From Candidatus Peribacteria bacterium (GTDB lineage: Bacteria; Patescibacteriota; Gracilibacteria; Peribacterales; Peribacteraceae): 59,225 bases of DNA. The translations under genes were made by a program, and so were the position numbers. Numbering within the stretch: position 1 is the first letter of the stretch; every line of letters begins with the position of its first letter. The stretch is from assembly GCA_018652265.1 (NCBI GenBank), contig JABICL010000047.1, positions 1-59,225 on the forward strand, in the 5' to 3' direction. Shown here piece by piece: positions 1 through 59,225 of this stretch. The notes below the pieces were generated by a model. That model saw nothing but the letters and a program-made list of their open reading frames with translations, did not search any database and was not told the DNA's origin.

Positions 1-1
1 A

Positions 2-79
2 TGGTGGGCGCAGAGGGAGTCGAACCCCCGACCTTCTGGGTGTAAACCAGACGCTCTAAACCAACTGAGCTATGCGCCC
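2..79 (-). tRNA. tRNA-Val (anticodon UAC)
   Basis: On the minus strand a full cloverleaf is visible: 7-bp acceptor GGGCGCA/TGCGCCC, D arm GCTC/GAGC, and a 7-nt anticodon loop TTTACAC with anticodon TAC. The T arm has the loop TTCGACT. Discriminator A and the CCA end are encoded (positions 2-5). It reads valine GUA and related codons. Confidence 0.95.
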
Positions 80-258
80 GACCTGTAGTACCATTGTATC
101 ATTTATTAGAGTATATAAATCAAGGAAATAGTTTGTTGATTTTATGGCATATTGCTACTTTTCCCTTTACTAGTTGGCATTAGTCATCTGCAACACATTT
201 TTTATTTTGTTCAGGACAGTATAATTAGGTAAAAGATTGTTTCTTTCCCAAATTTTTT

Positions 259-663
259 ATGAAATCGAGACCAGCAGAATTAAATGCAGAAATGGTTGTA
301 AGTGTAACTTTTGGAGTTATTCTTGCGATGTTCGGATTTGCTCATTACATGGACATAGAAATGTTTAAGCAAATGACAATGTTTGGATTTGTAGAGGGTG
401 GAGTTATGGCCTCTCTTGCAGGGCTTTGGGCATACATACTTCCATTTCTAATGATCGTAGGAGGTGTGCTTATTGCGGTTGGATATCGTTATGACATTGC
501 CTTATGGGTTTCTGGAGTTGCGCTAGCTTCTATTGCTATCGGAATGACTTCTAAGGCAATAATTGGAACAATGGAACTAAAAGATGCCGCTCCACATGTT
601 CAAGCTATATTTATATGGTTGCTTATGTATGCATTTGTAGCAAAAAGTGAGCGTTGCAAATAG
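259..663 (+). CDS. Small four-helix membrane protein, DoxX-like
   Basis: A 134-residue, mostly hydrophobic protein with about four membrane segments (roughly residues 10-30, 55-75, 78-100 and 112-128) and short basic ends. The size and the conserved-looking Phe/Gly-rich first helix resemble DoxX/DoxD-type quinone-related membrane proteins, but no decisive motif is seen, so the function is open. It shares a bidirectional terminator with the convergent clpP gene. Confidence 0.6.
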   Translation: MKSRPAELNAEMVVSVTFGVILAMFGFAHYMDIEMFKQMTMFGFVEGGVMASLAGLWAYILPFLMIVGGVLIAVGYRYDIALWVSGVALASIAIGMTSKAIIGTMELKDAAPHVQAIFIWLLMYAFVAKSERCK

Positions 664-672
664 TTAGGTACA

Positions 673-706
673 AAAAAAGCAGGAATGATTTCATTCCTGC
701 TTTTTT
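673..706. terminator. Bidirectional intrinsic terminator
   Basis: A 16-bp perfect inverted repeat with a TT loop, flanked by an A-run on the left and a T-run on the right. It can terminate both the rightward gene ending at 663 and clpP coming from the right. It is one of only three clear classical terminators in the window. Confidence 0.9.
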
Positions 707-715
707 GAAGGTGAA

Positions 716-1300
716 TTAATCGATTATTTTATCTATAAGTCCATACTTGAGAGCTTCTTTTGCTGTCATGAACTTGTCTCTTTCGGTATCTTCTTTTACT
801 TTTTCTAGTGGTTGTCCAGAATGTTTTGCAATCAGGCTATTTAGAGTGTCTTTGGTAGCCAAAATATGTTTTGCATGAATTGCAATATCAGTTGCTTGTC
901 CTTCTGCTCCACCAAGAGGTTGATGGATCATTATTTCAGAGTGAGGGAGAGCAAAACGCTTTCCTTTTGTACCTCCTAGTAAAATCATTGCACCTCCACT
1001 TGCAGCCATTCCAAGACATACAGTAGAAACATCAGGCGATACATGCGTCATAGTGTCATACATCGCAAGAGTTGAAGTTACTTGTCCTCCTGGAGAATTG
1101 ACATACATAATAATATCTTTCTCTGGATCTTGTTTCTCTAGAAAGAGTAATTGTGCAATTATGGAATTAGCAACATCATCATTTATTCCTGTTCCTAGAA
1201 AAATAATTCTTTCTTCTAGTAATCTCGAATAAATGTCGTATGCCCGCTCTCCAAATTGTGTTTTTTCTATTACAGTTGGTATAACGAAATTTTTGATCAT
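716..1300 (-). CDS. clpP: ATP-dependent Clp protease proteolytic subunit
   Basis: Peptidase S14, the barrel-forming serine protease that degrades proteins unfolded by ClpX/ClpA-type ATPases in the cytoplasm. The length (194 aa) is normal. The catalytic triad is visible as Ser101 (GMAASGG), His126 (MIHQPLGG) and Asp175 (TERDKF). The start is supported by TATAAT 6 nt upstream on the minus strand, which predicts a leaderless mRNA. It is divergent from miaA with a 17-nt gap whose -10 elements overlap. No Clp ATPase gene lies nearby. Confidence 0.97.
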
Positions 1301-1305
1301 ATGCT

Positions 1306-1312
1306 TATTATA
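1306..1312. promoter_or_regulatory. Bidirectional -10 shared by clpP and miaA
   Basis: TATTAT on the plus strand (1306-1311) lies 6 nt before the miaA ATG. TATAAT on the minus strand (1307-1312) lies 6 nt before the clpP ATG. The two hexamers overlap almost completely, so one AT-rich site can start two leaderless divergent transcripts. The spacing is seen directly; the promoter activity is inferred. Confidence 0.7.
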
Positions 1313-1317
1313 TCATT

Positions 1318-2280
1318 ATGAAGGATTCCGATCTACTTAGAACGCTTGATGTATTCCTAGGGGGTGCAAAAAAACCGCTTGTGGTAGTACTTGGCCCGAC
1401 TGCGAGTGGTAAAACATCACTTTCAATCAAAATTGCAAATTATGTTGGGGCTGTGCCGCGTGGCGACACAGGAGCTTTACGCGGAGAGATAGTAAACTCT
1501 GACTCGAGACAATTGTATAGACTGCTTGACATTGGTACTGCAAAGATTTCCGAAGAAGAAATGGAAGGAGTAAAACATCATTTGATAGATGTAAAAGATC
1601 CAGGCGAAGAAGTAACAGTTGGTTGGTACCAAAAAGAAACAACTCAAATTATTGATGAGATTCACAAGAAGGGAAGTGTTCCGGTTCTCACTGGAGGATC
1701 GATGCTTTATATAAGCTCGATTGTCGATGGCCTTACTTTGGCAGAATCTCCAGATCTAGAAATGCATAGAAGATTAGAAGATGAATATGATGAGAATGAT
1801 GGAGAGTTGCTTTATAAAAAACTACAAAAAGTAGATCCAGATACAGCGGCTAATATTCATAAGAATAATAAGCCATACGTAATTCGTGCTATGGAGATAT
1901 ATGAAATGCATAATGCTCCGAAGAAAGAGGTGGTTAGAAAAAAAGGATGTGAATATGAGCTTTTGATGATTGGAATAGATGTTTCCAGAGATATTCTCCT
2001 TAAGCGTATAGAAGAACGTACTGAACTGATGCTTGAAAATGGATGGATAGAAGAGGTTCGAGAGCTTCTTAGGCTTGGTTACAGCGAATCTGATCCTGGA
2101 ATGAAAAGCTGTGGATATAGAGAAATTATTCAGTATATTCGCGAAATAGATGCAGATGCAGATCCTGAATTTGCTATGGAAACTCTAAAGAAAGCAATAA
2201 TTACTAAAACTAGGCAATATGCTAAGAGACAAATGACTTGGTGGCGTAATGATGACAGGATTAAGTGGATTAGTGGATAG
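1318..2280 (+). CDS. miaA: tRNA dimethylallyltransferase
   Basis: Transfers a dimethylallyl group to A37 of tRNAs reading UNN codons, which improves reading accuracy. The P-loop GPTASGKT is at residues 26-33, the NSDSRQLY motif follows, then a DIGTAK motif; the length (320 aa) is typical. About 12 extra residues at 43-56 (GAVPRGDTGALRG), before EIVNSDS, are encoded by an unusually GC-rich stretch with an imperfect palindrome, probably a repeat insertion. The ATG is supported by the adjacent -10. The 3' end runs to 4 nt before the convergent nadK. Confidence 0.96.
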   Translation: MKDSDLLRTLDVFLGGAKKPLVVVLGPTASGKTSLSIKIANYVGAVPRGDTGALRGEIVNSDSRQLYRLLDIGTAKISEEEMEGVKHHLIDVKDPGEEVTVGWYQKETTQIIDEIHKKGSVPVLTGGSMLYISSIVDGLTLAESPDLEMHRRLEDEYDENDGELLYKKLQKVDPDTAANIHKNNKPYVIRAMEIYEMHNAPKKEVVRKKGCEYELLMIGIDVSRDILLKRIEERTELMLENGWIEEVRELLRLGYSESDPGMKSCGYREIIQYIREIDADADPEFAMETLKKAIITKTRQYAKRQMTWWRNDDRIKWISG

Positions 2281-2284
2281 ATTG

Positions 2285-3157
2285 CTATTCCCCCCAACCA
2301 AGTTTCTCCCTAAGTGTTCCATAAAATGAATCTTTATCTTTACGGAGGAATTTAACTTTTTCTGGATATGTTTCTATATGAACCTTGTCTCCTCTGAGGA
2401 GTGAGTTGTGAACTTGCCCATCAAATGTGAGGCTAACTTCTATGTGATCGAATTTAGTTTCTCTAGGAAGTATTTCTATGTCTATAGTTTCGTTCGATGG
2501 GATTGCAAGAGGCTTTTGTGAGAATGCGTGTGCGTTTATAGGAGTTAATATAGTTTCTAGAACACCAGGATGAACTATTGGTCCGCCTGCAGCTAAATTA
2601 TATGCTGTAGATCCTGTAGGAGTTGCAATTATCAGTCCATCTGCACGAAATGTTGTAAGTGGCTTTGAGTTTATGCAAGTTCTAAGTTCTATGAGCCTTG
2701 CTATTGCTCCTTGGCTTATTACAACCTCATTCAAAACATGTCCGTTTATTATTTCTTTTCCATCTCTTATAACTTTACAAGAGAGCATATCTCTTTCTTC
2801 TAGTACTCCTGATCCAGATATCAGATCTGGAATCACTTCAAATATTTCATCTATATCGTATTCAGCAAGAAATCCAACAGTTCCACGATTTATAGTAAGT
2901 AGTGGAGTATTGAAGTTATTCATTTCCTGAACAGTTCTGAGTATTGATCCATCTCCTCCTAATACTATTATTAAATCTGCTTCGTCTAGTGATTGAAATT
3001 GTTTGTGATCAGATAGCGAAGGAATATTGCATCTTTCAGGATCGAGTAGGACATTCGATCCTGTTTTTTTGATTGCATCTATTACATTCGAGATAATTTC
3101 CTCTTTGTTTTCCATATCCATTCTGGATGTAATGCCTATGTTTTTGAATTTTGACAT
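2285..3157 (-). CDS. nadK: NAD kinase
   Basis: ATP-NAD kinase, which makes NADP from NAD in the cytosol. It shows the diagnostic GGDGS motif (67-71) and the second signature TPTGSTAYN followed by AAGGP (about 179-193). With the start at 3157 (MSKFKN) it is 290 aa, the usual size. An upstream in-frame start at 3199 would overlap the preceding glycosyltransferase and adds residues unlike the family, so 3157 is preferred. It is probably cotranscribed with the glycosyltransferase (10-nt gap). Confidence 0.95.
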   Translation of the reverse strand: MSKFKNIGITSRMDMENKEEIISNVIDAIKKTGSNVLLDPERCNIPSLSDHKQFQSLDEADLIIVLGGDGSILRTVQEMNNFNTPLLTINRGTVGFLAEYDIDEIFEVIPDLISGSGVLEERDMLSCKVIRDGKEIINGHVLNEVVISQGAIARLIELRTCINSKPLTTFRADGLIIATPTGSTAYNLAAGGPIVHPGVLETILTPINAHAFSQKPLAIPSNETIDIEILPRETKFDHIEVSLTFDGQVHNSLLRGDKVHIETYPEKVKFLRKDKDSFYGTLREKLGWGE

Positions 3158-3167
3158 GAGTAAGGAT

Positions 3168-4175
3168 CTAATAATCAGACATTTTAAGGTTTTCCACAAT
3201 CAGATCTGCGGTTTTTTCCCAGCTAAAACACTTAGATCTTTCTATTCCTTTTTCTGAAAGGTCTTTCCTAAGCACAGGGTCTGTGAGCACTTTTTCTAGT
3301 GCTTCAGTAATATTTCTCGTATCTTCTGGATCTATCAGTAAATTAGCGTTGCCCGATATTTCTCTTAGGCTACTTCTATTTGAGGTGATGACAGGTATTG
3401 CTAATTTCATTGCATCAAGAATTGGTATCCCAAAGCCTTCCAGTAAAGATGGATATGCAAATGCAGTTGCATCTGATAGTAGCTTGATCATTTCCTTTGA
3501 CTCTACAAATCCTTTCCATTCAACTCCATCAGATTTTTCTGCCAATTCAACTATTTCATCGTCGTCCCAGCCTCTACCACCTGCAAGTATTAGTTTGTAA
3601 TTAGTTTTAATATCTGTGGGAAGTAGATTCCATGCTTCTATGAGTTTAAGCTGATTTTTACGAGGACATAGTGTTCCTATAGAAAGAATATAATTTCCTT
3701 CAGATCTTTCTGCTTGTTCTAGGTCTGTGATAGTAGGTCCAGCATAAACTGTAACAACTTTGTTTGGATCTATATCTGGAAATCTTTTTAGAAATTCTAA
3801 GCGCGTTGAGTCACTCACTGTAAATATAATTTTTGCGTTTCTTGCTGCGCGTTTAAGTGTAAATCTTTCTATTAATTTTGCTTTTTTATCGTGCCTGTCT
3901 TTTTCAAACGCAATTAAGTCATGCACTACTATTGCATAAGGAACTTTTTTCCCAAGAAGATAGGGGACTATAAAACTAGTAGTACTCAGATATATATCTG
4001 GCACATTATTTTTCAGAAATTTTGCAGTTTTCAGATGCCAAATTGAAGATGGGTTTCCTATTCTGGATAATTCTACATTTCTCTTTTCTAGCTCATAGAT
4101 AACATTTTTGGCCCACACTCCCTTCCCAGTAGGATTTAACTTCTCAGCTTCCCGTGCATCCACCATAATATGCAT
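3168..4175 (-). CDS. Glycosyltransferase family 4
   Basis: A 335-aa GT-B fold retaining glycosyltransferase. The N-terminal half carries the acceptor-side pattern ending in VVHDL. The C-terminal half has SIGTLCPRKN and the donor-binding stretch EGFGIPILDAM, equivalent to the E-x7-E motif with Asp in the second place. It likely adds a sugar from a nucleotide-sugar donor to a surface glycan; the substrate cannot be told. TAGAAT sits 6 nt before the ATG, so the mRNA is predicted to be leaderless. A second GT4 gene is at 22020-23066. Confidence 0.9.
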   Translation of the reverse strand: MHIMVDAREAEKLNPTGKGVWAKNVIYELEKRNVELSRIGNPSSIWHLKTAKFLKNNVPDIYLSTTSFIVPYLLGKKVPYAIVVHDLIAFEKDRHDKKAKLIERFTLKRAARNAKIIFTVSDSTRLEFLKRFPDIDPNKVVTVYAGPTITDLEQAERSEGNYILSIGTLCPRKNQLKLIEAWNLLPTDIKTNYKLILAGGRGWDDDEIVELAEKSDGVEWKGFVESKEMIKLLSDATAFAYPSLLEGFGIPILDAMKLAIPVITSNRSSLREISGNANLLIDPEDTRNITEALEKVLTDPVLRKDLSEKGIERSKCFSWEKTADLIVENLKMSDY

Positions 4176-4177
4176 GC

Positions 4178-4187
4178 TATCATTCTA
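4178..4187. promoter_or_regulatory. Overlapping divergent -10 elements
   Basis: TATCAT (plus, 4178-4183) lies 8 nt before the ATG at 4192. TAGAAT (minus, read from 4187 to 4182) lies 6 nt before the ATG of the glycosyltransferase at 4175. The two hexamers overlap by 2 bp, giving two leaderless divergent starts only 16 nt apart. Confidence 0.6.
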
Positions 4188-4191
4188 CACG

Positions 4192-4788
4192 ATGTCCAAC
4201 TTTATACGTTCCCTTAAGAGGCTAGAAATTGAAGAAAAAATATTAAATATTGGTTCAACCTTTGCTCTAATTGGAGTATTTATGCCTTGGTTTGGTGGAG
4301 AGTGGTTTGGCGAGGTTACTACTTGGTCGGGGTTTGGCTTTTATACTTCTTTTGCAGGACTTCTAATATTTTTGTCACATACTTTTGTTCTAGCTCTTAC
4401 AGTTTTGCCCCTTCTTGGTTATCAAGTAATTAAAACGTCTTTCAGAGATACGATAAGGATGATAGTTGGACTCGAATGTATTTTGCTTGTAATAGTTGTT
4501 TGGTCTGTTCTTACAAACATTGCATTTGATCGTGCTCAAATGGAAATTAGATTTGGATTATATTTGTCGCTTGTTGGAAGTATTATCGTTTCTCTATATG
4601 CCTTTCTGAAGCTTCAGCAAGAAAAGAAGCGCAATGTACAAGAATTTTTCCATCATCCAGAAGATGGAGATGCTGATATTCAGCCAATAAGAGGGGAAGA
4701 ATCGAAAAATGATGATGTAGGTGAAGATATACCGCCTCCACCTCCACCTCCACCTCCTGCAAAACCAGAAGAACCAAAGCTCTTTTAG
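4192..4788 (+). CDS. Membrane protein with proline-rich tail
   Basis: A 198-aa protein of unknown function. It has four predicted membrane helices in the first about 145 residues, then a charged cytoplasmic region and a tail with nine consecutive prolines before AKPEEPKLF. The start at 4192 (MSNFIR) is chosen because TATCAT lies 8 nt upstream; an in-frame ATG at 4108 lies inside the divergent glycosyltransferase. The polyproline run would normally need EF-P to translate. Confidence 0.7.
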   Translation: MSNFIRSLKRLEIEEKILNIGSTFALIGVFMPWFGGEWFGEVTTWSGFGFYTSFAGLLIFLSHTFVLALTVLPLLGYQVIKTSFRDTIRMIVGLECILLVIVVWSVLTNIAFDRAQMEIRFGLYLSLVGSIIVSLYAFLKLQQEKKRNVQEFFHHPEDGDADIQPIRGEESKNDDVGEDIPPPPPPPPPAKPEEPKLF

Positions 4789-4825
4789 GTTGTTAGATTA
4801 GTGGCTCAATTGTACTATTGCTCTG

Positions 4826-5104
4826 ATGGCTTCTGCTTCACAATATTCGGATGATGATCTGGTTTACGTTGATCCAGATAAAAAAGAAATACTAGGAAAA
4901 GTGGAGTTCGATGCGAATGGAAAACCGAAAAAGCTTCCATATCCAAGTAAAGAGGAAGGAAGAGCTCCATGGAGAAAATTTTTCCCATGGGGAACTCATA
5001 AGAGCATGGAGAATGCTTGGCTTAAAAAAAGAGGAGGCAGCGAAGACGACAGTGAGTCGTCGTTTGACGATGCATTAGAGAGATTATTAAAAGATAAAAT
5101 TTAG
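4826..5104 (+). CDS. Small charged protein of unknown function
   Basis: A 92-aa soluble protein, rich in Asp/Glu/Lys, with a central Trp/Pro segment (PWRKFFPWG) and an acidic serine-rich tail. No family is recognised. TACTAT (4813-4818) lies 7 nt before the ATG, matching the promoter-to-start pattern of the window and supporting that it is a real gene. Confidence 0.6.
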   Translation: MASASQYSDDDLVYVDPDKKEILGKVEFDANGKPKKLPYPSKEEGRAPWRKFFPWGTHKSMENAWLKKRGGSEDDSESSFDDALERLLKDKI

Positions 5105-5119
5105 ATCAGCAATCTCTAG

Positions 5120-5125
5120 TATAAT
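5120..5125 (+). promoter_or_regulatory. -10 element TATAAT deciding the start at 5132
   Basis: A consensus TATAAT directly abuts an ATG at 5126 and lies 6 nt before the second in-frame ATG at 5132. In other genes here the gap is 6-12 nt, so translation most likely begins at 5132. Confidence 0.65.
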
Positions 5126-5131
5126 ATGAGC

Positions 5132-5827
5132 ATGATAAACATTTTCAGAAACGAACAATCACTCTCAGAAGCAAACAAAGGAGAAATAAAAGATGCTATA
5201 AAAAGATTATTCACGCTAAGTACAAATGATTACGGGTATTACCTATTTCTTGTTTTGTCTGTAATAATTACTACTGCAGGACTTATGGTTAAGTCAGCTC
5301 CTGTGATTATTGGAGGAATGATTATTGCTCCTATTCTTACTCCAATGCTTGCTTGTGGGCTTGCAGTGTTTTTACTTGAATTTAAAGGTTTTGTTCATGC
5401 ATTAACCATAGTTCTTATATCTGTTGTTATAGCTTTTGTTTTGTCTTCTGCTATGACGTTTACAGTTATGTTTATAGAGCCAGAAGCTGCTGTGTTTGAA
5501 TATTCACAAGCACTAGTAAGTCCAGGCCTTTATATATTGATCGCATTCTCTGCTGGTATTGCCGGAGCATTTGCTTTTGTAAAATCTCATCTTTCCTCTT
5601 CTATATCTGGAGTAGCAGTAAGCGCTTCGCTTATGCCTCCACTTTGCTCTATTGGAATAGGTGCAGTGCTAAAAAATGATGTTTTAGTCAGAGACTCTCT
5701 GACTATATTTTTATTAAATGTTTTTGGAATAGTTTTGGCTTCTGCTGTAGTTTTTTGGATACTTGGTTTCTGGAAAGAAAGAAAGTTTGAAGAAAAAACA
5801 GCAGAAAAAGTTAATGATAAAGACTAA
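5132..5827 (+). CDS. DUF389-type membrane protein
   Basis: A 231-aa protein with six or so membrane helices. It carries the two DUF389 signatures: GGMIIAPILTPML after the first helix pair and GVAVSASLMPPLCSIGIG later. The biochemical role of this family is unknown. The N-terminal 35 residues and the last 20 are charged and probably cytoplasmic. It is separated by 44 nt from the downstream ITPase gene. Confidence 0.85.
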   Translation: MINIFRNEQSLSEANKGEIKDAIKRLFTLSTNDYGYYLFLVLSVIITTAGLMVKSAPVIIGGMIIAPILTPMLACGLAVFLLEFKGFVHALTIVLISVVIAFVLSSAMTFTVMFIEPEAAVFEYSQALVSPGLYILIAFSAGIAGAFAFVKSHLSSSISGVAVSASLMPPLCSIGIGAVLKNDVLVRDSLTIFLLNVFGIVLASAVVFWILGFWKERKFEEKTAEKVNDKD

Positions 5828-5871
5828 TAGATTATTTATTCTAGATTTCATTTAAAACATTAATAATTTGT

Positions 5872-6483
5872 ATGAATAATATTGACGTACTACTTGCTAC
5901 AACAAATAAGGGAAAAGCCATAGAAATTGGTGAAGTGTTGCAGGATTTGGATATTTCTCTGATTAGCTTGTTCGATTTGTCCGATCCTCCTGTGCAGCCC
6001 GATGAAATTGGAGAAACATTTGAGGAGAATGCAGTAGATAAAGCTAAGTACTATTTTGATCAAACCAAGATGGTTTCTATAGCAGATGACTCTGGAATAC
6101 ATATAGATATATTAAGCGGAGAGCTTGGGATTCATACTCGTAGATGGGGAGCAGGGGAGAAAGCTTCAGACGAAGAATGGATTTCATATTTTTTGGATCG
6201 AATGAGACATGAAGAAAATAAATATGCAGAATTTGTTTCTGTAATTGCACTTGCGGATGGTGAATCTGTGAGGACTTTTGAAGGAAGATGCAGGGGCGTT
6301 ATAACAGATGATCTAGAAGCCGATTATTTACCAGGATTGCCTATTTCTGCATGTTTTCGCCCTGATGGGTTCGATAAAGTCTTCTCTGCGTTATCTGTAG
6401 AAGAAAAGAACTCTATAAGTCATAGAGGAGAGGCTGTTGGTAAATTAAAGGATTTTATTTTGAAGCATGTTGGTACTAAGTAA
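5872..6483 (+). CDS. rdgB: Non-canonical purine NTP pyrophosphatase (RdgB/HAM1)
   Basis: Hydrolyses dITP/ITP/XTP to monophosphates and so keeps deaminated purines out of DNA and RNA. It shows the nucleotide-binding start LATTNKGKAIEI, the FEENAVDKA motif, the metal-binding SIADDSGI (Asp72-Asp73) and the base-recognition SHRGEA near residue 183. The length (203 aa) is typical. A palindromic repeat follows 13 nt after its stop. Confidence 0.92.
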   Translation: MNNIDVLLATTNKGKAIEIGEVLQDLDISLISLFDLSDPPVQPDEIGETFEENAVDKAKYYFDQTKMVSIADDSGIHIDILSGELGIHTRRWGAGEKASDEEWISYFLDRMRHEENKYAEFVSVIALADGESVRTFEGRCRGVITDDLEADYLPGLPISACFRPDGFDKVFSALSVEEKNSISHRGEAVGKLKDFILKHVGTK

Positions 6484-6495
6484 TTATCAATATTC

Positions 6496-6605
6496 AGCAT
6501 GCATCCTTCGAGACGGTTTTGCTGTGTCATACTGAGGAGTACTGAGCGAAGCGAAGTACGTCTCGAAGTATAAGCAGCAAAACCTCCTCAGGATGACACA
6601 GAACA
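6496..6605. repeat. Palindromic repeat, family A copy 1
   Basis: An imperfect inverted repeat filling the gap between two convergent genes. TGCTGTGTCATACTGAG on the left pairs with CTCAGGATGACACAG on the right. The motifs TACTGAGCGAAGCGAAGTACG and TCTCGAAGT are shared with copies near 11.6, 35.7 and 51.5 kb. Confidence 0.8.
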
Positions 6606-6606
6606 A

Positions 6607-9600
6607 CTATCCAACTTCGGTAAAATCCAACGAAGTAATCTTTTTCCAGACAATCTGAATCAATTCTTTTAATTCTTCTACTTCTTCATCCGAAATTTGT
6701 ACGTCTATTACAGATCTTTCTTCTTTTGGATTTCCTACAAAATCAAATGTGAAGAGTGATGCAGTATGTGAGAATGAAGGAGATATATCGCATAAGAGCT
6801 TATAAAATGTTAGCTGTCTAAGTAAATTTTCCTCTTTTCGTATAGCAGACTCTGTTTTTCTAGTTCTTCCAGTCTTGTAATCTATTACTTTGCATTTTTG
6901 TCCGTTTACATTGAAAAGATCTATTCTATCTATTTTCCCAGTAATAGGAATTACAGATTCTGTAGAGCTTAATTTATCGGTAAGAGCACCTTTTATAGTT
7001 TTTTCTGTAGAGAGAATAAGAGGAATCTCATTGGTAAGTGATCCATATTTTTCTAATAACTCTTTTCCTTCGTGCATATAATGAGCTCTTTCTTTTTCTG
7101 TGAGAATTGCTTTTGCAAGTGACTCTTCGAATGATTCTAATAAATTGTTCATATCGAATGGCTCTCCTTTTTGCCATGCTCTATTTCTCATTTCTAATGC
7201 ATGGTGAATAGCTGAACCGAAATATAAATAAGGAGCCTTTGCTTGTGGCATTTTTAGTAGATGTGTCCATAAAAACATCTTTGGATCATCTAGAAATGCA
7301 TTCAATGAAGTTACAGAAAGTTCAAATGATTTGATCTGATCTCTTAGGAATGCTTCAAATGCTTCATCTATTTTAAATACAGGTTTCCATAAAGTTTCTA
7401 TAGGCTTAGGAGCGTCTTTAGGATCTACTAATTCTTCTGCTACTAGATTTCCTGCTTCTGCCATGAAAGATGAAACTTGAGCATCTTTTATATTTGCGCC
7501 AGATCTATAATTTTCTGCGAAAGTAAGAATCAGATTATCTTTTGCGCGTGTCATTGCAACATACATGAGCCTTCGTTCATCTTCTTGTTTTAGATTTTTT
7601 TCATCTCTTTCTGATCCATATATCAAATTTTCTGGTAATGAAAATGAAGATCCTTGCCTTCTATTCCCCCAGTTTCCATATCTCACATGTGGAACTAATA
7701 CGAATTTAAATTCCATTCCTTTAGCTGCATGCGCTGTCATGAGCTGGACTCCTTCTTCTTCCATATGAGGAACGTCATATGCAAGTTTTAGTCCTGGCTC
7801 GCTGATGTATTGTTCTAGATCTGAAAGTAATTGAACCAATTTCATGTCTTTTTGTTCATTGGATCTTATTTTTACGTAATCATAGAAAGCATGGAGAACG
7901 GCAATTGTACGTGGATCTGCTGAATCATCGTCTTTTCGTGGTATAAGACCAAAATCCTTAAGTGCAAGTTCTATAATTTCTGGAAGAGTTTTACTTTCTT
8001 TCTGAGCATGCAGTCTTTCTATGATTGAAAATGGAAAATTAAGAACACTAAATTCTTCTGATTCCAAAATAAAAGATCTAAGTGAATTGTGAGTTCTTTG
8101 TCTTCTGTAACTGCACCAGAGTTTGCCTAAGTCCATAGGATGTATTTCTAAAATTTCACATCCAAGTGCCGCGCTCAGTGTGGCATCATTATCTGGAGAT
8201 TCTACTGCTCTGAGCAGAACTATAAGCTCTCTTATTTTTGGATGAAGTATAAGATCTTGTTTCGATGTAAGTATTACCGGAATTTCTGCACATGTTAGTA
8301 CATCAAATAATTCATTTGCTTCACCATTTCTTCTGCAAAGTACTGCCATATCGTTCCAATCAGTTCCTTTTTCATTTTCTTTTCTAAGGATCTCGGCAAT
8401 TGCTGCAAGTTCTGTTTCTGCTGATGGAAAACGCACGAATTTTGGCTTTGCGCCCGTCTTCGTCAGGCGCGTCTGACTACGCCGTGGCAAGCTCATAGCT
8501 TTTAGATCTTTTTCAATTCCATCAATTTTACCTGCCAGTCTATTTTCATTATTTCCAATTACATTCATAGAAGCATCCAGAATTTCCTGAGTTGATCTAT
8601 AGTTTTCCGTAAGCGTTATGACTTTTGCATCTGGAAATCTATTTGTAAATTCGAGCATGTTTGCAATAGAGGCTCCTTGGAATCTATAGATTGCCTGATC
8701 GTCGTCTCCCACTATAAAAATATTTGGAACATGATCTGGAGTAGGTTCTTTTGTGATAAGTTCTACTACTTCCGATTGTGCGCCATTTAAATCCTGATAT
8801 TCATCAGCAAGAATGTATTGATATTTCTCTTGTAATTCAGATAGTAGAAATTCGTTAGTTTTTAAGGCTTCTATTACAAACAAAATCATATCGTTGTAGT
8901 CATACCTCTGATTTTCTATTAGCTCACTGTTATATTTCTCATATATGTCACAGAATTCTTCGAATTGCTTAGTAAGACGAAGGTCATTTTTGTAGACTTG
9001 AGAATTTTTATCTCTTTCTTTTCCAGATGCGGTTGTGTTTATAGAATCTTTGTAAGAGGGGATTAAATCTCTAAGATCTTTTACGCTTATTCCCTCTCTT
9101 TTCATTTCGCTTATTCTCGAGAGAATTGCACTTGCACGACTTGTAACTTGAGTTTTGTAAGCTGGATTTGCATCGGATGGTTTTCCTAGAACAGATCCTG
9201 GCTTTAGATTATTTAGTATTCTTTTTATTATTCTAAGTTGTTCTAAATCACTTACTTGTTCTAGTGCGTTAAATGTTTCGAATATATTAGGATGAGTGAG
9301 AATTATTTCGTTACAAAATCCATGAACAGTATCTATGGTTATTCCATAAGCGTCTGGCCCGATTATCGTTCTTAGACGTTCACGTAATGCTTTTACTCCA
9401 CTAGTAGAAAATGTGAGACATAATATATTTCCTGGTCTCATCTGTGTTTTATTTAAGATATTTGCAGTTCTCATAGCTGTTACCTGTGTTTTTCCTGTTC
9501 CAGGACCAGCTATGACCATTACAGCGCCTTCCAAAGCTTCAACTGCCTTTTTTTGGGCCGGATTAAGCATTTTGAGCAAGTCACTAAAGTGGTTAGTGGT

Positions 9601-9651
9601 TAGTGAGTAGTGAGTAGCTTGCTTTTGCTTAGATGCTGTTTTATTGGGCAT
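6607..9651 (-). CDS. UvrD/PcrA-like helicase fused to a RecB-family nuclease domain
   Basis: A 1014-aa superfamily 1A DNA helicase. Motif I GPGTGKT is at 49-55, motif II DEYQD at 283-287 and QAIYRFQGA follows. After the helicase core comes a C-terminal PD-(D/E)XK nuclease domain (about 815-1014) with GKIDRID at 905-911, VIDYK at 922-926 and the RQLTFY motif at 945. It probably acts in double-strand break or replication-fork repair. The start at 9651 is chosen because TAGAAT lies 8 nt upstream. Residues 12-20 come from a dispersed repeat and 387-400 from another, both in frame. The conserved family sequence begins only at about residue 28. Confidence 0.9.
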   Translation of the reverse strand: MPNKTASKQKQATHYSLTTNHFSDLLKMLNPAQKKAVEALEGAVMVIAGPGTGKTQVTAMRTANILNKTQMRPGNILCLTFSTSGVKALRERLRTIIGPDAYGITIDTVHGFCNEIILTHPNIFETFNALEQVSDLEQLRIIKRILNNLKPGSVLGKPSDANPAYKTQVTSRASAILSRISEMKREGISVKDLRDLIPSYKDSINTTASGKERDKNSQVYKNDLRLTKQFEEFCDIYEKYNSELIENQRYDYNDMILFVIEALKTNEFLLSELQEKYQYILADEYQDLNGAQSEVVELITKEPTPDHVPNIFIVGDDDQAIYRFQGASIANMLEFTNRFPDAKVITLTENYRSTQEILDASMNVIGNNENRLAGKIDGIEKDLKAMSLPRRSQTRLTKTGAKPKFVRFPSAETELAAIAEILRKENEKGTDWNDMAVLCRRNGEANELFDVLTCAEIPVILTSKQDLILHPKIRELIVLLRAVESPDNDATLSAALGCEILEIHPMDLGKLWCSYRRQRTHNSLRSFILESEEFSVLNFPFSIIERLHAQKESKTLPEIIELALKDFGLIPRKDDDSADPRTIAVLHAFYDYVKIRSNEQKDMKLVQLLSDLEQYISEPGLKLAYDVPHMEEEGVQLMTAHAAKGMEFKFVLVPHVRYGNWGNRRQGSSFSLPENLIYGSERDEKNLKQEDERRLMYVAMTRAKDNLILTFAENYRSGANIKDAQVSSFMAEAGNLVAEELVDPKDAPKPIETLWKPVFKIDEAFEAFLRDQIKSFELSVTSLNAFLDDPKMFLWTHLLKMPQAKAPYLYFGSAIHHALEMRNRAWQKGEPFDMNNLLESFEESLAKAILTEKERAHYMHEGKELLEKYGSLTNEIPLILSTEKTIKGALTDKLSSTESVIPITGKIDRIDLFNVNGQKCKVIDYKTGRTRKTESAIRKEENLLRQLTFYKLLCDISPSFSHTASLFTFDFVGNPKEERSVIDVQISDEEVEELKELIQIVWKKITSLDFTEVG
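8452..8492. repeat. Family C palindrome inside uvrD
   Basis: CCCGTCTTCGTC, then a tip stem GTCAG/CTGAC, then TACGCCGTGGCAAGC. It adds about 14 residues (387-400) to the helicase in frame. Copies at 10051 and 15406 have the tip stem GTCCGC/GCGGAC, so the tip differs but still pairs. The stretch is clearly more GC-rich than the gene around it. Confidence 0.8.
9592..9618. repeat. Family D (GTTAGTGNGTAG) repeat in the uvrD N-terminus
   Basis: Tandem-like TTAGTGGTTAGTGAGTAG units. On the minus strand they encode ATHYSLTTN of the helicase. The same unit is found at 10100, 15391, 40046-40090 and inside the peptidase gene at 40221. Confidence 0.8.
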
Positions 9652-9659
9652 GGAGCACC

Positions 9660-9665
9660 ATTCTA
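9660..9665 (-). promoter_or_regulatory. -10 element of the uvrD-like gene
   Basis: TAGAAT on the minus strand, 8 nt before the ATG at 9651. It places the start between two other in-frame candidates (9732 and 9570). Confidence 0.5.
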
Positions 9666-9726
9666 GCATAGCGTTCCGTGATCCGCGGTCAGCATTCCGT
9701 ATGCCAAAGAAACTTGGCATTTTCTC

Positions 9727-9754
9727 TTGCAATCAGGCCTCTCATCTATATCAT
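9727..9754 (+). promoter_or_regulatory. Promoter candidate for an intergenic RNA
   Basis: TTGCAA (9727-9732) and TATCAT (9749-9754) are separated by 16 bp, pointing rightward into a structured region that ends in a terminator. Both flanking genes run leftward, so this would drive an independent RNA from about 9761. Confidence 0.45.
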
Positions 9755-9790
9755 GTGTCGGTCCTTATTAGGATTGTTCTTTTAATTCAT

Positions 9791-9868
9791 GGGAAGGTTT
9801 GTTCTATAGTAGGAGAACACTTCGGAGGTTTTCCCCTCCGTCGACAGGTTCAAATCCTGACTTTTCCA
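9791..9868 (+). tRNA. tRNA-like fold, degenerate or non-canonical
   Basis: Acceptor GGGAAGG pairs with CTTTTCC (7 bp with G-U pairs). The D arm is GTTC/GAAC, an arm CGGAGG/CCTCCG has the loop TTTTCC, and the T arm is CAGG-TTCAAAT-CCTG. The anticodon arm has 6 bp and a 6-nt loop, so no normal anticodon can be assigned. The CCA end is not encoded, unlike the three clear tRNAs here. It may be a decayed tRNA or a tRNA mimic. Confidence 0.35.
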
Positions 9869-9940
9869 CTTTCTCGCCTCGGATCATTACGAGGCATCTA
9901 AAGCAGGAGCTGTGCTTAAGCGCTCATTGCTCCAAGTCTT

Positions 9941-9990
9941 AATGTCCCATTTTTATTGCCGGTAGGTTATCCAGATGGGACATTTTTTTA
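9941..9990 (+). terminator. Intrinsic terminator of the intergenic RNA
   Basis: A 10-bp stem AATGTCCCAT/ATGGGACATT (9941-9950 with 9975-9984) with a 24-nt loop, followed by a T-run. The T-run is on the plus side only, so it serves rightward transcription. Confidence 0.75.
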
Positions 9991-10037
9991 TACAAAAAAG
10001 CGAGCAATTTAAAATAAATAATTACAAAATAAATATT

Positions 10038-10115
10038 CCTTAATTGTTCACCCGGCTTCGTCCGCCAAAGCGGACTACGCCGAGACTACGCCGCGGCAAG
10101 CTACTCACTAATCCT
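10038..10115. repeat. Composite repeat (families F, C and D) at the rpoD 3' end
   Basis: CCTTAATTGTTCA (family F), then GGCTTCGTCCGCC with GCGGAC and a partly duplicated CTACGCCG (family C), then GCAAGCTACTCACTAA (families C/D). The last part supplies the final codons and stop of rpoD. The 60 or so bases left of it (9991-10037) are AT-rich with nothing recognised. Confidence 0.75.
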
Positions 10116-11513
10116 CGCACAACTATCACATTTCCTTATTGCTCCGCCTTCATCCTCATCTGGATTTGGGATTTCAATGAGTGTTCCGATTTTACAGTGT
10201 GGACATGACATAGGCTCATCGAACATAGATCCAGAGTTTAGACCTGCTCGTAAAAATTCTTCATCTGGTAATTCTTCTTTTATAGCCGCAGACCTTGGAT
10301 GGTCGCGCATCTTTTGAAGAACCTTTGCTTCTATCTGTCTAATTCTTTCACGTGTAACTCCAAATTCTTTTCCTACTTCCTCTAGTGTATGACCTATTCC
10401 ATCTTTTAGTCCAAACCTCATCTCTATAATCTTTCTTTCACGCGGAGTAAGGAACTTGAGCATTTCGTGAACGTTCTCTTTCTTTAGCTCTTTGTTTGTA
10501 GCCTCGAAAGGAGAGATTGCGTCTTTGTCTTCTATAAAGTCTCCTAAAGTATTATCTTCCTCAGATCCTACTGGAGCTTCTAGAGAGATAATATCTTGGC
10601 TAATCTTTAGAATATGACGCACCTTTTTTACATCCATTCCCAGCTCTACTGCTAGCTCTTCTACAGTTGGTTCTCTTCCTAGTTCTTGAACTGTGCGACG
10701 TTGCGTGTGTGTAAGTTTGTTTATGGTTTCTACCATGTGAACAGGAATTCTAATTGTTCTTGCTTGGTCTGCTATCGCTCTGGTGATTGCCTGTCTGATC
10801 CACCATGTTGCATAAGTAGAGAATTTAAATCCACGCTCTGGATCAAATTTTTCTACTGCACGGAAAAGTCCAATGTTTCCTTCTTGTATAAGATCTAGGA
10901 AAGAAAGACCACGACCTATGTATTTCTTTGCAATGGAAACAACTAAACGTAAGTTTGCTTCTGCAAGTTGTTGCTTTGCCGATGCATCTCCTTTTCTTAT
11001 TCTTCTTGCGAGCTCAACTTCTTTTTTGGCATCGATAAGAGGAACACGACCTATTTCACTTAGGTACATTCTTACAGAGTCATTACTGATTTCTAGGAGA
11101 TCTACTTCACGTTCTTTTTTTCTTTTCTTAGCTTCTTCTTTTGGTAGGTCTTTGCTTACTTCATCTTCTGGAATTCCGGCTGTTGCGATTATGTGGTTAG
11201 CATCATCTCCACTTTCTGCTTCAGCTTCTTTTGAATCTTTGCTGACCTCTTCTTTTTTCCCCTGTTCACCCTTCTCCCATATGAGTGAATCTTTTACATC
11301 TATAATTTCTATACCTAGGTTCATGAATAATTCATAAACCTGATCCAGTAGATCAATATCATTCTCGATATCTGGCACTCCAACCATGATCTCTTGATGT
11401 GTTACATATCTTTGTTCACGCCCCTTTTTAATAAGGTGCTTTATAGAAGGCGGGAACTTTTTAAGATCATCGTCAGTAGGCTGATAGATAAATTTTCTTG
11501 GATGTGAAGCCAT
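10101..11513 (-). CDS. rpoD: Primary sigma factor sigma-70 with C-terminal zinc ribbon
   Basis: Directs RNA polymerase to housekeeping promoters. Region 1.1 is visible at about residues 24-75. An acidic linker follows, then regions 2 ([23 protein letters not shown]), 3 and 4 ([20 protein letters not shown]). After region 4.2 comes an extra tail of about 60 aa with C437-P-H-C440 and C462-D-S-C465, a zinc-ribbon pattern that I do not know from standard RpoD. The last residues ARISE are encoded by a dispersed repeat. TATAAT lies 8 nt before the ATG. It is 470 aa. Confidence 0.97.
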
Positions 11514-11521
11514 GTGGGAGG

Positions 11522-11527
11522 ATTATA
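11522..11527 (-). promoter_or_regulatory. -10 element of rpoD
   Basis: A consensus TATAAT on the minus strand, 8 nt before the ATG, predicting a leaderless or nearly leaderless rpoD mRNA. Confidence 0.65.
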
Positions 11528-11573
11528 GTGGAAAATTGCCGATTTCAAAGGCTTAGAATGAGAAATTTTGACA

Positions 11574-11835
11574 GTGCTTCGACACACTCTTCGACAGTCA
11601 AGGCCTGAAGGGCATTCGTCGTGCTGCACTCCTCACGCCTCTTCCAGTCCTTGCCTGCTCAGAGTGGCTCAGCATGACATATATTTAAACACGTCCATCA
11701 TGTCATTCCAGGTCATTCAATCAAAACCCAAAAGCATCCAAATATGTCATGCTGAGCCGTGCTGAGCGAGCTGAACTTGAAGCGGAGCGTAGCGACGCTT
11801 AAGTTCTGCGAGTCGAAGTACGTGTCGAAGCATGC
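11574..11835. repeat. Family A repeats, copies 2a and 2b, filling the rpoD-dnaG gap
   Basis: This 320-bp gap holds no gene. The left half has CTTCGACACACTCTTCGACA to GCTCAGCATGACAT. The right half has TGTCATGCTGAGCCGTGCTG, a variable middle GAACTTGAAGC/GCTTAAGTTC, and GAGTCGAAGTACGTGTCGAAG. The two halves are inverted relative to each other around an AT-rich centre. The right end abuts the dnaG stop. Confidence 0.8.
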
Positions 11836-11836
11836 T

Positions 11837-13600
11837 CTAATTCATAGAACTCAATTTTAATACCTGCTGATACTGTGTAAGCAACCTTTCCTCATCTATT
11901 TTCTTTCCAGAGCTGCGAGCCTCTCTTATGCCGGATATCAATTCTTTTTGCTTTTTCATCAGAATTTCCCTATTTACCTTCTGAAGCAATTTCTTTATCT
12001 CAACTCTAGAAAAATTTGCTGACCATTCACCGAAATGTTCCTCGCAATATAGTTCTAGTATATTTGCAAATTCCTCCGAATCATTTTTCTTGATTTGTTC
12101 TTTAATTTTTTCTTCTATCAAAACTTTATCTATTTCTTCTCCATCTATACCTTCTGCCACCTCTTTAAGTGCTTCGTATAATTTCTTAGATTTTTCTTCT
12201 TCTGGCTCCAGTAATCTTTTTGCAAGATCGATGTGTTCTTTGTAAACAAGAATAATTCCAAGCAAAAGTTCTACTGAGCTAAACTGAGGAGATAAAATTT
12301 GCTTCTGATTATTTTGATTATTTATCTCTTTTTCTTTCTCTTTCTCCATATCATCTTTCAATGCAATTGCAGTTGTTTCAAATAGCGATGCGGTTTTTTT
12401 CATAGCATCTTCACGTTCTACCGAAGATGTCATTGCATTCAATAGTGGAATTATGCGACTAAGAATTTCTTTCTTATCAATTTTTTTATCTCTAATTTCT
12501 ATTTCTGCTTGTGTAATTACTCCGTCGATATAATTCAAAGTGCCTTCTTCTAGGGCTTTTTTTAAATCATCTGGAACAAGTGTTACACATTCGTCAGGAT
12601 CTTTTCCTGCGGGCAGTATCAATGTTTTTACATTGAGTTCTCGGGCTTTGCATAACATATATGCTCTTTCTGCAGCTTGTATGCCCGAGGCATCGTTATC
12701 GAGGCATAGTGTTACTTTGTCTGTGTATCTCTTAAGTATGTTTACATGTTGTTCTGTAAGCGCAATTCCACTTACGGCAACTACATTTTCTATTCCTATT
12801 CTATGAAATGCAGTTACATCGAAGTAGCCTTCTACTAACACTACATTTTTTGATTTTCTTATAGATTCTTTTGCAAGATTGATTCCGAATAATGCAATCG
12901 ACTTATTGTACAGTGGTCCATCTGGAGAATTTATATATTTAGCATCATCGTTTCCTATTGTTCGTCCTCCGAATCCTATTAGATGACCATTGTGATCTCT
13001 TATAGGGAATACAATTCTATTTCTGAATCTATCGTAGATTCTTTCTTCTTGTAATTCTTTTTGTATACCAAGTCCTGCTTTTACTATTTCCGATCTACTG
13101 TGCCCTGCTTTTAGTAGATATGAATATGTGGCATCAAATGAATCTGGAGCATATCCAATCTCAAATTTATCTATCATATCTTTTCCCATTTTTCTTGCTT
13201 CCATATATTTTTTTGCATTCTCATTCTCATTAAGTTGTGATCTATAAAACTCAAGTGCCTTCTCTAGGCAATTTCTTATGCTTTCTTTTTCATCTTTTTT
13301 TATAGATGGCTCTGCGCTTCTCTTTGGCAAATCTACTCCAGTTTTTTCTGCTAGGTCTTTGAGAGCTTGTACAAAATCCACCCCTTCTATCTGCTGATAA
13401 AAACTAAAAATATCTCCACCAGAGCTACATGCAAAACAATATGCAATTCCTTTATCCGGAGAAACAGTCAAACTTGGCTTGGTATCGTTATGGAATGGAC
13501 ATAGTGCTAGAAATTGCTTTCCCTTCTTCTGTAATTGGCAATAACTGCCCACGAGCTCATCTATTGGTAATCTTGCCTTTATCTCTGAAACTGCATCCAT
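11837..13600 (-). CDS. dnaG: DNA primase
   Basis: Synthesises RNA primers at the replication fork. The CHC2-type zinc finger is visible as Cys34, His37, Cys55 and Cys58 (CPFHND ... YCFACSSGGD). The TOPRIM catalytic core includes VVLVEGYFDV (around residue 258) and LDNDASG. The C-terminal region (about 430-587) is helical and would bind the DnaB helicase. The length (587 aa) is normal. TATCAT lies 9 nt before the ATG. In many bacteria dnaG precedes rpoD in one operon; here the order is kept but a repeat-filled gap separates them. Confidence 0.96.
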   Translation of the reverse strand: MDAVSEIKARLPIDELVGSYCQLQKKGKQFLALCPFHNDTKPSLTVSPDKGIAYCFACSSGGDIFSFYQQIEGVDFVQALKDLAEKTGVDLPKRSAEPSIKKDEKESIRNCLEKALEFYRSQLNENENAKKYMEARKMGKDMIDKFEIGYAPDSFDATYSYLLKAGHSRSEIVKAGLGIQKELQEERIYDRFRNRIVFPIRDHNGHLIGFGGRTIGNDDAKYINSPDGPLYNKSIALFGINLAKESIRKSKNVVLVEGYFDVTAFHRIGIENVVAVSGIALTEQHVNILKRYTDKVTLCLDNDASGIQAAERAYMLCKARELNVKTLILPAGKDPDECVTLVPDDLKKALEEGTLNYIDGVITQAEIEIRDKKIDKKEILSRIIPLLNAMTSSVEREDAMKKTASLFETTAIALKDDMEKEKEKEINNQNNQKQILSPQFSSVELLLGIILVYKEHIDLAKRLLEPEEEKSKKLYEALKEVAEGIDGEEIDKVLIEEKIKEQIKKNDSEEFANILELYCEEHFGEWSANFSRVEIKKLLQKVNREILMKKQKELISGIREARSSGKKIDEERLLTQYQQVLKLSSMN

Positions 13601-13704
13601 GGGGGTGGGATGATAACATTTATCTCAGAAAGAGAGTATCAGTAATGTGTTCAAAGCCTAGAAAATGTTTGATATTCATTTTTGAGTTATATAGCATTAT
13701 GAAC

Positions 13705-13962
13705 ATGCTTAAATTAACTCCATCAGAACGACTAGCAAAAGCTTTCCAGAAGAAAGTAAGTGATGACTGTCCAGATAATGAGGATTTTCTTTATGGAGAT
13801 AATCAATGTGGAAATGGCGTGACCAATGCCAGGCAATTGAGTGCTGATGCAAATGTAAGATTCGCACGCGGAGTAAATACCCTTTTTGTCAGACAGATTT
13901 GTGCTACTAATATGCAGCATGATTTGAAGGCAATGCCTAACGATTTCAAAGTAGTAACGTAG
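13705..13962 (+). CDS. Small protein of unknown function
   Basis: An 85-aa soluble protein with three cysteines and no recognised family; MLKLTPSERLAKAFQKK forms a likely basic N-terminal helix. The start at 13705 is preferred to 13699 because TAGCAT (13692-13697) lies 7 nt before it. It faces the acyl-carrier-protein operon on the other strand. Confidence 0.5.
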   Translation: MLKLTPSERLAKAFQKKVSDDCPDNEDFLYGDNQCGNGVTNARQLSADANVRFARGVNTLFVRQICATNMQHDLKAMPNDFKVVT

Positions 13963-13989
13963 CGCGCTTTAATTTCATCGTGTATCACA

Positions 13990-14394
13990 CTATGTGCTTT
14001 CAGGGTTAAGCTTGTTGTCAACGAAGTTTACGAGCATTTGTACTGTGAACATGTGTTGTATATTTTCTATCTCAGGATTTTCTGCAAATTTATCTACATT
14101 TGCATGTGGCATTGATTCTCTTATTTTTGCTATGCCACTTCTAGTCACTATTCCTTCATGCTCTAGTTTTGTATCAACCGAGCTTTCTAGCAGATTTTCT
14201 GAAGGGAATAGTTCATGTTCTCCAATCCTAATGTGGAACACTTTTTCCAACCTAAATCTAATGTCCAGGAAGTCTATAGATTCAGCGCCAAGCTTTTCTA
14301 TAAGAGTTGCTTCTGGAATTACTTCGTCTTCATCTACGCCAAGCGCATCTACTAGCACATCTGTAACCCTGTCGAGTATTTCTTGTCGTTCCAT
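13990..14394 (-). CDS. Acyl carrier protein with long C-terminal insertion
   Basis: Carries acyl intermediates on a phosphopantetheine arm. The attachment motif is GAESIDFLDI, with Ser39 followed by the helix RFRLEKVF. Normal ACPs have about 78 aa; this one has 134. A 55-residue insertion precedes the final helix-III-like segment MFTVQMLVNFVDNKL. It sits 15 nt after an ACP-like paralogue in the same operon. No fatty-acid or polyketide synthesis genes occur in the window, so the acyl partner is unknown. Confidence 0.85.
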   Translation of the reverse strand: MERQEILDRVTDVLVDALGVDEDEVIPEATLIEKLGAESIDFLDIRFRLEKVFHIRIGEHELFPSENLLESSVDTKLEHEGIVTRSGIAKIRESMPHANVDKFAENPEIENIQHMFTVQMLVNFVDNKLNPEST

Positions 14395-14409
14395 AGCTAA
14401 ATAAATTTT

Positions 14410-14802
14410 CTACTGAGCTGCTTCGTCTATTTCTACATCTACACCTACATCAGCTACCTCTTCATTTAAATCTTCTATCTGCTGAAGTGCAACAGTTACA
14501 ACGTTTGCAACATGTCCAATTGTTGGGAACTGTACATCGCCTTGTGGTTGTAGAGTTTGTGTCAACGCCCCACCATGCACTCTCTTGTTTTGTAGTAGTG
14601 CATTTGTATCTATTGTTACACCGAATCTTTCTTCAAGTCCTTTGGCAAGCGTGCAAAAGTTCTCTCTGGTTGCCGCTACTTCTCCTCCAACAATATATAA
14701 GGAAGATAATTCTTCATTTAAGTTAGATGGTTCAATAAATCCAACCTCTGATGCTACAGATATGGAAGCTGCTTCGATTTCTTTTCTATCAATATTTGTC
14801 AT
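14410..14802 (-). CDS. ACP-like protein lacking the attachment serine
   Basis: A 130-aa protein of no firm family. The segment AKGLEERFGVTID and the later FPTIGHVANVVTVALQQ line up with helix II and helix III of acyl carrier proteins, separated by a similar long insertion as in the next gene. The residue aligned with the phosphopantetheine serine is Arg (TRENF). It may be a non-acylated partner or scaffold for the true ACP downstream. TATTAT lies 6 nt before the ATG. The homology is my inference from pattern and context. Confidence 0.5.
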   Translation of the reverse strand: MTNIDRKEIEAASISVASEVGFIEPSNLNEELSSLYIVGGEVAATRENFCTLAKGLEERFGVTIDTNALLQNKRVHGGALTQTLQPQGDVQFPTIGHVANVVTVALQQIEDLNEEVADVGVDVEIDEAAQ

Positions 14803-14843
14803 ATCTGCATAATAATCACAAAAATAAATCAGTCAACAAATTA

Positions 14844-17390
14844 CTAGACAACAAAACTAACAATCTTGCCCTGAATGTATATAGCCTTCTTTATTTCGCT
14901 ACCTCCTAAGAATTTCTGCACATTTGGGTCTGCTGTGGCTTTTTCTATGACATCTTCCTCGGAAATGCCAGATTCTACTTCTATATTTGCACGGACTTTT
15001 CCATTTATCTGGACGACCAATGTGAAAGAATCAGATACAAGTAGCGATTCATCATAAGTAGGCCATGAGGAGTTGCTTACAAAGCCCTTGCTTTCCTCGA
15101 GCGAGACTCCTTTTAAGGAGTCGAGTCGAGAGGCTACCTCTCCACTTGCGCCGTCTGCGGCGCTCGGTCGAGGAGAGCTAGAGTGGAGCATCTCCCATAA
15201 TTCTTCTGCGAGGTGTGGAGCGAGAGGGGAGAGTAGTTTTACAAAAGCAGTTGCCGCTTCTTTTGAAGCTCCATTTTTCTCAAATTCATTTAGCAGAACC
15301 ATAAGGCTACTTATAGAAGTATTGAACTGCATTTTATTCATATCATCAGTCACTTTTTTTATAGTCTTATGTAATAGAGAAGAATCCCCACTACCCACTA
15401 CCCACCCGTCTTCGTCCGCTGTGGCGGACTTCGTCGTGGCAGGCTTACCGCTAATCGCTTGCCTGAATAGCGAATAAACTCTCTTCGCAAATCTATCAAT
15501 TCCCTTTATCCCACTATCATTCCAATCTCCACCATCTGTGAATGGCCCCATAAACATTAGATACATTCGAAATACATCTGAGCCATATTTATCTACAAAT
15601 TGATCAGGACTTACTACGTTGCCTTTTGATTTACTCATCTTCGCGCCCTGATTTGTAATAACTCCTTGATGCACCAAGCGCTGATATGGCTCTTCGTGAT
15701 TTACAAACCCAAAGTCCTTAAGTGCCATGGTTACAAATCTTGCATATATAAGATGCATACATGCGTGTTCTGATCCTCCTATATAACAATCTACTGGCAT
15801 CCATTTCTTTTCTATCTTTTTATCTACAAGAGCCTTTGCGTTACTAGAATTTAGATACATATATGAGTAAAAACTAGAGCATACAAACGTATCCATAGTA
15901 TCTACTTCTGGAATCCAGCCTTTGCCAAAAATCTTTTCTGTTCTTTCTACAAGTTCTTTTGACTCAGCAAGTGGCGCAGTGCCAGTTGGCTTAAATTCAA
16001 CATCAGTTGGAAGCTTCCATGGTAAATGTTCCTCTGGAATTGCATGTGGATTTCCTTCGGGATCGTAGACTATAGGAATTGGTGCACCCCAATATCGCTG
16101 ACGAGAAACTGACCAGTCACGAATGCGATAGTTAATACCGCGCTTTCCCAAGCCTTCTTTTTCGATGTGATTGGCAATTACATCATATGCGTCTTTCCAG
16201 CGCATGCCCTTTACAACATCTGGTGTTTGCAAAATCCCGTCTGGGGCTTTGCAATATGCATATTCCAGGTTGCGCACTTTTTCTTCTTCTTTCTCATCTT
16301 CCGGAACCATTACCGTTTTTAGAGGGATGTCATATTTTTTTGCGAAAGCAAAATCACGTTCATCATGTGCGGAGCAATTTACTATGCCTGTTCCGTAGTC
16401 AGCTACAACGAATGATGCAACCCATATAGGAAAATCGCCGGTTCCGAATGGATTGTCTACGTGCCTTCCGGTGAATATTCCTTCCATGTCATTTTCGATA
16501 TCGAATTGTCCGGATGATTTTTTGCGTGCAACTCTATTAACAAACTCCATGACTTCTGTTTCATATTTTGTGCCTTCAACCAGTTTTTGCACCATCGGAT
16601 GTTCCGGCGCAATTACTGTGAATGTTTGTGCAAGAAAAGTTTGGGGTACTGTATCAAAGACTTCAAATTCGATGTCCAAATCTTTTATTTTTTCTACAAA
16701 ATTAATGCCTTCTTTTCTTCCTATCCAATTCCTCTGCATAGTCTTGGTTTTTTCTGGCCAATCGATTTTATCTAAACCTTCAAGCAATCTATCTGCATAG
16801 TCTGTAATTTTCCAGTACCACTGAGTAAGTGGTTTTTGCACTACTTCTGCTTCACATCTTTCACATTTGCCATCCCACACCTGTTCGTTTGCGAGAACTG
16901 TTTTGCATCCAGGACAGAAATTCACAGGTGCGTCTTTTCTGTGAGCCACATCATTTTTAAACATTTGCAAAAACAACCATTGTGTCCATTTGTAATATTC
17001 TGGCGTGCTTGTATTTACAGATTTGCTCCAGTCATACATGCAACCAATTCTTTTAAGTTGCTCTGCCATTGTTTTTACATTTTCTGTAATAGATTTAGAC
17101 GGATGTACTCCAGTTTTGATCGCATAGTTTTCTGCAGGAAGTCCAAATGAATCGAATCCTATAGGAGTAAAAACATCTAATCCTTTCATTTTCATAAATC
17201 TAGCAAAGCTATCTGCTGGGCCAAAGTTATACCAGTGTCCTACATGAAGTTTGTCTCCACTTGGATATGGGAACATTACGTGCGAATAATATTTATTCTT
17301 GGCTTTTTTCAGATCTACCTCAAAAACCTTCTCTTCTTCCCATTTTTTCTGCCATTTCGACTCTATAGCCGATGGATCATAATCAGACAT
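14844..17390 (-). CDS. leuS: Leucyl-tRNA synthetase with two repeat insertions
   Basis: Class I synthetase charging tRNA-Leu. The HIGH-type motif is HVGH (49-52), the CP1 editing domain lies in the middle and KMSKS is at about 584-588. The start at 17390 (MSDYDPSAIESKW) fits the family and lies 6 nt after TATTCT on the minus strand. Two GC-rich in-frame insertions from dispersed palindromes occur after the catalytic part: about residues 645-667 (families C/D) and 737-767 (family B). Both lie in linkers, one before the anticodon-binding domain and one before the C-terminal domain. It is 848 aa. Confidence 0.96.
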   Translation of the reverse strand: MSDYDPSAIESKWQKKWEEEKVFEVDLKKAKNKYYSHVMFPYPSGDKLHVGHWYNFGPADSFARFMKMKGLDVFTPIGFDSFGLPAENYAIKTGVHPSKSITENVKTMAEQLKRIGCMYDWSKSVNTSTPEYYKWTQWLFLQMFKNDVAHRKDAPVNFCPGCKTVLANEQVWDGKCERCEAEVVQKPLTQWYWKITDYADRLLEGLDKIDWPEKTKTMQRNWIGRKEGINFVEKIKDLDIEFEVFDTVPQTFLAQTFTVIAPEHPMVQKLVEGTKYETEVMEFVNRVARKKSSGQFDIENDMEGIFTGRHVDNPFGTGDFPIWVASFVVADYGTGIVNCSAHDERDFAFAKKYDIPLKTVMVPEDEKEEEKVRNLEYAYCKAPDGILQTPDVVKGMRWKDAYDVIANHIEKEGLGKRGINYRIRDWSVSRQRYWGAPIPIVYDPEGNPHAIPEEHLPWKLPTDVEFKPTGTAPLAESKELVERTEKIFGKGWIPEVDTMDTFVCSSFYSYMYLNSSNAKALVDKKIEKKWMPVDCYIGGSEHACMHLIYARFVTMALKDFGFVNHEEPYQRLVHQGVITNQGAKMSKSKGNVVSPDQFVDKYGSDVFRMYLMFMGPFTDGGDWNDSGIKGIDRFAKRVYSLFRQAISGKPATTKSATADEDGWVVGSGDSSLLHKTIKKVTDDMNKMQFNTSISSLMVLLNEFEKNGASKEAATAFVKLLSPLAPHLAEELWEMLHSSSPRPSAADGASGEVASRLDSLKGVSLEESKGFVSNSSWPTYDESLLVSDSFTLVVQINGKVRANIEVESGISEEDVIEKATADPNVQKFLGGSEIKKAIYIQGKIVSFVV
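15090..15178. repeat. Family B palindrome (89-bp form) inside leuS
   Basis: The ends GCTTTCCTCGA and TCGAGGAGAGC are inverted copies of each other. Inside are two independent hairpins, GACTCCTT/AAGGAGTC and GCGCCG/CGGCGC, joined by GAGAGGCTACCTCTCC. It is the same length and modular order as the copy at 56883, but both hairpin sequences differ. It is translated as part of LeuRS. Confidence 0.85.
15388..15455. repeat. Families D and C composite inside leuS
   Basis: CCACTACCCACTACCCACCC, then GTCTTCGTCCGC with GGCGGAC and TTCGTCGTGGCAGGC. The GTCCGC/GCGGAC tip stem is intact. In frame in leuS, it gives the Ser/Gly/Asp-rich segment near residue 650. Confidence 0.8.
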
Positions 17391-17395
17391 ACTGC

Positions 17396-17402
17396 TAGAA
17401 TA
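17396..17402. promoter_or_regulatory. Overlapping divergent -10 elements of leuS and der
   Basis: TATTCT on the minus strand lies 6 nt before the leuS ATG. TAGAAT on the plus strand (17396-17401) lies 12 nt before the der ATG. The two hexamers share five base pairs. Confidence 0.55.
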
Positions 17403-17413
17403 GCAGTCTCTAA

Positions 17414-18769
17414 ATGGCAAAACTACCAGTTGTAGCGATTATCGGCCGCCCAAACACAGGGAAATCTACGTTGTTTAATAGAATAGTAGGAAGAAGACAT
17501 GCGATAGTAAGTGATACTCCTGGCACAACCAGAGATCCAATTGCCGTAAGTGTTAGTGGAGATCATCTGACATATCTACTTATGGATACTGGTGGAATGG
17601 GTGGAGGAACAGAAGATGAGGACTTCGAAGATGATGTTGAATCACAATCTGTGATAGCTCTTGAACATTCTGACTTAATTGTTTTTGTAGTAGATTCTAG
17701 AGAAGAGCTTACTTCTAGTGATTACGAAGTAGTTAATTTCCTTAGAAAGAAAAGAAAGAATCATGTTCCAGTAATACTAGTTCCTTCTAAGTGTGATAAT
17801 GCAGAAGCTATAAGTGATGTTGTGCCTAAATTTTTCGAGCTTGATGTTGCAGATAATATAATTCCAGTAAGTGCATCTCATGGACTTGGTATAGATGAGC
17901 TAGAAGAAGTGATAGAAGAAAAATTACTAGATATGCATTTTGGAGATCAAAAAGATTCTGATGAAGAAGATACAACTACTCCTCGCATTGCACTTGTTGG
18001 AAGACCAAATGTAGGGAAGAGTTCAATCGTTAATTCTCTAATGTCTGATCCGCAGAGGAAGGTTCAGGGAAGAATAGTTAGTGATGTTCCAGGTACTACT
18101 CGTGATACTGCAGATACATCTATCAAGTATCACGAAAAAGAATATCTACTTCTCGATACTGCTGGCCTAAAGAAAAAAAGAGAGTTTGGAATAGAGGCAT
18201 ATGCCGCACTTAGAACCTTATCTGCAGTGGAGAGTGCAGATGTAACTGTGCTTGTAATAGATCCAACTCTTGGTATTGGCAGGCAAGATAAAAGAATTGC
18301 AGCTCTGGCAATAGAGAGGGGGACAGGGCTTGTTATTCTTGTAAATAAAATTGATCTCTTAGAGCCGGAAGCTAAAGAATATTTTAGAAACATGGTTCGT
18401 GATGCTTTTGCATTTTGTAAATGGGCTCCAGTGTTATTTACCTCTGCAGATACTCGTGAGAATTTAACCAAAATTTTTGAGATAGTAGAAAAAGTATATG
18501 CAAGTCGTAAGGTCAGAATAGAAACACCTAAACTTAACAGATGGTTCAGAGATATTGCAGCAAATCACAGGCCAAAAGGCATAGGTGGAAAATCTGCTAA
18601 AGCGAAATATATGACTCAAGTCGATATTGCCCCTCCGTCTTTTGCTGTGTTTATGAATGATGCATCTAGAATGCACTTCAGTTATCTCAGGTTTATGGAA
18701 AATCAGCTCAGAGAAGAATTCGGATTTGAAGGGACGCCAATAAGGTGGGTTAAGAGATCTAAGAGTTAA
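17414..18769 (+). CDS. der: Ribosome biogenesis GTPase Der (EngA)
   Basis: A tandem GTPase that acts in 50S subunit assembly. The first G domain has GRPNTGKS (11-18) and DTPGTTRD; the second has GRPNVGKSS, DVPGTTRD, DTAGL and NKID. A KH-like C-terminal domain follows. The 451-aa length is normal. The ATG at 17414 is the only start compatible with the family. A MITE-like palindrome begins 19 nt after the stop. Confidence 0.97.
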   Translation: MAKLPVVAIIGRPNTGKSTLFNRIVGRRHAIVSDTPGTTRDPIAVSVSGDHLTYLLMDTGGMGGGTEDEDFEDDVESQSVIALEHSDLIVFVVDSREELTSSDYEVVNFLRKKRKNHVPVILVPSKCDNAEAISDVVPKFFELDVADNIIPVSASHGLGIDELEEVIEEKLLDMHFGDQKDSDEEDTTTPRIALVGRPNVGKSSIVNSLMSDPQRKVQGRIVSDVPGTTRDTADTSIKYHEKEYLLLDTAGLKKKREFGIEAYAALRTLSAVESADVTVLVIDPTLGIGRQDKRIAALAIERGTGLVILVNKIDLLEPEAKEYFRNMVRDAFAFCKWAPVLFTSADTRENLTKIFEIVEKVYASRKVRIETPKLNRWFRDIAANHRPKGIGGKSAKAKYMTQVDIAPPSFAVFMNDASRMHFSYLRFMENQLREEFGFEGTPIRWVKRSKS

Positions 18770-18788
18770 TTTATTGTTTTTATTTGAT

Positions 18789-18943
18789 CGGAGATAATGT
18801 TCAATTTTAAATTATAAATTTTAAAACAATGACTCAATATTTAAATTTTCAAACAGTACAAATAAGTGAGTTTTAATCATTGGAAATTGAGTAATTGAAA
18901 ATTATTTTAAAATTTAAAATTTAAAATTGAAAATTTTCTCTGA
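18789..18943. mobile_element. MITE-like AT-rich palindrome 1
   Basis: About 155 bp that fold back on themselves. The left end CGGAGATAATGTTCAATTTT is an inverted match to the right end AAAATTGAAAATTTTCTCTG. The interior is long A/T stems (AAATTTTAAA type). It shares its termini with the element at 19640. It has no coding capacity. Confidence 0.7.
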
Positions 18944-18966
18944 TAATCACAAGGTTAACAAAAAAT

Positions 18967-19581
18967 TTATCCTCTCCTCTCATGCAAATCTTTTACCCTC
19001 CCATCTTCATGTATCGGCAGAGGATAGTTCTTTATGGCAGCTTCTAATTTATCCATTAGAGCTGTTGGATCATCATCGAATACTAGATTTGGTGGAACTT
19101 TCCTGTGACAGACTTCTTCTACTATGTGTGGAATAGAATTACTTATTCCTCCAGAGTTTGTTACTACTCCTATAGCTCTTCCTTCATCATATGCAATTGT
19201 GAATTCGTTCAGGGTTCCTATTCCTCCAGAGACTATTACTACAGCATCACAAGATCTTATATTAATAATATCTCTCTCCATAAATCCTTGTCCTGTGTAG
19301 ATCATAATGTCTTGATACACAGTAGGAGAAAGATATTCATGAACGTGCTCATGTTGAGAGAAGGCAGGGGAGATTCCTATGACCATTCCTCCTTCTGATT
19401 TTGCTCCTTTTGCTGCTTCGTCTGGTATTCCAGGACATGCTCCGTTGATCATTATGTGACCACGACTTCCAATCTCTTTTCCAAGCTTAAGTGCTTTTTC
19501 TATTGCAGCAGGATCCTCGGTTTGAGGACCACTTGCTGAACCAATAACGCCTATTTTGAACTTCTTAGCATGTTCCTTCAT
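18967..19581 (-). CDS. LOG-like nucleotide-binding protein (TIGR00725 / SLOG type)
   Basis: A 204-aa Rossmann-like protein of the lysine-decarboxylase-fold/LOG group. It has the N-terminal GVIGSASGP, a middle GACPGIPDEAAKG and the hallmark SGGIGTLNEFTIAYDEG, equivalent to PGGxGTxxE of cytokinin-activating phosphoribohydrolases. It probably binds or hydrolyses a nucleotide; the substrate is unknown. The start at 19581 is 9 nt after TATAAT on the minus strand; an earlier ATG abuts or overlaps that -10. It stands alone between two MITE-like palindromes. Confidence 0.8.
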   Translation of the reverse strand: MKEHAKKFKIGVIGSASGPQTEDPAAIEKALKLGKEIGSRGHIMINGACPGIPDEAAKGAKSEGGMVIGISPAFSQHEHVHEYLSPTVYQDIMIYTGQGFMERDIINIRSCDAVVIVSGGIGTLNEFTIAYDEGRAIGVVTNSGGISNSIPHIVEEVCHRKVPPNLVFDDDPTALMDKLEAAIKNYPLPIHEDGRVKDLHERRG

Positions 19582-19639
19582 TATCTTCATATTATACATT
19601 AGATTGAGATATATGTCATGTGCTGCTTACAAATGTTAT

Positions 19640-19785
19640 TCAGAGATAATTTTCAATTATCAATTTACAATTTTCATTCAAGGATCAATATATCAATTAT
19701 CAAGCACGAAATTTCCGTAGAATTGAAAATTGGATTTTGAAAATTGATTGTAAATTGAAAATTAGAAATTGAAAATTTTCTCCGA
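19640..19785. mobile_element. MITE-like AT-rich palindrome 2
   Basis: About 146 bp with the left end TCAGAGATAATTTTCAATT and the right end AATTGAAAATTTTCTCCGA, inverted copies apart from two or so bases. The interior (CAATTTACAATTTTC ... GATTGTAAATTG) also pairs. The termini match the element at 18789. The two copies bracket the LOG-like gene. Confidence 0.7.
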
Positions 19786-19803
19786 CCAATTTCCCAATAT
19801 CAA

Positions 19804-20508
19804 CTATTCTTCCTCCTTCTCTCCCTCCCCTAAAACTGGCTTCTTAAAATTCTTCAGGAATGGATCAAATATTGTCTGAAGGATTGAGGCTGTAAGTGGC
19901 TGTGCTTTTTCGTATGGCAGGGTTTTGCTTTCTTTCTTTTCGAAGAAGTCTTGTAAAACAAATATTGTAAGCTGAAGCACAGAACCATCTAGATGTTTAT
20001 CGTCCAACATTAAGCTATCTAATATTTTTTCTGGATCATGTGTAAGTATCATTTGTAAACATGTGATCCAATCTATTAATTTTCTATTCGTTTCTTTTTG
20101 TAATTCTTGCCCTTTAACTAATGCCATATTTTCGTCGACTATTTCATGTGCACTGCGTTCTTCGTGCTCTTCGAAGTACTCTTGTACTACCTTTTGGCAT
20201 TCTTCGTTTATAAGAGAAAGGATTCCAAGTATGAATATGCTTGGGCAATTATTTGCTACCAGCTTGCTTATAAGTACAAAGAATTTAGTGCCATCATCTC
20301 CACCAGATCCTGATGTAGAATTTAGAAATTGAATTATTGTTTGAGCTACTTGTGTATCCTTTTTCTTGGCACGCTTTTCATCTCGCTTTAGCTGCTTCAT
20401 TGCTTTGGCAGATGCAGCAAAACGCTCTTTGGCTTCTTCGCTTAGGGCTTCAGAAACCTTTCCGTCTTCCTCTGGGCCAAAAATGTCTACTCCACCTAGT
20501 TCTGACAT
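19804..20508 (-). CDS. Helical protein of unknown function next to a TrbC-like gene
   Basis: A 234-aa soluble, mostly helical protein with a Lys/Arg-rich stretch at about 38-50 and an acidic C-terminal tail (EGEKEEE). No family is recognised. It lies 20 nt behind the TrbC/VirB2-like gene on the same strand, with its own TAACAT 6 nt before the ATG. The neighbourhood suggests a link to a secretion or pilus-like membrane system, but nothing in the sequence proves it. Confidence 0.6.
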   Translation of the reverse strand: MSELGGVDIFGPEEDGKVSEALSEEAKERFAASAKAMKQLKRDEKRAKKKDTQVAQTIIQFLNSTSGSGGDDGTKFFVLISKLVANNCPSIFILGILSLINEECQKVVQEYFEEHEERSAHEIVDENMALVKGQELQKETNRKLIDWITCLQMILTHDPEKILDSLMLDDKHLDGSVLQLTIFVLQDFFEKKESKTLPYEKAQPLTASILQTIFDPFLKNFKKPVLGEGEKEEE

Positions 20509-20528
20509 AATTTGATGTTACAACAAAA

Positions 20529-20849
20529 TTAACCCTTAAGAGAATCAGATATTTCTCTCATGATATCTAGGATCATTGAAAAGGAAATTTCAAAAGGTAT
20601 TTCAAGAAGTCTTGCGATCCATGAAACTATAAAGACAGCTAGAAAAGTAACTACAAATCCAATAATCGCAAACCTGATTGTATGTATTGCGCCTTTTATC
20701 TTTTCTTCGTTTCCAGCGGATAATATAAAAGATATTCCACCTATTATTATGAAGATCAGGCTAAGTACAAATGATGCGATTATCGCTAGAGCTACAAATG
20801 TAGCAATTATGTCTACTATGCTTCCTTCTTCTAGGAGGGTTCTTATCAT
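20529..20849 (-). CDS. TrbC/VirB2-like two-helix membrane protein
   Basis: 106 aa with an N-terminal amphipathic stretch and two hydrophobic helices (about 12-42 and 60-84), joined by the polar loop SAGNEEKIKGAIHTIR. This two-helix, short-loop layout, with GGISFILSAGNEEK before the second helix, resembles TrbC/VirB2 pilin-like proteins commonly annotated in CPR genomes. No signal-peptide cleavage site is obvious. A TrbL/VirB6-like protein is at 48202-50379. Confidence 0.65.
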   Translation of the reverse strand: MIRTLLEEGSIVDIIATFVALAIIASFVLSLIFIIIGGISFILSAGNEEKIKGAIHTIRFAIIGFVVTFLAVFIVSWIARLLEIPFEISFSMILDIMREISDSLKG

Positions 20850-20891
20850 GAGAATTTTTGGTAAAAGCTCTTGAAATTAAGAGCTCAAAAA

Positions 20892-21164
20892 TTAGGCTTC
20901 CTCAGGTTCTAGTACTTTCAGATTTATGCGCTGGTTTTCGTTGCCTCCAACTATTCTGATAAGTGTTCTGAGTGCATTCAAAGTTTGTCCTCCTTTTCCT
21001 ATTACTTTGCCCATATCGGTACTACTAACTTTTACAGTTAATAGTATTCCTTGTTCATCGGTTTTCCCTTCTATACTAAGACCGTCCTTATCTTCTACTA
21101 GAGATTCTAGGACATAACTTAGAAATGCGTACCCGGGTATATTTGTAGAATCAGTATCACTCAT
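20892..21164 (-). CDS. khpA: KH-domain RNA-binding protein KhpA
   Basis: A single KH domain of about 90 aa with the RNA-gripping loop GKVIGKGGQTLNALR. In many bacteria this gene follows rpsP, as here (gap of about 11 nt), and the product binds RNA with KhpB to affect cell division and small-RNA use. The ATG at 21164 is preferred to an in-frame GTG one codon earlier. Confidence 0.9.
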   Translation of the reverse strand: MSDTDSTNIPGYAFLSYVLESLVEDKDGLSIEGKTDEQGILLTVKVSSTDMGKVIGKGGQTLNALRTLIRIVGGNENQRINLKVLEPEEA

Positions 21165-21175
21165 CACTATAAAGT

Positions 21176-21610
21176 CTAGCCTTCTTTTTGTTCTGTGTCA
21201 TCAGCAGGTGCGGCTTCTTCTGCAGGTTTTTCTTCTTCAGTTTTTGGTGCTGCTTTTTCTGCAGGAGTTTCGGTTGCAGCTGGTGCTGGTGCTGCTGGTG
21301 GGGGTGCAGCTTCTTCAGGCACTTCTTTTCGTTTCTTTTTCTTTGTGTAACTTTCTACAAACTTGTCCATTCCATCCATCCCTGCATTCTTTAGCAATCT
21401 AGCTACTGTATTACTTGGTAATGCGCCTACAGACATCCAGTGGGCAATTCTTTCCTTGTTAAACTCAAATTCGTGAGGATTACGCGTTGGTAAGTAGTGA
21501 CCTAGATATTCTTTTGCTCTGCCTTTTATAGGAGAGTTTTTCTCTGTAACTACTACTCTGAATGCTGGAGCATTCCTTTTGCCGGTGCGTTGGAGTCTGA
21601 TTACTAGCAC
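21176..21610 (-). CDS. rpsP: 30S ribosomal protein bS16 with long low-complexity tail
   Basis: bS16 of the small subunit. The N-terminal about 85 residues are standard (VIRLQRTGKRNAPAFRVVV and LGHYLPTRNP). A basic KKKKRK stretch and an Ala/Pro/Glu-rich tail of about 50 residues follow, ending in an acidic patch. Typical bS16 has 80-90 aa; this has 144. The start is GTG, with TAATCT 9 nt upstream on the minus strand. It is in an operon with khpA. Confidence 0.95.
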   Translation of the reverse strand: MLVIRLQRTGKRNAPAFRVVVTEKNSPIKGRAKEYLGHYLPTRNPHEFEFNKERIAHWMSVGALPSNTVARLLKNAGMDGMDKFVESYTKKKKRKEVPEEAAPPPAAPAPAATETPAEKAAPKTEEEKPAEEAAPADDTEQKEG

Positions 21611-21667
21611 GTCCCGTAAAGATTAGATCAGAAACCGATACAAGAAAAGGGAAATGATGATGATTTC

Positions 21668-21952
21668 TTAGTTTCTTATATTTTGTACTTTCTTTATCTT
21701 CACCTGTGGATATTCATTTCTGATGTGATCTATAAGCTCTTGTGACCTCATATAGCATTCCTGAGCCTCTGATGAAGAGCTTGTAGAAACTGTGAGAATA
21801 TAATTTGAAAACTTTGTAGCTGTAACTCCTTCTCCGATTTTTTCCTCCTGTATCCATTTGTTTGCAGCATTTACAACCTGCGAAGCACTAACCTCGTTTG
21901 AGATTCCAAGTTTTTTCAGAGACTTTGGCATTAGTGTGGAGAGGCGATCCAT
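21668..21952 (-). CDS. DciA-like (DUF721) protein
   Basis: A 94-aa protein with the DUF721 pattern: a helical N-terminus, KWIQEEKIGEGVTATKFSN, the strand ILTVSTSSSSEAQEC, then a helix with ELIDHIRNEYP and a final VKIKKVQNIR. DciA proteins help load the replicative helicase DnaB. The start at 21952 (MDRLSTLM) is chosen because upstream in-frame codons lie in a low-complexity repeat. No RNA-binding features are seen. Confidence 0.65.
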   Translation of the reverse strand: MDRLSTLMPKSLKKLGISNEVSASQVVNAANKWIQEEKIGEGVTATKFSNYILTVSTSSSSEAQECYMRSQELIDHIRNEYPQVKIKKVQNIRN

Positions 21953-22041
21953 TTTTATTAGGTATGTTAGGTAAATTAGGTACATTACGTATCTTAGGTA
22001 CATAAAGTACATAAAGTACCTAATGTACGTAAAGTACCTTT
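21953..22041. repeat. Tandem/inverted TTAGGTA-type repeat, family H
   Basis: Repeated TTAGGTA(A/C)AT units on the left turn into TACATAAAGTACCTAATGTAC on the right, giving an imperfect fold-back. It bridges the DciA-like gene and the 3' end of the glycosyltransferase, whose last residues (RKVLYVH) are encoded by the repeat. Confidence 0.65.
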
Positions 22042-23066
22042 CTATAAACCTTTGCAGTTTCCTCTGCAGCCTTGGCCCAGGAAAACTTATTCGCATACAA
22101 AACAAGTTCACTCCTTAATTGTTCATTTTTCATTGTACATTGTTCATTTATCCCATTCTGGATGGAATCTGTATCTGGTTCCACAATCATTGCATGTTCT
22201 CCACAAACTTCTGGAAGACTGCCTCGATTACTTGCAACCACAGGACATCCGCATGCCATTGCTTCTATAGCAGGCAGGCCAAAGCCTTCTTCTAGTGATG
22301 GGAATACAAAACATTCAGCTGCACTTAGAAGTTTTGGTAAGTCAGCATCTTTTACATCGTCAAGAATCAAGGTGTTGTTTCTACATTTAAGATTTGCAAC
22401 TTCTTTTCCTCCTGTTGTGAGAACTAGCTTAAGTTCTTCTGGGCATGCATCTATAAGAGTTTGCACATTTTTATGCTCTTTAGATGATCCAGTATAAATA
22501 ATAAATTTTTCATTTAGATCATATCTATTTCTTACTTCAAATTTTTCATCTTCAGAAGCAGGCTTGAAATTATCGGATACTCCACCGTGAATCACAGTAA
22601 TTTTCTCTCCTATATGTTCTCCGTAAGTTTCTTTTATAGAGTCTGCAGTAAAATTACTTACTGCAATTATGTGTGCAGAATTTTTAACTGCATTGCGCAT
22701 GAGAAATTTATACGCAGATCTTTTCATAAATCCTGCTTCGTTTGGATAGTGATGAAGTATGAGATCATGAATAGTTACTACAAATGGAATAGGAGATCGA
22801 ACTGGTACATTAAAATGTGGGATATGAATCAAATCTAAACTTGCTCTTCTAATTTCTCGTGGCATTTTTATTTGTTCTCTCAGTGAGTAGTAGGGGATAT
22901 CTGGACAAATAAAAGAATAGTCCCATGGATCATTTCTTTTGCTAAGTTCTTTTGAGAGTTCTCTGGTGTATCTACCTATACCAAAAGGAGTTTTTGCAAA
23001 GCGCGCATCTATCCCAATGGTTCGACTTCGCTCACCATTTTCAGTCGTGTATGATTTATCGGTCAT
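22020..23066 (-). CDS. Glycosyltransferase family 4, second copy
   Basis: A GT-B glycosyltransferase of about 348 aa. It shows GIDARFAKTPFGIGRYTREL at the N-terminus, VVTIHDLILH, YTGSSKEHKNV, then SLEEGFGLPAIEAMACG, the E-x7-E donor-site motif. It likely builds a surface polysaccharide; the substrate is unknown. Residues 305-318 (INEQCTMKNEQLRS) come from a family F repeat inserted in frame. The start at 23066 (MTDKSY) has TATGAT 10 nt upstream; its ATG overlaps the murJ ATG on the other strand. Confidence 0.9.
   Translation of the reverse strand: MTDKSYTTENGERSRTIGIDARFAKTPFGIGRYTRELSKELSKRNDPWDYSFICPDIPYYSLREQIKMPREIRRASLDLIHIPHFNVPVRSPIPFVVTIHDLILHHYPNEAGFMKRSAYKFLMRNAVKNSAHIIAVSNFTADSIKETYGEHIGEKITVIHGGVSDNFKPASEDEKFEVRNRYDLNEKFIIYTGSSKEHKNVQTLIDACPEELKLVLTTGGKEVANLKCRNNTLILDDVKDADLPKLLSAAECFVFPSLEEGFGLPAIEAMACGCPVVASNRGSLPEVCGEHAMIVEPDTDSIQNGINEQCTMKNEQLRSELVLYANKFSWAKAAEETAKVYRKVLYVH
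22113..22154. repeat. Family F repeat inside a glycosyltransferase gene
   Basis: CCTTAATTGTTCATTTTTC, then ATTGTACATTGTTCAT. The same words (CCTTAATTGTTCA, ATTGTACATTGTT) occur in the intergenic copies at 10038 and 40806. Here it is translated in frame. Confidence 0.75.
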
Positions 23067-23082
23067 GATCAGAAGTATCATA
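23050..23082. promoter_or_regulatory. Interlocked divergent promoters with overlapping start codons
   Basis: TATGAT (plus, 23050-23055) lies 9 nt before the murJ ATG at 23065. TATGAT on the minus strand (23082 to 23077) lies 10 nt before the glycosyltransferase ATG at 23066. The two start codons overlap as CATG (23064-23067), so each -10 lies inside the other gene. Confidence 0.6.
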
Positions 23083-24405
23083 CATTCACTTGGCAGTCAG
23101 AAAAGAATAGCTGGAGGAGCTCTTATACTTGCGACAACACAATTTGGCGCAAGCTTCGCAGGGCTAATACGTGACAGGGTCCTGGCAGGAACCTTTCCTC
23201 CTGGAGTAGATCAGCTAGATACTGTTTCTGTATACATATCTGCATTTAGACCGTCTGACCTTTTGTTCCAGATGTTTGTGATGTCTGCATTTTCTGTCGC
23301 ACTAGTTCCGATGCTCGCATCGCATCTGGCACATGATCGAAAAAAGAATATGGATCAGCTTCTTACAAAAGTTCTTGTAGTTTCTGGAATTGTCTTTGGG
23401 CTATTAGCATTACTGCTTGCAATATTTATGAGAGAGCTTGCTCCTTTGTTTGTAAGTTTTCAGGGAGAGAGCTTGGAGTTATATATAAGGTTTGCAAAAA
23501 TCGCATGTTTTACAAATTTCTTATTTGTAGCTGGTAATGCATTTGGTCAGTATTTGATAGTTAGGCAAACGTACTGGTCTTATGGACTCACTCCAATTAT
23601 ATATACGGTGGGTACAATTGCAGGAGCTATATGGCTGACAGGAGCTTTCGGTCCTTATGGTCCCATATATGGAACGGTCGTAGGTGCTGCGATATATGTT
23701 TTGGTTCGTACGTGGAGTTGTATGAGGCAAGGGTTTAAATTAAGGCTAGAAAAATCAGATGATACAAAAGGGGAGTTAAAGGAAATGGGAATGCTTATGT
23801 TACCTAGAATGATTGCGCTTGGTGCTATGCAGTTTCAGTTACTTCTTTTTGATAAAGTTGCATCTGGCCTTACGCTTGGCTCAGTAACTATAAACGCATA
23901 TGCGAGAAATTTTCAGGCAGCTGCTGTTGGAGTTGTTGGAATCGCCTTGGCTCAATCTAGCTACTCACTTTTAAGTCAGGCAATTGCTCGTGGAGAAATT
24001 TCAAAATTTAAATCAATTTTACGTAAGGGTGCCTTTTTGACTGTTGGATTAACAGTGCCTGCTGCAATCGTGCTTGCATTACTTGCGCGTGTTGCAGCTA
24101 TGATTGTGAATTTGAATGACGCGCAAATAGTTTCTACTTTTGTAATTGCGCTTTCTTTGTATGCAATAAGCATTCCGTTTGAAAGTTTAAATCATCTACT
24201 TCTTCGCGCGGTTTATTCTACCAAGCACACTGCAGTGCCTGCTATGCTGACAGTTATAAATGGTGCATTGGCTATAACATGCGCATGGATATTTGCTCCT
24301 TCTTATGGAGTATTTGCTTTGGCTGTAGGATTTACTGTGGGGCAGATAGTACAGATGGTGGGACTGTGGGGATTTTTGAGGCTTAGGATCAGGAGAATAA
24401 TCTAG
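23065..24405 (+). CDS. murJ: Lipid II flippase MurJ (MviN family)
   Basis: A 446-aa MOP-superfamily membrane protein with about 13-14 helices. It moves the peptidoglycan precursor lipid II across the membrane. Family signs are GLIRDRVLAGTF near the N-terminus, the AFRPSDLLFQMFVMSAFSVA segment and PFESLNHLLLRAVYSTKHT near the end. The start at 23065 gives the usual N-terminus; longer in-frame starts run into the divergent glycosyltransferase. Confidence 0.92.
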   Translation: MIRSIIHSLGSQKRIAGGALILATTQFGASFAGLIRDRVLAGTFPPGVDQLDTVSVYISAFRPSDLLFQMFVMSAFSVALVPMLASHLAHDRKKNMDQLLTKVLVVSGIVFGLLALLLAIFMRELAPLFVSFQGESLELYIRFAKIACFTNFLFVAGNAFGQYLIVRQTYWSYGLTPIIYTVGTIAGAIWLTGAFGPYGPIYGTVVGAAIYVLVRTWSCMRQGFKLRLEKSDDTKGELKEMGMLMLPRMIALGAMQFQLLLFDKVASGLTLGSVTINAYARNFQAAAVGVVGIALAQSSYSLLSQAIARGEISKFKSILRKGAFLTVGLTVPAAIVLALLARVAAMIVNLNDAQIVSTFVIALSLYAISIPFESLNHLLLRAVYSTKHTAVPAMLTVINGALAITCAWIFAPSYGVFALAVGFTVGQIVQMVGLWGFLRLRIRRII

Positions 24406-24450
24406 TATTTTGTTGCAAAAATAAATTTATATGGTTTCATATGGACTACA

Positions 24451-24729
24451 ATGCTAATGAGCAATACGCCAGAAATGAAAAGTAAGAATGTGCTTTTCAA
24501 TAGGCTTGGAGGAATCATTATGAATCAAGGAGTTGCCTCCAATGATGGTCGTGTAGTTAAAATTAGAGGGGCGATCAATGCTGTCATGGGTTTGTCATTT
24601 AATAAGATTAATAGATCAAATGGTGATGATGGAGTGTTTCTGCATGATGATGATAATTCTAATGTAGTGGAAGGAGATGCATTAAAAGATATATTAATTG
24701 CCCTGGAAAATCTGGAAAAGAAAAGTTAG
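24451..24729 (+). CDS. Small protein of unknown function
   Basis: A 92-aa soluble protein with no recognised family, a glycine-rich middle and an acidic DDGVFLHDDDN stretch. The start is uncertain: TACAAT overlaps the first ATG, and ATGs at 24457 and 24472 are also in frame. It is followed by acylphosphatase after 15 nt, with that gene's -10 in the gap. Confidence 0.5.
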   Translation: MLMSNTPEMKSKNVLFNRLGGIIMNQGVASNDGRVVKIRGAINAVMGLSFNKINRSNGDDGVFLHDDDNSNVVEGDALKDILIALENLEKKS

Positions 24730-24732
24730 GTT

Positions 24733-24738
24733 TATAAT
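24733..24738 (+). promoter_or_regulatory. -10 element of acylphosphatase
   Basis: A consensus TATAAT exactly 6 nt before the ATG at 24745. This is one of the clearest leaderless-type starts. Confidence 0.65.
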
Positions 24739-24744
24739 AGATTT

Positions 24745-25014
24745 ATGAAAAGTGTACATTTTGTAATCTCTGGAAAAGTACAAGGAGTTTTCTTTCGGGA
24801 TACTGCAAAACGCATGGCCAGCCAGATTGGTATAAAGGGTTGGATCAGAAATACAGACGATGGAACCATTGAGATTTTGGCTCAAGGTAGTGAGTCGCAA
24901 TTAAGCGAGTTTGAAAGATGGTGTAGAACTGGTCCGCCTATGGCAAAAATAGATTCAGTAGAGAAAGAAGATATGGAATGTGGGGAGTGTGTTTGTTTTG
25001 AGGTTAGGTATTAG
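24745..25014 (+). CDS. acyP: Acylphosphatase
   Basis: Hydrolyses acyl phosphates such as 1,3-bisphosphoglycerate or acetyl phosphate. The 89-aa size is typical. The catalytic Arg18 is in GKVQGVFFRDT and Asn36 is in GWIRNTDDGT, both family signatures. It stands as a single gene with its own -10. Confidence 0.94.
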   Translation: MKSVHFVISGKVQGVFFRDTAKRMASQIGIKGWIRNTDDGTIEILAQGSESQLSEFERWCRTGPPMAKIDSVEKEDMECGECVCFEVRY

Positions 25015-25124
25015 GAGTTTAGTTGGAAATTCCACAGAGTGAATAAGGGGTGATATTTCTTGACACGAGATATCAGACTTTCTTATATTGTTATCCTTTA
25101 TTATTTCAATAAATCCTTATAACA

Positions 25125-25502
25125 ATGAAAAATAAAAGTGCAGAAGGTACAGAATGGAAAAATAGATATGCTCCCAGACCAAAAAATCGTGCAATAAAAA
25201 CGAGTTTTAGACGAGAAAGGCAAGATGACAATGGTTCTTCTTACCAAGTAGAAGATGCTGATCCTAGAGTTGATGTAGTATTGGCATCAATTGTGCCTGA
25301 CTCTTTATATGAAGTTGCATCCGAAGCGATGTTTAGACATTGTGTTGCTTTTTCACAAGCATTTGCAGATGTTTTGGGAGATGCTGATGGATCAGGATTA
25401 ATTCCTGGTGTTTCTGGTAAGCAAAACAAACATGTTGCACCAGCAGATGATAGTTATGAGGTTTATCTAGATGATGATACAGCTCAAAAATTAGAATCTT
25501 AA
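25125..25502 (+). CDS. Protein of unknown function
   Basis: A 125-aa protein with a basic N-terminal about 35 residues (KNRYAPRPKNRAIKTSFRR) that could bind nucleic acid, then an acidic, mixed helical part. No family is recognised. The start has upstream TTATAA/TATAAC-like sequence about 5-10 nt away. Confidence 0.5.
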   Translation: MKNKSAEGTEWKNRYAPRPKNRAIKTSFRRERQDDNGSSYQVEDADPRVDVVLASIVPDSLYEVASEAMFRHCVAFSQAFADVLGDADGSGLIPGVSGKQNKHVAPADDSYEVYLDDDTAQKLES

Positions 25503-25587
25503 TAATCAAATTAGGTAATCACTCATTAATATCTACCATGGATACTTCTTGGTGACTAAACCAAAATAAACATATAAAATAAAACCC

Positions 25588-28011
25588 ATGACTAAATCAC
25601 CTAAAAAAATATCTCGAAATAAGAAAAATATTCTTTGGTTCGATGAACTTAGAATAAAAGACGTTCCTCTCGTAGGAGGAAAAAATGCATCGCTAGGTGA
25701 AATGTATAGCAATCTGAAAAAGAAGGGAGTGCGCGTGCCTTATGGTTTTGCCGTTACTGCACATGCATATTTCGAATTTATAAAAGAAGCAGGAATAGAT
25801 GACGACATAAAAAGAATTTTGAAAGGACTAAATACTCATGATGTAGAAGATCTCGCTCGTCGAGGACAAAAAGTTAGACACACAATTATGGATGCAGAAT
25901 TTCCAGAGTATTTGAAGAAGGAGATATGTGATGCATACGACAAGTTGTGTAAAAAGGAGAAAATGGCACACGTAGATGTAGCTGTTAGATCTTCAGCTAC
26001 TGCAGAGGATCTTCCAGATGCAAGTTTCGCAGGACAACAAGAAACATATTTGAACATAAGAGGTAAATCCCATGTTCTACATGCTTGTAAGCAGTGTGTT
26101 TCATCCTTGTTTACTAATCGTGCAATCTCTTACAGAGAAGACAAAGGATTTGATCATTTCTCTATAGGTCTTTCTGTAACTGTACAGAGAATGGTTCGAT
26201 CTGATACTGGATCTTCTGGAGTTATGTTTTCTATAGATACAGAATCAGGATTTGAAAATGCAGTTCTTATAAACTCTGCATATGGACTTGGAGAATATGT
26301 TGTTAAAGGCGTAGTAAATCCTGATGAATTTTATGTTTTCAAACCAACTCTCAAACAAGGTAAAAAACCAATTCTAAAAAGAATGATTGGATCAAAGAAA
26401 AAGAAATTGGTTTACTCAGGAGAGGGGAATAATCCAACAGAAGAAAAATCAGTATCGCTTATAGATAGGAAAAAGTTTTCTATAACAGATGATCATGTAA
26501 TCCAGCTCGCTAAATGGGCATGCATAGTAGAAGATCACTACAAGAAGCCTATGGATATGGAATGGGCATTGGATGGAAGAACAAAACAACTCTTCATGGT
26601 GCAGGCGCGCCCAGAGACAGTTCATTCATTGAAATCAGGTGATGTTCTAGAAGAATATTCTATGAAGGAGAGATCAAAAGTTATTACAAAAGGTTATGCA
26701 GTAGGAGCAAAGATAGGAGTAGGTAAGGCTCGTGTTATAGAAGACGTGAAAGACATGGTAAAGTTTCAAAAAGGCGAGGTTCTAATTACAGACATTACAG
26801 ATCAAGATGGGGAGCCTATTATGAAAATTGCATCTGCAATTGTTACAGACAAAGGAGGAAGAACCTCTCATGCTGCTATTGTTTCTCGTGAACTTGGCAT
26901 CCCTGCAGTTGTAGGATGTGAAGATGCAACAGAAGTTATAAAAACTGGAAAAGAAATAACAGTAAGTTGTGCAGAAGGTGAAGTAGGAAGAGTTTATGAT
27001 AAGAAGCTTGCTTTCAAAATAAAGAAAACTAATATCAAGAATCTAAAAAGACCAAAGACTCAGATAAAGATGAATGTAGGAACTCCGGATGTTGCCTTTG
27101 GCGCATCATTCATTCCAAACGATGGAGTAGGACTTGCGAGAGAAGAATTTATAGTGGCAGAAGCAGTAGGTGTGCATCCTCTGGCTCTAATGGAATACAA
27201 GAAGCAGCCAAAGAAAATTCGTGAACAGATAAAGAAGAAGATAGAAGGATATGATTCACCACAAGATTTCTTCGTTTCTAAGTTAGCAGAAGGAGTAGGA
27301 ATGATTGCTGGAGCTTTCTATCCAAAAGAAGTAATAGTTAGACTTTCTGATTTCAAAACAAATGAATATGCAACGATGCTTGGCGGAGAGAAGTATGAGC
27401 CACAGGAAGAAAATCCAATGATTGGATGGAGAGGTGCTTCTAGGTATTACGATGATTCATTCAAAGAAGCTTTTGCTATGGAGTGTAAAGCTATGAAAAA
27501 AGTAAGAGATGAAATGGGACTTACAAATCTAAAGATCATGGTTCCATTTTGTAGGACTGTAGAAGAAGGAAAGAAAGTTATAGCTCAGATGTCTAAGCAT
27601 GGTCTTAAACAGGGTAAAGATGGCCTGGAAATTTATGTAATGTGTGAGATTCCAGCAAATGTAGTTCTTGCAGAAGAATTTGCAAAAGTATTCGATGGAT
27701 TTTCTATAGGATCAAATGATCTTACCCAGCTTACCCTTGGGGTTGATCGCGATTCTCATCTGGTTGCACATGTGTTTGATGAGAGAAATGATGCTGTTAA
27801 GTGGATGGTGACTCATGCGATCAAGATGGCTAAGAAGAACAAATGTAAGATCGGTATCTGTGGACAGGGTCCATCTGATCATCCAGATTTTGCAGCATTC
27901 TTAGTTGAGCAGGGGATAGATTCTATGTCTCTAAATCCAGATACAGTGATCAAGACTACGCTTATGATTCTGGAGAAAGAGAAGAAATTGAAGAGGAAGA
28001 AAAAAAGATAG
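25588..28011 (+). CDS. ppsA: Phosphoenolpyruvate synthase
   Basis: Converts pyruvate, ATP and water to PEP, AMP and phosphate, a gluconeogenic step. The N-terminal ATP-binding domain starts with LVGGKNASLGEMY and has VAVRSSATAEDLPDASFAGQ. The swivelling domain has the phospho-His motif GGRTSHAAIVSRELGIPAVVG. The C-terminal PEP/pyruvate barrel ends with ICGQGPSDHP, which contains the catalytic Cys. The 807-aa length is normal. Together with enolase at 40892 it points to a working lower glycolysis/gluconeogenesis. Confidence 0.96.
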   Translation: MTKSPKKISRNKKNILWFDELRIKDVPLVGGKNASLGEMYSNLKKKGVRVPYGFAVTAHAYFEFIKEAGIDDDIKRILKGLNTHDVEDLARRGQKVRHTIMDAEFPEYLKKEICDAYDKLCKKEKMAHVDVAVRSSATAEDLPDASFAGQQETYLNIRGKSHVLHACKQCVSSLFTNRAISYREDKGFDHFSIGLSVTVQRMVRSDTGSSGVMFSIDTESGFENAVLINSAYGLGEYVVKGVVNPDEFYVFKPTLKQGKKPILKRMIGSKKKKLVYSGEGNNPTEEKSVSLIDRKKFSITDDHVIQLAKWACIVEDHYKKPMDMEWALDGRTKQLFMVQARPETVHSLKSGDVLEEYSMKERSKVITKGYAVGAKIGVGKARVIEDVKDMVKFQKGEVLITDITDQDGEPIMKIASAIVTDKGGRTSHAAIVSRELGIPAVVGCEDATEVIKTGKEITVSCAEGEVGRVYDKKLAFKIKKTNIKNLKRPKTQIKMNVGTPDVAFGASFIPNDGVGLAREEFIVAEAVGVHPLALMEYKKQPKKIREQIKKKIEGYDSPQDFFVSKLAEGVGMIAGAFYPKEVIVRLSDFKTNEYATMLGGEKYEPQEENPMIGWRGASRYYDDSFKEAFAMECKAMKKVRDEMGLTNLKIMVPFCRTVEEGKKVIAQMSKHGLKQGKDGLEIYVMCEIPANVVLAEEFAKVFDGFSIGSNDLTQLTLGVDRDSHLVAHVFDERNDAVKWMVTHAIKMAKKNKCKIGICGQGPSDHPDFAAFLVEQGIDSMSLNPDTVIKTTLMILEKEKKLKRKKKR

Positions 28012-28082
28012 ATATTGTGAATTGTAATGCGGGAATTTTGTTGACTTCTTTTTTATGAAGGGTAGTTTTACAAGTATTGAAA

Positions 28083-28162
28083 GCCTCTCAACTCGTTGTG
28101 CTTTCCTCGAGCATCAGCCTGTGGCTGATGTCGAGAGGCAGCACAACTCGCTCGAGGAAAGC
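28083..28162. repeat. Family B palindrome (80-bp form), reverse orientation
   Basis: GCCTCTCAACTCGTTGTGC, TTTCCTCGA, a tip hairpin ATCAGCC/GGCTGAT, TCGAGAGGCAGCACAAC, CTCGAGGAAAGC. It is the reverse complement of the copies at 29934 and 30676 except for the tip. Its right end is directly followed by TATAAC, which may serve as the -10 of the glutamate dehydrogenase gene 11 nt downstream. Confidence 0.85.
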
Positions 28163-28179
28163 TATAACTTCTAAACTCA

Positions 28180-29511
28180 ATGATGAATACCACATTAATG
28201 AATAATCAGCAGACAAAAGTTGATACACCTTATACAAGATTTCTTACGACTCTAAATGCAGTACTAGATCACATGAATGCAGATGAAGAAGTTCGTGCAA
28301 TATTTGAACATCCACAACATATTCATAAAAAAACTGTATCTCTTATGCGTGATGATGGATCTACTGAAGATTATCCTGCTTTTCGTGTTCAATTTAATAA
28401 TGCTAGAGGTCCATACAAAGGTGGAATTAGATTTCATCCAGAAGCAGATCTAGAAGAAGTAAAAGCATTGTCTGCTCTTATGGCTATAAAAACCGCTGTT
28501 GTAGATGTGCCTTTTGGAGGAGCGAAAGGAGGAATTCAGTGTGAGCCAAAGGGCATGAGTCGAAAAGAATTAGAAGCACTGTCTCGTGAATATATTCGTG
28601 TGATGGGAGATGCCATAGGTCCTTACACAGATTGTCCAGCTCCAGATGTAAATACAAATTCTATGATAATGGGATGGATGAGAGATGAGTATGAAACTAT
28701 TTCGGGAGTATTTTCTCCTGGCGTAGTAACTGGAAAGCCTCTCGAATATGGTGGATCACAAGGTAGGGATGAAGCGACTGCTAGAGGTGGATTTTTTGTT
28801 CTAGAAGAAGTCTTGGAAAGAGCTGCTATAGATCCTTCTGAGCAGCGAGTTGCAATACAAGGCTTTGGAAATGCTGGTGCTGCGATTGCACAATTCTTAC
28901 ACGAGAAAGGATATACAATTGTTGCCCTCTCAGATTCCAAAGGTGGTATTTATAGTAGAGAGGGAATAGATCCTTTTCGTATAAATAAATATAAGAAAAA
29001 GACAGGACAAGTTCGCGGACTTTACTGTGAAGAATCTATATGTGATGCAGGTCGTATGCAGGCAGATGGAATAGAGCTCATATCTCCAAAAGACATAATT
29101 ACTTGTGATTGTGACATTCTAGTTCCAGCAGCACTTGATAATGTGATAACCGCACGTAATGCTGGAGACATAAAAGCAGAATTTATTCTAGAACTTGCAA
29201 ATGGCCCTACTACTCCAGAGGCAGATGCAATTCTAGAAAAGAAAGGAGTGCGTGTAATTCCAGATGTTCTAGCAAATGCTGGAGGTGTGACTGTAAGTTA
29301 CTTCGAATGGACACAAGGAAGATCAGGAGAACAGTGGACTGCAGATAGAGTAGATAGTGAATTGAAGAGAATAATCTTGGGTGCTTACAGAGAAGTAAGA
29401 CGTGAGGCACGTCGCGAAGGACTTAGTTATAGGCATGCAGCATTCCTTCTTGGAATAAAGAGGATGCTTAAAACTATGAGGGTAAGAGGTTGGTGTAATG
29501 GAAGCTGCTGA
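28180..29511 (+). CDS. gdhA: Glutamate dehydrogenase (Glu/Leu/Phe/Val family)
   Basis: Oxidative deamination of glutamate to 2-oxoglutarate, or the reverse. The 443-aa protein shows GPYKGGIRFHPEADLEEV, the catalytic-lysine motif PFGGAKGGI, CPAPDVNTNS, then the Rossmann stretch VAIQGFGNAG. The coenzyme preference cannot be read with confidence. The first two codons are both ATG. It ends in TGA and is followed by a family I palindrome. Confidence 0.94.
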   Translation: MMNTTLMNNQQTKVDTPYTRFLTTLNAVLDHMNADEEVRAIFEHPQHIHKKTVSLMRDDGSTEDYPAFRVQFNNARGPYKGGIRFHPEADLEEVKALSALMAIKTAVVDVPFGGAKGGIQCEPKGMSRKELEALSREYIRVMGDAIGPYTDCPAPDVNTNSMIMGWMRDEYETISGVFSPGVVTGKPLEYGGSQGRDEATARGGFFVLEEVLERAAIDPSEQRVAIQGFGNAGAAIAQFLHEKGYTIVALSDSKGGIYSREGIDPFRINKYKKKTGQVRGLYCEESICDAGRMQADGIELISPKDIITCDCDILVPAALDNVITARNAGDIKAEFILELANGPTTPEADAILEKKGVRVIPDVLANAGGVTVSYFEWTQGRSGEQWTADRVDSELKRIILGAYREVRREARREGLSYRHAAFLLGIKRMLKTMRVRGWCNGSC

Positions 29512-29520
29512 TTCTTGAGA

Positions 29521-29640
29521 GGTACGCTCGCTCGCTTAAGGCGGTATATGCGACGAAATCGAGTGTAACCCATTACTGTTTATTACTTATCAGAGGTTAC
29601 AGTCGATTTCTTACGCAAAATACCGCCTGCTCGCTTGCTT
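29521..29640. repeat. Family I structured palindrome, copy 1
   Basis: GGTACGCTCGCTCGCTTAAG at the left and CCTGCTCGCTTGCT at the right. The stem GGCGGTAT/ATACCGCC is followed inward by GCG/CGC, an asymmetric internal loop (AC against TTA), GAAATCGA/TCGATTTC and an inner GTAACC/GGTTAC. Copies at 51308 and 52104 keep the asymmetric loop while the helices change. It lies 9 nt after the gdhA stop. Confidence 0.85.
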
Positions 29641-29679
29641 TCTCTGGTATCAGATTAAATCTCCTGCTAATTTACTCAC

Positions 29680-30675
29680 ATGTACGACACAGCAATTATT
29701 GGTCTTGGGTGTGCGGGATATACAACCGCGATTTACTCTGCCAGATACAAATTAAAAACTCTTATAGTAGGTGCCCAAGAAGGAGGAATGGGTATGTCTG
29801 CTGCTGATGTAGGTAATTGGCCAGGAGATATAGAAGTACGTGGTCCTGATTTAATGGAGAGATTCAAAAATCATGCTACTAGTTTTTCTGATGTGGAGAT
29901 GAAACTGAGTAAGGTAGAGAAGATAGAGAAGGCGCTTTCCTCGACCGAGTTGTGCTGCCTCTCGACGTCCGCCAATGGGCGGACGCTCGAGGAAAGCACA
30001 ACGAGTGGAGAGGCTGATGAGATTTTTAAGCTAACTCTCGAAGGAGGTGAAGAGTGCGAGGCAAAATCAATAGTTTTTGCAACTGGATCAAATAAGAGGC
30101 ATCTAGGAACTCCTGGAGAAGAGGAGTTCTCTGGAAAAGGTGTCACGTATTGTGCAACCTGTGATGCTTTTTTCTATAGAGGTAAAGACGTTGCAGTTAT
30201 AGGAGGAGGAGACAGTGCAGTAGAAGGCGCTGCTATTGCTGCTCAATCATGCAATAAGGTTTATTTGATACATAGGCGCAATGAATTTCGTGCGGAGCCT
30301 TACTGGGTGGATGAAATGGAGAAAAGAGATAACATCGTCATGGTTCTAGAGCGAAATGTGACTGAGATTCTTGGGGATGGGAAAGTAACTGGTGTGAAGC
30401 TAGATAAAGAGTTCGAAGGAAAGGATGTGATAGACGTAGAAGGTGTGTTTATAGAAGTAGGTTCAAATCCTGCTTCTGATATTGCAAAAGATCTTGGTTG
30501 TGATTTGGATGAAAGGGGATTTGTAAAAGTTGGAGCAGATCAAGCTACTAGCGTAAACGGTGTGTTTGCTGCTGGAGATGTATCTGATGCGAGTAATCAC
30601 TTTGCTCAATTTGCTACTGCTGCAGGAGAGGGTGCTGTAGCGGCAAATAGTGTGTTTACGTATTTGCAAAAATAA
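29680..30675 (+). CDS. trxB: Thioredoxin reductase with in-frame repeat insertion
   Basis: A flavoenzyme passing electrons from NADPH to thioredoxin. The FAD-binding GLGCAGYTTAIYSARY is near the N-terminus, the redox pair is Cys158-A-T-Cys161, the NADPH-binding motif VIGGGDSAVEGA follows, and the C-terminal FAD motif is GVFAAGDVSD. The length of 331 aa is about 25 above usual because residues 85-112 (ALSSTELCCLSTSANGRTLE and on) are encoded by an 81-bp family B palindrome. The insert lies in the FAD domain and adds two extra cysteines. TAATTT lies 6 nt before the ATG. Confidence 0.95.
   Translation: MYDTAIIGLGCAGYTTAIYSARYKLKTLIVGAQEGGMGMSAADVGNWPGDIEVRGPDLMERFKNHATSFSDVEMKLSKVEKIEKALSSTELCCLSTSANGRTLEESTTSGEADEIFKLTLEGGEECEAKSIVFATGSNKRHLGTPGEEEFSGKGVTYCATCDAFFYRGKDVAVIGGGDSAVEGAAIAAQSCNKVYLIHRRNEFRAEPYWVDEMEKRDNIVMVLERNVTEILGDGKVTGVKLDKEFEGKDVIDVEGVFIEVGSNPASDIAKDLGCDLDERGFVKVGADQATSVNGVFAAGDVSDASNHFAQFATAAGEGAVAANSVFTYLQK
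29934..30014. repeat. Family B palindrome (81 bp) inside trxB
   Basis: GCTTTCCTCGACCGAG, TTGTGCTGCCTCTCGA, the tip GTCCGCC/GGCGGAC, then CTCGAGGAAAGCACAACGAG and TGGAGAGGC. It is nearly identical to the copy just after the same gene (30676-30755) except for the tip hairpin. 81 bp equals exactly 27 codons. Confidence 0.9.
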
Positions 30676-30755
30676 GCTTTCCTCGACCGAGTTGTGCTGC
30701 CTCTCGACTTTCGCCTACGGCGAAAGCTCGAGGAAAGCACAACGAGTGGAGAGGC
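30676..30755. repeat. Family B palindrome (80-bp form) abutting the trxB stop
   Basis: It begins at the base after the TAA stop. The arms match the 29934 copy; the tip is TTTCGCC/GGCGAAA instead of GTCCGCC/GGCGGAC. Both are in the same orientation, 660 bp apart. Confidence 0.9.
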
Positions 30756-30784
30756 ATTGTTTCTAATAAGCTATACTTTCCGCC

Positions 30785-31672
30785 ATGTGGCTTTTATTTG
30801 CTGTTATTGGCAATGTGTTATGGTCGATATCCGATATTTCACAATCGATGATTGTTCATCGTTACGAAAAAGATCCAATATCAATTTCGTGGATTCAGAG
30901 CATTTTTGAGATTGTGTTACTTGCTACTGCTGCAATATTTATGGATGTTCAATCTGAGTGGATTTTACAATTCGCAGTTGCTGGCGTGTTTGGATATTTG
31001 GGATTTATAATGTTTTTCTTTGTGATACATCGTGTTGATGTTTCAGTTTTGAATGCTGCGTGGGCATTTCAAGCCGTTTTTATTTGTGCTGCAAGTTTTG
31101 TATTTTTTCAGGAAACATGGTCAATTTCGCAGAGCATAGGGGCAATATTAATATTTATAGGTGTATTAATATTATCTTATTGGCATAAGCATGTATCTAT
31201 ACTGCATACAATTCTTTTACTATCTGGTCTTGGGTTGTTATATGCACCGTTCTTTGTCATACAAAAGGCAGCATTACTTAATGGCGAGAGTATTTATGCA
31301 ACATTTTTCTGGCCAGCATTTATGGCAAAAATAATTGCATTTACTTTTCCATTGTTTCGTAACACGTGTCGTAAAAATATATATCGTATGCTTCCACGAA
31401 TTAACATATGGTTTCTTTTATTAAATGTGATTGCAACATTTAGTAGTATTTTAGGATTTTTCTTTATGACTAATGCATATGCTGTTGGCTTAGCATCACT
31501 TGTTGCAGTTACAGAGAACATGCAGCCATTCTGTGTCATTTTCTTGGCATGGTTAGTTGCTTTCCTTGTACCAAAATGTGCTCCTAGAGAATTGCTAACC
31601 ATACAATCTGTTCAGGTTAAACTCGTAAGCTTTTTGATTGTGTTTGTTGGGTTGGGATTGTTGAGTGTCTGA
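30785..31672 (+). CDS. EamA-type (drug/metabolite) transporter
   Basis: A 295-aa protein with ten predicted membrane helices in two five-helix repeats, the layout of EamA/DMT transporters. The first half has SWIQSIFEIV and VDVSVLNAAWAFQAVF, the second NAYAVGLASLVAVTENMQPF at the same relative place. The substrate is unknown. TATACT lies 7 nt before the ATG. It ends in TGA. Confidence 0.8.
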   Translation: MWLLFAVIGNVLWSISDISQSMIVHRYEKDPISISWIQSIFEIVLLATAAIFMDVQSEWILQFAVAGVFGYLGFIMFFFVIHRVDVSVLNAAWAFQAVFICAASFVFFQETWSISQSIGAILIFIGVLILSYWHKHVSILHTILLLSGLGLLYAPFFVIQKAALLNGESIYATFFWPAFMAKIIAFTFPLFRNTCRKNIYRMLPRINIWFLLLNVIATFSSILGFFFMTNAYAVGLASLVAVTENMQPFCVIFLAWLVAFLVPKCAPRELLTIQSVQVKLVSFLIVFVGLGLLSV

Positions 31673-31721
31673 GAGGCAATATGCCCATTTAACTGTTTCA
31701 GAGTGAGTTAGGACATGTTTT

Positions 31722-31973
31722 ATGCGTACTTTTCCTTGCAGATATCCAAAAAATCACTATCCTATGCAGGCTATGCCACGTGGAAAACGCACAGTTTTTG
31801 CCGGATTCTGTAAAGAATGTAACCGCCGTAACAGGACGGTACGTTTGCACAGACAGAAAGCTAATGTCTCCTGGAAGGACTTTGGTCCTACAGATGGGAA
31901 GTATTCTAAGTACTGTTCAGTATGTAAAAAAAGAACAGATATTAAGCTGAAAGAAGAGAGACATAGTAAATAG
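31722..31973 (+). CDS. Small basic zinc-ribbon protein
   Basis: An 83-aa, strongly basic protein with two CxxC knuckles, Cys30/Cys33 (FCKECN) and Cys65/Cys68 (YCSVCK), expected to bind one zinc. The charge suggests nucleic-acid or ribosome binding. It is not a recognisable ribosomal protein: spacing and ends do not fit bL33 or bL36. No good -10 is seen at the usual distance, so the start is less certain. Confidence 0.55.
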   Translation: MRTFPCRYPKNHYPMQAMPRGKRTVFAGFCKECNRRNRTVRLHRQKANVSWKDFGPTDGKYSKYCSVCKKRTDIKLKEERHSK

Positions 31974-32118
31974 AGCCTTAATAAATTTGCCTAAAATAAA
32001 CACTTTTCAGTTTTATTAATAAATATTTTTCTGATAGATTTATCAGTAGGATCACTTTTATTTATAGAGGTATGACCGTCGTGAAAGAGTAAAAATCCTG
32101 CTATGAATAGTGGTCTTA

Positions 32119-32153
32119 GCCCGGTGCAATGAGATTGCACCGGGCGTCTTTTT
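32119..32153 (+). terminator. Strong intrinsic terminator
   Basis: A 12-bp perfect GC-rich stem GCCCGGTGCAAT/ATTGCACCGGGC with the loop GAG, then GTCTTTTT. The T-run is on the plus strand. The sequence between it and the zinc-ribbon gene shows no coding frame. Confidence 0.88.
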
Positions 32154-32225
32154 AATATCAGCCCCGTACCAGTCGCGCACTTCGTGTACTCCGGTACAGG
32201 GCCCAATATCTTGCGACTCACTGCG

Positions 32226-32245
32226 CCTGCCTGCCGGCAGGCAGG
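32226..32245. repeat. Perfect 20-bp GC palindrome
   Basis: CCTGCCTGCCGGCAGGCAGG, perfectly self-complementary, in an otherwise AT-rich genome. Similar words recur in many CPR genomes (from memory, not checked). Confidence 0.8.
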
Positions 32246-32408
32246 TCGCTTCGCTCCTTGTTCGTCTGAAATTCAATTGAGGTGCACGACCGTGCATAAA
32301 AAGTGTGTTCAAGACATGAATACATAGTGTGATCAATGTGAAGTGGATTACAAAGCTCGACACAACGGGTTTTCCTTTTTAAGATGCGATTATTCTTGAA
32401 CACGCAAT

Positions 32409-34103
32409 TTGTACAACTCACTTGCCACCATCATAGGCAAAAAGTTAGAGGACTCATATGGTTTGAGTACAGATGTTACTCTGACTCCACCATCTGATAT
32501 GTCACATGGTGACCTAACTACAAACGTTGCTATGCAGGTGAGTAAAAAAGTTGGTAAGAGTCCAATTGATATTGCAAAAGAATTGATCAATGAACTTGAA
32601 GCATCTGAAGACATAGAATCTGCAGAGATTGCGGGTCCTGGATTCATAAATATCAATTTAACCATTGCAGCAAGACTTAAATTATTGCTCAGAGCTCAAG
32701 ATGTTTGCTCTCCTCAGAAAGAGAGATCAAAAGAGGCTCCAATTGTTGTGGAATACTCTAGTCCAAATATTGCAAAGCCACTTGGAGTACATCACATTCT
32801 TTCCACTGTAATAGGTCAGGTTATTGCAAATCTGTATCGACATCTTGGATATAAAGTGATTACAGTGAATCACATAGGGGATTGGGGCACGCAATTTGGA
32901 AAATTGGCAGTTGCAGACAAGAAATGGGGAGAGAAAGACATGAAAGATTGCGGCGTTGAGGATCTACTTGCTCTATATGTTCGTTTTCATGATGAATCAG
33001 AAAAAGATGCAGGGCTCGAAGATGAAGCAAGAGCTGCTTTTAAGAGTTTAGAACAAGGAGATAAGGAAATGAGAGAATTCTGGAAGAAGGTTGTAGATAT
33101 CTCTATGAGAGAAATAAAAGAAACATACAAGAGACTAAATGTGTCCATAGATCATGATCACGGAGAAAGTTTTTACGAAGATAAAATGCTATCTCTTCTT
33201 GATGAAGGAAGAAAAAGTGGAGTCTTCAAAGAAGGAGAGAAAGGAGCGCTGATTGCAGAATTCCCAGAAGAGAGCAATTTACCTCCTGCAATTGTACTTA
33301 AGGCAGATGGATCTACTATTTATCACACACGTGATCTTGCTGTTATCAAGTACAGAATGGGGGAATGGCATCCTAAGTCTTCACTTTATGTTGTGGATAT
33401 ATCTCAGAAGCTTCATTTCGAACAGTTGTTTGCAATGGCTAAGCAGCTTAAGTGGGATCTGCCGGAGCTTGAACATGTGATTTTTGGTCATATGAGCCTG
33501 CCTGATGCGAAGATGAGTACTAGAAAGGGAAATATTATTAGATTAGAAGATGCACTGGATGAAGCTGTTAATCGTGCAGATAAGCTTATTGCTGAACGAG
33601 AAACTATTGTTCCAGAAGAAGATAAAGAGGAACTTTCAGAAATGGTTGGAATAGGAGCATTTGTATATACAATTTTGAGTCAAAATAGAAAAAGCAATAT
33701 TGTGTTTACGTGGGACAAGGCAATGACTTTCGAGGGAAATAGTGGTCCATACGTCCAATACACACACGCACGAGCAAAATCGGTTCTAGAAAAGGCAGAG
33801 GTAGACCAGATTGACCCGCCATCTGATATTGAAAGCTTAGAAAATCATGAGCTCATGCTTATGAGGCATATGGCGAAGTTTCCTGCAGCTCTTGAGCAAG
33901 CGAGAAAGGATGCTATGCCACATAAGCTCACACAGTACTTGTATGAGCTTTGTCAGATCTATAACTCGATGTACAACGCATTGCCAATAATAAAAGCCGA
34001 TGAGCCACAAAAGACTCTTCGACTTGCTCTTACCAAGTTAACTGCGGACATATTGAAGACTGGCGCAGATATTTTAACCATTCGTGTCCCAGACCGAATG
34101 TAA
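32409..34103 (+). CDS. argS: Arginyl-tRNA synthetase
   Basis: Class I synthetase charging tRNA-Arg. It has an N-terminal Add-1 domain (SHGDLTTNVAMQVSK), the HIGH-region SPNIAKPLGVHHILSTVIG, a KMSK-like MSTRKGN and the C-terminal DALR anticodon-binding domain. The length is 564 aa. The start is TTG: an in-frame TGA lies 12 nt upstream and the first ATG is at codon 31 inside the conserved Add-1 domain. TATTCT lies about 12 nt before the TTG. Confidence 0.94.
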   Translation: MYNSLATIIGKKLEDSYGLSTDVTLTPPSDMSHGDLTTNVAMQVSKKVGKSPIDIAKELINELEASEDIESAEIAGPGFININLTIAARLKLLLRAQDVCSPQKERSKEAPIVVEYSSPNIAKPLGVHHILSTVIGQVIANLYRHLGYKVITVNHIGDWGTQFGKLAVADKKWGEKDMKDCGVEDLLALYVRFHDESEKDAGLEDEARAAFKSLEQGDKEMREFWKKVVDISMREIKETYKRLNVSIDHDHGESFYEDKMLSLLDEGRKSGVFKEGEKGALIAEFPEESNLPPAIVLKADGSTIYHTRDLAVIKYRMGEWHPKSSLYVVDISQKLHFEQLFAMAKQLKWDLPELEHVIFGHMSLPDAKMSTRKGNIIRLEDALDEAVNRADKLIAERETIVPEEDKEELSEMVGIGAFVYTILSQNRKSNIVFTWDKAMTFEGNSGPYVQYTHARAKSVLEKAEVDQIDPPSDIESLENHELMLMRHMAKFPAALEQARKDAMPHKLTQYLYELCQIYNSMYNALPIIKADEPQKTLRLALTKLTADILKTGADILTIRVPDRM

Positions 34104-34131
34104 TTTTATTTCCATATTTACCCTTATAGTC

Positions 34132-34194
34132 ATGCAGCGACCCATCGTAACATTTCTAATCCTTGCATCATTTGGAATTTTATTCGTAGGATAG
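34132..34194 (+). CDS. Possible 20-aa hydrophobic peptide
   Basis: ATG to TAG frame encoding MQRPIVTFLILASFGILFVG, a single hydrophobic helix with a basic start. It lies between argS and a lipoprotein gene. TATAGT sits 1 nt before the ATG, closer than usual. It may be a small membrane peptide or chance. Confidence 0.2.
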   Translation: MQRPIVTFLILASFGILFVG

Positions 34195-34231
34195 TGGCAT
34201 TGTATTTTTTTGGCTTATATAATCTAAATTG

Positions 34232-35611
34232 ATGATTACAAATAATATCAAAACTTACGCAATGGTGGTCACATGTTCTATCTTAGCTATGACTCTAGTG
34301 GGTTGTGGCGGAAGTACTGAATTTGAGGATTCATTTTCTTTTACAGAGGAAGATGCAGAAGAAATTTCAGCACTACTTGATAGGATAGAAGATGAGCAGG
34401 TGAATGCTATTGCGCCAGATCAAGATGGTGAAGCCATAAATACAGATGTGGTTTTGGATGTATCCCAAGCTCATAGGTATGCGAAACTAAGAACAAGTGT
34501 GGGATCAGTTGGAGAAGACACGTTTCGTGTTACAAATGTATTTTTAAATGTTCGTGAAGGAGCAAGCGTACATTCGAAGCAGGTCGAGCAGCTAAAAGAA
34601 GGAGATTTAGTAAGACTTCTTGATTTTCCTAATTCTAGATGGGCACACATAGAGTTAATAGATGGTAGGAAAGGATATGTTTCTACTGCTTATATTTCAC
34701 AGGTGGTCACAGAAGAAGATTTAGCTTCTGTGAAAAAGAAATATGAAGGGCTTTATGAAGTTAATTTCAATTTTTTAAATGTTAGATCCGAACAATCAAG
34801 TCAGTCTCAGAAATTGGGAGAATTGATGGGTCATCAACTAGTAAGACCTTTATCTATAGAAGGCAAATGGGCAAAGGTTGATTTGGATGGTGAGCAAGGA
34901 TTTGTATCTTCGGATTATTTAAGACCATTTTTACCATCTTTTATTGTTCGTCAGGAATATTTCTCTGTTCCGGTTTTGCATTACAGAGGAGATGACACAG
35001 AAATTGCTGATGCACTTGTAAAACACATTGCATTTCTTAAATCCAATGGAAGAAAAATAATAACTATGTCTGATTTTTATAGGACATTAGAATTACAAGA
35101 GGAGAGAGATGTGAGACTTTCAGATGAAAGTGTGATCCTTGTAGTTTCTGAAGTTAATAAACAGACAATGAGAGATATAGCAGATGCACTGCGAGCCTCT
35201 GGCGTAAATGCAACTTTCTTTATAAGGACAAGTCAGATAGGAGGAGATGGAATATCTCCACAGAGTTTGCAGGCATTGTCTGCTAATGGTAATGATGTTC
35301 AATCCGCAGGACATAAGGGAGAAGATCTAAGATCTCTTACAAATTCTGAGGTAGCACTAGACTTTGCTCAAAGCAGACAAATTATTGAGGATATAACTGG
35401 TGCGGAGGTGTTTTCTACTATGTATCCTCGCGGAGGAGTAAATGATCGAGTGGCAGAGCAAGCAATTGAAACTGGCTATTTATTTGGCGTGACCCTTACT
35501 CCATCTATAGGAACAGAAGGATTCAGTCGTTCGCAATTTCTAAAGATGCCATCGAATTTGGTTACCGCAAACACTACTGAGGGGACTATTGGGATGCTTG
35601 TTGGGCTTTAG
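34232..35611 (+). CDS. Lipoprotein with two SH3 domains and a degenerate NodB-like domain
   Basis: 459 aa. A signal peptide ends in the lipobox LVGC with Cys25. An acidic linker follows, then two bacterial SH3 domains, each starting with a LNVR motif (about 95-155 and 165-230). The C-terminal part resembles polysaccharide deacetylases (VPVLHYR, NATFFIR, the YPRGG motif). The catalytic metal site is not intact: the usual DDG position reads VVSEVN and the HxxxH region reads AGHKGED. It probably binds cell wall rather than deacetylating it. TATAAT lies 8 nt before the ATG at 34232, which beats the TTG at 34229. Confidence 0.8.
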   Translation: MITNNIKTYAMVVTCSILAMTLVGCGGSTEFEDSFSFTEEDAEEISALLDRIEDEQVNAIAPDQDGEAINTDVVLDVSQAHRYAKLRTSVGSVGEDTFRVTNVFLNVREGASVHSKQVEQLKEGDLVRLLDFPNSRWAHIELIDGRKGYVSTAYISQVVTEEDLASVKKKYEGLYEVNFNFLNVRSEQSSQSQKLGELMGHQLVRPLSIEGKWAKVDLDGEQGFVSSDYLRPFLPSFIVRQEYFSVPVLHYRGDDTEIADALVKHIAFLKSNGRKIITMSDFYRTLELQEERDVRLSDESVILVVSEVNKQTMRDIADALRASGVNATFFIRTSQIGGDGISPQSLQALSANGNDVQSAGHKGEDLRSLTNSEVALDFAQSRQIIEDITGAEVFSTMYPRGGVNDRVAEQAIETGYLFGVTLTPSIGTEGFSRSQFLKMPSNLVTANTTEGTIGMLVGL

Positions 35612-35612
35612 G

Positions 35613-35783
35613 GCCCTTCGACGCGCTCGTTTGCAATGGGCAAACTCACTTGCTCAGGATGACATGTTTGTTGTTTTAAAATATTGAAAATGTCATGCTG
35701 AGCCGTACTGAGCGAATAGAACTAGAAGCAGAGCGAAGCGAAGCTTTAGTTCTATGAGTCGAAGTGCGTGTCGAAGCACTGTT
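35613..35783. repeat. Family A repeat, copy 3, abutting a stop codon
   Basis: It begins 2 nt after the lipoprotein stop. CCCTTCGACGCGCTCG to TTGCTCAGGATGACAT, an AT-rich spacer, then TGTCATGCTGAGCCGTACTG, a variable AGAACTAGAAGC/GCTTTAGTTCT stem and GAGTCGAAGTGCGTGTCGAAG. The tip stem differs from the copies at 11.8 and 51.5 kb but still pairs. Confidence 0.82.
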
Positions 35784-35803
35784 AGTGCTAGAATCAAAAA
35801 CCT

Positions 35804-36448
35804 ATGCTTCTAGATTATATTTTCCCAAAGTACTCCTTAAGAGGATCCGAGGGTTCATGGATTACTAAATCAGAAATTCCATACATAAGGTCTCATCCTC
35901 ATATCTTCGAGAAATCTAGCTTGAGATCTAGGGATATAAAAAATATAAATAGGCTATTTTCTGCAGGTAATTACAGAGATTGCCCACTTATGAGAAAAGC
36001 AATTTCTACATTCAAATATAAAAGAATCCCAGGGCTTAGTGATTATTTGCAAAGCATACTTTCAGATGCAATCGATCATTATTTTTCTCTGAGAGAAAAT
36101 GCATATATATGTCCTGTGCCACTTCATTTTACTAGGTTGTTTCATAGGGGATTTAATCAAGCAGAAATTCTCGCTTCGAAAGTATCGGAGGATAATAAAA
36201 TTCCTATGGAAAGATTACTTGTAAGAAGACGTCCAACAGGTAATCAAACAAGAAGAAATAAGGAGCGAAGATGGAAGGCTATGCAGAATGCATTTCGTTT
36301 AAATAGGGGATTTGTAGAAGATTTGCCATATTGCGTTTACCTTGTAGACGATCTATTTACTACGGGGGCCACCATGGAAGAATGTGCGAGGATTTTGAAA
36401 AATAATGGAGTCAAAATAGTAGAAGGTATTGTGTTAGCACATGGATGA
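35804..36448 (+). CDS. comF: ComF-family phosphoribosyltransferase-like protein
   Basis: 214 aa, related to competence protein ComF. It shows the internal CPVPLHFTRLFHRGFNQAEILA, RRRPTGNQTRRNKERRWKA and the PRPP-binding motif VYLVDDLFTTGATMEEC. The zinc-finger Cys pairs found at the N-terminus of many ComF proteins are absent. ComF is thought to act in DNA uptake or processing. TAGAAT lies 9 nt before the ATG. Confidence 0.88.
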   Translation: MLLDYIFPKYSLRGSEGSWITKSEIPYIRSHPHIFEKSSLRSRDIKNINRLFSAGNYRDCPLMRKAISTFKYKRIPGLSDYLQSILSDAIDHYFSLRENAYICPVPLHFTRLFHRGFNQAEILASKVSEDNKIPMERLLVRRRPTGNQTRRNKERRWKAMQNAFRLNRGFVEDLPYCVYLVDDLFTTGATMEECARILKNNGVKIVEGIVLAHG

Positions 36449-36522
36449 AGAAGTATCGCAATATGACTTCTGTGGAAAACTTTTATTTTTTCCACATCCA
36501 CTGATAGCATTCGCTGCCCACT

Positions 36523-37656
36523 ATGAGTTTTATATTATCAACAATAGCATTTCTCGTATTACTGACATTACTTGTTCTCATACATGAGCTTGGCCATTTT
36601 GTAGTAGCACTGTGGTCCAAAGTCACTGTAGATGAATTCGGATTTGGATTGCCTCCAATGGCTAAGAAGCTTTTCAAATGGAAAAATACACTTTTCTCTC
36701 TCAATTGGATTCCTTTTGGAGGTTTTGTGCGTATGAAAGGTGAAAATAGTATGGATCCCAATGTGAGAAACGAGCAGGGCAGTTTTGCAGCTGCATCAAT
36801 TCCAAAGAGGCTAGCGATACTAGTTGCTGGAGTATTTATGAATTTTGTATTGGCAATATCTTTGTATACCGCAGGATTTTGGTTATGGAATTGGTCTCCT
36901 ACTTATTTAAGTGTAGAAGCTCTTCATGTGGCAGAAGAAAGAGGGGACACAGTAGTGGAATGGGGTTTATATCTAACAGATATTTCTCCAGATGGAGGTG
37001 CATATGAAGCTAATGTTATGACTGGCGGAATACTTAAGTCTGTAGATGGAAATAGTGTGTTGGATGTAGATGATGTATTGGCAGCTCAAAAAGACAAGAA
37101 TAATGTTCAGTATGAGATAAGATATTTTGCAGATAGTCAAAATCATGAAGAGTTCGATGACAAAGTTTTTGTGGTTCAAGTAGATAGTGGAAAAACAGGT
37201 GTTGCACTCTCTAAAATTGCAACGAACATAGAAACGAAAGATGTAGGTTTTTTTGGAGGACTGTGTTTTGCATTGCGTGAGTCTTGGACTGTGACTTCTG
37301 GCACTGTGGATGGCATTACTTCGCTTTTTAAATCTCTGATATTTGTGCAAGGTGTGCCAGAGGGTATTGCTGGAATTGTTGGAATAGCGCAGTTAACACA
37401 TAGCTCGGTTCAGGAGGGGATTATGGTGTATTTGAGGTTAGTTGCTCTTCTTAGCCTGAGTCTTGCTGTGCTAAATGTTTTGCCATTTCCGGCACTTGAT
37501 GGAGGAAGAGTAGTGTTTGTAGTAGTGGAGATGATAATTAGAAGGCCAGTGAATAGAAGATTAGAAGTTATGACGAATGCTGCTGGAATTATGTTTTTGA
37601 TGGCTGTGATGGTGGCAGTTACTTGGAGCGATATTGTTCGAATACTTTCCTCATAA
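36523..37656 (+). CDS. rseP: Site-2 intramembrane metalloprotease RseP
   Basis: A membrane zinc protease that cleaves regulators or leftover signal peptides within the bilayer. The zinc motif HELGH is in the first helix (21-25). A PDZ-like domain lies in the middle (about 115-230) and the second metal motif ALDGGRV precedes the last helix. The length (377 aa) is normal. dnaA starts 3 nt after its stop, implying cotranscription. Confidence 0.93.
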   Translation: MSFILSTIAFLVLLTLLVLIHELGHFVVALWSKVTVDEFGFGLPPMAKKLFKWKNTLFSLNWIPFGGFVRMKGENSMDPNVRNEQGSFAAASIPKRLAILVAGVFMNFVLAISLYTAGFWLWNWSPTYLSVEALHVAEERGDTVVEWGLYLTDISPDGGAYEANVMTGGILKSVDGNSVLDVDDVLAAQKDKNNVQYEIRYFADSQNHEEFDDKVFVVQVDSGKTGVALSKIATNIETKDVGFFGGLCFALRESWTVTSGTVDGITSLFKSLIFVQGVPEGIAGIVGIAQLTHSSVQEGIMVYLRLVALLSLSLAVLNVLPFPALDGGRVVFVVVEMIIRRPVNRRLEVMTNAAGIMFLMAVMVAVTWSDIVRILSS

Positions 37657-37659
37657 GAT

Positions 37660-39087
37660 ATGAATGTGTCCCAGGCAAAATCTATGTGGGTTTCTATACT
37701 CGGTAAGCTGGAGTCCGAGATTCAAAGACCTATGCTTATAACTTGGTTCAAAGACACTGCAATTCTTGGTAAAGAAGATAATAATTTAATAGTAGGACTT
37801 CCTCTGCCTATGTTTTTAAATTGGCATTTAGAGCATTACAGAGAGCCAACACTAAAAGCTGCAAGAGAAATCGATTCAAGCGTTGAAAAAATTGTTTACA
37901 AGGTAGATCTTTCTCTTAGAGATGATGAAATGAGAACTGTTGATTTGATAGGAGTGAGTCCAGCAAAAAAGAGAAGAAAGTTGCCAAACAAACCAGAGGT
38001 AAAAATTGCAGAAGGACTCAGAAGTAAAATGCTGAATCCAAAATATTCTTTAAATAATTTTGTTGTAGGAGGAAGTAATAGATTGGCTCATGCAGCAGCG
38101 ATTGCAGTTGCGGCACAGCCTGGCGGCAAATATAACCCATTCTTCATATATGGAGGAGTTGGACTTGGGAAGACGCATTTGCTGCAAGCTATAGGAAATG
38201 GAGTGCTAGGTTCTAATCCTGAGGCCACTGTTCTCTATACAACTTCTGAAGAATTTACCAATCAAGTTATAGAAGCAATAAAACATCAGAAGATGGAACA
38301 GCTTAGAAGACGATTCCGTCAGGTCGATACCTTGATAATAGATGACATACAATTTTTTGCAGGAAAAGAAAGAACTCAAGAAGAATTCTTTCACACATTC
38401 AATACTCTTCTAGAATCTGGAAGACAGGTAATTATAAGTTCGGATAGATCTCCAAAAGATTTACATGCACTTCCAGATAGATTGAAATCTAGATTTGAGC
38501 GTGGAATGGTTGCGGATGTCAGAATGCCTGATTATGAAACACGAGTTGCAATTCTAAATGATAGAGCAAAAGAATATGAGCTATTTCTAGATCAGAAAGT
38601 TATGGCATTTATAGCAGAACATGTAACTGACAGTGTTAGAACTTTGGAAGGAGTGCTCATGCAAGTTTTTGCTCAATATGAACTTGAACATCAAATGCCA
38701 ACACTAAGTTCTGTGGTTAATATTTTGAAAAAGCTTTCTCGTGATCCTTCAGAAATTTCTGAGGACATTGGATTTGAACAGCCAGTTGCTAGAGCTGCAA
38801 GACTTGAAGACATTTTGGAGAGTGTGAGCAAATATTATTCTGTATCTATACAGGATATGATTGGAACTTCGAGAATGAGAAATATAATGATTCCTAGGCA
38901 AATTGCTATGTATATAGGTAAAAAATACCTCAATATGAGCTTGGTACAATTGGGCGAGAGATTCTCAAATAGGGACCATTCGACTGTTTTGCATGCAATT
39001 AAAAAAATAGAGAAAGAGATACAAAAAGACCCAGATATGATCAGAGAAATAAATGCTATAGAGAAAGATGTAGGAGTGAAGAAATAA
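37660..39087 (+). CDS. dnaA: Chromosomal replication initiator DnaA
   Basis: An AAA+ protein that opens oriC. Domain I is at residues 1-80. Walker A GGVGLGKT is at 165-172, Walker B is LIIDDIQFF, and the C-terminal DNA-binding signature is NRDHSTVLHAIKKI. The length (475 aa) is normal. The usual partners dnaN and recF are not beside it, and no cluster of DnaA boxes was found in the flanks. It seems to be transcribed with rseP. Confidence 0.96.
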   Translation: MNVSQAKSMWVSILGKLESEIQRPMLITWFKDTAILGKEDNNLIVGLPLPMFLNWHLEHYREPTLKAAREIDSSVEKIVYKVDLSLRDDEMRTVDLIGVSPAKKRRKLPNKPEVKIAEGLRSKMLNPKYSLNNFVVGGSNRLAHAAAIAVAAQPGGKYNPFFIYGGVGLGKTHLLQAIGNGVLGSNPEATVLYTTSEEFTNQVIEAIKHQKMEQLRRRFRQVDTLIIDDIQFFAGKERTQEEFFHTFNTLLESGRQVIISSDRSPKDLHALPDRLKSRFERGMVADVRMPDYETRVAILNDRAKEYELFLDQKVMAFIAEHVTDSVRTLEGVLMQVFAQYELEHQMPTLSSVVNILKKLSRDPSEISEDIGFEQPVARAARLEDILESVSKYYSVSIQDMIGTSRMRNIMIPRQIAMYIGKKYLNMSLVQLGERFSNRDHSTVLHAIKKIEKEIQKDPDMIREINAIEKDVGVKK

Positions 39088-39136
39088 GCAATTAGTAGAT
39101 GACAATTGTCTTAAACAAGCTTAAAATTCTATTGTC

Positions 39137-40048
39137 ATGGATTCTGTGAAATGCAAATCTCTCGCTTGGCATAATTTAGTAAGTCCTTCCAAGGAAGATT
39201 TAAACGAGCTAAAAAATACTTATGGATTTCATGATCTTGATATAGAGGATTGTATGAGTGAGCATGAACGTCCAAAAATAGATGAGTATGATGATTATCT
39301 ATTTCTTGTTTTGCATATTCCTTATTTTCAAAAGGGTAGTAAGAGGATACTAAATGCAGAAATACATATGTTCGTTGGAGATGGATATATAGTTACTCTT
39401 CATGATGGAAATCTAAATTTACTAAATGTCCTATGGGACGAAATTTCAGATTCTGAAGATATAAAAGAGGAATATATGAGTCAGGGTGCTGGCTTTTTCT
39501 TATATGAGCTTATAAATACATTTTTTGAATCGTGTTTTCCACTTATAGATAACATAAATAAAAAACTGAAAACCTTGGAAGGAGCACTATTTGAAGAGGA
39601 AGACGAAGAAAAAACACTTCGAGTTATCCTGGAGCTAAAGAGAGGAATTATTGCGATGAGAAGAATTTTACTTCCACAAAGAACAGTTGTAGCAGCACTC
39701 GAGCACAAAAGTAAAAAATTCATACCAGAAGATTTAGATATATACTTCGATGATGTACAGGATGCAATTGAACGTCAGTGGTCTATGCTCGAGACGGCAA
39801 AAGAGGTTACAGAAGCATTGCAAGGATTGCATGAATCATGGATTCAAAACAAAACTAACAGAATAATTCGTATTCTGACTGTTTTCTCTGTGACCATGCT
39901 TCCCCTTACTGTAATTACAGGAATATTCGGCATGAATGTAGATCTTCCATACGCAAAGGACCCTTGGGCATTTATAGGGATATCAGCAATTTTGTTTTTG
40001 ATACTAATAGGCGCACTTGCTTACTTTGGATGGAGGAAATGGCTTTAG
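39137..40048 (+). CDS. corA: CorA-type magnesium/cobalt channel
   Basis: A 303-aa protein with a long cytoplasmic N-terminal funnel and two C-terminal membrane helices. The pore signature GMN is present (TGIFGMNVDLPYA, near residue 262). The start has TAAAAT 9 nt upstream. A family D repeat begins right after the stop. Confidence 0.93.
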   Translation: MDSVKCKSLAWHNLVSPSKEDLNELKNTYGFHDLDIEDCMSEHERPKIDEYDDYLFLVLHIPYFQKGSKRILNAEIHMFVGDGYIVTLHDGNLNLLNVLWDEISDSEDIKEEYMSQGAGFFLYELINTFFESCFPLIDNINKKLKTLEGALFEEEDEEKTLRVILELKRGIIAMRRILLPQRTVVAALEHKSKKFIPEDLDIYFDDVQDAIERQWSMLETAKEVTEALQGLHESWIQNKTNRIIRILTVFSVTMLPLTVITGIFGMNVDLPYAKDPWAFIGISAILFLILIGALAYFGWRKWL

Positions 40049-40092
40049 ACGAGTGATTAGTAGTTAGTGATTAGTGGGTAGTAGGTTGGTGT
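40046..40092. repeat. Family D repeat after the corA stop
   Basis: GATTAGTAGTTAGTGATTAG and TGGGTAGTAGG units, the same words as at 9592, 10100 and 15388. It overlaps the corA stop codon and ends directly before the -10 of the next gene. Confidence 0.75.
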
Positions 40093-40106
40093 TATAATTG
40101 TTTGTG

Positions 40107-40817
40107 ATGATAGAGAATAAAAAAATATTGGTCATTGTAGGATTAGTTATAGTTATATCAATGTTAGTTGCTCCTAAGGTATTTAGATATTTTGAGATAA
40201 AATCTGCGGAGGACAATCTAGCCACTAGCCACTATTCACTAACCACTAATCTAGATGTTCCTTTCACAACTCAAGCCCCCCATGGAGATTGGAACATGCC
40301 ATATCAGGAAGCATGTGAAGAAGCATCGATTCTTATGGCAATTAGATATTCTTTTGGAAATGAGATAATAGATACAGAAGATGCTGATGCAGGTATTTTG
40401 GATTTGGTTAATGCAAACGAAGAGATACTTGGTTATCCGGTAGATCAAACTGCAAGTCAGGTTCTTGATCTGATATTAGAAATAGATCCAAATATTTCTG
40501 CAAGATTAGTAGAAAATCCGAGTGTAGAGGATTTGAAATCAGAGCTTGATAATGGAAATGTGATAATAGTTCCTGCGGCTGGAAGAGAACTTAATAATCC
40601 ATTTTTCAATAGGCCAGGCCCTGTTTATCATATGCTTGTTTTGCGTGGATATACGTCTGATGAGAAGTTTGTAGCCAATGATCCTGGTACTCGTAGAGGA
40701 GAGGAATATGTTTATAAATTCGATACCATTATGAATGCCATGCAAGACTGGGATACGGATCATGAAAAACGGGTGGTGGTGGTTAGTAAAATGCCTACGA
40801 GCGAAATGAATAATTAA
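40107..40817 (+). CDS. C39-like papain-fold peptidase, membrane-anchored
   Basis: 236 aa. An N-terminal membrane helix (6-24) is followed by an extracellular peptidase_C39-like domain: DVPFTTQAPHGDW, the catalytic Cys70 in YQEACEEAS, the His region GPVYHMLVLRGY and the final VANDPGTRRGEEY. Residues 39-48 (ATSHYSLTTN) are encoded by a dispersed family D repeat, the same peptide as in the UvrD N-terminus. The start at 40107 is 8 nt after TATAAT; a TTG at 40098 overlaps the -10. Confidence 0.85.
   Translation: MIENKKILVIVGLVIVISMLVAPKVFRYFEIKSAEDNLATSHYSLTTNLDVPFTTQAPHGDWNMPYQEACEEASILMAIRYSFGNEIIDTEDADAGILDLVNANEEILGYPVDQTASQVLDLILEIDPNISARLVENPSVEDLKSELDNGNVIIVPAAGRELNNPFFNRPGPVYHMLVLRGYTSDEKFVANDPGTRRGEEYVYKFDTIMNAMQDWDTDHEKRVVVVSKMPTSEMNN
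40221..40250. repeat. Family D repeat inside the C39-like peptidase gene
   Basis: GCCACTAGCCACTATTCACT followed by AACCACTAAT. It is the reverse complement in type of the repeat just upstream (40046-40092), so the two could fold on each other across the gene start. Confidence 0.75.
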
Positions 40818-40882
40818 TAATGAATAATTAAGGAAAAATTTCTTCCATAATTATTCATTGTACATTGTTAATTGTTCATTAA
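40806..40882. repeat. Family F palindrome between the peptidase gene and eno
   Basis: ATGAATAATTAATAATGAAT and AATTAAGG on the left; CCATAATTATTCATTG, TACATTGTTAATTGTTCATT on the right. The peptidase stop is inside its left arm. Its right arm supplies TTGTAC (40858-40863), which sits 16 bp before the eno -10, so the repeat forms part of the eno promoter. Confidence 0.78.
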
Positions 40883-40885
40883 AAT
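40858..40885 (+). promoter_or_regulatory. Promoter of eno
   Basis: TTGTAC, 16 bp, TAAAAT (40880-40885), then 6 nt to the ATG. The -35 lies in the family F repeat. Confidence 0.6.
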
Positions 40886-40891
40886 AAGAGC

Positions 40892-42124
40892 ATGGTTACT
40901 CTCAAAGAACTTTATGCAAGACAGATCCTAGATTCCCGTGGAAACCCAACTATAGAAGTGGATTGTTTACTTTCAGATGACTCTTTTGGCCGTGCAGCGG
41001 TTCCTTCTGGAGCTTCTACTGGTACACATGAGGCCCTTGAGCTTAGAGATGGAGATAAGAGTGTATATATGGGGAAGTCAGTACAAAAAGCAGTTTCAAA
41101 TGTAGATATAATTGCGAAAGAATTGGTTGGTAAGGATGTTTCTGATCAGAGAAATGTCGATGAGGTTCTTTTGAAGATGGATGGAACGGATAACAAGTCA
41201 AAACTAGGGGCTAATGCAATACTTGGTGTTTCTATGGCAGTCTGTAGAGCAAGAGCTGTATCCGAAGGAAAGGCGCTCTGGAAATCTCTAGCTGATCAAT
41301 ACGAAGTGAATAATGCTCCAATGATGCCTACTCCTCTTATGAATGTATTAAATGGAGGTAAGCATGCTGATTCTGGTCTTAGTATTCAAGAATTTATGAT
41401 AGTGCCATCTGAGTTTTCTTCTTTTTCAGAAAAGCTTAGAGCTGGAGTAGAAATATTTCATACTTTGAAAAAGTTATTGAAAGAAAATGGACATGTTACC
41501 GCAGTAGGTGACGAAGGTGGTTTTGCGCCTAGATTAAAAACAAATCGAGAAGCTCTAGAGCTTCTAATGGAAGCTATAAAGTCTGCTGGATATGAAGACA
41601 AGGTAAATCTAGCACTAGACTCAGCTGCATCTGAGTTTTATGCAGATGGGAGTTATGATGTTGATGGTAAAAAGATTTCTTCAGAAGATTTAACTTCCTA
41701 CTATAAAGAGCTTGTGAAAGATTTTCCTATAATTTCTATAGAAGATAGTCATAGTGAAGACGATTGGGATGGATTTATTTCTATGCAAAAAGAAGTTGGA
41801 TCCAGCGTTCAGTTGGTTGGGGATGATTTATTGGTGACAAATGTAAAACGTATAAAAGATGCAATAGAGAAGAAGGCAGCAAATGCAGTTCTTATAAAGT
41901 TAAATCAAATAGGGTCTGTAACCGAGACTGTGGATGCCATCAATCTAGCAAAATCTTCTGGATGGCAATCTGTTATAAGCCATAGGAGCGGAGAGACTGA
42001 AGATGTCTTCATTTCTCATCTGGCTGTAGGCTTGGCGGCTGGCCAAATAAAGACAGGAAGCCTTTCTAGGACTGACAGAATCTGCAAATACAATGAATTG
42101 CTTAGGATAGAAGAGAAATTATAA
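40892..42124 (+). CDS. eno: Enolase
   Basis: Interconverts 2-phosphoglycerate and PEP. The 410-aa protein shows [16 protein letters not shown] at the N-terminus, [16 protein letters not shown], the GDEGGFAPR catalytic Glu region, the metal ligands [13 protein letters not shown] and VGDDLL, and the C-terminal SHRSGETED. All key motifs are intact. Confidence 0.97.
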
Positions 42125-42139
42125 GACAAAATTTTCGTA

Positions 42140-43834
42140 ATGTTCTACAATTCTCTTCCAATGCTACAATCACGCAGGCGTCGCAGGCAGGTTTCTTACA
42201 GATCAAATAGCGGTATTAATATGCGCTTATGGAAGAATATTGCGGTAGGAATTTTGGTTGTTGCAGTTTTTGTTTGGGCTGGATTTCATATGATTCGTAT
42301 TTTTTCTCCAGAAGCACACGGAAGCAAGGTGCCTACTTCGTTGTATGTTCGAGATAGGGGAAGAGTAGATGTTGTGATAGGAGGGGAAAAAGATAGGCAA
42401 AGAGCTGAATCTGGACTTAAGCTTTATGATGGAGATCGTGTTATTACTGATGGAAGTGCATATGCTGTACTTAATTTTTTCGATAAAACAAGGATTCAAC
42501 TAGATACAAATACAGACGTTATTTTGAATGAAGTTTCCATGGGGCAGGATTCATCTGTAATTTCTCTTAGCATAGAGAATGGAGGTTTGTTTATAGAATC
42601 TGGTACAGGATCAAACATTAAAAGGAAATTTACTTCCAGAAGAGCACATTTCGAAGTCCCTCCAAGGTCCGAAGTAATATTAGGTGATGATATTTATGTT
42701 TTTGATTCATCTGGTCCTGGAGTAAATGTACTAGTAACTATTTCTAGTAGAACATTTGCAAATGTGATTGTTGGTGAAGGTCAACAGCTAATAATAGATC
42801 CAATAAGATTAAAAGAAGTAAAAGAAGAGGGTGGTGATCCGTATGAGCTTAGAAGTGTTCTAGATGATAAGATTCTTTCTTCTAATTTGTATTTAGCATC
42901 CAGACAAGTTCCAAAGGAAGAAATAATAATAAAAGAAGAAAGTGCAGCTGCAGATGAAGAAGGTGATTTTCTAGTAGTCTCAGAACCTGTTGATGGTGAA
43001 TTAGTACAAGGAGGCGTAGTAGTTGTAAAAGGATCTGTTGGCAGTCGAATAGAAACAGTTAAAGTTAACGGATACGATGCAGATTTGAATGATGGAGAAT
43101 TTAGAAAAGAAATAGCTCTTCCAGAAGAGGAGAGTTTTTCTGTGGATATAAGAGGAGAAAGCAGAGATGGATTAATAATTGCAGAACAATCAATATCTCT
43201 TTCTCAAGATATTAACCCACCTGATGCGCCAGTAATTTTATCTCCAGGAGGATCAGGAGATACCATACAAATAAGTGATGAAGAATTTGAGATATCAGGA
43301 ACTGCATCATCAGATGCTGTAGGAGTCATAGTAAATGGATATAGGCTTCAGAAATATGTTCCAGGAAAGAAATGGAGCTATATAGCAGATTCTAAGCTAG
43401 GAAATGTTCGTATGGGAGAAAATATTTATGAGATAGTTGCTATAGATAGAGCAGGAAATACTAGTGATACATCAAAAATAATGATTGTTTGGAAAGCAGA
43501 GCCACTTGTACAAATAGAAGATGGCATAAGAGATGAATCTGAATATATTGAGCCAGGATCATTGCGGGTAATCGCTCCAACTAAGAATGGATCTACTTTT
43601 ATAACTTCAGATAGCGAGGTTCTTATAGAAGGTGAAACTTCTGCAGATACTCATTCTCTTAGTATAAATGGATTTACTCTGACTTTATATGAGCCAGGCA
43701 AAGAGACATGGAATTACATAGCAAAAGAAGATTTTGGTAACTATAAAGATGGTACAAATAGATTTACTGTTGTTGCTAGAAACAAGGATGGGAAAATCCT
43801 TGATGTGGTTAAATATTTAATAGAGAAAAGATAA
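42140..43834 (+). CDS. FecR-like, Ig-repeat surface protein
   Basis: 564 aa with a basic N-terminus (SRRRRR) and one membrane helix (about 33-55), the rest outside. A FecR-type domain (about 75-200) with LYDGDRVITDGSAYAVLNF and TNTDVILNEVS comes first. Three bacterial Ig or glucodextranase-B-like repeats follow (about 270-355, 365-450, 475-564), each with a xxVNGY or xxINGF turn. It probably is a cell-surface scaffold or adhesin. An internal ATG at 42161 is a possible alternative start. Confidence 0.75.
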   Translation: MFYNSLPMLQSRRRRRQVSYRSNSGINMRLWKNIAVGILVVAVFVWAGFHMIRIFSPEAHGSKVPTSLYVRDRGRVDVVIGGEKDRQRAESGLKLYDGDRVITDGSAYAVLNFFDKTRIQLDTNTDVILNEVSMGQDSSVISLSIENGGLFIESGTGSNIKRKFTSRRAHFEVPPRSEVILGDDIYVFDSSGPGVNVLVTISSRTFANVIVGEGQQLIIDPIRLKEVKEEGGDPYELRSVLDDKILSSNLYLASRQVPKEEIIIKEESAAADEEGDFLVVSEPVDGELVQGGVVVVKGSVGSRIETVKVNGYDADLNDGEFRKEIALPEEESFSVDIRGESRDGLIIAEQSISLSQDINPPDAPVILSPGGSGDTIQISDEEFEISGTASSDAVGVIVNGYRLQKYVPGKKWSYIADSKLGNVRMGENIYEIVAIDRAGNTSDTSKIMIVWKAEPLVQIEDGIRDESEYIEPGSLRVIAPTKNGSTFITSDSEVLIEGETSADTHSLSINGFTLTLYEPGKETWNYIAKEDFGNYKDGTNRFTVVARNKDGKILDVVKYLIEKR

Positions 43835-43871
43835 TTTTGTTATTTGTATTCCAATATGCCAATATTTACGT

Positions 43872-44555
43872 ATGGATATAGATGTTTTATATGAGGACAA
43901 GAATTGCTTTGTAATCAATAAGCCATCTGGCCTGACGGTGCATCCTGCTGCTACTACTAAATCAGAAAAAACTTTAGTAGAGATCCTAGAAGAAGAAAGG
44001 GGTGAAAAAGTTTTCTTGGTTCACAGGTTGGATAAAGATACTACTGGGTGTTTGCTTATTGCAAAATCAGAGGATGCATGTGAGAAATTGCAAGAGCAGT
44101 TTAGGGATAGATCGGTAAACAAAACATATTTTGCTATATGTTATGGAATTCCTAAGGAGGAAGAAGCAATAATAGAAGCTCCGGTTGGTAGAAGCTTAGT
44201 TAATAGAACAAAGATGTCGCTTTTTAAAACTAGTACGAGTAAAAATGCTATTACAAAATATAAAGTAATATCAAAATCAGATGTTGCCTCTCTCTTGCAG
44301 TGTGAAATAGAAACAGGTCGTACTCATCAGATACGTGTACATCTTCGTTATATAGGACATCCAATACTTGGTGATGATAAGTATTTTATAGATGCAAGCG
44401 AGAGAATTTCCAAAGAATTTTCTGTAGAGAAGATATGTCTACATGCTGCAGAACTTGCATTTGTTCCTATAAACGCAAAAGAAGAAAAAGCTATAATTGC
44501 TACCATTCCAGAACACTTCAAATCTATTGCAGATAGATGTGGACTATCCGTATGA
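43872..44555 (+). CDS. RluA-family rRNA/tRNA pseudouridine synthase
   Basis: 227 aa, the catalytic domain only, without the S4 domain found in RluD. The catalytic Asp54 lies in the family motif HRLDKDTTG. The later ETGRTHQIRVHLRYIGHPILGDDKY is also diagnostic. It isomerises uridines in structured RNA; the exact target cannot be told. It ends in TGA, at which a palindromic repeat begins. Confidence 0.92.
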   Translation: MDIDVLYEDKNCFVINKPSGLTVHPAATTKSEKTLVEILEEERGEKVFLVHRLDKDTTGCLLIAKSEDACEKLQEQFRDRSVNKTYFAICYGIPKEEEAIIEAPVGRSLVNRTKMSLFKTSTSKNAITKYKVISKSDVASLLQCEIETGRTHQIRVHLRYIGHPILGDDKYFIDASERISKEFSVEKICLHAAELAFVPINAKEEKAIIATIPEHFKSIADRCGLSV

Positions 44556-44667
44556 AAGGATGGAAAGGATTTAAACGATTTAAAGGAGTGAAAGGAAATG
44601 TCATTATCATCGGATATAGATTTCTCCTTTCAATCCTTTCACTCTTTTCCATCCTTTCCATCTTTCT
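44555..44667. repeat. Family G palindrome (GGAAAGGAT type) after the pseudouridine synthase
   Basis: AAAGGATGGAAAGGATTTAA and AGGAGTGAAAGGA on the left; TCCTTTCAATCCTTTCACTC and TTTTCCATCCTTTCC on the right. It is an imperfect inverted repeat of about 110 bp that starts at the stop codon. The rest of the gap to infB (44668-44767) shows only the likely -10 TAAGAT. Confidence 0.75.
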
Positions 44668-44767
44668 ATTGTGTGCAGATTTTCTCTCTGCAAAAAGGTA
44701 TGACATATTAAATAAGGCCTTTAATGGTGTTTAGAATGCGAATTAGTATGATAAGATTCTAAAGATT

Positions 44768-46981
44768 ATGCGCCTTGTTGAAGTTGCAAAGAAACTTGGC
44801 ATAACCGGACAAGAACTGCGAAGGGAACTATCGCAGGTGGATTTTGGCGTAAAGCCAACAGATAGAGAGGTGCCAGATGGTCTTGCTCAAGGAATACTAC
44901 GTTTTGTTGCTAGAAAGCGTGGCATAGAAATAAAAGAAGATGATGAGCTAGAGGAGACAGTAGAGGATAGTGTTGTGGAGACTAAGGCAGTAGATGCTGC
45001 ACCTAGTGAAACCGAAGAACAAACAGATGATGAAGACTCTTCTAATAAAAGAGTTCATGTACTTAGAAAGCTAACATTAGATGATGTTTCTGCAGAAGCA
45101 GTAGAAAGGCAAAAGGCAGTTACTCCTCAATCATCTAGAAAGCCAAAAGCAAAAACAGCAAGATTGCCAGAGAGACAATCAGATAAGAAAAAAGGTGCAG
45201 ATAAACAGGAGCAAATAAAAAAGAAAGAAGGCGTTGTATGTTTACCTGAAGTAATTACTGTAAAAGAGTTTGCAGAGAAAACAGGTGTACAGATTCCTAA
45301 AGCAATAAGTGTTCTAATGAAAAACGGTGTTATGGCGAATATGAATCAGGATATAGATTTTGATAGTGCGGCAATTGTAGCTGCTGAACTTGGTGTGGAT
45401 GTAAAGAAGGAGGAGGCAAAAGTCTCTGCAGAGAATCTGCTTGCTGGAAATCTAGAACAACTTCTAAAAGAAGATGATGATTCTGTTATGACACATCGTC
45501 CTCCTGTTATAACTGTAATGGGACATGTTGATCATGGTAAAACTGCAATTTTGGATGCTATAAGAGAGACAGATGTGGTTTCTGAGGAGGCTGGTGGAAT
45601 TACACAAGCAATAGGAGCTCATCAAGTGGAGCACGACGGAAAGAAGATAACATTTTTAGATACTCCGGGTCATGAAGCATTTACTTCTATGAGAGCTCGT
45701 GGAGCTCAAATCACAGACATAGTAATACTCGTGGTTTCTGCAGATGAAGGAATAAAGCCAACAACAGTAGAGGCTATAAATCATGCAAAAGATGCGAATG
45801 TTCCGATAATAGTTGCGATAAATAAGATAGACACAGATAGAGCAGATCCAGATCGTGTAAAAGGGGAGCTTGCTCAACATGATTTACAACCAGAGGATTG
45901 GGGAGGCAAAACTCCAACAGTGCTTTGCTCTGCAAAAACCGGACAAGGCATAAATGATCTATTAGATTCTGCTCTAATTCTTTCAGAAATATCTGAGCTT
46001 AAGTCTAATCAAGATAGAAATGCAGTAGCTACAGTTATAGAAAGTAATCTAGATCCATCACTCGGTCCTGTGGGATCTTTTGTAGTGAATGCGGGGACAT
46101 TGAAAGTGGGAGATATATTTGTATGTGGAGTTACATCTGGAAAAGTAAAATCTATGATTGATTCTCATGGGAATCGATTAGATGAAGTAGGGCCATCTGG
46201 AGCTGTACAGATTGCTGGATTAAATGATGTTCCAGAGACAGGTGACATATTGCAGGTAGTAGACAAAGAATCCGATGCCAGAAAGCTTCTTGTAGAAATG
46301 ATAGAAGCCAGAGAAGCTCAAAAGAAGAGGGGAATAGGAGATCTAATTAGTCGTATATCAGAAGGGAAGCTTGCAGTTCTAAAAGCAGTTCTAAAAGCAG
46401 ATTCTCTGGGATCACTTGAAGCTATAGAAGCTTCTCTCGCAAAAATGAAGACAGAAAGTGGAATATCTACCAAACTAATTCACAGTTCTGTAGGAAGCAT
46501 CTCAGAGAGCGATGTAATGATTGCAGCTGCGAGTGATGGAATAGTTTTAGGTTTCAATGTTTCATATTCATCTCATGTAGAAAAAATAGCACAGGAGAAT
46601 GGAGTTCAGATTCGTACGTACGGAGTTATATATGAACTTCTAGATGAAGTAGAAGGATTACTTGAAGGAATGGTAGAAGAAGAGGAGACAGAAACTGTTA
46701 CGGGCCACTTAGAAGTAAAGGGAGTCTTCTTCCGAAAGAAATCAGAGCAAGTTGTTGGAGGAAAGGTTACAGATGGATATTTGAAGAGAGTTCCATTTAG
46801 ACTTAAGAGAGATGACAAAGAAATAGGTACTGGCCGTATTACTTCTCTGAAACGTGTGGAAAAAGATATAAAAGAAGCAAAAGAAGGAAGCGAATGCGGA
46901 ATGCGTATCGATTGCAATCTTCAGATTGAAGAGGGTGATGTGATAGAGGGTTACGTAAAAGAGCTTAAGAAGAAGTCTTAG
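44768..46981 (+). CDS. infB: Translation initiation factor IF-2
   Basis: A GTPase that brings initiator tRNA to the 30S subunit. Two N-terminal IF2_N-type segments (VEVAKKLGITGQELRRELS; VKEFAEKTGVQIPKAISVLM) surround an acidic/basic linker. The G domain has GHVDHGKT (about 251-258), DTPGHEAF and NKID. Domains II to IV follow, with GIVLGFNVS in the C-terminal part. It is 737 aa. Its last 4 nt overlap the convergent gene at 46978. Its importance in leaderless initiation is known from other bacteria. Confidence 0.96.
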   Translation: MRLVEVAKKLGITGQELRRELSQVDFGVKPTDREVPDGLAQGILRFVARKRGIEIKEDDELEETVEDSVVETKAVDAAPSETEEQTDDEDSSNKRVHVLRKLTLDDVSAEAVERQKAVTPQSSRKPKAKTARLPERQSDKKKGADKQEQIKKKEGVVCLPEVITVKEFAEKTGVQIPKAISVLMKNGVMANMNQDIDFDSAAIVAAELGVDVKKEEAKVSAENLLAGNLEQLLKEDDDSVMTHRPPVITVMGHVDHGKTAILDAIRETDVVSEEAGGITQAIGAHQVEHDGKKITFLDTPGHEAFTSMRARGAQITDIVILVVSADEGIKPTTVEAINHAKDANVPIIVAINKIDTDRADPDRVKGELAQHDLQPEDWGGKTPTVLCSAKTGQGINDLLDSALILSEISELKSNQDRNAVATVIESNLDPSLGPVGSFVVNAGTLKVGDIFVCGVTSGKVKSMIDSHGNRLDEVGPSGAVQIAGLNDVPETGDILQVVDKESDARKLLVEMIEAREAQKKRGIGDLISRISEGKLAVLKAVLKADSLGSLEAIEASLAKMKTESGISTKLIHSSVGSISESDVMIAAASDGIVLGFNVSYSSHVEKIAQENGVQIRTYGVIYELLDEVEGLLEGMVEEEETETVTGHLEVKGVFFRKKSEQVVGGKVTDGYLKRVPFRLKRDDKEIGTGRITSLKRVEKDIKEAKEGSECGMRIDCNLQIEEGDVIEGYVKELKKKS

Positions 46982-48198
46982 GGCCTTGTTTCTTCTACTA
47001 TCACACGCAATTTATCCACATCTTTCCTAAGCTCCAGAGCTTTTGACATAAACATGTGTCTATCTCGATCGGACACATTGTCTTTTGCGAGTGCGATGTA
47101 TAATTTATTTTTATCGTCCTCGCCTAAAAATTTAAAAAGCAATTCTTTCGTGAGAGATCTTTTAGATGAGTTTTGCTCTAGTATTTTTTCGAGCTCTTTT
47201 CTTTTATCGTTATCATCATTAAGTAGTGTGCAGGCTTCATCAAATGCATCTCCTGTTGTAACTGGCCCCATTCTTTCCATAAGGGATGCAAATCCTTCTG
47301 TTTTTGCTAGATTTTGTGCAAGCCTCGTAGCCTCTTTTAGCTCTGTTTTTTTGGACATATCTACTCCTGCAAGTTTCATAGTTGCAAGTCCATATCCCAA
47401 AGTAAGAGCATCTGTGAATTCCAGATCTTCTCCTCCTGCTATCTTTTTTCCAGTTGTAATTGCACTAAGTGTAAACATAAGGCCAGCTCCTCCAAGAAGT
47501 AACATTTTTCCTGCTTTATAAGGTGCACTTTGTTTTTCTTTGTTTCTAAGGGGTATTTCCCAACGCGCTCTCATATATCCCGATGGATCTCTGCTTTTTA
47601 TGAGTGCCAGCTGATGTTCTACCATTTGTATTCTAGATAGTGTCATGGCCTGAACCTCTGGAGATGCCTTTTGGCTTATTTGCGTTTTTAGTGATGCTAA
47701 TGTTTGTTCCATTAAATATATTTCTCCGAAGTGTGGCATATTTGGATCATTTTTGAAATATAGCTTGGTTTTCTCTTCAGAAATTGCTTTTTCTATTTCT
47801 TCTTCTATATCAGTTAGGTCTTTTATCGATTTCTGGTTTTCAGTACCGAGATCTATAATGGCATTTGCCTTTTTTGTTGGTAATGCGCTGCGTTCCTTAT
47901 CAACTTGCATAAGCAATCTATTAGCCGTATCTCTCCTATGAGATAAAACATGTTTTTGATGCTGATATGTCGGTTCCATATCTACTTTTCCATGTGAATC
48001 TACCGTAGGAACACTGGCACTCATTAGTACGCTGTTTTGTAAATATAGCATGCTCTTCTCTGCTTCATGCCTTTCTTTATCTTCCATATTCGCTATTAGT
48101 TGCCTCTGTCTTTCCTCTGGAACCAGGAGATCTGTATGAGACTTGAGTTTTGGAAACTCAATATCTCCTGATGCCGATTCTGGTGCTGGCTTTGTCAT
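46978..48198 (-). CDS. Unknown protein in operon with a TrbL-like gene
   Basis: A 406-aa, mostly helical, charged protein with a possible single membrane segment (about 228-248, GKMLLLGGAGLMFTLSAITTG less its ends). Coiled-coil-like stretches lie at about 75-140. No family is recognised. It starts 3 nt after the TrbL/VirB6-like gene on the same strand, so the two products probably act together, perhaps in a secretion-like complex. The 3' end overlaps infB by 4 nt. Confidence 0.7.
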   Translation of the reverse strand: MTKPAPESASGDIEFPKLKSHTDLLVPEERQRQLIANMEDKERHEAEKSMLYLQNSVLMSASVPTVDSHGKVDMEPTYQHQKHVLSHRRDTANRLLMQVDKERSALPTKKANAIIDLGTENQKSIKDLTDIEEEIEKAISEEKTKLYFKNDPNMPHFGEIYLMEQTLASLKTQISQKASPEVQAMTLSRIQMVEHQLALIKSRDPSGYMRARWEIPLRNKEKQSAPYKAGKMLLLGGAGLMFTLSAITTGKKIAGGEDLEFTDALTLGYGLATMKLAGVDMSKKTELKEATRLAQNLAKTEGFASLMERMGPVTTGDAFDEACTLLNDDNDKRKELEKILEQNSSKRSLTKELLFKFLGEDDKNKLYIALAKDNVSDRDRHMFMSKALELRKDVDKLRVIVEETRP

Positions 48199-48201
48199 TT
48201 A

Positions 48202-50379
48202 TTATGGTGATGGATATTGTGTTTTAAGTTCTGAAGCAATTTGCTCTGCAGTTTTTCCTTCAGTTTCCCAATCTTCTATCTTTTTTAGGATTTTATTTAT
48301 TCCCTGTACTACCAATGGTGCTGCTCCAGCTCTTCTGTCTTCAAGTTTTTCAACAACATCATCCAAAGTAATTGGTCCATTTCCTATGTATGTTGATGCT
48401 TTATGTCCTGCTAATTTTTCTGCCTCGTTTTCGCTTGAACCTGGTGGTATTTCAAATTTAATGTCATTTTTGACATCTATGTTGCTAGTACCTTCAAAAT
48501 GTTTAGCCTGTGATATCATGTCGCTCTTATCCGCATCTGTCAGTTTTGTAGATGAGTTAATCAGATGTTTAACCATTTCATGATTTGATGCGACCTTCAT
48601 TGCTTCATCTACACTTATTTTTGTGTCTGTTGATTGTGATAGTTCGGAAACCTTCTTTGCAAACTCTTTTTTCTTGTCTGTTGCATTCCCTGAATTTGTT
48701 CCCGTTAGAACGGTTCTAAGTTCGCCGATTCTATTACCAATATCACTAGATAATTTTCCTACTTGTCCTTTATTTAGTGGTTCAGTTGCGGAGCTTTCAA
48801 CATCTTTGCCTTTACCTCCTCCAAATGCAACCATTGGATTGCCTTGTCCAGCTCTACTAAGCATATTCTTGTAATCAAACAGACCTCCCTTTTCTCCTCC
48901 TGGCATAGGCATAATAGGTGCGTATCCAGCTGCATTTACAGCAGTCTTAAATCCAGACTGTCCAATTCCCTTAATAGCTCCAGTGAAGGAAGATGCAAGG
49001 CTGTCTTTTTCGAGCATTGCAAAAGTTCCAAACCATATAATTCCTATTGTCATCATCAGCCATAACATTTGATGAAAACTATAGAATCCAAGTATGTTAA
49101 TTCCATTTAGAACTATTGGAGGCAGGTTAGCATTGCTCGCATTTACTATTGCACCTTGATAATAATAGAGAGCACTAATTAGTGTAAATCCAACTGCAAA
49201 TGGGACAGCTATAAGTGCGGGTAAAAATGCATATGTAACAAATTTCTTCCATATATTCGGACCTTCCTCTCCTCCAAAGCTTAATTGTCCAAGAGGACCT
49301 CCCATTGCATATCCTACAAATATAAATGGCATAAATCCTATACAGAGCCAAAGAACAATTATCCTGGCTACAAGCACAAACATCATCGCAAGAAGAGGTA
49401 ATGCTACAGCCAGAGCAAATATCAGCTGCAAAATTATCAGAAATAGCGTCTTGAAGTGTGCGAGTATATTTGCAGATGCTCCTACTCTGGTCCGAGCCCC
49501 AATTGCAAGTTGCTGAGTTTCCATTACGCCATACAGAGGAAGCTTAGCGAAGTTTGTAGCCAAACCATTTATGATCATATCAGCTCCACTTATTTGAGTT
49601 GGACCTCCTCCAGGAATCATTCCTGTTTGCATAACAGTGTTCCAGTCTTCGTAATATATGTGCAACATTTTTCCAAATGACCTTCCTCTAAATGGTGTTC
49701 CATTTGGCTGCGGTCCTATACAAGGACCACTGCCTCCATCACATGGGAAAAAATCTACATTCCATACGTATTTACATGATTCATCTGCGTCTTCACCAAC
49801 TCCTCCAATAGCATTATCTGCTCCTAGATCTGCATAACATTCCATTGCTCCACGATCATATCCATTTACTAGATTTGGAATCTGATAGATCGTTGCAGTC
49901 ATTACATTGGATACATCCAGAATTACTCTAGGGAAGAACCATGAGAAATTAACAAATATCACAGCTAGTACAAATTTAGGAAGGCCCTGTTTAATCTTAG
50001 ACATTCCTTCTTCTCCAGCTCTTAGTATCATATACATTCCAGCAAATAGAAGTATGAATGCAAATATTCCATTTACTATATTTCTAGAAGTAATCCATAT
50101 GTTTCTAAGCACCTCTTGTATTGCAGAGTTTGGACCAAAAAGAGCTTCGGGAGACAGAAGCCATTGAATCATGGTTAGTGAAAACCAATTGATTACTACT
50201 ACTATTTCCAAGATCACAGCTACAGCTTTTTGCACACCTGATCCAATAGGGGATGTGCCACCTGTAGAAGGTGCAGCATGAGCGAGTGGTACAAGCATTT
50301 GTTCTCCGCCTATTAGAAGGTCAGAGACTATTGCTGCAATTAGCAGTGATGCCGCTACTACAATTTTTTTTCTTAGCAC
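48202..50379 (-). CDS. TrbL/VirB6-like polytopic membrane protein
   Basis: 725 aa. A signal-like first helix (7-30) is followed by an extracellular Ser/Thr/Gly stretch and about seven more membrane helices up to residue 460. A long soluble C-terminal part (about 470-725) is rich in Lys/Glu/Asp. Several cysteines and glycine-rich loops lie in the second outside loop (about 175-230). The layout matches the TrbL/VirB6-type inner-membrane channel proteins annotated in CPR T4SS-like loci. The start is GTG. No VirB4 ATPase is in the window. Confidence 0.75.
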   Translation of the reverse strand: MLRKKIVVAASLLIAAIVSDLLIGGEQMLVPLAHAAPSTGGTSPIGSGVQKAVAVILEIVVVINWFSLTMIQWLLSPEALFGPNSAIQEVLRNIWITSRNIVNGIFAFILLFAGMYMILRAGEEGMSKIKQGLPKFVLAVIFVNFSWFFPRVILDVSNVMTATIYQIPNLVNGYDRGAMECYADLGADNAIGGVGEDADESCKYVWNVDFFPCDGGSGPCIGPQPNGTPFRGRSFGKMLHIYYEDWNTVMQTGMIPGGGPTQISGADMIINGLATNFAKLPLYGVMETQQLAIGARTRVGASANILAHFKTLFLIILQLIFALAVALPLLAMMFVLVARIIVLWLCIGFMPFIFVGYAMGGPLGQLSFGGEEGPNIWKKFVTYAFLPALIAVPFAVGFTLISALYYYQGAIVNASNANLPPIVLNGINILGFYSFHQMLWLMMTIGIIWFGTFAMLEKDSLASSFTGAIKGIGQSGFKTAVNAAGYAPIMPMPGGEKGGLFDYKNMLSRAGQGNPMVAFGGGKGKDVESSATEPLNKGQVGKLSSDIGNRIGELRTVLTGTNSGNATDKKKEFAKKVSELSQSTDTKISVDEAMKVASNHEMVKHLINSSTKLTDADKSDMISQAKHFEGTSNIDVKNDIKFEIPPGSSENEAEKLAGHKASTYIGNGPITLDDVVEKLEDRRAGAAPLVVQGINKILKKIEDWETEGKTAEQIASELKTQYPSP

Positions 50380-50607
50380 TAGATTGATTTGTATTTGGGT
50401 ATATAAATCTCATGAGTATACAGTATTTCTCGATTTAGAGATACTCTCTAGGTATGAATGTGGCTTGACGGAGGGGAAAAATTTGAATACAAAACTTATT
50501 CATATAGGGGATATTGATCAGATTATTTGCTCAATATATGGTCCCAACACATTTCCACCTTTGCCACAACAGGACCTTGAATACTTTTCTTGATCTTAAG
50601 TTCATAG
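50380..50607. other. Divergent intergenic region
   Basis: 228 bp between the leftward TrbL-like gene and a rightward regulator. An open frame at 50384-50593 has no family match, no placed -10 and skewed composition, so I do not call it a gene. TACAAA lies 8 nt before the GTG of the TrbL-like gene. No repeat is seen. Confidence 0.5.
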
Positions 50608-51249
50608 ATGAATACTATTTGTGATCGTACTGTAGTTAATTTTCCAAAAAGAATTTCTGTGAGAGATGTACTAAAATCACTGTTTAGTTCGACAACAAGA
50701 ATAAAGCTATTATCGACCTTTCTTCTGCATCCAGAGCAGGAATATTTTATAAGGGAATTAACTAGACTTCTAAATGAACAGATAAACTCAGTCAGAAGGG
50801 AGCTTGAAAATTTGAAGAACATAGGATTGGTAAAATCAAGAACTAGAAATAGAAAAAAATATTTCCGTGTAAATTCAGATTTTCCACTTTATTCTGATCT
50901 CAGAAATATGTTTGGTAAGGCAACGCAGGGGGAGACTGCAGTTATATCTGAGATAAAGAAATTACCAGGACTTAAGCTCTTAGTTCTTGCAGGGGTATTT
51001 GTAGGTGAAGATGACAGAGTGGATGTTTTGATAGTTGGAGAGGTAGGTAGAGATGAAGTAGAAAAGATATTAAAGAGAGATCCATCTCTTCAGAACGTAA
51101 AGTATTCAATATTCTCAGTTCCAGATTTCTTATATAGATTAAATTTGAAGGACAAATTTATAAGAGAAATAGTAGAAGCTCCTACACACGTTGTGGCTTA
51201 CAATACTATTCAGGAGGAGATGTCGGAGGCGAAGGCGGTTGTAAGCTAG
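50608..51249 (+). CDS. Winged-helix regulator with C-terminal nucleotidyltransferase-like part
   Basis: 213 aa. The N-terminal winged helix (about 20-90) includes YFIRELTRLLNEQINSVRRE and LKNIGLVKSRTRNRKKYF. The C-terminal half (LLVLAGVFVGEDDRVDVLIVG) resembles a MNT-type nucleotidyltransferase fold, but the catalytic GSxxxxxxD is altered (AGVFVGEDDRVD). It is probably a DNA-binding regulator; its target may be the divergent TrbL-like operon (inference). Confidence 0.75.
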   Translation: MNTICDRTVVNFPKRISVRDVLKSLFSSTTRIKLLSTFLLHPEQEYFIRELTRLLNEQINSVRRELENLKNIGLVKSRTRNRKKYFRVNSDFPLYSDLRNMFGKATQGETAVISEIKKLPGLKLLVLAGVFVGEDDRVDVLIVGEVGRDEVEKILKRDPSLQNVKYSIFSVPDFLYRLNLKDKFIREIVEAPTHVVAYNTIQEEMSEAKAVVS

Positions 51250-51267
51250 TTCTGAGATCGTGTTACG

Positions 51268-51417
51268 AATAAGGTTCGCTCGCGTGCTTAATTTTTATTC
51301 TGAATAAGGTTCGCTCGCGTGCTTAAGGTGGTATATGCGACGAAATCAACATGGGATTGATAATATATTGGTACCCAAGAATGATTTCTTACGCAAAATA
51401 CCACCTGCACGCTTGCT
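51268..51417. repeat. Family I structured palindrome, copy 2, with duplicated left end
   Basis: GAATAAGGTTCGCTCGCGTG occurs twice (51268 and 51303). The full copy (51308-51417) has the stem GGTGGTAT/ATACCACC, GCG/CGC, the asymmetric loop AC against TTA and GAAATCA/TGATTTC. Compared with copy 1, C-G pairs have become T-A pairs in the stem. It lies shortly after the stop of the regulator gene. Confidence 0.85.
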
Positions 51418-51419
51418 AC

Positions 51420-51545
51420 CTGGTATGTCATGCTGAGCCGTGCTGAGCGAGTAGAACTGGAAGCAAAGTGAGCTTGCGAACTAGCTTTAAGTTCTGCTTT
51501 GTCATCCTGAGCTTGTCGAAGGGCGAAGTACGTGTCGAAGCATTG
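51420..51545. repeat. Family A repeat, copy 4
   Basis: TGTCATGCTGAGCCGTGCTG, GAGCGAGTAGAACTGG, AGCTTTAAGTTCTGC, TCATCCTGAGCTTGTCGAAG and GAAGTACGTGTCGAAGCATT. It directly follows the family I copy and ends about 65 nt before rplS. Confidence 0.82.
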
Positions 51546-51611
51546 TAGGGGCAATAAAACACCGTTTTTTAATTTGGGGTTTTGTGGGTTTTGGACTAGA
51601 GTATTCGGGCT

Positions 51612-52103
51612 ATGTCCATGGTTCTTCAGGCACAGGCAAAGAAGTTCAGTAGACCATTCCCAGAAGTAAGATCTGGTTATACTGTTCGTGTTCACCAGAA
51701 AGTAGTAGAAGGTGAGAAGGAGAGGGTGCAGATTTTTGAAGGTTTGGTCATAGCAGTACACAAAGGAAGATGTATTACAGATGGATCTTTTACAGTTAGA
51801 AAGATCGTAGAAGGCGTAGGTGTAGAGAAGGTTTTCCCAATGTGTTCTCCAAATGTCACTAAAGTAGAAGTTATCAAAGTTGCTAAGGTTCGTAGAGCAA
51901 AGCTCTTCTTCTTACGTGGAAGAAGAGGAAAGGCAGCAAGGCTTAGTGAAAGATTTACTACTGCAGATGAGTTTAAAGTAGCGGTCGCAGAACAAAAGGT
52001 AGAGGAGCCGGAGGAAACAGAAGAGGTTGAAGAAGTTGAGGCTCAAGAGTCAGATGATTCCAAGGAGTCAGAGGAAACACAGAAATCTAAAGATTCTAAA
52101 TAA
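51612..52103 (+). CDS. rplS: 50S ribosomal protein bL19 with acidic tail
   Basis: bL19 at the 30S-50S interface. The standard domain is at residues 1-118 ([55 protein letters not shown]). A tail of about 45 residues made largely of Glu, Val, Ser and Lys follows. Typical bL19 has about 115 aa; this has 163. TAGAGT lies 9 nt before the ATG. A family I palindrome starts at the base after the stop. Confidence 0.95.
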
Positions 52104-52294
52104 GGTCCGCTCGCATGCTGAATGTTTCATATTGCGCCGCGATCAACGCAGCTCAATTTTATCTGGTACAGTCGTTTTTTAGGTTTTATTCGAATAAGAC
52201 ACGTGACTGCTGAAAGATCGCTTACGCAATATAAAACGGCATGCTTGCTAGTTTTGGTGTTTTAATCAGAAAAATACCGCCTGCTTGCTTGCTG
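52104..52294. repeat. Family I structured palindrome, copy 3, plus partial right end
   Basis: It begins at the base after the rplS stop (GGTCCGCTCGCATGCTGAA). The stem ATATTGCG/CGCAATAT, internal loop CC against TTA and GCGATC/GATCGC keep the geometry of copies 1 and 2 with other bases. A second right-end fragment AAAAATACCGCCTGCTTGC lies at 52269-52294. Confidence 0.82.
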
Positions 52295-52334
52295 CTTTAT
52301 ATATTCAATAACTGCATTTCTGCTTCGTTACCCC

Positions 52335-52340
52335 TATAAT
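52335..52340 (+). promoter_or_regulatory. -10 element of the pyruvyltransferase gene
   Basis: A consensus TATAAT 7 nt before the ATG at 52348. Confidence 0.6.
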
Positions 52341-52347
52341 CACAGGT

Positions 52348-53421
52348 ATGCGATACCTTCTCGTTGGTAATTATGGGGTAGGAAATGTGGGAGATGAGAT
52401 TCTCAAGGATTATTTTCTAGAGAGGTTTTCAGATATAGACTGGATAGTTTGCTCAGATGATTCAGAAGTTGGAATTTCAAGATTTCCGTCTGGAATTAAA
52501 TCCTTCTTTTCTTTTGGTTGGATAAAAACTGTTAATGCACTCAGAAAGTCAGATGGAATGGTATTTGGTGGGGGATCACTATTTACAGATGCAGAATCTG
52601 TGAGGGCGTGCTGGATATGGTTCGTACATGCTTTGTTTGCAGTGGTTTTTAGAAAACCAATATATCTAGCTTTTCAAGGTATTGGACCTTTTAAAACTAA
52701 GCTTGGAATGATTCTTTCTAGATGGGTTATAAGGCGTTCGAAGTTTATAAGTGTGAGAGATTATGTTTCATTTGATCGTGTAAATGACATGTTAATGAAA
52801 AGCAGGGTTTACTCGGATGAGAATTCGAAAAAGGTGGAAAAGAATAAAGAAGTTATTCAATCGTTTGATCCTTCGATTTTGCTTTTAGAAAGCCAAGAAA
52901 TAGATTCTCGTACACAAAAAGTGTTCACTGTTATCCCCAGGTTATCAACAGAATGGGAAGGGGGTGGAATCATGCGTTTTGTGAAAGAATTTGAAGGGTT
53001 TGAAAGGGAAAATTGTCAGATAAATGTAGTGTCTATGCAGAGCTCAAATTTAGAAGAACAAAAATTATGTACAACCCTTTCTAGAGCATTGAATGGTAAT
53101 ACGGTTGAGGTTAGAAATTTTCAATCTCTCGCAAGTTTCATTTCTGTTTCTAGCATTGTAATCACGCAACGTTATCATGGAGCATTAGCAGCGCTCTCAT
53201 CTGGCATACCGTTCATATCAATTTTTCAAAAAGAAAATGACAAGCTAGATTCAATTGCTCGAATATCTGAGTGCTTGTCATGTGATTTGAATAAATTTTC
53301 AAATAGTCTTATTCGTGAATCTTTGGAAATAAGTAGCCAGAAACTATTAGACGAAAGTCATAAATTCATTAAACTTGCAGAGTTTGGTGAGGAGAAGTTG
53401 AAACAAGCCCTAATAAAATAA
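52348..53421 (+). CDS. Polysaccharide pyruvyl transferase family protein (CsaB-like)
   Basis: 357 aa. It has the family start LLVGNYGVGNVGDEILKDYF, the middle GGGSLFTD and FQGIGPFK, and the C-terminal donor-site stretch TQRYHGALAALSSGIPFISI. CsaB-type enzymes add pyruvate ketals to cell-wall polymers that anchor S-layer proteins. It may thus modify the surface glycan made by the GT4 enzymes. lepA follows after 6 nt. Confidence 0.9.
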   Translation: MRYLLVGNYGVGNVGDEILKDYFLERFSDIDWIVCSDDSEVGISRFPSGIKSFFSFGWIKTVNALRKSDGMVFGGGSLFTDAESVRACWIWFVHALFAVVFRKPIYLAFQGIGPFKTKLGMILSRWVIRRSKFISVRDYVSFDRVNDMLMKSRVYSDENSKKVEKNKEVIQSFDPSILLLESQEIDSRTQKVFTVIPRLSTEWEGGGIMRFVKEFEGFERENCQINVVSMQSSNLEEQKLCTTLSRALNGNTVEVRNFQSLASFISVSSIVITQRYHGALAALSSGIPFISIFQKENDKLDSIARISECLSCDLNKFSNSLIRESLEISSQKLLDESHKFIKLAEFGEEKLKQALIK

Positions 53422-53427
53422 ATCAAA

Positions 53428-55239
53428 ATGGATATACGAAACTTTTGCATTATCGCGCACGTTGATCATGGAAAATCTACACTTGCAGATAGACTTCTGG
53501 AGGTGACAGGAACTGTGCAGAAGCGTGAAATGAAAGAACAGCTACTAGATACAATGGATATTGAAAGAGAGAGGGGAATCACAATTAAGCTGCAGCCAGC
53601 AAGAATGACTCACAAAGGCGTGCAACTAAATCTAATAGATACTCCAGGACATACAGACTTTCGATATGAAGTAAGTAGAAGTCTTGCTGCATGTGAAGGC
53701 GCAATACTTCTGGTAGATGCATCACAAGGTATACAAGCTCAAACTCTTGCAACTTTGTATTCTGCACTAGAGCACAATCTGGAAATAGTTCCTGTATTAA
53801 ACAAAATAGATTTGCCTGCAGCAGATGTTGATAAGGTAACGCAAGAAGTCGTTAAGTTAATTGGCTGTAGTGAAGAGGAAATATTTTGTATATCAGCAAA
53901 AGATGGAACTGGAGTAGGAGAAGTATTGGATGCTTTGGTAGACAAGATCTCTGCTCCCAAATTAGATGATTCAGGTGGTACTAGAGCTTTGATATTTGAT
54001 GCAATATCTGATCCTTACCGTGGAGTAGTCGCCTATGTTCGTGTGATAGGTGGAGAATTAAAAAGAGGAGTTAAATCTGTATTTCTAGGTACGGGGAAAG
54101 AAATAACTGTAGGTGAGGTAGGATGTTTTTCTCCGTCGTACTCTGCTACCAAGACTTTATCTGCTGGAGAGATTGGCTACGTCGTTACTGGCTTAAAAGA
54201 CGTTGCTGATGCCAGAGTGGGTGATACTATTGCATCTTCTCCTGATCTTGAGCCTCTTCCTGGCTACAAAGTTGTAGAGCCTATGGTTTTTGCAGGCCTT
54301 TATCCAAATGATGCAGATGACTTTGATTTACTTAGAGAAGCTCTTGAGAAATTATCTCTAAATGATGCTGCGCTTAATATAGAGCCAGAACAAAATGCTG
54401 CACTTGGAAATGGATTTAGATGTGGATTTTTGGGACTTTTACATATGGATATTATTCAAGAGAGACTCGAAAGAGAATATGACTGTGATGTGATAATAAC
54501 TGCGCCAAGTGTGAATTATGAAGTTGTATTGCAAGCTAAGAATCCATCTTCTGTGGTTCGTTCAAGTTTGCTCAAAGAAGAAGATAAGAATGTTGCTGTT
54601 ATAAGTAATCCAGCAGATTTTCCAGATAGAACAAATATAAAAGAAATTCGAGAGCCTTGGGTAAAGCTGGAAATAGTCGGATCGGATTCTGATGTGGGAG
54701 GTGTGATGAAATTGGTTCAGGAGCGTAGGGGTGTGTATTTATCTCATGAGTATCTAGATGCAGATAGAGTTGTTATGCATTTCGAAGTTCCTTTACAGGG
54801 AATAGTTTTAGACTTCTTTGATAGATTAAAATCTCTTACTTCTGGTTATGGCTCTATGAGTTATGACCTTATTGGATTTCGAGCAGGGGACTTAGTCAAA
54901 TTAGATATTCTGCTTCTTGGAGATCCTATAGATGCACTAAGTACCATAGTTCACAAAGCAGAAGCTAATTCTGCAGGGTGTGCAGTTTGCAAGAAGCTAA
55001 AGGAAGTAATACCTCGTCAGCAATTCCAGATTCCTATACAGGCTGCAATTGGAGGTAAGGTAGTTGCTCGTGAAACTTTGTCTGCACTCAGAAAAGATGT
55101 GACCGCGAAACTTTATGGTGGAGATAGGACTAGGAAAGATAAGCTGCTTAAGAAACAAAAGAAGGGGAAGGATAGACTTAAGGCTATGGGGAAAGTCCTG
55201 CTTCCTCAGGAGGCTTTCTTGAGTGTGTTGAAGAGGTAG
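53428..55239 (+). CDS. lepA: Elongation factor 4 (LepA)
   Basis: A ribosome-binding GTPase involved in stalled or misplaced ribosomes. G1 is AHVDHGKST (9-17), followed by DTPGHTDF and NKIDLP. The elongation-factor domains come next, and the LepA-specific C-terminal domain has KKLKEVIPRQQFQIPIQAAI and LKKQKKGKDRLK. 603 aa is normal. The stop is followed within 3 nt by the convergent tRNA-Gly gene. TAAAAT lies 8 nt before the ATG. Confidence 0.97.
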   Translation: MDIRNFCIIAHVDHGKSTLADRLLEVTGTVQKREMKEQLLDTMDIERERGITIKLQPARMTHKGVQLNLIDTPGHTDFRYEVSRSLAACEGAILLVDASQGIQAQTLATLYSALEHNLEIVPVLNKIDLPAADVDKVTQEVVKLIGCSEEEIFCISAKDGTGVGEVLDALVDKISAPKLDDSGGTRALIFDAISDPYRGVVAYVRVIGGELKRGVKSVFLGTGKEITVGEVGCFSPSYSATKTLSAGEIGYVVTGLKDVADARVGDTIASSPDLEPLPGYKVVEPMVFAGLYPNDADDFDLLREALEKLSLNDAALNIEPEQNAALGNGFRCGFLGLLHMDIIQERLEREYDCDVIITAPSVNYEVVLQAKNPSSVVRSSLLKEEDKNVAVISNPADFPDRTNIKEIREPWVKLEIVGSDSDVGGVMKLVQERRGVYLSHEYLDADRVVMHFEVPLQGIVLDFFDRLKSLTSGYGSMSYDLIGFRAGDLVKLDILLLGDPIDALSTIVHKAEANSAGCAVCKKLKEVIPRQQFQIPIQAAIGGKVVARETLSALRKDVTAKLYGGDRTRKDKLLKKQKKGKDRLKAMGKVLLPQEAFLSVLKR

Positions 55240-55241
55240 AT

Positions 55242-55316
55242 TGGAGCGGGCGAGCGGAATCGAACCGCCATCTTCAGCTTGGAAGGCTGACATAATAACC
55301 ATTATACGACGCCCGC
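55242..55316 (-). tRNA. tRNA-Gly (anticodon UCC)
   Basis: On the minus strand: acceptor GCGGGCG/CGCCCGC, anticodon loop CTTCCAA with anticodon TCC, T loop TTCGATT. Discriminator T and CCA are encoded. It reads GGA and GGG. Confidence 0.95.
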
Positions 55317-55323
55317 AGTGATG

Positions 55324-55623
55324 TTATTGACCGGTTGCGCGTATTCTACAACAAATTTCCTTCGTGCGCTCGTCACTAACTCTAGAAAATGGATTACATC
55401 TAATAATCCTGAGCATAGATAATGTGCAGCCTTTTATAATTCCTTCTGATTCTATTTTTTCTTTTGCAAATTGTGAACAAGTAGGATGATGTCTACAAAA
55501 TCCGTATGGATAACAAGAAGAAAATATTCCGTGGTCTGGTGAAAGTGTTTTTTGGTAGATCTTTATAAGCAAAATCAAGAAAAACTTTATAGGAGCCGAT
55601 AGAAGAATAAGGGTCTTGCGCAT
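55324..55623 (-). CDS. yidD: Membrane protein insertion efficiency factor YidD
   Basis: A 99-aa protein with an N-terminal hydrophobic stretch and the YidD signature: IYQKTLSPDHG, the CRHHPTCSQFAKEKI block and the final IIRCNPFS. It assists YidC in inserting membrane proteins. TATCAG lies 10 nt before the ATG and overlaps the -10 of the divergent gene at 55651. Confidence 0.93.
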   Translation of the reverse strand: MRKTLILLSAPIKFFLILLIKIYQKTLSPDHGIFSSCYPYGFCRHHPTCSQFAKEKIESEGIIKGCTLSMLRIIRCNPFSRVSDERTKEICCRIRATGQ

Positions 55624-55633
55624 AGCCTGTGAA

Positions 55634-55643
55634 CTGATACAGT
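55634..55643. promoter_or_regulatory. Overlapping divergent -10 elements (yidD and neighbour)
   Basis: TATCAG on the minus strand (55639 to 55634) lies 10 nt before yidD. TACAGT on the plus strand (55638-55643) lies 7 nt before the ATG at 55651. They overlap by 2 bp. Confidence 0.45.
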
Positions 55644-55650
55644 GTATACC

Positions 55651-55971
55651 ATGATTGAAACATTAGGAGACGTTTTCATGTTAGTTTCCATCATCTCAGT
55701 TGGACTGGTGGGATTTTTGCTTGCGATATTTTTGTATCACCTGATATTTGTGGTGATGGATCTTAGGCAGATTGCTAAAAGATTGAATGATATAACAGCA
55801 GAAGTAGAGGAAATGGTTATGGCTCCTGTGCAAGTTGCAAGCCAAGCCTTTGGTTGGTTACAGAAGTGGGTTTTTGATTTTTGTCTTTCGGATAAAAAAG
55901 AATGCTCAGAAAAAAAATCAGATAAGAAAAAAAAGTCTTCTGGTAAGAAGAAAGGAAAAAGGAAGAAATGA
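55651..55971 (+). CDS. Small membrane protein with lysine-rich tail
   Basis: 106 aa. One long N-terminal membrane helix (about 8-35), an amphipathic middle (QIAKRLNDITAEVEEMV) that could be a coiled coil, and a tail of about 30 residues that is mostly Lys/Ser. The function is unknown. The start at 55651 follows the 7-nt -10 spacing; a GTG at 55642 overlaps the -10. It ends in TGA. Confidence 0.6.
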   Translation: MIETLGDVFMLVSIISVGLVGFLLAIFLYHLIFVVMDLRQIAKRLNDITAEVEEMVMAPVQVASQAFGWLQKWVFDFCLSDKKECSEKKSDKKKKSSGKKKGKRKK

Positions 55972-55987
55972 AATAAGAATTAGAAGT

Positions 55988-56215
55988 CTATTCTTCGTCT
56001 ACGATTAGTATCGTTTTTACATGTTCAAGCAGTTCTTGAACGATAGTATCGACATTTTCTTCTGCATCGAATTGGTTTCTAGCAGATTCTACATCTGCTC
56101 TGATTGTATTGAGTACTGCAGTGCTAAGCTCGAAATCGACTTCTTTTTTGAACTCTATTTCTCCTGCCAAAATTCTTTCTAGTTTCAGAAGTGTGTCTGG
56201 TGCTCCATCTGCCAT
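55988..56215 (-). CDS. Small acidic protein of unknown function
   Basis: A 75-aa acidic, helical protein with no recognised family. On the minus strand TATAAT-like sequence lies within 10 nt upstream of the ATG (the run ATATAGTTATATTATAAC on the plus strand). It is convergent with the membrane-protein gene (16-nt gap). Confidence 0.5.
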   Translation of the reverse strand: MADGAPDTLLKLERILAGEIEFKKEVDFELSTAVLNTIRADVESARNQFDAEENVDTIVQELLEHVKTILIVDEE

Positions 56216-56293
56216 ATAGTTATATTATAACATATAAATATATTCTAGCAATTTAGAGCCATTTAGGTATTTGTGAGATACAATTGTGCGTGA

Positions 56294-57667
56294 ATGGTAA
56301 TTATGAGCTTTATAAGAAAAATCGTGCCAGAAAGAAGCTTTATTAGGCTTTCCTGGCATTATGCAAAAGCATTCGTAGCAGCAGCTATAAATGGATTCTC
56401 AGCCAGGAAGCTGACTGTAGTGGCTATAACAGGCACAGATGGAAAGACAACGACAGTTGGAATGATCCATCATATACTCATGTCTTCTGGTAGGAGAGTG
56501 GGGTCAGCTTCGACTGCGTTTGTGCAAGTTATGAATGAGAAAGAGGAGAACGAAACTCACCTCACATCACTTAGTCCATTTGTTTTACAAAAATTCCTGA
56601 AAAGATTAGTAAAAGAAAAATGTGAATATGCAGTCATAGAAGCTTCGTCTCACGGCCTTGTTCAGGGAAGGCTAAATTACGCTTATCCTTCTGTTTCTGG
56701 GGTTACAAATGTTACCTCCGAACATTTGGATTATCACAAGAGCATTGAGCAATATAGAAAAGATAAAGGTAAGTTATTTGAGATGCTTAAGGGCAGGGGA
56801 GTGAAAGTTCTAAATGGAGGAGATAAGAGCATGAAGAAGTATTTGAATATTGAATCTGAGGAGACGGTTGTTTATAGTTTGCGCTCTCCTCGACCGAGTC
56901 CTGAGCTTGTCGAAGGGCGAGTGGAGAGGGGGCCTCTCGATGTTCGCTGTGAGCGAACACTCGAGGAAAGCTATGATTTTTGGTTGAGTGATATTAGTGC
57001 CAATGAATTTACGACCAGTGCAAAGATTCATAGGGGAGAAGAAGTTTTTGATCTTGAGCTAAATATTCCAGGAATTTTTAATCTAGAAAATGCACTGTGC
57101 GCAATTAGTTGTGCTTCGTCTGTTGGCATCCCAATTAATGAATGTATTGAATCTTTAGAGAATTTTAAGTCTCTTCCTGGAAGAATGGAGAGGATAGATG
57201 AAGGACAGAAATTTAATGCATTTGTAGATTTTGCAGTTTCTTCTAATTCATACAGAAAAACCTTAGAGACATTACAAAAAATTGTAGGTGAGAATGGAAG
57301 AGTGATGGTTCTATGCAGTAGTTGTGGTAATCGTATGAAGGAGAAGCGTCCAGAGATTGGGAAAATAGCATCAGAATGTGCAGATGTCGTTGTGGTTACA
57401 GAAGATGAAACTTACGGAGAAGATCCTATGAAAGTTCTAGAAGAAGTTTGGAGTGGAATAAATCAAAGTATTACTGAGGCTCATAAGATCGAAGATAGAA
57501 AAGAGGGGATTAGGTTTCTTGTAAAAAATGCTAGAGAAGGGGATGCGATTGTTTTCTGTGGAATGGGACCTTTTTCTACTATGAATAAATTAGAAGGAAG
57601 TATTGAATGGGATGAGAGAAAAGTTGTAAGAGAAATTATTTCAGAAGAAATTAGCAATGAGCATTAA
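56294..57667 (+). CDS. Mur ligase of the MurE type with repeat insertion
   Basis: 457 aa. An ATP-dependent ligase adding an amino acid to the UDP-MurNAc peptide, or a close relative. The ATP loop GTDGKTTT is near residue 50. EASSHGLVQGR, VTNVTSEHLDYHKS and PGRMERI follow. The N-terminal UDP-binding domain 1 of full MurE is almost absent. Residues about 197-226 come from a GC-rich 89-bp family B palindrome. TACAAT lies 9 nt before the ATG at 56294; an ATG at 56303 is also possible. The 3' end overlaps rnhB by 11 nt. Confidence 0.87.
   Translation: MVIMSFIRKIVPERSFIRLSWHYAKAFVAAAINGFSARKLTVVAITGTDGKTTTVGMIHHILMSSGRRVGSASTAFVQVMNEKEENETHLTSLSPFVLQKFLKRLVKEKCEYAVIEASSHGLVQGRLNYAYPSVSGVTNVTSEHLDYHKSIEQYRKDKGKLFEMLKGRGVKVLNGGDKSMKKYLNIESEETVVYSLRSPRPSPELVEGRVERGPLDVRCERTLEESYDFWLSDISANEFTTSAKIHRGEEVFDLELNIPGIFNLENALCAISCASSVGIPINECIESLENFKSLPGRMERIDEGQKFNAFVDFAVSSNSYRKTLETLQKIVGENGRVMVLCSSCGNRMKEKRPEIGKIASECADVVVVTEDETYGEDPMKVLEEVWSGINQSITEAHKIEDRKEGIRFLVKNAREGDAIVFCGMGPFSTMNKLEGSIEWDERKVVREIISEEISNEH
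56883..56971. repeat. Family B palindrome (89-bp form) inside the murE-like gene
   Basis: GCTCTCCTCGACCGAG, a first hairpin CCTGAGCTTGTCGAAGGGC related to family A, GAGTGGAGAGG, GCCTCTCGA, a second hairpin TGTTCGCT/AGCGAACA, TCGAGGAAAGC. It has the same layout as the leuS copy (15090-15178) read in reverse. Translated in frame. Confidence 0.87.
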
Positions 57668-58256
57668 ACATGTAATTGCAGGTATAGACGAAGCAGGCAG
57701 AGGCGCTCTAGCTGGACCGGTGGTTGCGGCAGCATGTCATTTGTCTGATAAAAAAATAACTTCCGTAAAGATTACAGATTCAAAAATGATGACAGAAAAA
57801 GAGCGAGAAGAATCGTTTAAATATTTGGTAAATAATTTTCCTTATGGAGTTGGCATAGTTGATGCAGGGTTTATAGATTCGGATGGAATACTTGCTGCCA
57901 CAGAGAAAGCAATGCAGATTGCTGTGGAAGAATTAAGTAAAATTGTTAGACCAACATATTTACTAGTGGATGGTAGAGATAAGTTTTGGTTTGATATTCC
58001 ACATTCTTCTGTAATAAAAGGAGATCAAAAAGAAAAATGTATTGCTGCAGCATCTATCATCGCAAAAGTGACCAGGGATCATATTATGAAGGATGAAGAT
58101 ATTGTAGAGCCTGGATACCTATTCGCAGAACATAAGGGATATGGCACAGAGGCACATTTTGATGCAATATCTAAAAAAGGTATTAGTAACTTGCATAGAC
58201 GCACTTTCTTGCGTAATCTGGAGTCAGAAAGTCCCGTGGGGGCTTTTTCGAAATAA
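57657..58256 (+). CDS. rnhB: Ribonuclease HII
   Basis: Cuts RNA in RNA-DNA hybrids, including single ribonucleotides. The 199-aa protein shows the active-site motif GIDEAGRGALAGPVV (Asp11, Glu12), LLVDGRDKF and IIAKVTRD. It overlaps the end of the murE-like gene by 11 nt, implying translational coupling. Confidence 0.95.
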   Translation: MSIKHVIAGIDEAGRGALAGPVVAAACHLSDKKITSVKITDSKMMTEKEREESFKYLVNNFPYGVGIVDAGFIDSDGILAATEKAMQIAVEELSKIVRPTYLLVDGRDKFWFDIPHSSVIKGDQKEKCIAAASIIAKVTRDHIMKDEDIVEPGYLFAEHKGYGTEAHFDAISKKGISNLHRRTFLRNLESESPVGAFSK

Positions 58257-58280
58257 GTGCTAACATATACCACCAGAAAT

Positions 58281-58478
58281 ATGAAAATTATTGAATTAAC
58301 AATGAATTACTTCCGTGGAGCAGTAAGTGAGCTCCACCACGTTAGATGGCCTACTAGAAAACAAGCTGTTAGGTTGTCTATTATTACAATCATATTTACT
58401 TTGTGTACTGCTATGGCTTACGGAGTTGTAGATTTTCTACTAGGTAGAGTTGTTGCAGTCGCTTTCCAATTTGCATAG
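58281..58478 (+). CDS. secE: Preprotein translocase subunit SecE
   Basis: 65 aa with one membrane helix and the SecE pattern ELHHVRWPTRKQAVRLS before it. It stabilises SecY. The start at 58281 (MKIIEL) lies 9 nt after TATACC; an in-frame start at 58257 overlaps the end of rnhB. Its TAG stop is immediately followed by the nusG ATG. The secE-nusG order is the conserved bacterial one. Confidence 0.92.
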   Translation: MKIIELTMNYFRGAVSELHHVRWPTRKQAVRLSIITIIFTLCTAMAYGVVDFLLGRVVAVAFQFA

Positions 58479-59024
58479 ATGGGAAAACAAGATCCAAATG
58501 CCGGAAGAAATTGGTATGTATTGCATACTTACGTTGGTTACGAAGATGCAGTAGAAAAGTCTCTAAGACAGAGAATAGAATCTATGAACATGCAAGATTA
58601 TATTTTTGATGTTCAGGTTCCAAAAGAGAAGCAAATAGTTTTCAAGAAGAATGAGCCAGTAGAAATAGAGAAGAAATTATTCCCAGGATATGTATTAGTA
58701 GACATGATTGTGACAGATGAAAGTTGGTATGTAGTTAGAAACACTCCAAATGTTACTGGTTTTGTGGGATCAGAAAATATTCCAGTATCTGTAACTCCAG
58801 AAGAGTTTGGTGTAATTCAGAGAAGAATTGGAGAGCAGGAGGCAAAATACAAGAGTGATTTCCAAGTTGGAGATTTTGTAATAATTATTGATGGTCCGTT
58901 TAAGAATTACGAAGGTAGTGTAGATTCAGTAGACATCGATAAAGGTAAAGTCACAGTTCTTGTATTGATCTTTGATAGAGAAACGCCAGTAGAACTAGAT
59001 TTCACTCAAGTAAAACACAAGTAG
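58479..59024 (+). CDS. nusG: Transcription termination/antitermination factor NusG
   Basis: 181 aa with the N-terminal NGN domain (NWYVLHTYVGYEDAVEKSL; FPGYVLVDM) and the C-terminal KOW domain (FQVGDFVIIIDGPFKNYEG). It links RNA polymerase to ribosomes or Rho. It directly follows secE. Confidence 0.96.
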   Translation: MGKQDPNAGRNWYVLHTYVGYEDAVEKSLRQRIESMNMQDYIFDVQVPKEKQIVFKKNEPVEIEKKLFPGYVLVDMIVTDESWYVVRNTPNVTGFVGSENIPVSVTPEEFGVIQRRIGEQEAKYKSDFQVGDFVIIIDGPFKNYEGSVDSVDIDKGKVTVLVLIFDRETPVELDFTQVKHK

Positions 59025-59062
59025 AGCTTGTAGATGAAGTTTGGTGTAAAATATGGGTATGA

Positions 59063-59138
59063 AGGCCAGTAGCTCAGAGGTTAGAGCACCCGTCTTATAA
59101 GCGGGCGGTCCTGGGTTCAATTCCCAGCTGGCCTACCA
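59063..59138 (+). tRNA. tRNA-Ile (anticodon UAU)
   Basis: The acceptor AGGCCAG/CTGGCCT is a perfect 7 bp. D arm GCTC/GAGC, anticodon stem CCCGT/GCGGG with loop CTTATAA and anticodon TAT, T arm CTGGG/CCCAG, encoded A-CCA. It would read AUA directly. Most bacteria use a CAU tRNA with lysidine for this codon. Confidence 0.93.
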
Positions 59139-59223
59139 TCCTACGCGCAGCGTAGGATGTCATCCGTAGACTTTTGAGGGTGCCTAAAAAAATAAACACA
59201 AAGTCGCTGCGACTACGGATGGC
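59139..59223. repeat. Palindromic repeat directly after tRNA-Ile, family J
   Basis: TCCTACGC-GCA-GCGTAGGA hairpin starting at the tRNA 3' end, then CATCCGTAG (59160s) paired with CTACGGATG near 59217, enclosing an AT-rich loop. It continues to the window end, so it may be incomplete. Confidence 0.7.
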
Positions 59224-59225
59224 AA

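Follow-up and report, generated by a model that had tools for sequence, protein, structure and literature searches.

The window, that is, the whole stretch of 59,225 nucleotides that was analysed, is one contig (number 13) of the 48 that make up the 1.07-Mb genome of a Candidatus Peribacteria bacterium, the only genome in the collection to represent its genus. In the spacer that separates a uvrD-like gene from rpoD lies a tRNA-like RNA gene on the forward strand, opposite to both flanking genes. The first of these (6607..9732, reverse strand) encodes a UvrD/PcrA-like helicase with a PD-(D/E)XK nuclease domain (Pfam), and its true start probably lies inside the annotated open reading frame, at about 9570-9651. 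The second (10101..11513, reverse strand) is convergent with the RNA gene and encodes an RpoD-like sigma-70 factor, recognized by Pfam and with orthologues in the family. Identified neighbours of the RNA gene are all housekeeping or ordinary metabolic genes, and no integrase was found among the neighbouring genes that were checked; thus no island attachment site is evident. The remnant of an integration site was rejected as a candidate on the same lack of a nearby integrase and because the best alignments contain no long identity to the 3' end of the genome's own tRNAs. Elsewhere in this genome, three more sigma-70-like genes are found on short contigs (C14 and C20; L035 and L036), where they adjoin nearly identical copies of a coding stretch that resembles an oxidoreductase gene.

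The core of the RNA gene is a 78-nt tRNA-like module (9791..9868, forward strand) that folds into a perfect cloverleaf, with no mispairs in the stems and 24/24 pairs standard. The acceptor stem comprises 8 bp (9791-9798/9860-9867), alternatively 7 bp plus an extra U:A, and carries G1:C72, G2:C71, and G3:U70 (GGGAAGG/CUUUUCC). It is followed by a discriminator A (A73, 9868) with no CCA after it, the 3' end reading A-CUUUCUC. The D arm (9800..9819) has 6 bp, all standard pairs, and the loop AUAGUAGG; the arm at the anticodon position (9823..9840) has 6 bp and a 6-nt loop, UUUUCC; and the T arm (9845..9859) has 4 bp and the canonical loop UUCAAAU. Acceptor and T stems together provide a 12-bp stack (8 + 4 bp), within the 12 or 13 bp typical of an allo-tRNA or tRNA-Sec.

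Upstream lies a putative sigma-70-type promoter, TTGCAA-16-TATCAT (9727..9754, forward strand), with 9/12 matches in a consensus scan. A shuffled 600-bp region contains on average about 0.9 matches of such quality, a chance frequency, so that the motif is no evidence for a promoter. The position of the -10 element would place the start of a putative 5' leader at 9761 (9761..9790), of which 9769-9775 pairs with 9935-9941 in the minimum free energy (MFE) structure of the whole transcript. Downstream of the module are a second hairpin (9876..9895; GCCUCG/CGAGGC with an 8-nt loop), a possible third hairpin (9902..9931) that is present in the MFE structure and appears only in part in the centroid, and an intrinsic terminator (9941..9990; -19.2 kcal/mol) with a 10-bp AATGTCCCAT/ATGGGACATT stem, a long, partly paired loop, and a T-tail. 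An earlier, sequence-only reading had described this locus as a rightward unit between two leftward genes, with a 78-nt tRNA-like fold, an anticodon-like arm of 6 bp and 6 nt, no encoded CCA, and a T-tailed terminator, and in all these respects it is confirmed. Its promoter is present as a motif but at no more than the frequency expected by chance, and of its two additional hairpins the first is strong while the second is uncertain. The terminator loop and 3' arm (9950-9985) match SLH-type codons (GYPDGTF) of related genomes over 17-20 nt. The GGTTATCCAGATGGGACATT of the terminator also recurs elsewhere among genomes; the four copies read are likewise SLH-type codons in protein genes, and the recurrence was set aside as coincidence; the match of 9950-9985 is probably coincidental as well, and possibly a gene remnant.

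The same anatomy could describe a purely structural 3'-end element, which would protect or terminate another transcript or serve as a barrier that separates rpoD from the promoter region of uvrD. Such an element would suit a position just downstream of and convergent with rpoD, a strong hairpin with a T-tail, and an RNA gene whose promoter is only putative. However, no same-strand gene lies directly upstream (uvrD runs on the opposite one), a U tract is lacking when the hairpin is read in the rpoD direction, and termination does not need a tRNA fold; a structural role of this kind is considered improbable.

Fold stability and chance expectation

The cloverleaf is more than chance. The region 9765-9990 has an MFE of -73.5 kcal/mol (z = -4.86), a value equalled by none of 200 shuffles, and a perfect cloverleaf was formed by 0/1,500 dinucleotide shuffles of 9741-9990. 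A strict cloverleaf scan of both strands of 1.36 Mb from this and related genomes returned 53 CCA-bearing matches of tRNA type, two chance cloverleaves that are weak, AU-rich, and lack the T-loop consensus, and three CCA-less tRNA-like elements. The latter are the module at 9791-9868, an element in another genus of the family (G015), and a second element of the same genome (G000:C44:20692-20766).

For a transcript from 9761, mean pair probabilities are 0.74 for the acceptor stem, 0.81 for the D stem, 0.99 for the anticodon-like stem, 0.93 for the T stem, 1.00 for the hairpin at 9876-9895, and 0.94 for the terminator. The acceptor and D stems fall to 0.39-0.45 when the transcript starts at 9750, and have a pair probability of 0 in an artificial 9700-10000 stretch. 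The cloverleaf thus depends on the start site, weakening in these two stems as the transcript begins further upstream.

Decoding, decay, and selection on shape

By the usual standards for a tRNA the module is a mixed case. The canonical T loop and the fully paired cloverleaf are present; a 5-bp stem with a 7-nt anticodon loop is replaced by 6 bp and 6 nt, and the 3' CCA encoded in the genome's 40 ordinary tRNA genes is missing. The Rfam tRNA model (RF00005) gives 15.2 bits (E = 1.54 for the genome), below the gathering cut-off of 29 bits, ARAGORN calls nothing at the module, and no tRNA-Sec match is obtained there at E values up to 5. Rfam families in the window are limited to three tRNAs, with no match at the RNA gene; the known family that might have spoken against a new RNA did not appear. 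The 6-nt loop and the lack of CCA argue against ordinary decoding, and judged from loop geometry and absent CCA only, the module is probably a non-decoding tRNA-like element. The sub-threshold Rfam score likewise speaks against a decoding tRNA.

An unusual tRNA at work in decoding or suppression in its host, for example a tRNA-Ala whose anticodon arm is altered, would be compatible with the AlaRS-type acceptor, the canonical T loop, and the presence of a CCA-adding-type enzyme, and 8/4 tRNAs with functional acceptors do exist (allo-tRNAs; PMC7609411). The 6-nt UUUUCC, however, is too short to hold the usual U33 together with three anticodon bases and position 37, the Rfam tRNA score is far under the cut-off, and the genome already holds tRNA-Ala TGC, CGC, and GGC. 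A decoding role is very unlikely on these grounds.

Alternatively, the module may be a decaying tRNA pseudogene that has retained its shape by luck, the terminator and hairpins being remnants of the old gene. Related genomes hold CCA-less, odd-armed tRNA-like genes and partial tandem tRNA copies, indicating that tRNA duplication and decay occur in the family; in addition, no relatives of the RNA gene were found, and G015 carries a tRNA-like gene with a 6-nt loop in the same spacer. Decay ought, however, to break stems before erasing sequence. The best alignment of the module to the genome's own tRNAs scores 11.5, the shuffle maximum also being 11.5, and the visible likeness is mostly in the T arm, yet the stems are perfect. 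Neutral decay was simulated by random mutation of the genome's own tRNAs, with substitutions only and with indels and rearrangement left out; the cloverleaf was retained in 17/1,500 cases after 8 substitutions, in 2/1,500 after 15, and in 0/1,500 after 20 or more. Simple decay is therefore unlikely, since perfect stems at shuffle-level similarity were never produced by random substitution, and the pseudogene explanation as a whole is also held to be unlikely. Erased sequence combined with perfect shape may instead be the mark of selection on shape. The interpretation offered in the sequence-only reading is thereby supported in part: among its options (regulatory RNA, tRNA mimic, or decayed tRNA), a mimic within a longer independent RNA fits all of the anatomy, and the decayed tRNA fares poorly where decay is by random substitution.

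Alanine identity and known systems

The acceptor of the module holds the alanine-identity set G1:C72, G2:C71, G3:U70, and A73, and in this it matches the genome's own tRNA-Ala genes and tmRNA. G3:U70 and A73 are the keys recognized by AlaRS and are also found on tmRNA (PMC3968760). By estimate, chance alone would give the two together on a few per cent of acceptors that pair, and the combination is found neither in the second odd element of this genome nor in the elements of G015 and a further genome, G085 (see below). AlaRS does not require the anticodon. Together with the identity set and the CCA-adding-type enzyme encoded in this genome, this makes binding or charging by AlaRS chemically plausible without an anticodon.

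The locus is reasonably likely to be a free-standing small-RNA gene of about 225 nt whose tRNA-like module is maintained but does not decode (a pseudo-tRNA), and the RNA is probably one that uses the tRNA shape for another job, not a broken tRNA. Transcription would begin at about 9761, the module would be preserved by selection on its shape, and tRNA-handling proteins would bind it. The most likely specific mechanism would be binding or charging of the module by AlaRS, as in tmRNA, with charging following 3' trimming and CCA addition; the remaining RNA might then have a regulatory role, or the charged end might be put to a non-ribosomal use. Taken alone, the AlaRS step is a tentative possibility. 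A fuller version is quite doubtful: a lineage-specific RNA in which an anticodon-free module is alanylated and brings alanine or AlaRS to a non-decoding task, a tmRNA-like trick with no tag message. Spare tRNA genes are unexpected in a genome of roughly 1.07 Mb. If the pseudo-tRNA reading is true, the gene would provide a clean test of whether tRNA shape alone is preserved for synthetase binding or charging, the test case being a clear acceptor identity without an anticodon.

Few bacteria are known to have tRNA-like RNAs that do not decode, and the use of most of these RNAs is unclear. The combination of features described here is new; the kind has already been seen in bacteria. The non-proteinogenic tRNA-Gly of staphylococci are tRNA-shaped amino-acid donors outside translation that keep a Gly anticodon and a normal loop size. 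The module shares their tRNA shape, whereas its use as a donor is hypothetical and its anticodon loop is abnormal. The closest analogue, compared by description, is tRNA-Other, a pseudo-tRNA of Bacillus cereus (Rogers et al., 2012; PMC3399842), to which the present RNA is similar in its tRNA shape, its probable place outside translation, its narrow strain distribution, and its being part of a longer transcript (here predicted) with an intrinsic terminator at its end. tRNA-Other differs in its anticodon for Trp, in its position beside a genomic island, and in being transcribed with 5'/3' extensions of more than 500 nt (PMC3399842); the module described here lacks a usable anticodon, is surrounded by housekeeping genes, and comes from another lineage. 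tmRNA (ssrA) likewise has, within a longer RNA, a tRNA-like domain that bears G3:U70 and A73 but no functional anticodon. Unlike tmRNA, the present RNA shows no tag reading frame or pseudoknots and no Rfam tmRNA match, its anticodon-position arm is intact, and its extra RNA is mostly 3' of the module; the genome's separate tmRNA is on another contig (G000:C44). The 12-bp acceptor-T stack, readable as 8/4, and the long D stem recall the 8/4 tRNAs allo-tRNA and selC* tRNA-Cys, some of which also have AlaRS identity (PMC7609411), but there the anticodon arm is accompanied by a long variable arm, and here a single arm stands between the D and T arms.

Relatives and other odd tRNA-like genes

Searches by blastn detected no homologue of the RNA gene in 58 relatives and 73 other family members, and a structure-sequence model of it (R1) detected no relative in 352 other class genomes (353 including its own). 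The sequence-only reading had looked to conservation in sister genomes; none was found in this set, in which the genus is represented by one genome. The matches of R1 in other class genomes were rejected, four being ordinary tRNAs (Cys, Ile, Arg, and Tyr) and three chance-like. Phage and plasmid collections gave only chance matches of 13% coverage, and viral contigs searched with one exact 23-mer gave no match.

In G015 a clean cloverleaf occupies the same rpoD-uvrD spacer in the same orientation (L017, c2763-2834), with a 6-nt loop, no CCA, and a hairpin following. The two elements have in common a short 3' flank, 'TCTCGC + hairpin'. The acceptor of the G015 element is Gly-like (U73) versus Ala-like here, the anticodon arms differ, and in an rpoD tree the two genomes (G000 and G015) are neither close nor sisters. 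Roughly 60 rpoD flanks fetched from other family members contained no tRNA-like element in the rpoD-uvrD spacer. The shared position is suggestive of a common origin of the two elements but short of proof, and the Gly-like G015 element is possibly unrelated. In a further genus (G006), an ordinary tRNA-Met (L007:126-202) immediately follows rpoD and shares its strand. Pattern searches for tRNAs with 6- and 8-nt loops, and for CCA-less tRNAs followed by TCTC, yielded two genomes beyond G000 and G015, namely G085 and G078. The acceptor differs in each of the four, so that the elements are probably independent pseudo-tRNAs.

The second odd tRNA-like gene of the present genome (G000:C44:20692-20766, forward strand; L033:2193-2267) adjoins tmRNA. 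It has no CCA, an anticodon arm that can be read as 5 bp/8 nt (UUUUCAGG) or as 6 bp/6 nt, A1:U72 and U73, and its own terminator with a T tract, and it scores 59.6 bits as a tRNA. Among the 41 tRNA matches above the cut-off in this genome there is no tRNA-Tyr (GTA), for which an intron-split gene or an assembly gap is possible. In five other genomes, partial tandem copies are found directly downstream of intact tRNAs, for Lys in G031 (L153), for Ala in G001 (L158) and G002 (L154), and for Arg in G019 (L161) and G077 (L110). These copies retain much of the tRNA 3' half with CCA, but their 5' part is replaced; the 3' half is identical to that of the parent in G031 and G001, where a GC-rich hairpin takes the place of the anticodon arm. 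The G085 element (G085:C40, L152:1596-1670) is a free-standing, CCA-less tRNA-like gene with C1:G72, A73, and a 6-bp/4-nt hairpin at the anticodon position; it is preceded by TTGAAA-18-TATAAT and followed by a strong hairpin. That of G078 (G078:C67, L212 near 1450-1530) is likewise tRNA-like and CCA-less; its anticodon is CAT and its D arm is unusual.

Follow-up and report, generated by a model that had tools for sequence, protein, structure and literature searches.

The question raised by this locus is why two genes of a Peribacteraceae bacterium begin on overlapping codons in opposite directions, and whether this arrangement has a regulatory meaning. The stretch analysed (contig JABICL010000047.1, 59,225 nucleotides, here called the window) contains a murJ gene and a glycosyltransferase gene (GT) that start head to head, and from the letters alone it had been suggested that their transcripts can hardly be initiated at the same time, so that lipid II flipping and glycan synthesis would exclude each other. 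To us the pair looks like an extreme case in a genome of mostly start-codon-initiated messages, and like a by-product of DNA rearrangement rather than a switch. The features concerned are the following.

23064 to 23067, both strands: CATG palindrome, the overlapping start codons of murJ (plus) and the GT4 gene (minus), read from the sequence and as the best-scoring starts.
23065 to 24405, plus strand: murJ, a flippase of the MurJ/MviN family, 446 aa (Pfam PF03023, E 2.4e-39; TIGR01695, 145 bits).
22020 to 23066, minus strand: GT4-type glycosyltransferase, 348 aa (Pfam PF00534, E 4.9e-25; PF13439, E 1.3e-17).
23050 to 23055, plus strand: TATGAT, predicted -10 element of murJ, 9 nt before its ATG and inside the GT coding region (PWM 7.7).
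23027 to 23032, plus strand: TTCGCT, a weak, predicted -35-like hexamer with a 17-bp spacer to the murJ -10, at the TTG peak position of the genome promoter profile.
23077 to 23082, minus strand: TATGAT, predicted -10 element of GT, 10 nt before its ATG and inside murJ codons 5-6 (Ile-Ile) (PWM 3.96; comparison with GT relatives).
23048 to 23084, both strands: inverted repeat TGTATGAT-N21-ATCATACA, formed by both promoter boxes.
23019 to 23063, minus strand: N-terminal extension of GT, residues TDKSYTTENGERSRT, from comparison with relatives; the same DNA carries the putative murJ promoter.
24745 to 25014, plus strand: acylphosphatase gene downstream of murJ, with a counterpart close to murJ in 35 of 62 relatives.
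20892 to 22111, minus strand: genes downstream of GT, namely a DciA-like gene (21668-22111), rpsP for S16 (21176-21610) and khpA (20892-21167), the block that also adjoins GT relatives.

The geometry described by the sequence-only reading is confirmed. The ATG of murJ occupies 23065-23067 and that of GT 23066-23064 on the minus strand, CATG being common to both (start distance -1), and each TATGAT (23050-23055 and, on the minus strand, 23082-23077) stands within the opposite gene, 9 and 10 nt 5' of the ATG that it precedes. The two boxes form the core of a perfect inverted repeat of 8 bp with 21 nt between its arms (TGTATGAT and ATCATACA); since these arms are the promoter boxes themselves, an interpretation as regulator-operator site was set aside. 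The pattern TATNAT-N8..11-CATG-N8..11-ATNATA has a single site in the 1.07 Mb genome, which is the junction, and the control pattern has none. A true start at an internal downstream ATG would undo this picture, but no in-frame ATG, GTG or TTG occurs between the GT ATG at 23066 and the conserved GT motif IGIDARF...GIGRYTRE, or between the murJ ATG at 23065 and the conserved GG of murJ, so that both starts stand. Alternative in-frame starts are found upstream only, namely ATG 23081 for GT, situated inside the minus-strand TATGAT, and for murJ GTG 23047 besides others; of these, ATG 23081 and GTG 23047 were scored, and neither has a promoter-like box at a suitable distance (PWM -10.2 and -2.5, versus 7.7 at ATG 23065 and 4.0 at ATG 23066). 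Neither gene has a Shine-Dalgarno motif, as judged from AGGA, GGAG and GAGG in the range before each ATG.

A simple scan for TTGACA/TATAAT between 22700 and 23500 returned no promoter, because the -35 parts at the junction are weak. As such a sigma70 scan requires a strong -35, it was replaced by a profile built from the genome itself and trained on its ATG starts, the junction genes being left out for scoring, though not for the alignment of the 138 boxes. Over 294 kb, 42.3% of 208 first-ATG starts have TANNNT 5-10 nt upstream, versus 8.3% of 193 internal in-frame ATGs, and Shine-Dalgarno-like tetramers at 4-10 nt are not enriched (4.3% of the 208 starts versus 14.0% of the internal ones). 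The 138 aligned boxes show G at the extended -10 position in 43% and T before it in 48%, A-rich third and second last positions, and T or TG at -35 (T in 53%) with a 17-bp spacer; these TGn and TTG features emerged unselected. Judged by its sequence, this pattern is that of a sigma70 promoter which runs right up to the start codon, as is characteristic of leaderless mRNA. Its commonest spacing from -10 to start is 6 nt, and the spacings at the junction are longer, yet a -10 within about 5-10 nt of the start codon, as expected of a leaderless pair, is found for murJ (9 nt) as well as for GT (10 nt, with a moderate score). The TANNNT spacing peaks at 6, 9 and 12 nt, a periodicity of three bases for which the calling of longest ORFs is probably responsible in part, because a box with TAA or TAG in frame terminates the ORF as well. 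Leaderless starts on non-standard AUA were considered for the genome and dropped, the enrichment after strong boxes being 7.1-fold for ATG, 2.7-fold for GTG and 0.9 for ATA.

When the profile is trained without the junction genes, 0.5% of 1500 internal ATGs score at least as high as the murJ box (7.7 bits) and 5.8% at least as high as the GT box (3.96 bits). From the profile test alone the promoter is therefore well supported for murJ and moderately for GT, which has no clear -35. Comparable boxes precede both genes in relatives. In 51 of 63 murJ loci (window included; the five loci without a start in the range of the script count as misses) a start close to where homology begins has TANNNT 5-10 nt upstream, versus 82 of 2298 control positions; the usual form by eye is TGCTAnnnT, 6-7 nt, ATG/GTG. 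The corresponding figures for GT are 20 of 28 relatives versus 68 of 1680 control positions, with TATNAT in 12 of the 28; this count covers 28 of 29 loci because L043, where the contig ends early, was skipped. The stretch TGTATGATAC of the GT promoter in the window recurs identically in one relative (L056). The boxes at the junction are best read as putative sigma70 -10 elements of genes that are leaderless or have leaders of 3-4 nt, and a GT promoter at this place is, as a prediction, moderately supported. One further candidate for a near-overlap at murJ (L108, gap 4) was dropped, as it has no convincing starts and a better murJ start exists further downstream.

The product of murJ belongs to the MurJ family by its profile (135.6 bits against PF03023, cut-off 27.4); with the TIGR01695 equivalog it reaches 145 bits, below the cut-off of 235.55, and its matches to solved MurJ structures are weak (best E 7.7e-9). 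Its N-terminus has normal length and resembles that of a relative, L118 (MIRNSIK versus MIRSIIH). In 23 of 58 loci, that of the window among them, the murJ start codon is part of a CATG, which means that an antisense ATG at this position is common by itself. For GT a tie to lipid II finds no support, since all its 22 NCBIfam matches score below their cut-offs; the closest solved structures by sequence are maltose-1-phosphate synthase and an inositol-phosphate glycosyltransferase. Relatives of GT have about 2-3 residues from the start to (I)GIDCRF, whereas the protein of the window is longer by about 15 residues, with TDKSYTTENGER among those upstream of IGIDARF. On this comparison the extension is lineage-specific and made of what would be the promoter DNA of the neighbouring gene. 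The -10 box of GT may be its old promoter, for which the match to L056, L059 and L060 speaks, or it may have arisen within murJ codons, for which the native N-terminus of murJ speaks.

The genome comprises 1,069,784 bases in 48 contigs, and no relative of the same genus was present among the 59 genomes searched. An alignment-based search yielded 62 murJ loci of relatives, mostly titled Candidatus Peribacteria, Peribacteraceae or Peregrinibacteria, where a single-protein query had matched none; open reading frames were called by a simple longest-frame script and not by a gene finder. Comparison of the junction in relatives, which had been proposed as a check, shows the murJ/GT pairing to be absent from all of those examined: tblastn of GT on 30 murJ loci matched only the window's own (0 of 29 other family loci), and GT is near murJ in 0 of the 62 named loci. 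These two counts are not independent, as the named loci (L061-L122) partly overlap the genomes behind the other set (L002-L030; e.g., L061 and G034). Conservation, which would be expected of a regulated pair of exclusive promoters, is thus not seen in these relatives, and so there is no sign of selection for the arrangement.

Both neighbourhoods are nevertheless conserved when taken separately. A gene on the opposite strand lies upstream of murJ in 45 of 56 relative loci scored (some frames doubtful); in L061 and L100, the two scanned, it matches PurL domains, and many others begin alike. The murJ-acylphosphatase block faces purL in most relatives. In the junction genome purL is located away from murJ on contig C1. 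There (L193, about 1480-1520) TATTCT is followed after 6 nt by ATA, with no ATG, GTG or TTG at the N-terminus defined by homology; possibly this is a leaderless AUA start or a sequence error. Relatives of GT sit with S16 in 17, KhpA in 16 and a DciA-like gene in 8 of 29 cases, as in the window. The gene nusG is near murJ in 51 of 62 relatives and in the window is found downstream on the same contig. Since the murJ side and the GT side are separate blocks in relatives, two conserved blocks have been joined at this spot. Within the block of GT, a start of the DciA-like gene at GTG 22111 would make it overlap GT (22020-22111); ATG 22012 or 22003, each with TANNNT 9 nt upstream, seems the more likely start.

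These observations have to be weighed against three other explanations. That the interlocked promoters are a selected switch enforcing alternative expression of murJ or the GT operon, and thus keeping lipid II flipping apart from glycan building, could appeal to polymerase footprints that overlap nearly completely, with -10 boxes facing each other at 21 bp, and to the competition seen at bidirectional promoters of Escherichia coli after activation of one side (PMC12825309). The same source reports in the relevant passages that sterically exclusive bidirectional promoters of E. coli show no measurable competition at basal activity but only when one direction is strongly activated. The pairing is conserved in none of the relatives examined, neither a regulator gene nor an operator was identified, and the DciA-like gene, rpsP and khpA follow GT on the same strand, so that housekeeping genes would perhaps be turned off too. 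With neither conservation nor a known regulator, and with genes of ribosomal and replication type downstream of GT, the switch is an over-reading and we regard it as very improbable. The claim of mutual exclusion thus survives in part: the boxes fit the leaderless profile of the genome as promoter elements (that of GT moderately), boxes of this kind precede each gene in relatives where the two are not neighbours, and two polymerases could hardly be accommodated at once, but a physiological exclusion of flipping and glycan synthesis is unsupported.

Somewhat less improbable, though still unlikely, is that only murJ has a promoter here, the minus-strand TATGAT being a chance match and GT being transcribed with a normal leader from further inside murJ. 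The modest score of the GT box (3.96, attained at 5.8% of internal ATGs), its missing clear -35 and its spacing of 10 nt would agree with this; the fact that 12 of 28 GT relatives carry TATNAT ahead of their start, one of them with the identical TGTATGATAC, and the lack of a Shine-Dalgarno motif before ATG 23066 argue for a promoter of its own. Finally, the junction could be a misjoin in a metagenome-assembled draft of 48 contigs, given that in every relative examined the two sides of the junction belong to different blocks. Yet not a single base of either reading frame or either promoter is disturbed at the join, to the left of which GT has no alternative in-frame start, and nusG, the usual companion of murJ, follows downstream on the same contig; we give an assembly error as little credit as the switch.

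The explanation that we prefer, and consider probable, is that both genes are leaderless or nearly so and that a lineage-specific rearrangement joined the murJ and GT blocks without creating a physiological switch. The predicted transcription starts are near 23062 for murJ and near 23069-23070 for GT; each mRNA would then have its 5' end 0-4 nt before the AUG, and the two would overlap by only a few bases. The rearrangement would have brought the murJ-acylphosphatase block and the GT-dciA-rpsP-khpA block into a head-to-head position, leaving hardly any spacer between them. In the likeliest history the GT block came to lie directly beside murJ and adopted the antisense ATG supplied by the C-preceded murJ start, and GT would since then read the murJ promoter as an N-terminal extension of 15 residues. 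As the two promoters would not be occupied by two polymerases simultaneously, mild reciprocal interference is likely, and both genes are probably expressed.

How far the junction represents its genome was surveyed in 531,662 bases (half of the genome) with 408 genes and 61 divergent pairs, using a promoter threshold of 4 bits. A supported promoter on both sides is present in 34 of the 61 pairs, with start distances from 17, 18, 18, 23, 24 and 30 bp upwards. Because of the GT score, murJ/GT (distance -1) falls just outside these 34; it is the only head-to-head overlap of starts with boxes on both sides seen among the 61. A second negative gap (-2 at 4175 by the first-ATG rule) was rejected as the product of an over-long frame. 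Putative divergent leaderless pairs with a near-palindromic shared -10 and starts 17-24 bp apart are located as follows.

Window, 1300/1318 and 4175/4192, both strands: two such pairs.
L123, 12463/12481, both strands: one pair, whose overlapping -10 boxes form the near-palindrome TGTAATATTACA.
L173, 5335/5358, both strands: one pair.
L126, 15247/15271, both strands: one pair.

By eye, a similar divergent pair is found in the window at 17390/17414.

The 16S rRNA gene of the junction genome still encodes CCTCC, so the ribosome does not rule out use of Shine-Dalgarno sequences there. In 15 of 18 family members whose 16S was read this core is changed (ACTTCC, ATCTCC, GTTTCT and others), based on 3' ends from 30 loci (L143-L172) of the 48 genomes with a match among the 59 searched. 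Inspection by eye suggests that the spacer downstream has changed to match (GGGAA, GGGAG, GGAAAC), as though a 3'-end hairpin had been retained in place of the core. For Ca. Peribacter riflensis, passages of PMC10783764 describe scarcity of Shine-Dalgarno sequences and loss of CCUCC. In the full-text literature on leaderless or Shine-Dalgarno initiation together with Patescibacteria, CPR, Peregrinibacteria or Saccharibacteria, a scope without most subscription papers and all bioRxiv preprints, leaderless promoters of this group are not treated in titles or matching passages. That Peribacteraceae are predominantly leaderless with repeated loss of the anti-Shine-Dalgarno core, and that their divergent genes pack down to a shared -10 (17-24 bp) or to one CATG with N-termini encoding each other's promoter, we hold with about even confidence. 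If they are predominantly leaderless, any C-preceded ATG would provide an incoming gene on the opposite strand with a ready start codon. The murJ/GT pair would then mark the limit of gene packing without leaders, with zero intergenic DNA and promoters inside each other's proteins. An uncultured family with seemingly mainly leaderless initiation and a decaying anti-Shine-Dalgarno would offer a natural setting to ask what the latter still serves, and gene finders that assume Shine-Dalgarno sequences may misplace starts in such genomes.

Actinobacteria, Deinococcus and archaea are known to have leaderless genes in which a TANNNT -10 immediately precedes the start codon. The genes described here resemble those genes in having a -10 6-10 nt before ATG or GTG, no Shine-Dalgarno motif, an extended TGn and a weak -35; they differ in belonging to a family of Patescibacteria and, at the junction, in two genes on opposite strands using one CATG. 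Overlapping core promoters of opposite genes, which couple two transcripts, also occur in restriction-modification systems of the EcoRV and CfrBI type (PMC5333194). According to the passages concerned, a C protein controls both directions there, whereas murJ/GT has no known regulator, and the C transcript of EcoRV differs from the predicted transcripts of murJ and GT in not being leaderless. The prokaryotic bidirectional promoters of Warman, Forrest, Stringer, Wade and Grainger (PMC12825309) are similar in that two opposite sigma70 promoters lie too close for two polymerases. The commonest start site distance given in that article's relevant passages is 18 bp, 10 and 23 bp being frequent as well, and the five other divergent pairs of the genome (17, 18, 18, 23 and 24 bp) come close to the published spacings of 18 and 23 bp. 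In contrast with those promoters, which stand back to back and share their -10, the boxes of murJ and GT neither coincide nor overlap: they face each other 21 bp apart on the outside, with the two starts overlapping between them.
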